DNA from: an uncultured Chryseolinea sp.
GTDB taxonomy: Bacteria; Bacteroidota; Bacteroidia; Cytophagales; Cyclobacteriaceae
Direction: 5' to 3'
DNA: 15,002 nt
Assembly (NCBI GenBank): GCA_946478915.1
Contig: CAMLER010000040.1
Span: 1 to 15,002 of the forward strand
In this document: piece by piece, positions 1 to 15,002 of the stretch
Numbering within the stretch: the first letter of the stretch is position 1
Layout: every line of letters starts with the position of its first letter
The notes under the pieces: model-generated
Seen by the model: only the letters and a program-made list of their open reading frames with translations
Databases searched by the model: none
Told to the model about the DNA's origin: nothing
Made by a program: the position numbers and the translations under genes

Positions 1-1
1 A

Positions 2-790
2 ATTATTTTTTCGCTAAAGAATCGGGGGGCGTACGTTCCATTTCACCATCAATACTTGTTAGCTCAGGTAATAAAAGGTCTTTTGATGTTCGGCCCTCAA
101 AAAGAGTTTTTGGATTTTAGCCAATACAACTTCTCTGGATTAAAAGGACAAACGAAGGTAAGTCGAAAGGGACTTCATTACTTTTCAGCAAAGGTAACTT
201 TGGTGTTTTCCTGTTCCGATAAACGCTTCCTGGATTACTTCCTCGCTCGCGTTTTGGAGCAGAAAGAGATCATCGTTGGAAACCTTCATTTGATTCCAGA
301 GTCTACCGAAGTTGAGGAGCCGGTGAAGGTGAACGATGAGTCACGCTTTCTATGCATTTCACCGATAGTTGTAATTCCGGCAACATTCAATGACGAATCC
401 AGTAAAAAGTTTGTCTCTCCAGAGAGCGACGAGTTTTCCGATTTGTTGTACGAGTCGACACTCGCAAGAATGGAAGCGACGGGAAAATACACTCCGGAGC
501 AACTAACTTCCTTTTACAAATTTCAATTGGTGGCCGACCATGAATACATCCAACGTATTCAAGCTTCCCACAAGAAGTTCGCGCGGATTTATCCATTGTT
601 TGACAAGGATGTTAAGTTTGAAGTGCGCGGATATACCTTTCCGTTCACTTTGTACGCGGCTAAGGAAGTTCAGGCATTTATTTATGAGAATGGCCTTGGG
701 TATTTTACGCACAAGGGGTTCGGAATGCTTGACGTGTCCAACAACGATTCCATTCAGCGCGCGACCCAACATGATCTGAACTACGCTTAA
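2..790 (+). CDS. cas6: CRISPR-associated endoribonuclease Cas6 (5' partial)
   Basis: Cas6 cuts precursor CRISPR RNA within the repeat to release guide RNAs in type I and III systems. The frame is open from base 2 to the TAA at 788-790, giving 262 visible residues, close to the family's usual full length, so only a few N-terminal residues are missing. The visible start reads LKNRGAYVPFHHQYLL, matching the conserved first strand and helix of the family. Near the C-terminus, visible residues 231-245 read GLGYFTHKGFGMLDV, the glycine-rich loop typical of Cas6. The catalytic residue is not certain; His15/His16, or the His near 59 in GLHYF, are candidates. A TTG at 56 is an internal leucine, not the start, because the homologous sequence continues upstream of it. 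No other cas gene or CRISPR array is visible; partners, if any, lie to the left. The stop overlaps the stop of the opposing gene. Confidence 0.85.
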   Translation: MIFSLKNRGAYVPFHHQYLLAQVIKGLLMFGPQKEFLDFSQYNFSGLKGQTKVSRKGLHYFSAKVTLVFSCSDKRFLDYFLARVLEQKEIIVGNLHLIPESTEVEEPVKVNDESRFLCISPIVVIPATFNDESSKKFVSPESDEFSDLLYESTLARMEATGKYTPEQLTSFYKFQLVADHEYIQRIQASHKKFARIYPLFDKDVKFEVRGYTFPFTLYAAKEVQAFIYENGLGYFTHKGFGMLDVSNNDSIQRATQHDLNYA

Positions 791-2064
791 CGCGGATTTT
801 TTTGCACACGCAGATAGCCGATCAACAGGTCGGCCCGTGGTTGGTACGGCTTGTGATAAACGAATACCTCGTAGTAATTTTCTGTTTCGAAGTGGCTTCC
901 TTCAAAATGATAATATGGAAGTTGTTTCGATCTGACCACGTATTGATAGTCATACCAGCCCTGCTTTAATAATATTCTCGAAGTGTAAATGCTTTGCGCC
1001 GTATCGTACTGCATCTTATTGTCGTCGGTAAGATTCCAGTTTGTAAATGCGCCCGTTACAAATACATCACCATTAACGGGAGGGCTGGCTAACGCGAAGT
1101 TTACGTTAACATAGTTGGCGAATGCAATGTCTCGGTAATCAAAGTTGTCGATGTTATAGGCACCATTGAGATCATCGTATTGGCTGTAGGCTTCGTCAGC
1201 CCGTGATTTATCCTTGGCAATGTAAGCCTCGAAAGGTTTCACATTTTTTGCTACAGTGGCCACGTTGCGGCCCGGATAATTCAGGGAACGAAGATCGAAA
1301 AAACGGAACTCACTTCCTCCGCTGAACATTTTCGATTCCTCGAAAAAACGATATTCCAGGTCCTTTTCAATCTCTCTTACGAAACTGGGTTTAATATCCG
1401 TGATAACATTATCCCAACGGTGATTCTGGCTGATGTTTACATGCACATCCACCATAGGGTTAAGGATCTCAATGTCCTTATAATTTATCGTAAAATTTAA
1501 CTGCTGCGTCAGATCCGCCAGGGCTCCTGGTCCCAACAAATTGCCCTCGCCTTTGAAAGTCACCTGATTGGTGTATACCATAAATCGTTTGCTGAGTATA
1601 ATATCATCTTTGTTACTTCCGCGATATACAACGACAACATAGTTCCCCGGAAGCTTTACCGGTGGGAGACTAAACCAATAATGTACATAGGGGATGTGGG
1701 TATCGACAGAAAACTCGGCATTATTAATCGGGAATTCATTGTAAATATTCATGAAATCAAGGTCCTGTAAATCCGACTTCGACCAATCGAAATTGCAGTG
1801 TACAATCCGGGCGTAATAGCTATCCCGTTGGTTGCGCAGGTCATCAAACTGAAGCATTAAATCCCATTTGCCGAACGATGTAACCGCAGGCTCAATAGGC
1901 GCGTTAGCAGGATGAAGTTGCACGGTCATAATTTCGGGTTCATACGCTATATCCATCAGCCTCAGTGATTTAGGATTGCTTCCGGAATTAACCGAACTTT
2001 GCGATAGGGGGGTACACGACCCGACCAAAAGAACAATAGCAAGCATTAAAATGATGTGCTTCAT
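787..2064 (-). CDS. Type IX secretion system plug lipoprotein (DUF5103 family)
   Basis: This 425-residue protein matches the family formerly called DUF5103 and now named the type IX secretion plug. In Flavobacterium johnsoniae the plug closes the periplasmic side of the giant outer-membrane translocon SprA. The N-terminus is a lipoprotein signal (MKHIILMLAIVLLVGSC), with lipidation expected at Cys17. An Ig-like beta-rich N-terminal half follows, including a motif around FGKWDLMLQFDDLR where family members place a conserved strand. The C-terminus ends in FVYHKPYQPRADLLIGYLRV, also typical. No other type IX gene is adjacent, which is usual because the system's genes are scattered. Upstream it is divergent from the sigma-factor gene, with an 80-base shared promoter region in which I see no clear promoter motif. 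Downstream its TAA overlaps the cas6 TAA. Family assignment is from recalled sequence features, not a search. Confidence 0.85.
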   Translation of the reverse strand: MKHIILMLAIVLLVGSCTPLSQSSVNSGSNPKSLRLMDIAYEPEIMTVQLHPANAPIEPAVTSFGKWDLMLQFDDLRNQRDSYYARIVHCNFDWSKSDLQDLDFMNIYNEFPINNAEFSVDTHIPYVHYWFSLPPVKLPGNYVVVVYRGSNKDDIILSKRFMVYTNQVTFKGEGNLLGPGALADLTQQLNFTINYKDIEILNPMVDVHVNISQNHRWDNVITDIKPSFVREIEKDLEYRFFEESKMFSGGSEFRFFDLRSLNYPGRNVATVAKNVKPFEAYIAKDKSRADEAYSQYDDLNGAYNIDNFDYRDIAFANYVNVNFALASPPVNGDVFVTGAFTNWNLTDDNKMQYDTAQSIYTSRILLKQGWYDYQYVVRSKQLPYYHFEGSHFETENYYEVFVYHKPYQPRADLLIGYLRVQKNPR

Positions 2065-2144
2065 AAGGCGCTAAGATATGATCTTTCCAACCTTTTTAAT
2101 ATAGAGAGTGTCTATTGTGCAACACGACAGCTTAAACCGTATGC

Positions 2145-2702
2145 ATGCTCAGTGAAAACGAGCTGATTGAAGGATGCCGTAAAGGAAACAGAGCCTCCCA
2201 AAAAGCTTTGTATGAACGCTATTGCCGGAAAATGCTGGTTGTCTGTATGCGATATAGCAAAACAACCGCTGAAGCTGAGGACATATTGCAGGAAGGATTT
2301 GTGAAAGTGTTCAATGGATTGAAAGAGTTTCGTCAGGAATCGAAACTCGAAACCTGGATCACCCGAATCATGGTGAACACCGCTCTAAACGTCCAGCGCA
2401 GAAAACTCTACCTATATCCAATGGTGGATGTAGAAGATGTGACGTTGCCTGATGTGGAACTGTCGGTTTCAGGAATAAACTTTAGTCAATTGCTGGAGAT
2501 GATCCAAACACTTCCGCACGGCTGCCAAATCGTGTTCAACTTATTTGCCATCGAGGGCTTCAGTCATAAGGAAATTGCCGAACAACTGGGCATATCGGAA
2601 GGTACTTCCAAATCTCAGTTTGCACGTGCAAGAAGCTTGATGCAGGCAAAATTATCAAAGGAATCAAAGTATTATGAACGATATGGAGAGGCGAAAATTT
2701 GA
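2145..2702 (+). CDS. ECF (extracytoplasmic function) RNA polymerase sigma factor
   Basis: A 185-residue sigma-70 family protein with only regions 2 and 4, the ECF layout. Region 2 spans about residues 20-88 and includes AEAEDILQEGFVKVF and the -10-recognition helix with TWITRIMVNTALN. Region 4 spans about 114-170, with the helix-turn-helix FSHKEIAEQLGISEGTSKSQ. It would direct RNA polymerase to a stress regulon when released by its anti-sigma factor, which is almost certainly the next gene, whose start lies 29 bases inside this one. The ATG at 2145 is preferred over the ATG at 2141 because only 2145 is in the coding frame. ECF genes are often autoregulated, but I see no pair of sites in the short upstream region that I can call. 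Confidence 0.93.
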   Translation: MLSENELIEGCRKGNRASQKALYERYCRKMLVVCMRYSKTTAEAEDILQEGFVKVFNGLKEFRQESKLETWITRIMVNTALNVQRRKLYLYPMVDVEDVTLPDVELSVSGINFSQLLEMIQTLPHGCQIVFNLFAIEGFSHKEIAEQLGISEGTSKSQFARARSLMQAKLSKESKYYERYGEAKI

Positions 2703-4320
2703 GGATTCGTTCCAGGAGGCTTTTAGGAATGCGGAACTGAATCCGTCCGAAAAGGTCTGGACCAATATTGAGCTTGATCTGGAGCGTGCTCACAGCGAAA
2801 GCATGAAGAAAAGAATTGTCTTCTTTAAAATGCTGGCTGCTGCATCTGTTGTTTTTGCGTTATGCGCAGGTGGATTGACATATTATCTTTTTTCGGATAA
2901 TAACAGTAGCCCGATGATTGCTCAGCAGAAAATTTTAGATGAAAATCAGACTACAGAAGCGATCGAAAAAAATGAAGCAAATAACAGCGTAGATGATAGT
3001 GCCGAAACTAGTGCGCAGTTGGATGGTCAGCAGGGATTGTCCAACGATAGCGATACACGCGCCAGCCAACCTAACGAAAACGGTACTGCAACCAAAGAGA
3101 GTTCGACACCTGGCCTGACAGATCCGAATTCTCTAAACGATAACAAAGATGTTGCCCAGCAACCCGATACCAAAGACAAAAAAGACGATGGTTCGCTGCT
3201 GCGTAATGAATCGCCGGGCGGCAACGACCTCGCTGAATTAAGACAGAAGGGTGTTGAGCAAAATGGTGTTCAGCGAAAATCCCATGAGCATGAAAACCCA
3301 TCAAGTATTCCTGAATCAACTAATGATAATAGCCAAATAACGAGTCTGTTAAATGGTGATTCAAACAATTCAGCTTTAGCAGAAAAAGGGTCTGTAGACG
3401 GTGAGGCGCGTGCGATGTTTACCAATCCAACCGACCGCCCGTTACCAAAATTCTTCGAGCCAACAGTACCTGAGTTGGAGTTACAGAAGTCTACCGCAGA
3501 CCCAGGCATGGTTCTGTTAGCACGGTTGGCGGAGGAAGAAAGAAAATATGCTGAAGAGAAAAAAGTTAAGAAGTCGGAATCGGAGGGACTATGGACATCG
3601 GTTGGATTTGCAGCAGGCGCTTTCGCTGCAAACAATCCGAACGTGACTCCGGCACCGTCCAACAGCTTTCAAAATTTGATGGCTAACACAGTACAAACTG
3701 CAGCCAAGCAATCAAAAGCTTCAGGTACCTCGTATTCTTTGGGCGTGAGTCTCGGTACAAAAATTTCAGAACGGTGGGTAGTGCAGGGAGGTATCAACTA
3801 TCTGACTCAATCATCCGACTACACGGCCAATAGTGTGGTCGTTATCGATAACAATTACAGTTCGCTCAAGGCCGAGTCGCTGAACGCCTTCACCGGACAA
3901 ATTGCTGATGCTTCGGCGCAGCCAAAGGTCGTCCAGACGTATCCCTATAATGTAAATAACAACGTCCGTTTTGTCAGCGTGCCAGTTCAGGCGGGTTACT
4001 TGTTATTGGACAGAAAATTCGGCGTGCAATTAAATGCCGGTGTATCGACCGATCTGTTTCTTCAGAATACAATTACTCCGGACGGAGGTGGTGTATCAAA
4101 GACCACCCAAGGTCGGGGAGAGGATTCTCCGTATCGCTCTCTGAATTTCAGTGGGCTTATGGGAACGGAATTAAGCTATCGACTTGGCTCACGCTATAGA
4201 GTTTCGTTGAATCCAGGACTCCGGTATCCTTTCAAGTCTGTCTATAAGGATAATATGGGGATTGATGCAACTCCGCTCACCTTTGATGTCGGATTGAGAT
4301 TCCGTTATATTTTTCACTAA
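2674..4320 (+). CDS. Anti-sigma factor fused to an outer-membrane beta-barrel (dual-membrane-spanning type)
   Basis: A 548-residue protein with three zones. Residues 1-48 are charged and helical and fit a short cytoplasmic sigma-binding segment. Residues about 50-72 are one hydrophobic inner-membrane helix (FFKMLAAASVVFALCAGG). Residues about 74-300 are a long N/S/D/E/Q-rich, probably disordered linker. Residues about 305-548 form alternating beta-strands (GTSYSLGVSLGTKISERW and following) ending in GLRFRYIFH, an outer-membrane barrel terminus. It could therefore span both membranes. Anti-sigma proteins of this architecture (the Dma group) have been described in Bacteroides thetaiotaomicron, where they affect vesicle formation. 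The start overlaps the sigma-factor gene by 29 bases, which implies coupled expression. An alternative start is the Met at codon 4. The sigma partnership is inferred from position and architecture; the barrel type is not identified. Confidence 0.85.
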   Translation: MNDMERRKFEDSFQEAFRNAELNPSEKVWTNIELDLERAHSESMKKRIVFFKMLAAASVVFALCAGGLTYYLFSDNNSSPMIAQQKILDENQTTEAIEKNEANNSVDDSAETSAQLDGQQGLSNDSDTRASQPNENGTATKESSTPGLTDPNSLNDNKDVAQQPDTKDKKDDGSLLRNESPGGNDLAELRQKGVEQNGVQRKSHEHENPSSIPESTNDNSQITSLLNGDSNNSALAEKGSVDGEARAMFTNPTDRPLPKFFEPTVPELELQKSTADPGMVLLARLAEEERKYAEEKKVKKSESEGLWTSVGFAAGAFAANNPNVTPAPSNSFQNLMANTVQTAAKQSKASGTSYSLGVSLGTKISERWVVQGGINYLTQSSDYTANSVVVIDNNYSSLKAESLNAFTGQIADASAQPKVVQTYPYNVNNNVRFVSVPVQAGYLLLDRKFGVQLNAGVSTDLFLQNTITPDGGGVSKTTQGRGEDSPYRSLNFSGLMGTELSYRLGSRYRVSLNPGLRYPFKSVYKDNMGIDATPLTFDVGLRFRYIFH

Positions 4321-4378
4321 GCATTCCAACTTTCGGAAACAGCGTCGTGTCTATGTATTCAAATAACCCCACCGTTAT

Positions 4379-5722
4379 ATGGATACCCTTGAGAACCGAC
4401 TGCAAAAGAGAATGCACGTGTCGCTCTATGCGCTTATTTTTCTTACCGTGCTTCTGGGAATTAGCATCTTGTTGGAAGGTTGTACGGATAAATGTGAAAT
4501 CCAAAGTGAGTACGTTTATTTCGAACCTGTCTACACCACTGTCGAAGAGTTACGCGCCAGTATTGACCTTACTGAACCTGAACCAATAGAAGGTGTCGGT
4601 AAGATCTATGTAAAAGACAATTACCTCTTTGTAAATGAGCCCGGCGAAGGAATCCACATTATTGATAATCGGAATCCTTCGCAGCCGGTGTCTAAAAAGT
4701 TTTTGAAGATACCCGGCAATTTTGATATGGCTATCAGGGACAACACACTTTATGCCGATAGCTATGTAGATCTGGTGGCCTTCAACATTTCAAATATCAA
4801 TACAATTAAGGAAACTGGCCGACTGGAGGGAGTATTCCAAAACTACCGAAGCTTTGGATTGGCCACTGATGCCAACTGCTGTGTGATCACCAGTTGGAAC
4901 GAAAAGAAGAATGTACAGCTGAGCGAATCAGACTGCGATGTGAATTTACAGCCATGGGGTGGGGTGTTTTACGAAGATGGTATTGCCGTCCCGATGACAA
5001 TGGCTTCTGCATATAGTTCAAAGGCTGCCGTCACTCCGGGTTCTGGCTCTGGGCCGGGTGTCGGCGGCTCTTTGGCTAGGTTTACCATTAATGGCAACTA
5101 CCTCTATATGTTGGATGGTGGAGACATCCAGGTTGCCGATATCAGCTCAGCTGATGAACCCGTCGCTAAGTCGAGATCATACCTCGCCTGGGATATTGAA
5201 ACGATTTTTCCATACAAGAACAATCTTTTTATTGGTTCAGCAAGTGGTATGCATATTATGGATCTTTCCTCGCCGGAATCTCCGGCAAAAATAAGCACAT
5301 ATGCACATGTGCAAAGTTGTGACCCTGTGGTGGTCGATGACAAGTACGCGTATGTTACATTGCGCTCTGGCAACACCTGCCAGGGGTTTACAAATCAACT
5401 GGAGGTCATCAATATTGAAAATTTGCAGTCACCCCAGTTACTACAAGTATATCCTATGACTAATCCTCACGGTTTGGGTATCGACAATACTATTTTGTTT
5501 ATATGCGATGGAAACGACGGTCTGAAAGCTTTCGATGCTTCCGATGTGAATAGTATCGACAAAAATCTTCTTGCCCACTACAAAAACATTAATGCGACGG
5601 ATGTCATACCGTACAATAACATACTCATCATGATAGGAGAGGACGGCCTCTTTCAGTACGACTATTCCAACCCTAAGGATATACGCTTGCTAAGCACCAT
5701 CGACATACAACATGAGAACTAG
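4379..5722 (+). CDS. LVIVD-repeat beta-propeller lipoprotein
   Basis: This 447-residue protein repeats a strand-turn motif of the LVIVD type, for example GIHIIDNRNPSQP, IQVADISSADEP, GMHIMDLSSPESP, LEVINIENLQSP, LKAFDASDVNS and LFQYDYSNPKD, with a weaker copy near LVAFNISNINTI. That is about seven blades, as expected for a closed beta-propeller. The N-terminus is a hydrophobic export signal ending in LLEGC, so lipidation at Cys35 is likely. Met12 (4412) is an alternative start giving a more normal signal length. A Gly/Ser/Pro-rich insert (about residues 218-229) interrupts the blades. Such proteins are surface or periplasmic and their ligands are mostly unknown. It lies 58 bases after the anti-sigma gene and its end overlaps the next gene by 11 bases, so it is probably in the sigma-factor operon and may be an effector of that pathway. 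Confidence 0.85.
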   Translation: MDTLENRLQKRMHVSLYALIFLTVLLGISILLEGCTDKCEIQSEYVYFEPVYTTVEELRASIDLTEPEPIEGVGKIYVKDNYLFVNEPGEGIHIIDNRNPSQPVSKKFLKIPGNFDMAIRDNTLYADSYVDLVAFNISNINTIKETGRLEGVFQNYRSFGLATDANCCVITSWNEKKNVQLSESDCDVNLQPWGGVFYEDGIAVPMTMASAYSSKAAVTPGSGSGPGVGGSLARFTINGNYLYMLDGGDIQVADISSADEPVAKSRSYLAWDIETIFPYKNNLFIGSASGMHIMDLSSPESPAKISTYAHVQSCDPVVVDDKYAYVTLRSGNTCQGFTNQLEVINIENLQSPQLLQVYPMTNPHGLGIDNTILFICDGNDGLKAFDASDVNSIDKNLLAHYKNINATDVIPYNNILIMIGEDGLFQYDYSNPKDIRLLSTIDIQHEN

Positions 5723-6293
5723 TCTCGTCATCCTTCTTGCTTGCATCAGTATCACCGGTTATTCACAGACAGTCGACGTGGAAGTGCCGAAACGTAAACT
5801 CACTTACTTCAACGCGTTTTTGGCTGGTGCCATGATGGGCGAGTCAGGAAAGGGAACTGGCGTTACTCTTTCAACCGTACACGGTGTTCGATGGAAGCGG
5901 GCTTCATTCGGTGCGGGAATTGGTTTTGATTCTTATTTTGATTGGAAAACGCTTCCCATCTTCGGTAGCGTAAGCTTCGATTTCGCGAAGATAAAGTCAA
6001 ATGCGTTATTTGTCCAATTCAATGCCGGTTATGCCGAAGCCTGGCTTGTCCGGGATGAGGATGCATGGACACCCCCGTATCGGGATTACGGTGGAACGAT
6101 GGTATCTTCATCAGCAGGCTACCGAATCACCAAAGAAAGATTTAGCCTTTATGTAATGGTCGGTCACAAGTTTCAGCGGGCTCATTGCTTCTATGAGCCT
6201 GAGCTCTGGAGTAGTTTCGCGCCAGCATACCGTCAACGTATCCAGGAAGATATGAACCGCCTGGTAGTGCAAATCGGCTTCGGATTACGCTAG
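5712..6293 (+). CDS. Small outer-membrane beta-barrel protein of unknown function
   Basis: I do not recognise a named family. The 193-residue product starts with a cleavable signal peptide (MRTSLVILLACISITGYSQ, cleavage probably before QTVDVEV). The rest is alternating hydrophobic/aromatic strands separated by short turns, for example WKRASFGAGIGFDSYFDW, ALFVQFNAGYAEAWLV and FSLYVMVGHKF. The last strand, LVVQIGFGLR, lacks the usual terminal aromatic residue. The size suits an 8-stranded barrel. It overlaps the LVIVD lipoprotein gene by 11 bases, so the two are probably translationally coupled and may act together at the outer membrane. Its TAG is shared with the stop of the opposing ABC-F gene. 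Confidence 0.7.
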   Translation: MRTSLVILLACISITGYSQTVDVEVPKRKLTYFNAFLAGAMMGESGKGTGVTLSTVHGVRWKRASFGAGIGFDSYFDWKTLPIFGSVSFDFAKIKSNALFVQFNAGYAEAWLVRDEDAWTPPYRDYGGTMVSSSAGYRITKERFSLYVMVGHKFQRAHCFYEPELWSSFAPAYRQRIQEDMNRLVVQIGFGLR

Positions 6294-8206
6294 GATTCGT
6301 TGAGCTTATCAATGGCAGCGGCAACGTGATCCCACCGTTCGTTTGCTTCCCTGAGGTCGTTTTCTACTTGCTCAAAATCGGTTTGTACCTGCTGAAGTTT
6401 GTCGAAGTTTCCGAAGATTTCCGGTCGCGCCATCTCATTTTCAAGATGGGATCGACGCTCCTCAAGTTTGGTAATCTGTTCTTCAATCCCTTTTAGATCT
6501 TTCTCCAACAACTTTAATTTATTATCGTTTCGGGGAGGTTGTGGCGATTGCTCTTTGCTTTTCTTTTCCTTTTCCTTCCGGGGAGGTTCTGATACAGGAG
6601 TAGCGTTACTCTCATTTTTCTTCCGCCAGTATTCGTACTCTTCGTAGGTACCTGGATACTCTTTGATCTTCTTATCTTCGATATACCAAATCTTATTTGC
6701 TATCTGACTAACAAAATGTCGGTTATGGGAAACCACGACAAAACTTCCCTTGTATTGTTGCAGCGCCTGGATCAGGATATTTTCTGAAATAAAATCCAGG
6801 TGATTAGTAGGCTCATCAAGAAGAAGGAAATTGGCTTCGGAGATCAATGTCTTCGCCAGGGCTACACGCGATTTTTCCCCGCCCGATAACACCTTGATTT
6901 TCTTAAAGACATCTTCATCAGAGAAAAGAAAGCATCCGAGAACGCCCCGCAGCTCTTGTTCGCTCTTTCCAGAACCTGCTTGTTTTAACTCTTCAAGGAT
7001 TTCGTTCTCTACATTGAGCGACTCTAGTTGATGCTGCGCGAAAAAAGCCGGTATCACATTATAACCAAGTGACGCCTCACCTTCGATAGGCTCCGTGTTT
7101 GAAATAATGCGTAGCAGAGTTGATTTACCTTTGCCATTAGCGCCGATAAGTGCAATCTTATCACCCCGCTCGATAGCGATTGAAGTTTCCCTCAAAATCT
7201 CTAACGGGCCATATGACTTTGATACATCCTTTAACGTTACGATAAATCTGCCGGGCTGTTGGTTGAACTTAAACTTGAAGTTAACAGCAGCCGTATCATC
7301 GACTACCTCCTCTATCATGTCCATTCGTTCAAGGGCCTTTACTCTCGACTGTACCTGCCTTGACTTCGTTGCCTTGGCCCGGAATCTTTCAATAAATCGT
7401 TCAGTCTGCCGGATCTTTTGTTGCTGATTTTCATAAGCATTCTGCTGGATCTGCTGACGCAATTCCTTCTCCTCAAGATAAAAACTATAATTCCCTTCGT
7501 AAGTCACCAATTGTTGCTGTGTGACTTCAACAATCTTACTGATGGCGTTATCCAAAAAGACACGGTCGTGTGATACAACTATTACTGCGCCTTCGTAAGT
7601 ACGGAGATAATTTTCTACCCATTGAATTGACGGGAGATCAAGGTGGTTGGTAGGCTCGTCAAGCATGAGCAGGGAAGGTTTTTCCAGCAGCAATTTTGCC
7701 AGCATCACGCGCATACGCCAGCCGCCCGAGAACTCTTTTAATGGACGGTGCAAATCCGCAGTTGCAAATCCGATACCTTCCAATACCTCCTCCGCTTTCG
7801 ATTGGATCGTGTAGCCATCAAGGTGGTCGTATTTTTCCTGAAGCTTGGTAAGTTTTTCGACCAGCGCGTCAGAATATTCTGTCTCCAGCTTTTTGATTAT
7901 GGCCTCTATCTGTCTTTCAATGGTAACTACCTCCTTGAAAGCTGCCATGGCGACTGTGAGAATTGAATCCTCGGTTTGATAAGACAAGAGATCCTGATTC
8001 AGGAATCCAATGGTGCAATCACCGCTCTTGCTTATCGTACCGGCGTCAAGGGTCAATTCTCCATTTATTATTTTTAATAGCGTCGATTTACCTCTTCCGT
8101 TTAGACCTATAAGTCCGATCTTATCATTCGGCTTGATAAACATACTGGCGTTTTCAAAAAGCGCACGTCCCCCGATAAAGTAGGAAATATTGGTCACAGA
8201 AATCAT
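6290..8206 (-). CDS. ABC-F family ATPase (ribosome-associated, Uup/YheS-like size)
   Basis: A 638-residue soluble protein with two ABC ATPase domains and no membrane segments. The first has a Walker A GLNGRGKST (34-42), signature FSGGW (159-163), Walker B with MLDEPTNHLD and catalytic Glu184, and switch His213. The second has GANGKGKST (355-363), signature SGGEK (441-445), LLLDEPTNHLD with Glu465, and His494. The charged linker between them (about 240-310) fits the P-site tRNA interaction motif of ABC-F factors. After a Lys/Glu/Pro-rich hinge (about 535-560) comes a C-terminal coiled coil (562-638), as in Uup and YheS. These proteins bind the ribosomal E site and rescue or tune translation; some confer antibiotic resistance, but nothing here points to that. 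A weak promoter-like TAAATTTC lies at 8231-8238 on the minus strand, without a good upstream element. Confidence 0.93.
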   Translation of the reverse strand: MISVTNISYFIGGRALFENASMFIKPNDKIGLIGLNGRGKSTLLKIINGELTLDAGTISKSGDCTIGFLNQDLLSYQTEDSILTVAMAAFKEVVTIERQIEAIIKKLETEYSDALVEKLTKLQEKYDHLDGYTIQSKAEEVLEGIGFATADLHRPLKEFSGGWRMRVMLAKLLLEKPSLLMLDEPTNHLDLPSIQWVENYLRTYEGAVIVVSHDRVFLDNAISKIVEVTQQQLVTYEGNYSFYLEEKELRQQIQQNAYENQQQKIRQTERFIERFRAKATKSRQVQSRVKALERMDMIEEVVDDTAAVNFKFKFNQQPGRFIVTLKDVSKSYGPLEILRETSIAIERGDKIALIGANGKGKSTLLRIISNTEPIEGEASLGYNVIPAFFAQHQLESLNVENEILEELKQAGSGKSEQELRGVLGCFLFSDEDVFKKIKVLSGGEKSRVALAKTLISEANFLLLDEPTNHLDFISENILIQALQQYKGSFVVVSHNRHFVSQIANKIWYIEDKKIKEYPGTYEEYEYWRKKNESNATPVSEPPRKEKEKKSKEQSPQPPRNDNKLKLLEKDLKGIEEQITKLEERRSHLENEMARPEIFGNFDKLQQVQTDFEQVENDLREANERWDHVAAAIDKLNES

Positions 8207-8298
8207 AGGTGCAAAATAGCTGATTTGGATGAAATTTATCCGCTGTACCTACTTAAAACCATGGGTATGATTTTTCATTAACCATTCATGGAAACGTG

Positions 8299-8329
8299 TT
8301 GTTAATGTTGTTAAGTACGAATAGATTTC
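8299..8329 (+). promoter_or_regulatory. Candidate Bacteroidota-type promoter for the sugar dehydrogenase gene
   Basis: TTG at 8299-8301, a 20-base spacer, then TAGATTTC at 8322-8329. This fits the Bacteroidota primary-sigma pattern TTG(N17-23)TAnnTTTG except for the final base. The gene's ATG lies 17 bases downstream, so the leader would be very short. Motif match only. Confidence 0.35.
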
Positions 8330-8346
8330 AGTCTTAAACCCTCACT

Positions 8347-9555
8347 ATGAGTCTTAGAAATTTAACTTTCGCATGCCTGATCGTATTGCTATCTGCGTGC
8401 GGCAACAACCGGCACGATGATCGAGTACCCTCAGATGAATTGGCAACCTCCGACAATTCTCAAGCAGCATCATTTGAAGGTGGTGAAGAAGCAATAACTG
8501 GATATGCCAAGACGCTTCCACTCGATCAGATCAAGCTTCCATCTGGCTTCGCAATTGAAGTTTACGGCGAGGTCGAAGATGCGCGGTCGATGGCTTTAAG
8601 TCCTTCTGGCGTCCTGTATGTTGGTAACAAAGACAAGGATAAAGTTTACGCCATCAAAGACACCAATGGTGACAAAAAAGCAGACAAGAAATGGGTAGTT
8701 GCCTCCGGGCTAAACATGCCGAATGGTGTGGCTTTCCATGATGGCGATCTATACATCGCGGAAGTTAGCAAGATTTCAAAAATTGAAGACGTGGAATCCA
8801 GGTTGGACAATCCATCAAAACCTGTAACGGTTGTGGACAATTATCCGACAGAGACTCATCATGGATGGAAATACATTGCTTTCGGACCGGATGGAAAATT
8901 ATATGTACCGGTGGGCGCACCTTGCAATATTTGCGAACCCGATGAGGAGATATATGCTTCGATTACGCGTATCAATCCTGATGGGAGTGGTAGAGAGGTA
9001 TATGCGAAAGGCGTACGAAATTCTGTGGGTTTCACCTGGCATCCCTCGACAAAGGAGCTGTGGTTTACAGACAACGGACGGGATATGCTTGGAGATGATG
9101 TGCCGAACTGCGAGCTAAATCATGCGCCAAAGGCAGGAATGCATTTTGGTTACCCATACTGTCATGAGGGATCTGTTAAAGATCCAGAATTTGGTAACAA
9201 GAGACCTTGTTCTGACTTTGTCGCTCCTGCTGACAAACTCGGACCACATGTGGCGCCACTTGGTTTGAAATTTTATACGGGTGGGCAATTTCCTGCTTCG
9301 TACAAGAATCAGATTTTTGTCGCACTGCACGGATCGTGGAATCGAAGCAAGAAGAGCGGATACAATGTTAGTCTCGTCAAGTTAAACAACAACAAGGTGG
9401 CGGGTCACGAAGTATTCGCCAGTGGATGGCTCGACGAAAAATCACAAAAGGCGTGGGGAAGACCGGTAGATGTTCTTTTGCTTCCGGATGGGTCAATACT
9501 TATCTCAGACGATCAGGCTGGCGTAATTTATAGGGTTTCTTATAAAGCAGCTTAG
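8347..9555 (+). CDS. PQQ-dependent sugar dehydrogenase-like lipoprotein (glucose/sorbosone dehydrogenase fold)
   Basis: A 402-residue protein of the soluble quinoprotein glucose/L-sorbosone dehydrogenase family, a six-bladed propeller that oxidises sugars using PQQ. Evidence: LPSGFAIEVYGEVEDARSMA (64-83), blade motifs such as FGPDGKLYVPVG, THHGWK (His171/His172 near the catalytic His of the family), GVRNSVGFTWHP (222-233) with the Arg expected near the cofactor, HGSWNR (328-333), and GRPVDVLLLPDGSILISDD near the end. The N-terminus is a lipoprotein signal, LLSAC, with lipidation at Cys18, followed by an acidic Ser/Asp linker. APCNIC (Cys194/Cys197) may be a disulfide; it is not a haem-binding CxxCH. 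No PQQ synthesis genes are present here. Substrate and even PQQ use are unproven. It converges on a DUF1080 gene, another sugar-related family. Confidence 0.85.
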   Translation: MSLRNLTFACLIVLLSACGNNRHDDRVPSDELATSDNSQAASFEGGEEAITGYAKTLPLDQIKLPSGFAIEVYGEVEDARSMALSPSGVLYVGNKDKDKVYAIKDTNGDKKADKKWVVASGLNMPNGVAFHDGDLYIAEVSKISKIEDVESRLDNPSKPVTVVDNYPTETHHGWKYIAFGPDGKLYVPVGAPCNICEPDEEIYASITRINPDGSGREVYAKGVRNSVGFTWHPSTKELWFTDNGRDMLGDDVPNCELNHAPKAGMHFGYPYCHEGSVKDPEFGNKRPCSDFVAPADKLGPHVAPLGLKFYTGGQFPASYKNQIFVALHGSWNRSKKSGYNVSLVKLNNNKVAGHEVFASGWLDEKSQKAWGRPVDVLLLPDGSILISDDQAGVIYRVSYKAA

Positions 9556-9563
9556 TTAATAAC

Positions 9564-9619
9564 AGTAAGTAGTAAGTAGTCACACTCTACCACTTACCAC
9601 TTACTACTTACTACTTACT
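9564..9619. terminator. Perfect 17-bp inverted repeat between convergent genes, possible bidirectional terminator
   Basis: AGTAAGTAGTAAGTAGT at 9564-9580 is exactly complementary to 9603-9619, with a 22-base loop. Each arm is itself made of a 7-base unit (AGTAAGT) repeated. It lies 8 bases after the dehydrogenase stop and 33 bases from the stop of the opposing gene, the right place for a shared terminator. No T-run follows either arm, so it is not a classic intrinsic terminator. Confidence 0.45.
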
Positions 9620-9651
9620 TATACAGTAACTATCTGGCTCTAGTAAATTGG

Positions 9652-10425
9652 CTACTTGATCTCGCGCAGCCAGATATTCCGATAGCTAATCGGTTCACTG
9701 GGGTCACCATGGTCTTGCAATAAAATCGGCGCGGGGCCATGTTTCGTATATTTTGGTTCTCCGCGATATTCTGTTTGACCTTTTAGCTCGTAATTGTTTT
9801 GGACCAGAACACCATTGTGAAAAGCTGTGACTCGTGCAGGGCTTTTTAAAGAACCATCATCGTTGAATCTTGGAGCGGTCCAGATCACATCATATGTTTG
9901 CCACTCTCCCGGTTTGCGCGAAGCATTTGCCAGGGGAATACTTTGTTTGTAAATACTTCCAACCTGACCGTTGACATAGGTTTTATTATGATAGCCGTCT
10001 AATACCTGAAGTTCATAACCGGAATCACCATCACCAGTTGCCGCCAAGAAGATACCGCTGTTTCCGCGGCTCTGTCCTGAGCCAGTGATGTGCGAAGGAA
10101 TCCGATATTCGAGATGCAATTGATAGTCAAGAAAATTTCGCTTGGTTCGGATCGGACCGGTTCCTTTTTTTACAGTAATAATCCCATCTGACAATGTCCA
10201 CTTAGCGGGTCCCGATGGATCTTTCGGTGACATCCACTCATTCAAATTTTTTCCATCGAAAAGTATTACTGCATCTGACGGCGGAGCACCCGGCTGGGAA
10301 GAAGGGGTAACAATTTTTGGTACAGGTTCCCAAACTTCGGTCAACTCGGGTTTGGGTAAGTTGTCATTTTGAGCGCAGCCGAGAGAGCAGATCAGGCATG
10401 CAGAAATTATCAGTGTAGCTTTCAT
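9652..10425 (-). CDS. DUF1080 (3-keto-disaccharide hydrolase domain) lipoprotein
   Basis: This 257-residue protein carries a complete DUF1080 domain, a jelly-roll fold related to concanavalin-like lectins. Some members hydrolyse 3-keto-glycosides; many are untested. Visible family motifs, in order, are ILFDGKNLNEW (54-64), LHLEYRIP (103-110), RGNSGIFL (120-127), YELQVLD (138-144), GEWQTYDVIW (173-182), PILLQDHG (233-240) and ISYRNIWLREI (246-256). The N-terminus is a lipoprotein signal with SLGC and lipidation at Cys17, then a Pro-rich spacer, so it probably sits in the outer membrane or periplasm. It is the last gene of a minus-strand series of three exported proteins (22 bases from the next), though co-transcription is not certain. 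Substrate is unknown. Confidence 0.87.
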   Translation of the reverse strand: MKATLIISACLICSLGCAQNDNLPKPELTEVWEPVPKIVTPSSQPGAPPSDAVILFDGKNLNEWMSPKDPSGPAKWTLSDGIITVKKGTGPIRTKRNFLDYQLHLEYRIPSHITGSGQSRGNSGIFLAATGDGDSGYELQVLDGYHNKTYVNGQVGSIYKQSIPLANASRKPGEWQTYDVIWTAPRFNDDGSLKSPARVTAFHNGVLVQNNYELKGQTEYRGEPKYTKHGPAPILLQDHGDPSEPISYRNIWLREIK

Positions 10426-10447
10426 AGGTTATAGGTTCTGTCAGTAG

Positions 10448-10960
10448 TTAAAAATCATTAGCAATATCATCGACTTTCTTTTCCTTGTCCGCTTTCATCA
10501 TGTTATGAACACCGTATGAAACGTACAGCATTTGAAGTTTCTGTTTCCCTTCCGATTTGAATTTCAGGATAAGGCTATCTGTCTTCCAAAAATAAGTTTC
10601 ATTTTTCATATCATAGTCCGACTTGCCATACAACGACTCCAGGGCTTTCATCAATCTGGCATCTTTGTCAGCGATGATGTTGATTTCGTAAATGAGGTCT
10701 TTATAAGTCTTGAGTTCGATTTTATGGATTTTCACTTCTCCGATTTTGGCGTAGTCTTCGTGTTCTATCTCGAAAAGTTTCGCAGGATATTCATTCTTTT
10801 CTTTGAACTCTTTTTTGAGTTTGTAGCCCTTCACGGAATCGATGGCCATGCCGAGCTTTATATCCTTAAAGCCGTTACGTTTTTCCAGCTCCGAAAGGTT
10901 TTGACTAAAGCCATATAGGGAAAGAAAGCAGAGTAATAGAAAGATTCTTAACGTATGCAT
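10448..10960 (-). CDS. Exported protein of unknown function
   Basis: I do not recognise the family. The 170-residue product has a clear signal peptide (MHTLRIFLLLCFLSLYGFS, cleavage before QNLSEL). The mature part is highly charged (Lys/Glu-rich) with an early FKDIKLGMAIDSVKG segment, a pattern common in small Bacteroidota periplasmic proteins in which a GM-DSVK turn opens a repeat, and later alternating strands such as IHKIELKTYKDLIYEINII and TYFWKTDSLILKFKSEGK. No cysteine follows the signal, so it is not a lipoprotein. It sits 22 bases upstream of the DUF1080 gene and 62 bases downstream of the DUF2911 gene, all on the minus strand, so it may be co-transcribed with them. Confidence 0.75.
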   Translation of the reverse strand: MHTLRIFLLLCFLSLYGFSQNLSELEKRNGFKDIKLGMAIDSVKGYKLKKEFKEKNEYPAKLFEIEHEDYAKIGEVKIHKIELKTYKDLIYEINIIADKDARLMKALESLYGKSDYDMKNETYFWKTDSLILKFKSEGKQKLQMLYVSYGVHNMMKADKEKKVDDIANDF

Positions 10961-11022
10961 TAGTGGTCAGTATGTGTTTTAGTCTTAGTCTGCATGGGAC
11001 CTCCTTTGCGCGTTTAAAAAAG

Positions 11023-11562
11023 TCAAATAAATTTCACGGGGATGGAAATTTTCGTTTTATCCCAATAAAGCAAAAGATCTGCCACTTCATTTCGATGATT
11101 AAATTCCATCGTAAAGGATTCATAAACGACATCACTCTGCAAAACCGGCACATCAAAACGCATTACATCCAGTTTCGAGTTATAGTTGTAGGCGCCCCAT
11201 AATCCAACTTCACTATTAATTATGACAGTCCATTTGTCTTTTTGAGGAATGGTAAATATGGAATAGGTACCGGCCTTTAGTAGTGTGCCATTAATTTGAA
11301 TATTTTTTGTCGTGGTGATCTCAGTCGCTTCATTTGCGCCGGTTCGCCACACCTCGTTGAAGGGAACAAGTTTGCCGAAAATCTCTCTTCCTCTTTTAAC
11401 CGGCTGTGAGTATGTAATTTTAATGTAAGCATCCTTGTAACGAATCGCTGCAATGGCCAATGGACTAGGCCGCTGTTTAACAGCTTCCTGAGCACAAACA
11501 TTGATCGATGTTGCCGCGAAGAAAAAAGCTAGACACAAGAAAATTTTATTAGATCTCATCAT
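11023..11562 (-). CDS. DUF2911 exported protein
   Basis: A 179-residue member of DUF2911, a family common in Bacteroidota with no established function. The hallmark block YSQPVKRGREIFGKLVPF followed by NEVWRTGANEATEI is present at residues 51-82, then LLKAGTYSIFTIP (94-106), KWTVIIN (110-116) and LGWGAYNYN-like LWGAYNYN (121-128). The signal peptide runs to about NVCA, with cleavage before QEAVK. Two Met codons open the frame (MMRSN), and either could be the start. The beta-rich profile suggests a periplasmic sandwich domain. It is the first gene of the minus-strand exported series. TATCTTTA stands just upstream as a possible -7 element, but the only TTG is 14 bases before it, which is too close for a confident promoter. 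Confidence 0.87.
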   Translation of the reverse strand: MMRSNKIFLCLAFFFAATSINVCAQEAVKQRPSPLAIAAIRYKDAYIKITYSQPVKRGREIFGKLVPFNEVWRTGANEATEITTTKNIQINGTLLKAGTYSIFTIPQKDKWTVIINSEVGLWGAYNYNSKLDVMRFDVPVLQSDVVYESFTMEFNHRNEVADLLLYWDKTKISIPVKFI

Positions 11563-11848
11563 GGTTTAAAGATAGTAATTGTTGAATTCAACTGGTAATA
11601 TTCTGGTATCGACGACCAATTTCTAAACGAAATCCATTATGATTTTGGAGTGCAATGATCAATGCATAGACGTTTTGGGTTTGCACCCATTCTTAATGAG
11701 GTAAAGTTTAAGAAATGTTAGTGTTTTTTCAATTATGTACAAGTAACGGGCCAGCTATTGTATGTCAAAAGATTACGTCAGTATCCTCTTTTAGCTTAGA
11801 TTTTCGCTTGTAGCTTCATATGCGCGAATTTTGGTTGCAGAAGCTCTG
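11563..11848. other. Gene-free intergenic stretch
   Basis: I see no convincing gene, RNA or terminator here. The only ORF on the plus strand is a 21-codon one from about 11639 with no supporting signal. TAGATTTT at 11797-11804 resembles the -7 element used upstream of other genes in this window, but no TTG lies at the right distance. The stretch separates the divergent DUF2911 and dCMP deaminase units, so it should hold both promoters. Confidence 0.5.
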
Positions 11849-11992
11849 ATGGACAACATTTCGAGACCAGCATTCGACAAAAATTTTTTGTTTTTCGTGA
11901 ACCTTACCTCAATCTGCGGGGAGCATCTTGTAACTGGCAATTTTTTATTCAGTGGCAGACTGATAAATTCGGGACTTATTTCAGCAAAATGA
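11849..11992 (+). CDS. Possible 47-residue ORF overlapping the dCMP deaminase start
   Basis: An ATG at 11849 opens a 47-codon frame whose TGA (11990-11992) overlaps the deaminase ATG (11989-11991) in an ATGA arrangement, typical of translational coupling. The product begins MDNISRPAFDKNFLFFVNL. The deaminase begins MNRPAFDDIYMELAVNL, so both share RPAFD and, a few residues on, VNL. That suggests either a decayed partial duplication of the deaminase N-terminus or chance. The rest of the ORF (to GLISAK) has no resemblance to deaminase and no recognisable domain. No export signal. It could be a leader peptide, a remnant, or not translated at all. Confidence 0.25.
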   Translation: MDNISRPAFDKNFLFFVNLTSICGEHLVTGNFLFSGRLINSGLISAK

Positions 11993-12471
11993 ATCGTCCC
12001 GCATTCGATGATATTTATATGGAGCTTGCAGTAAATCTTGCTCGCCGCTCACACTGCATCAAGCGCCACGTAGGAGTTGTGTTGGCAAAAGATACGCGAA
12101 TTATTTCCATTGGGTATAACGGACCGCCGCCAGGAACACACAACTGCGACGAAGAATGGCCGGATATTGGGTGTCCACGCGATTCCAAAGGGGGCTGTTC
12201 ACTGGCTATTCACGCCGAACAGAATGCTATATTGTACGCCGTTAAAAATAATGTTTCGGTTGAGGGAGCCACCCTGTACACTACACTCTCTCCGTGTCTC
12301 GCCTGCGCTAGAATCATTTTCACCATGCGCATTAAAAAGGTCATTTATCTAAAGTCCTATGCCGAACATAAAGGGATTGCTTCCGACGAGGGTGTTGATT
12401 TCTTAAGAAAATTTGGTGTCACCGTGGACCGCTATGCTGGAATATTGAGCAATGTAACGCACATGATATAA
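11989..12471 (+). CDS. Deoxycytidylate (dCMP) deaminase
   Basis: A 160-residue zinc-dependent deaminase that converts dCMP to dUMP, feeding thymidylate synthesis in the cytoplasm. The zinc site is complete: HAE (His75, catalytic Glu77) and PCLAC (Cys103, Cys106). The nucleotide-binding GYNGPPPGTHNC (42-53) and the Cys/His-rich insert (CDEEWPDIGCPRDSKGGC) are typical of the dCMP branch rather than of cytidine or tRNA deaminases. The length is normal. The relative in Bacillus is called ComEB, but there is no competence gene here. The start at 11989 follows a short ORF with ATGA overlap. It converges on the next gene with an 84-base gap holding only a weak TGGC/GCCA hairpin near 12478-12489. Confidence 0.92.
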   Translation: MNRPAFDDIYMELAVNLARRSHCIKRHVGVVLAKDTRIISIGYNGPPPGTHNCDEEWPDIGCPRDSKGGCSLAIHAEQNAILYAVKNNVSVEGATLYTTLSPCLACARIIFTMRIKKVIYLKSYAEHKGIASDEGVDFLRKFGVTVDRYAGILSNVTHMI

Positions 12472-12555
12472 AAATTTTGGCAAAAGCCAGCCTTGCTCCA
12501 CCTTCTAAGGTCAAGGATTAGTTTACAAGGCATATTATTTTGGCGGGTCAGTTAA

Positions 12556-12867
12556 CTATTGAGCAACCTTCTCCAGATCGCTGATAAGCTTTGATGTAAT
12601 GCCTTTCGTTGTTTTATTTTCTTTAAAAACCTTTACCGACCGGCGCACCATTTCATATAATCCTATTGGGTTTTTATCAGCCTTGTAGCTGCCAATACAC
12701 CATTCGAGGTCAGCTTGAAGTTGATTGTCAATGCCCAGGTCTTTGAGTTTTTTGAGCGCTGTTTCGCTGGCTTTAACGATGGGGTTCGAATCGGAAACTA
12801 CCGTTGGTTTAGCGGCAGCCTTTCTCGCCGGGGATTTTGGAGAACTTTTTACTTCACTTTTGGCCAT
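12556..12867 (-). CDS. Small protein with basic K/A/P-rich N-terminal tail, unknown function
   Basis: I do not recognise the family by name. The 103-residue product has two parts. Residues 1-23 (MAKSEVKSSPKSPARKAAAK and following) are a basic Lys/Ala/Ser/Pro tail resembling histone H1-like tails. Residues about 30-102 look like a compact all-helical domain, with DNQLQADLEWCIGSYKADKN, GLYEMVRRSVKVFKENK and a C-terminal SKLISDLEKVA helix. No signal peptide or membrane segment, so it is cytoplasmic; nucleic-acid binding through the tail is only an inference. A good promoter match stands 22 bases upstream of the ATG. The tandem hairpin array begins about 200 bases upstream of this gene. Confidence 0.75.
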   Translation of the reverse strand: MAKSEVKSSPKSPARKAAAKPTVVSDSNPIVKASETALKKLKDLGIDNQLQADLEWCIGSYKADKNPIGLYEMVRRSVKVFKENKTTKGITSKLISDLEKVAQ

Positions 12868-12889
12868 GATAATAGGGTTAATTTTTCCC

Positions 12890-12920
12890 GAAAGTTAAGG
12901 TCGTTAGTTGGGTAAGACAA
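12890..12920 (-). promoter_or_regulatory. Candidate Bacteroidota-type promoter for the basic-tailed small protein
   Basis: On the minus strand TTG (12920-12918), a 20-base spacer, then TAACTTTC (12897-12890). This fits TTG(N17-23)TAnnTTTG except for the last base. The ATG of the gene follows 22 bases later. Confidence 0.5.
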
Positions 12921-12940
12921 GTAGTTGATTTATATAATTT

Positions 12941-12985
12941 ATGCAACCGAATGAAGTCGGTCGAGCGGCAACAACATTCGGGCAT
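12941..12985. repeat. Bulged 11-bp inverted repeat
   Basis: ATGC (12941-12944) and CCGAATG (12947-12953) pair with CATTCGG (12975-12981) and GCAT (12982-12985), leaving an AA bulge and a 21-base loop. A shorter hairpin, GTGGT with ACCAC, follows at about 13006-13022. The pair lies just upstream of the promoter of the basic-tailed protein and is not related in sequence to the array hairpins. A cruciform, an operator or part of a small RNA are all possible. Confidence 0.4.
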
Positions 12986-13071
12986 GAGCAGCGCATAATA
13001 CTTATCGTGGTGTGCAGAACCACCTTCACAAGAATCCGCCGTCATCGTCTTTAAGAATGATTTGATCACGA

Positions 13072-13916
13072 GTGTGAGTGGTTGATGAAGCGTGGAACGC
13101 AGCGTCCTTGAGGCAGCGACTGAGCTGTGACGCGCGCGCAGTGTAAGTAGTCTTGAACCTGAAGCAATTCACTTTGCCGATCGTGGAGTAACAGCAAACC
13201 GTCTCCGCAGAGTCTCCTGTCTCAGGGACTCTGTCGGACCCTGCATTTTTAAATCAGACGTCGACAAGAAACTCAAGATGAGTGGACAAAAGATGTTGAG
13301 ATGGAATATGAGGCATTAAGACGCAGAGTCCTTGAGACAAGAGACTCTGCTGTGACGCGAGCACAGTTCCAGCTAGTCGTGAACCTAAAGAATTCACTTT
13401 TGTAGCTAGTGGAATTGCTGCAAACCGTCTCCGCAGAGTCTCCTGTCTCAGGGACTCTGTCGGACTGTGCATTTCTATATTAGATGTCGACAAGAAACTG
13501 AAGATGAGTGGAAAAAAATGTTACGATGGAACATAAGGCATTAAGACGCAGAGTCCTTGAGACAAGAGACTCTGCTGTGACGCGAGTCCATTCCAACCAC
13601 TGGGTATCTTCGATATACGTAGACAAAAGATGTTATGATGGAGCATGAGGCATTAAAACGTAGAGTCCTCGAGACAGGAGACTCGCTGTGACGGGCGAGC
13701 ACAGTTCCAGGTAGTCGTGAACCTAAGGAATTCACTTTGTCGATAGTGGAGGTACTGCAAGCTGTCTCCGCAGAGTTTTCTGTCTCAGGGACTCTGTCGG
13801 ACTGTGCACTTTTAAAATCAGATGTCGACAAGAAATTTTAAGTCCTTTCCAAACACTGGGTTTTCATCAAGATGAGCTGACGGTCATTGCACTTCTAAAA
13901 TAGGATCTAGAAAGGA
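13072..13916. repeat. Tandem array of imperfect palindromes (about 225-bp unit, hairpins about 112 bp apart)
   Basis: Each full unit has a hairpin A, a central small hairpin, and a hairpin B that is nearly the reverse complement of A. A copies start at 13099, 13323, 13548 and 13660; B copies at 13207, 13433 and 13770. In A2 (13323-13350) GCAGAGTC pairs with GACTCTGC, and CTTG with CAAG, around the loop AGA with one bulged A. B2 (13433-13460) has the same design with CCTG/CAGG around TCT. Between A and B lies GTGAA...TTCAC (13379-13397) flanked by AGCTA/TAGCT. After B a conserved tail contains GTCGACAAGAAA. A1 is decayed, the third unit is only 112 bp, and a degenerate tail copy is at about 13880-13916. 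Nothing here looks like a protein gene. The segments between hairpins are repeated, so this is not CRISPR. It resembles mosaic palindromic elements or a multiplied fold-back element. Confidence 0.85.
13588..13866 (+). repeat. Extra 23-bp direct repeat inside the array
   Basis: A block reading CCATTCCAACCACTGGGTAT at 13588-13607 recurs with a few changes at 13844-13863 (CCTTTCCAAACACTGGGTTT). The first copy replaces the central and B part of the shortened third unit; the second follows the tail of the last unit. It therefore marks the ends of two units and may belong to the original element's border. Confidence 0.55.
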
Positions 13917-14043
13917 AAATATTCCATTACTCTTGCTGCCAACTCAATATAATTGACATGACCTAATCAATGACCAGATTGGAATAAAAAATTAAAGAAT
14001 CAAGGAAAAAGAATGATGGAGATGAAATCGATACGCGAGGGAT
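13917..14043. other. A-rich spacer with no visible gene
   Basis: Between the end of the hairpin array and the terminator below I see no ORF, RNA or repeat. The sequence is rich in A runs. Confidence 0.5.
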
Positions 14044-14085
14044 AAAAAAAACGAAAGGGAAGTAAATCTAATTTACTTCCCTTCG
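14044..14085 (-). terminator. Strong intrinsic terminator of the lysine/alanine micro-protein gene
   Basis: A perfect 13-bp stem, AAGGGAAGTAAAT (14055-14067) with its complement at 14071-14083, and a 3-base loop. Read on the minus strand it is followed at once by TCG and eight T (14051-14044). It begins about 27 bases after the stop codon of the micro-gene. Confidence 0.9.
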
Positions 14086-14110
14086 CAAAGTTTCTTTAGG
14101 CCTTGCCTAA

Positions 14111-14188
14111 TTACTTCTTCTTCTTTGCAGCTTTCTTAGCAGATTTTTTCGCTGCTTTCTTTGCTGCTTTCTTCGCTGTTTTTGCCAT
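14111..14188 (-). CDS. 25-residue lysine/alanine-rich histone-tail-like micro-protein
   Basis: The minus strand reads ATG GCA AAA ACA GCG at 14188 and stays open to TAA at 14113-14111. The product starts MAKTAKKAAKKAAKKSAKK and ends in KKKK; apart from Met, Thr and Ser it contains only Lys and Ala. The AAKK repeats mimic the C-terminal tail of histone H1 and of bacterial H1-like proteins (Hc1, AlgP type), which bind DNA non-specifically. Here the tail stands alone, without a globular domain. Reality is supported by a promoter match upstream and a textbook terminator downstream, which make a compact single-gene unit. Codons vary among GCA/GCG/GCT and AAA/AAG, so it is not a simple DNA triplet repeat. 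It is too short for most gene finders. DNA or RNA compaction is an inference from composition. Confidence 0.7.
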   Translation of the reverse strand: MAKTAKKAAKKAAKKSAKKAAKKKK

Positions 14189-14220
14189 AGCGTTTTTTAT
14201 TTTTGTGTTAAACGATACGA

Positions 14221-14249
14221 AAAGTTATAACAAATATTTTATTCGCAAA
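14221..14249 (-). promoter_or_regulatory. Candidate promoter for the lysine/alanine micro-protein
   Basis: On the minus strand TTG (14249-14247), an 18-base spacer, then TAACTTTT (14228-14221). An overlapping alternative is AATATTTG, with its own TTG 20 bases upstream. The surrounding 14190-14300 is extremely A+T-rich, with A5T5 palindromes, as expected of a strong promoter region. The ATG is 32 bases downstream. Confidence 0.45.
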
Positions 14250-14295
14250 AATTTTTGACAAAAAATTTTTCATTCCGCATTTTTTTTTCGATCAT

Positions 14296-14327
14296 AAAAA
14301 AACAAGAAGTGAACATCTTCATCACTT
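14296..14327 (-). terminator. Probable intrinsic terminator of murB
   Basis: On the minus strand AAGTGA pairs with TCACTT (14127-type positions 14322-14327 and 14107-type positions 14307-14312), with a 9-base loop, then CTTG and a run of seven T (14302-14296). The 6-bp stem is short, and its first arm overlaps the murB stop codon. Confidence 0.45.
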
Positions 14328-15000
14328 ATATTACATTCACTTCCGGTTGAAGCGTGACATTAAATTTTTCTTTCACACTCTCTTTTATCTTCATCGCGAG
14401 CTCCCAAATTTTTTCTCCTTCACCTCCACCATAGTTGACTAACACAAGCGCTTGATGTTGGTGAACACCAATGCTACCAAAAGTTTTTCCTTTCCATCCA
14501 CATTGTTCGATCAACCATGCCGCTGGAACTTTTATCAATCCATCGGTTGATGGAAATGTTGGAAGCGTTGGAAAATCTTTTCGTATGAAATCCACTAAAT
14601 CAGCATGTATTGAAGGATTTTTAAAAAAACTTCCGGCATTTCCGATTCGCGCAGGGTCAGGAAGTTTACTGCTTCGAATGCTGATGACAGCATCACTGAT
14701 TGCTTTTACTGATAATGTTTGTGCACCAAATTTTTTTAAAGTTTCATCTATCGCTCCGTAACTTATATTGAATTGATGATCCCTTTTTGTCAGCTTTAAA
14801 GTAACGCTTGAGATAAGAAACTGATCCTTTAATTCTTGTTTGAAAATGCTTTCGCGATACCCAAACCTGCAGCCTTCGTTGTCGAAATACCTTACATCAC
14901 CTGTGCTGATTTCGATTGCTTCGACCCCCAAAATATTTTTTTTTATTTCTACCCCGTAAGCGCCAATATTTTGCATCGGAGCAGCTCCAACCGTCCCGGG
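14326..15000 (-). CDS. murB: UDP-N-acetylmuramate dehydrogenase MurB (5' partial)
   Basis: MurB is the FAD enzyme that reduces UDP-GlcNAc-enolpyruvate to UDP-MurNAc with NADPH in peptidoglycan synthesis. The frame is open to the window edge, giving 224 visible residues; the first third with most of the FAD-binding domain lies to the right of the window. The visible part starts PGTVGAAPMQNIGAYGVEI, a conserved FAD-domain segment in which the Met at 14976 is internal and not a start. FGYRESIFK marks the type I (E. coli-like) enzyme with the Tyr loop. The substrate-binding domain carries RIGNAGSFFKNP, with the proton-donor Ser (visible residue 124), and the C-terminal LQPEVNVI carries the catalytic Glu (visible residue 220). 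AAWLIEQCGWKGKTFGSIGV and HQHQALVLVN are also typical. All expected residues in the visible part are intact. Confidence 0.95.
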   Translation of the reverse strand, partial: PGTVGAAPMQNIGAYGVEIKKNILGVEAIEISTGDVRYFDNEGCRFGYRESIFKQELKDQFLISSVTLKLTKRDHQFNISYGAIDETLKKFGAQTLSVKAISDAVISIRSSKLPDPARIGNAGSFFKNPSIHADLVDFIRKDFPTLPTFPSTDGLIKVPAAWLIEQCGWKGKTFGSIGVHQHQALVLVNYGGGEGEKIWELAMKIKESVKEKFNVTLQPEVNVI

Positions 15001-15002
15001 TA

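Follow-up and report, generated by a model that had tools for sequence, protein, structure and literature searches.

A probable BIME-like cluster of a Cytophagales REP family in an intergenic stretch of Chryseolinea

The hairpin array and its surroundings

The DNA analysed here (the window; 15,002 nucleotides from an uncultured Chryseolinea sp.) carries an array of hairpins flanked by two ORFs of one strand: it lies between the terminator-like hairpin of the first, of 25 residues, and the upstream side of the second, of 103 aa. No transposase-like ORF was found among ten window proteins scanned. The features are listed by window coordinates.

12958..14045, no strand: non-conserved intergenic stretch holding the array (blastn breakpoints and sequences)
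13075..13298, no strand: module 1 (A1, spacer, B1, spacer); 13075-13371 matches 13297-13595 at 84%, with alignment
13094..13131, minus: hairpin A1, decayed (R1 12.9 bits, E 0.064; z +0.7)
13201..13239, plus: hairpin B1, REP type B (R1 55.0 bits; z -3.19)
13299..13524, no strand: module 2 (A2, spacer, B2, spacer); self-comparison and alignment
13318..13356, minus: hairpin A2, REP type A (R1 55.7 bits; z -3.69)
13427..13465, plus: hairpin B2, REP type B (R1 55.0 bits; z -3.50)
13525..13609, no strand: module 3, A half only (gap in the alignment across the B half)
13543..13581, minus: hairpin A3, REP type A (R1 55.7 bits; z -3.67)
13610..13840, no strand: module 4 (A4, spacer, B3, part of the last spacer); 13273-13497 matches 13610-13835 at 86%
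13655..13692, minus: hairpin A4, REP type A, directly after A3 (R1 40.6 bits; z -1.40)
13764..13802, plus: hairpin B3, REP type B (R1 46.8 bits; z -1.77)
14054..14084, minus: terminator-like hairpin of the small gene 14110-14188, a separate feature at the edge of the intergenic stretch (pattern scan)

The 25-residue ORF (14110-14188, minus strand; MAKTAKKAAKK...) is Lys/Ala-rich, like a histone H1 tail, with the strong terminator-like hairpin behind it; its DNA is a 12/24-bp tandem repeat at 14121-14182, and this flank is kept in both relatives compared below. The 103-aa ORF (12556-12867, minus strand), also kept in both, has a Lys/Ala/Pro-rich N-terminus and gave no Pfam or NCBIfam match. The array is unlikely to be the terminator of the gene to its right, which has its own terminator-like hairpin before the array.

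Six matches to the hairpin consensus pattern (≤3 mismatches) were found in the window, all inside the array, and none in 200 dinucleotide shuffles. The covariance model R1, built partly from the window's own hairpin copies, gave six matches at 40.6-55.7 bits, plus the decayed first hairpin at 12.9 bits. All seven hairpins reported in the earlier note are thereby recovered at their places, six by the pattern and the first through R1. Their orientations (- + - + - - +) equal its order A B A B A A B, with five of six neighbouring pairs opposite, and the start-to-start distances (107, 117, 109, 116, 112 and 109) agree with its spacing of about 112 bp. When folded singly and compared with shuffles, four of the seven were clearly better (z -3.2 to -3.7) and two weakly better (z -1.4 and -1.8); A1 was no better (z +0.7).

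Read on one strand, types A and B are built alike: a CAGAGTC...GACTCTG stem is interrupted by a single bulged base and continues into an inner stem and a loop of three bases. Outside this common part, type B extends the stem (CCG...CGG), and in type A the hairpin is preceded by CAG and followed by CGT. The differing outer flanks make A and B two types of hairpin rather than one hairpin in two orientations; the suggestion that B is nearly the reverse complement of A holds for the cores (88% complementary across 34 nt) and fails for the flanks. A GTC triplet stands 4 nt ahead of the CAGAGTC stem in 17/17 alignment rows. The relative G002 (Chryseolinea sp. CF_bin.38) carries both types, with A stems mostly CAGYGTC, and exceptions to the triplet occur among its weaker copies.

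At about 26-39 nt and with a 12-bp bulged stem, the hairpin is a short imperfect palindrome under structural constraint, as expected of a REP. A structure alignment of 30 rows (28 distinct) from six genomes or sources (the window, G001-G004 and G019) kept 95.4% of pair cells, with both-side changes in five of 12 pairs. None of 500 shuffles reached its pair keeping, both-side changes or covariation score, and its number of additional pair types was reached by 57 of 500; as the structure had been derived from these very sequences, it has an advantage over slid versions in the test. The canonical REP head GTAG/GTGG is absent from the stem foot of the window copies, and the copies depart from the definition of the CGTC REP superfamily, with the tag off the stem foot and a different stem and loop. 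We therefore do not file the hairpins in either sub-family, which is no bar to claiming a REP/BIME-like way of working.

The sequence between the hairpins is also repeated, as the note had observed. The repeat unit is about 225 bp, spacers included (copies 82-86% identical by self-comparison; Tandem Repeats Finder period 226), and runs hairpin A (minus strand), spacer, hairpin B (plus strand), second spacer. By alignment, units 1 and 2 are complete, unit 3 is an A half only and unit 4 is nearly complete; the 'A A' step in the hairpin order exists because unit 3 lost its B half. The anatomy is that of a BIME, with several REPs alternating at a regular spacing of 107-117 and a head-to-tail series of modules, each basically a pair of inverted REPs with two spacers. 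Of the three identities that had been put forward, the mosaic palindrome cluster is the right one.

Hairpins and RAYT genes in relatives

The dCMP deaminase of the window is 95% identical to that of the relative G019 and 93% to that of G002. Over the contig stretches taken, gene order is kept across window 3.7-15 kb in G002 and 6.2-15 kb in G019. The DNA match to these relatives stops at 12957 and resumes at 14043-14046. The corresponding site measures 160 bp in G002 (L051) and 717 bp in G019 (L050), with flanking genes kept and no R1 match in either, so at this place the array is a feature of the window's lineage. Because the intergenic stretch differs in all three genomes, no clean empty site with a target duplication can be demonstrated. 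For one G002 array (L099), the presence/absence comparison located the left flank alone in G019 and G097.

R1 was run over 196 genomes from the family of G002 (E≤0.001), scoring ≤34 candidates per genome, so that counts are lower bounds. Matches occurred in at least 52 of the 196 genomes, with at least 32 copies in G002 and at least 25 in G019. The fixed pattern (≤3 mismatches) was found 21 times in G002, 25 in G019, eight in G167 and two in G140, and not at all in G097, G160 and G186; the reversed-pattern control gave no match in any of these seven genomes. Scanning genome contigs with the hairpin pattern yielded five stretches; every one came from a Bacteroidetes MAG, and G002 contributed two. 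A related hairpin pattern had no match in viral contigs, and R1 had none in the 104,020 bases covered by 30 loci that were selected for the deaminase. The dispersed constituent REPs expected of a BIME, sought in the relatives, were present in G002 and G019. Many dispersed copies had been named beforehand as support for a mobile element, and many are present in the relatives.

Alternating A/B hairpin arrays occupy at least 11 other places in G002 (L097-L107). Across 12 G002 stretches, neighbouring hairpins were opposite in 34/35 cases, compared with 4/8 in G019 and 7/11 at six loci of other genomes; strict alternation is therefore a feature of G002 and the window, not of all relatives. These counts use 83 of 86 hairpin rows. 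Left out were an overlapping opposite-strand reading at L109, a weak row at L116 and a match at L103 cut by the contig end, the last of which would raise the G002 count of opposite pairs by one. Complete modules, spacers included, recur among the 11 G002 arrays at separate places (best pairs from 72% over 479 bp to 82% over 303 bp). Between the window and these arrays, common stretches span 42-63 bp, which is to say the hairpins, and the window spacers matched none of the 11 arrays compared. The hairpin is thus conserved between species and the spacers are lineage-specific, as the account of BIMEs in section 5 of PMC2817692 would predict.

A transposase gene flanked by the same hairpins, which the earlier note had proposed looking for, is missing from the window and present in relatives in the form of RAYT genes. 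A family-specific RAYT profile was used because Pfam Y1_Tnp alone missed RAYTs: it gave no full match for those of L004, L053 and L054, and the close RAYTs scored below 23 bits or not at all. They also lie under the curated cut-off of NF047646 (about 62 of 80 bits). The relatives' proteins combine an HUH-Y1 fold with the catalytic motifs of a RAYT. Their HxH-to-Tyr distance is 83-85, NH[LIV]H and SS motifs are present, the Tyr motif is mostly YIHANP, and a WQ motif was not seen. The fold matches 4er8 (E. coli TnpA-REP) by fold comparison. A PDB sequence search with three RAYTs gave no match and one with 44 gave 4er8 only (E 0.049), so that the comparison of folds decided the matter. Of the 120 homologues listed, 44 entered the fold and PDB searches.

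Taking the best locus per genome (30 loci), inverted hairpins were found on both sides of the RAYT gene at 12 of 20 close loci, with L052 and L053 besides, and at none of ten more distant loci. This table uses 64 of 74 hairpin rows; the ten omitted were weak (16.7-26.7 bits), nine overlap a hairpin listed on the other strand, and as far as the table shows no nearest-hairpin result is altered. Beside most close RAYTs the hairpins are preceded by a C-run instead of GTC. The nearest bridge is L118 (G078), where a RAYT has a GTC-bearing, type-B-like hairpin (GTCTCCGCA...GACTCTGACGGA) 72 bp upstream; a second hairpin downstream was not found. No close RAYT was detected at 1e-20 in G002, a fragmented MAG, and five weaker RAYT/IS200-like matches there had no R1 hairpin within the roughly 1.5-kb flanks fetched. 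No RAYT was found beside the G002 arrays, and R1 matches occurred in 33 genomes without a close RAYT. The window array is therefore tied to RAYTs by hairpin homology and not through a cognate pair within one genome.

Two RAYT loci have a structure of their own. In G019 (L054/L117, ~400-2600), eight hairpins pointing the same way lie upstream of the RAYT in steps of ~126 bp, and downstream are three inverted hairpins with a piece of the RAYT gene's 3' end repeated between them, resembling the captured rayt ends reported by Nunvar et al. At L014 (G004:C58, 1255-2334, minus strand), a 359-aa ORF contains two tandem RAYT-like domains (two NF047646 stretches).

Origin of the array and rival explanations

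REPs are non-autonomous elements tied to RAYT transposases. The array is very probably a BIME-like cluster of a Cytophagales REP family. One A-spacer-B-spacer module (~225 bp) would have been duplicated head to tail, with later decay leaving A1 degenerate and removing one B half. The hairpins would be bound as single-stranded DNA by a RAYT, a HUH-tyrosine enzyme resembling TnpA-REP of E. coli; its tyrosine would cut beside them and the strands would be rejoined, seeding REPs at intergenic sites. According to PMC8266576, the E. coli enzyme cleaves REPs in single-stranded form, joins them again, and requires both tag and bulge. Such an enzyme has presumably acted on the window array, and the window's own genome probably holds further hairpin copies. 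The module may have been amplified in place, either by rolling-circle copying of a REP-bounded module after RAYT cuts, as Nunvar et al. propose, or by slippage or unequal exchange; the anatomy of the array fits the two routes equally. A mobile element had been suggested in the form of a fold-back transposon. The mobile part of that idea survives, as non-autonomous REPs tied to RAYTs; the fold-back transposon does not, and the window contains no transposase.

Simple tandem duplication of a two-hairpin stretch by slippage or unequal exchange, with the hairpins as passengers and no transposase, would give just such tandem units, 82-86% alike. It leaves unexplained why these hairpin types recur at many unlinked sites of G002 and why they stand in fixed orientation on both sides of RAYT genes, and as a complete account we consider it highly improbable; it may well be the amplification step inside the REP explanation. 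The array could instead have been kept at this locus for a host role unrelated to any transposase today, such as binding of DNA gyrase or a nucleoid protein, or ending transcription between the flanking genes. Its position, between the hairpin at 14054-14084 and the upstream side of the 103-aa gene, would suit this, and published BIMEs bind gyrase and IHF (PMC2817692). Against it, the two closest relatives retain the flanking genes but have no array between them, and G002 has similar arrays at no fewer than 11 other positions; the site is thus not conserved. We regard a dedicated host role as very unlikely, and on current evidence any role for the host is a side effect.

A structured RNA locus or a CRISPR-like array might also be suspected from the regular spacing and the stability of the hairpins, a reading that is barely credible here. 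The orientations alternate, an Rfam scan of the window gave no match at the gathering score, and the array is not conserved at its site; the structured RNA locus offered earlier is therefore abandoned. The inverted alternation, with spacers repeated instead of unique, rejects CRISPR, and a satellite is rejected along with CRISPR and an RNA gene; the note had already set aside CRISPR and a simple satellite.

The BIME-like reading settles an odd-looking array as REP/BIME. With R1, the family and its RAYTs can be located across Cytophagales genomes, which provides a second test case, one without GTAG, for the choice of hairpins by RAYTs. The note knew no named family with these stems. The kind already has a name, REP/BIME, and the array hairpins are a new family within it, for which we found no name in open-access papers on the lineage and on REP/BIME.

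Comparison with known systems

Like RAYT/TnpA-REP REPtrons, the hairpins in relatives flank HUH-Y1 genes in inverted orientation; the window differs in having no RAYT. The relatives' RAYTs agree in part with subclass 2.6 (group 5, Bacteroidetes), as far as it is described in the excerpts of PMC6006769 used: its median HxH-Tyr distance is 82, against 83-85 here, and NH[LIV]H and SS are common to both, whereas its motif YIH[QN]NP with WQ is replaced mostly by YIHANP, WQ not being seen. Those excerpts place 'atypical secondary structures' on either side of subclass 2.6 genes and mention further copies of them in the rest of the genome, and for the Bacteroidota phylum they give only such 'atypical' flanking structures.

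CGTC-tagged REPs (Di Nocera et al. 2013) also carry GTC, often CGTC, on one side of the palindrome. According to PMC3733652, they form mostly two-type (hetero) dimers and the superfamily is present in Bacteroidetes, as here; their tag directly adjoins a stem of 8-9 bp that starts with A-T pairs, the loop is 4-5 nt long and the tail is CCA. In the window, 4 nt separate the tag from the CAGAGTC stem, which is bulged and carries a loop of 3 nt. It is conceivable, though rather unlikely, that the tag recognised by the transposase has changed within a Bacteroidota lineage of REPs, the hairpins beside most close RAYTs following a C-run and those of Chryseolinea and the window carrying (C)GTC. In that case GTC-tagged REPs, said to be without a transposase, would here have RAYT mobilisers, and the two hairpin types would alternate as obligate partners.

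REPINs likewise consist of inverted REP pairs with a spacer; in the window the pairs are concatenated in an array. The closest likeness in architecture is to BIME-2 and the Stenotrophomonas BIMEs. The window differs from them in hairpin sequence, without a GT(A/G)G head, in spacers of about 70-80 bp and in phylum (Bacteroidota). As in the BIMEs described in PMC2817692, two kinds of REP alternate in inverted orientation, a module has two spacers, and the modules follow one another head to tail in an intergenic position, with decayed members among them.
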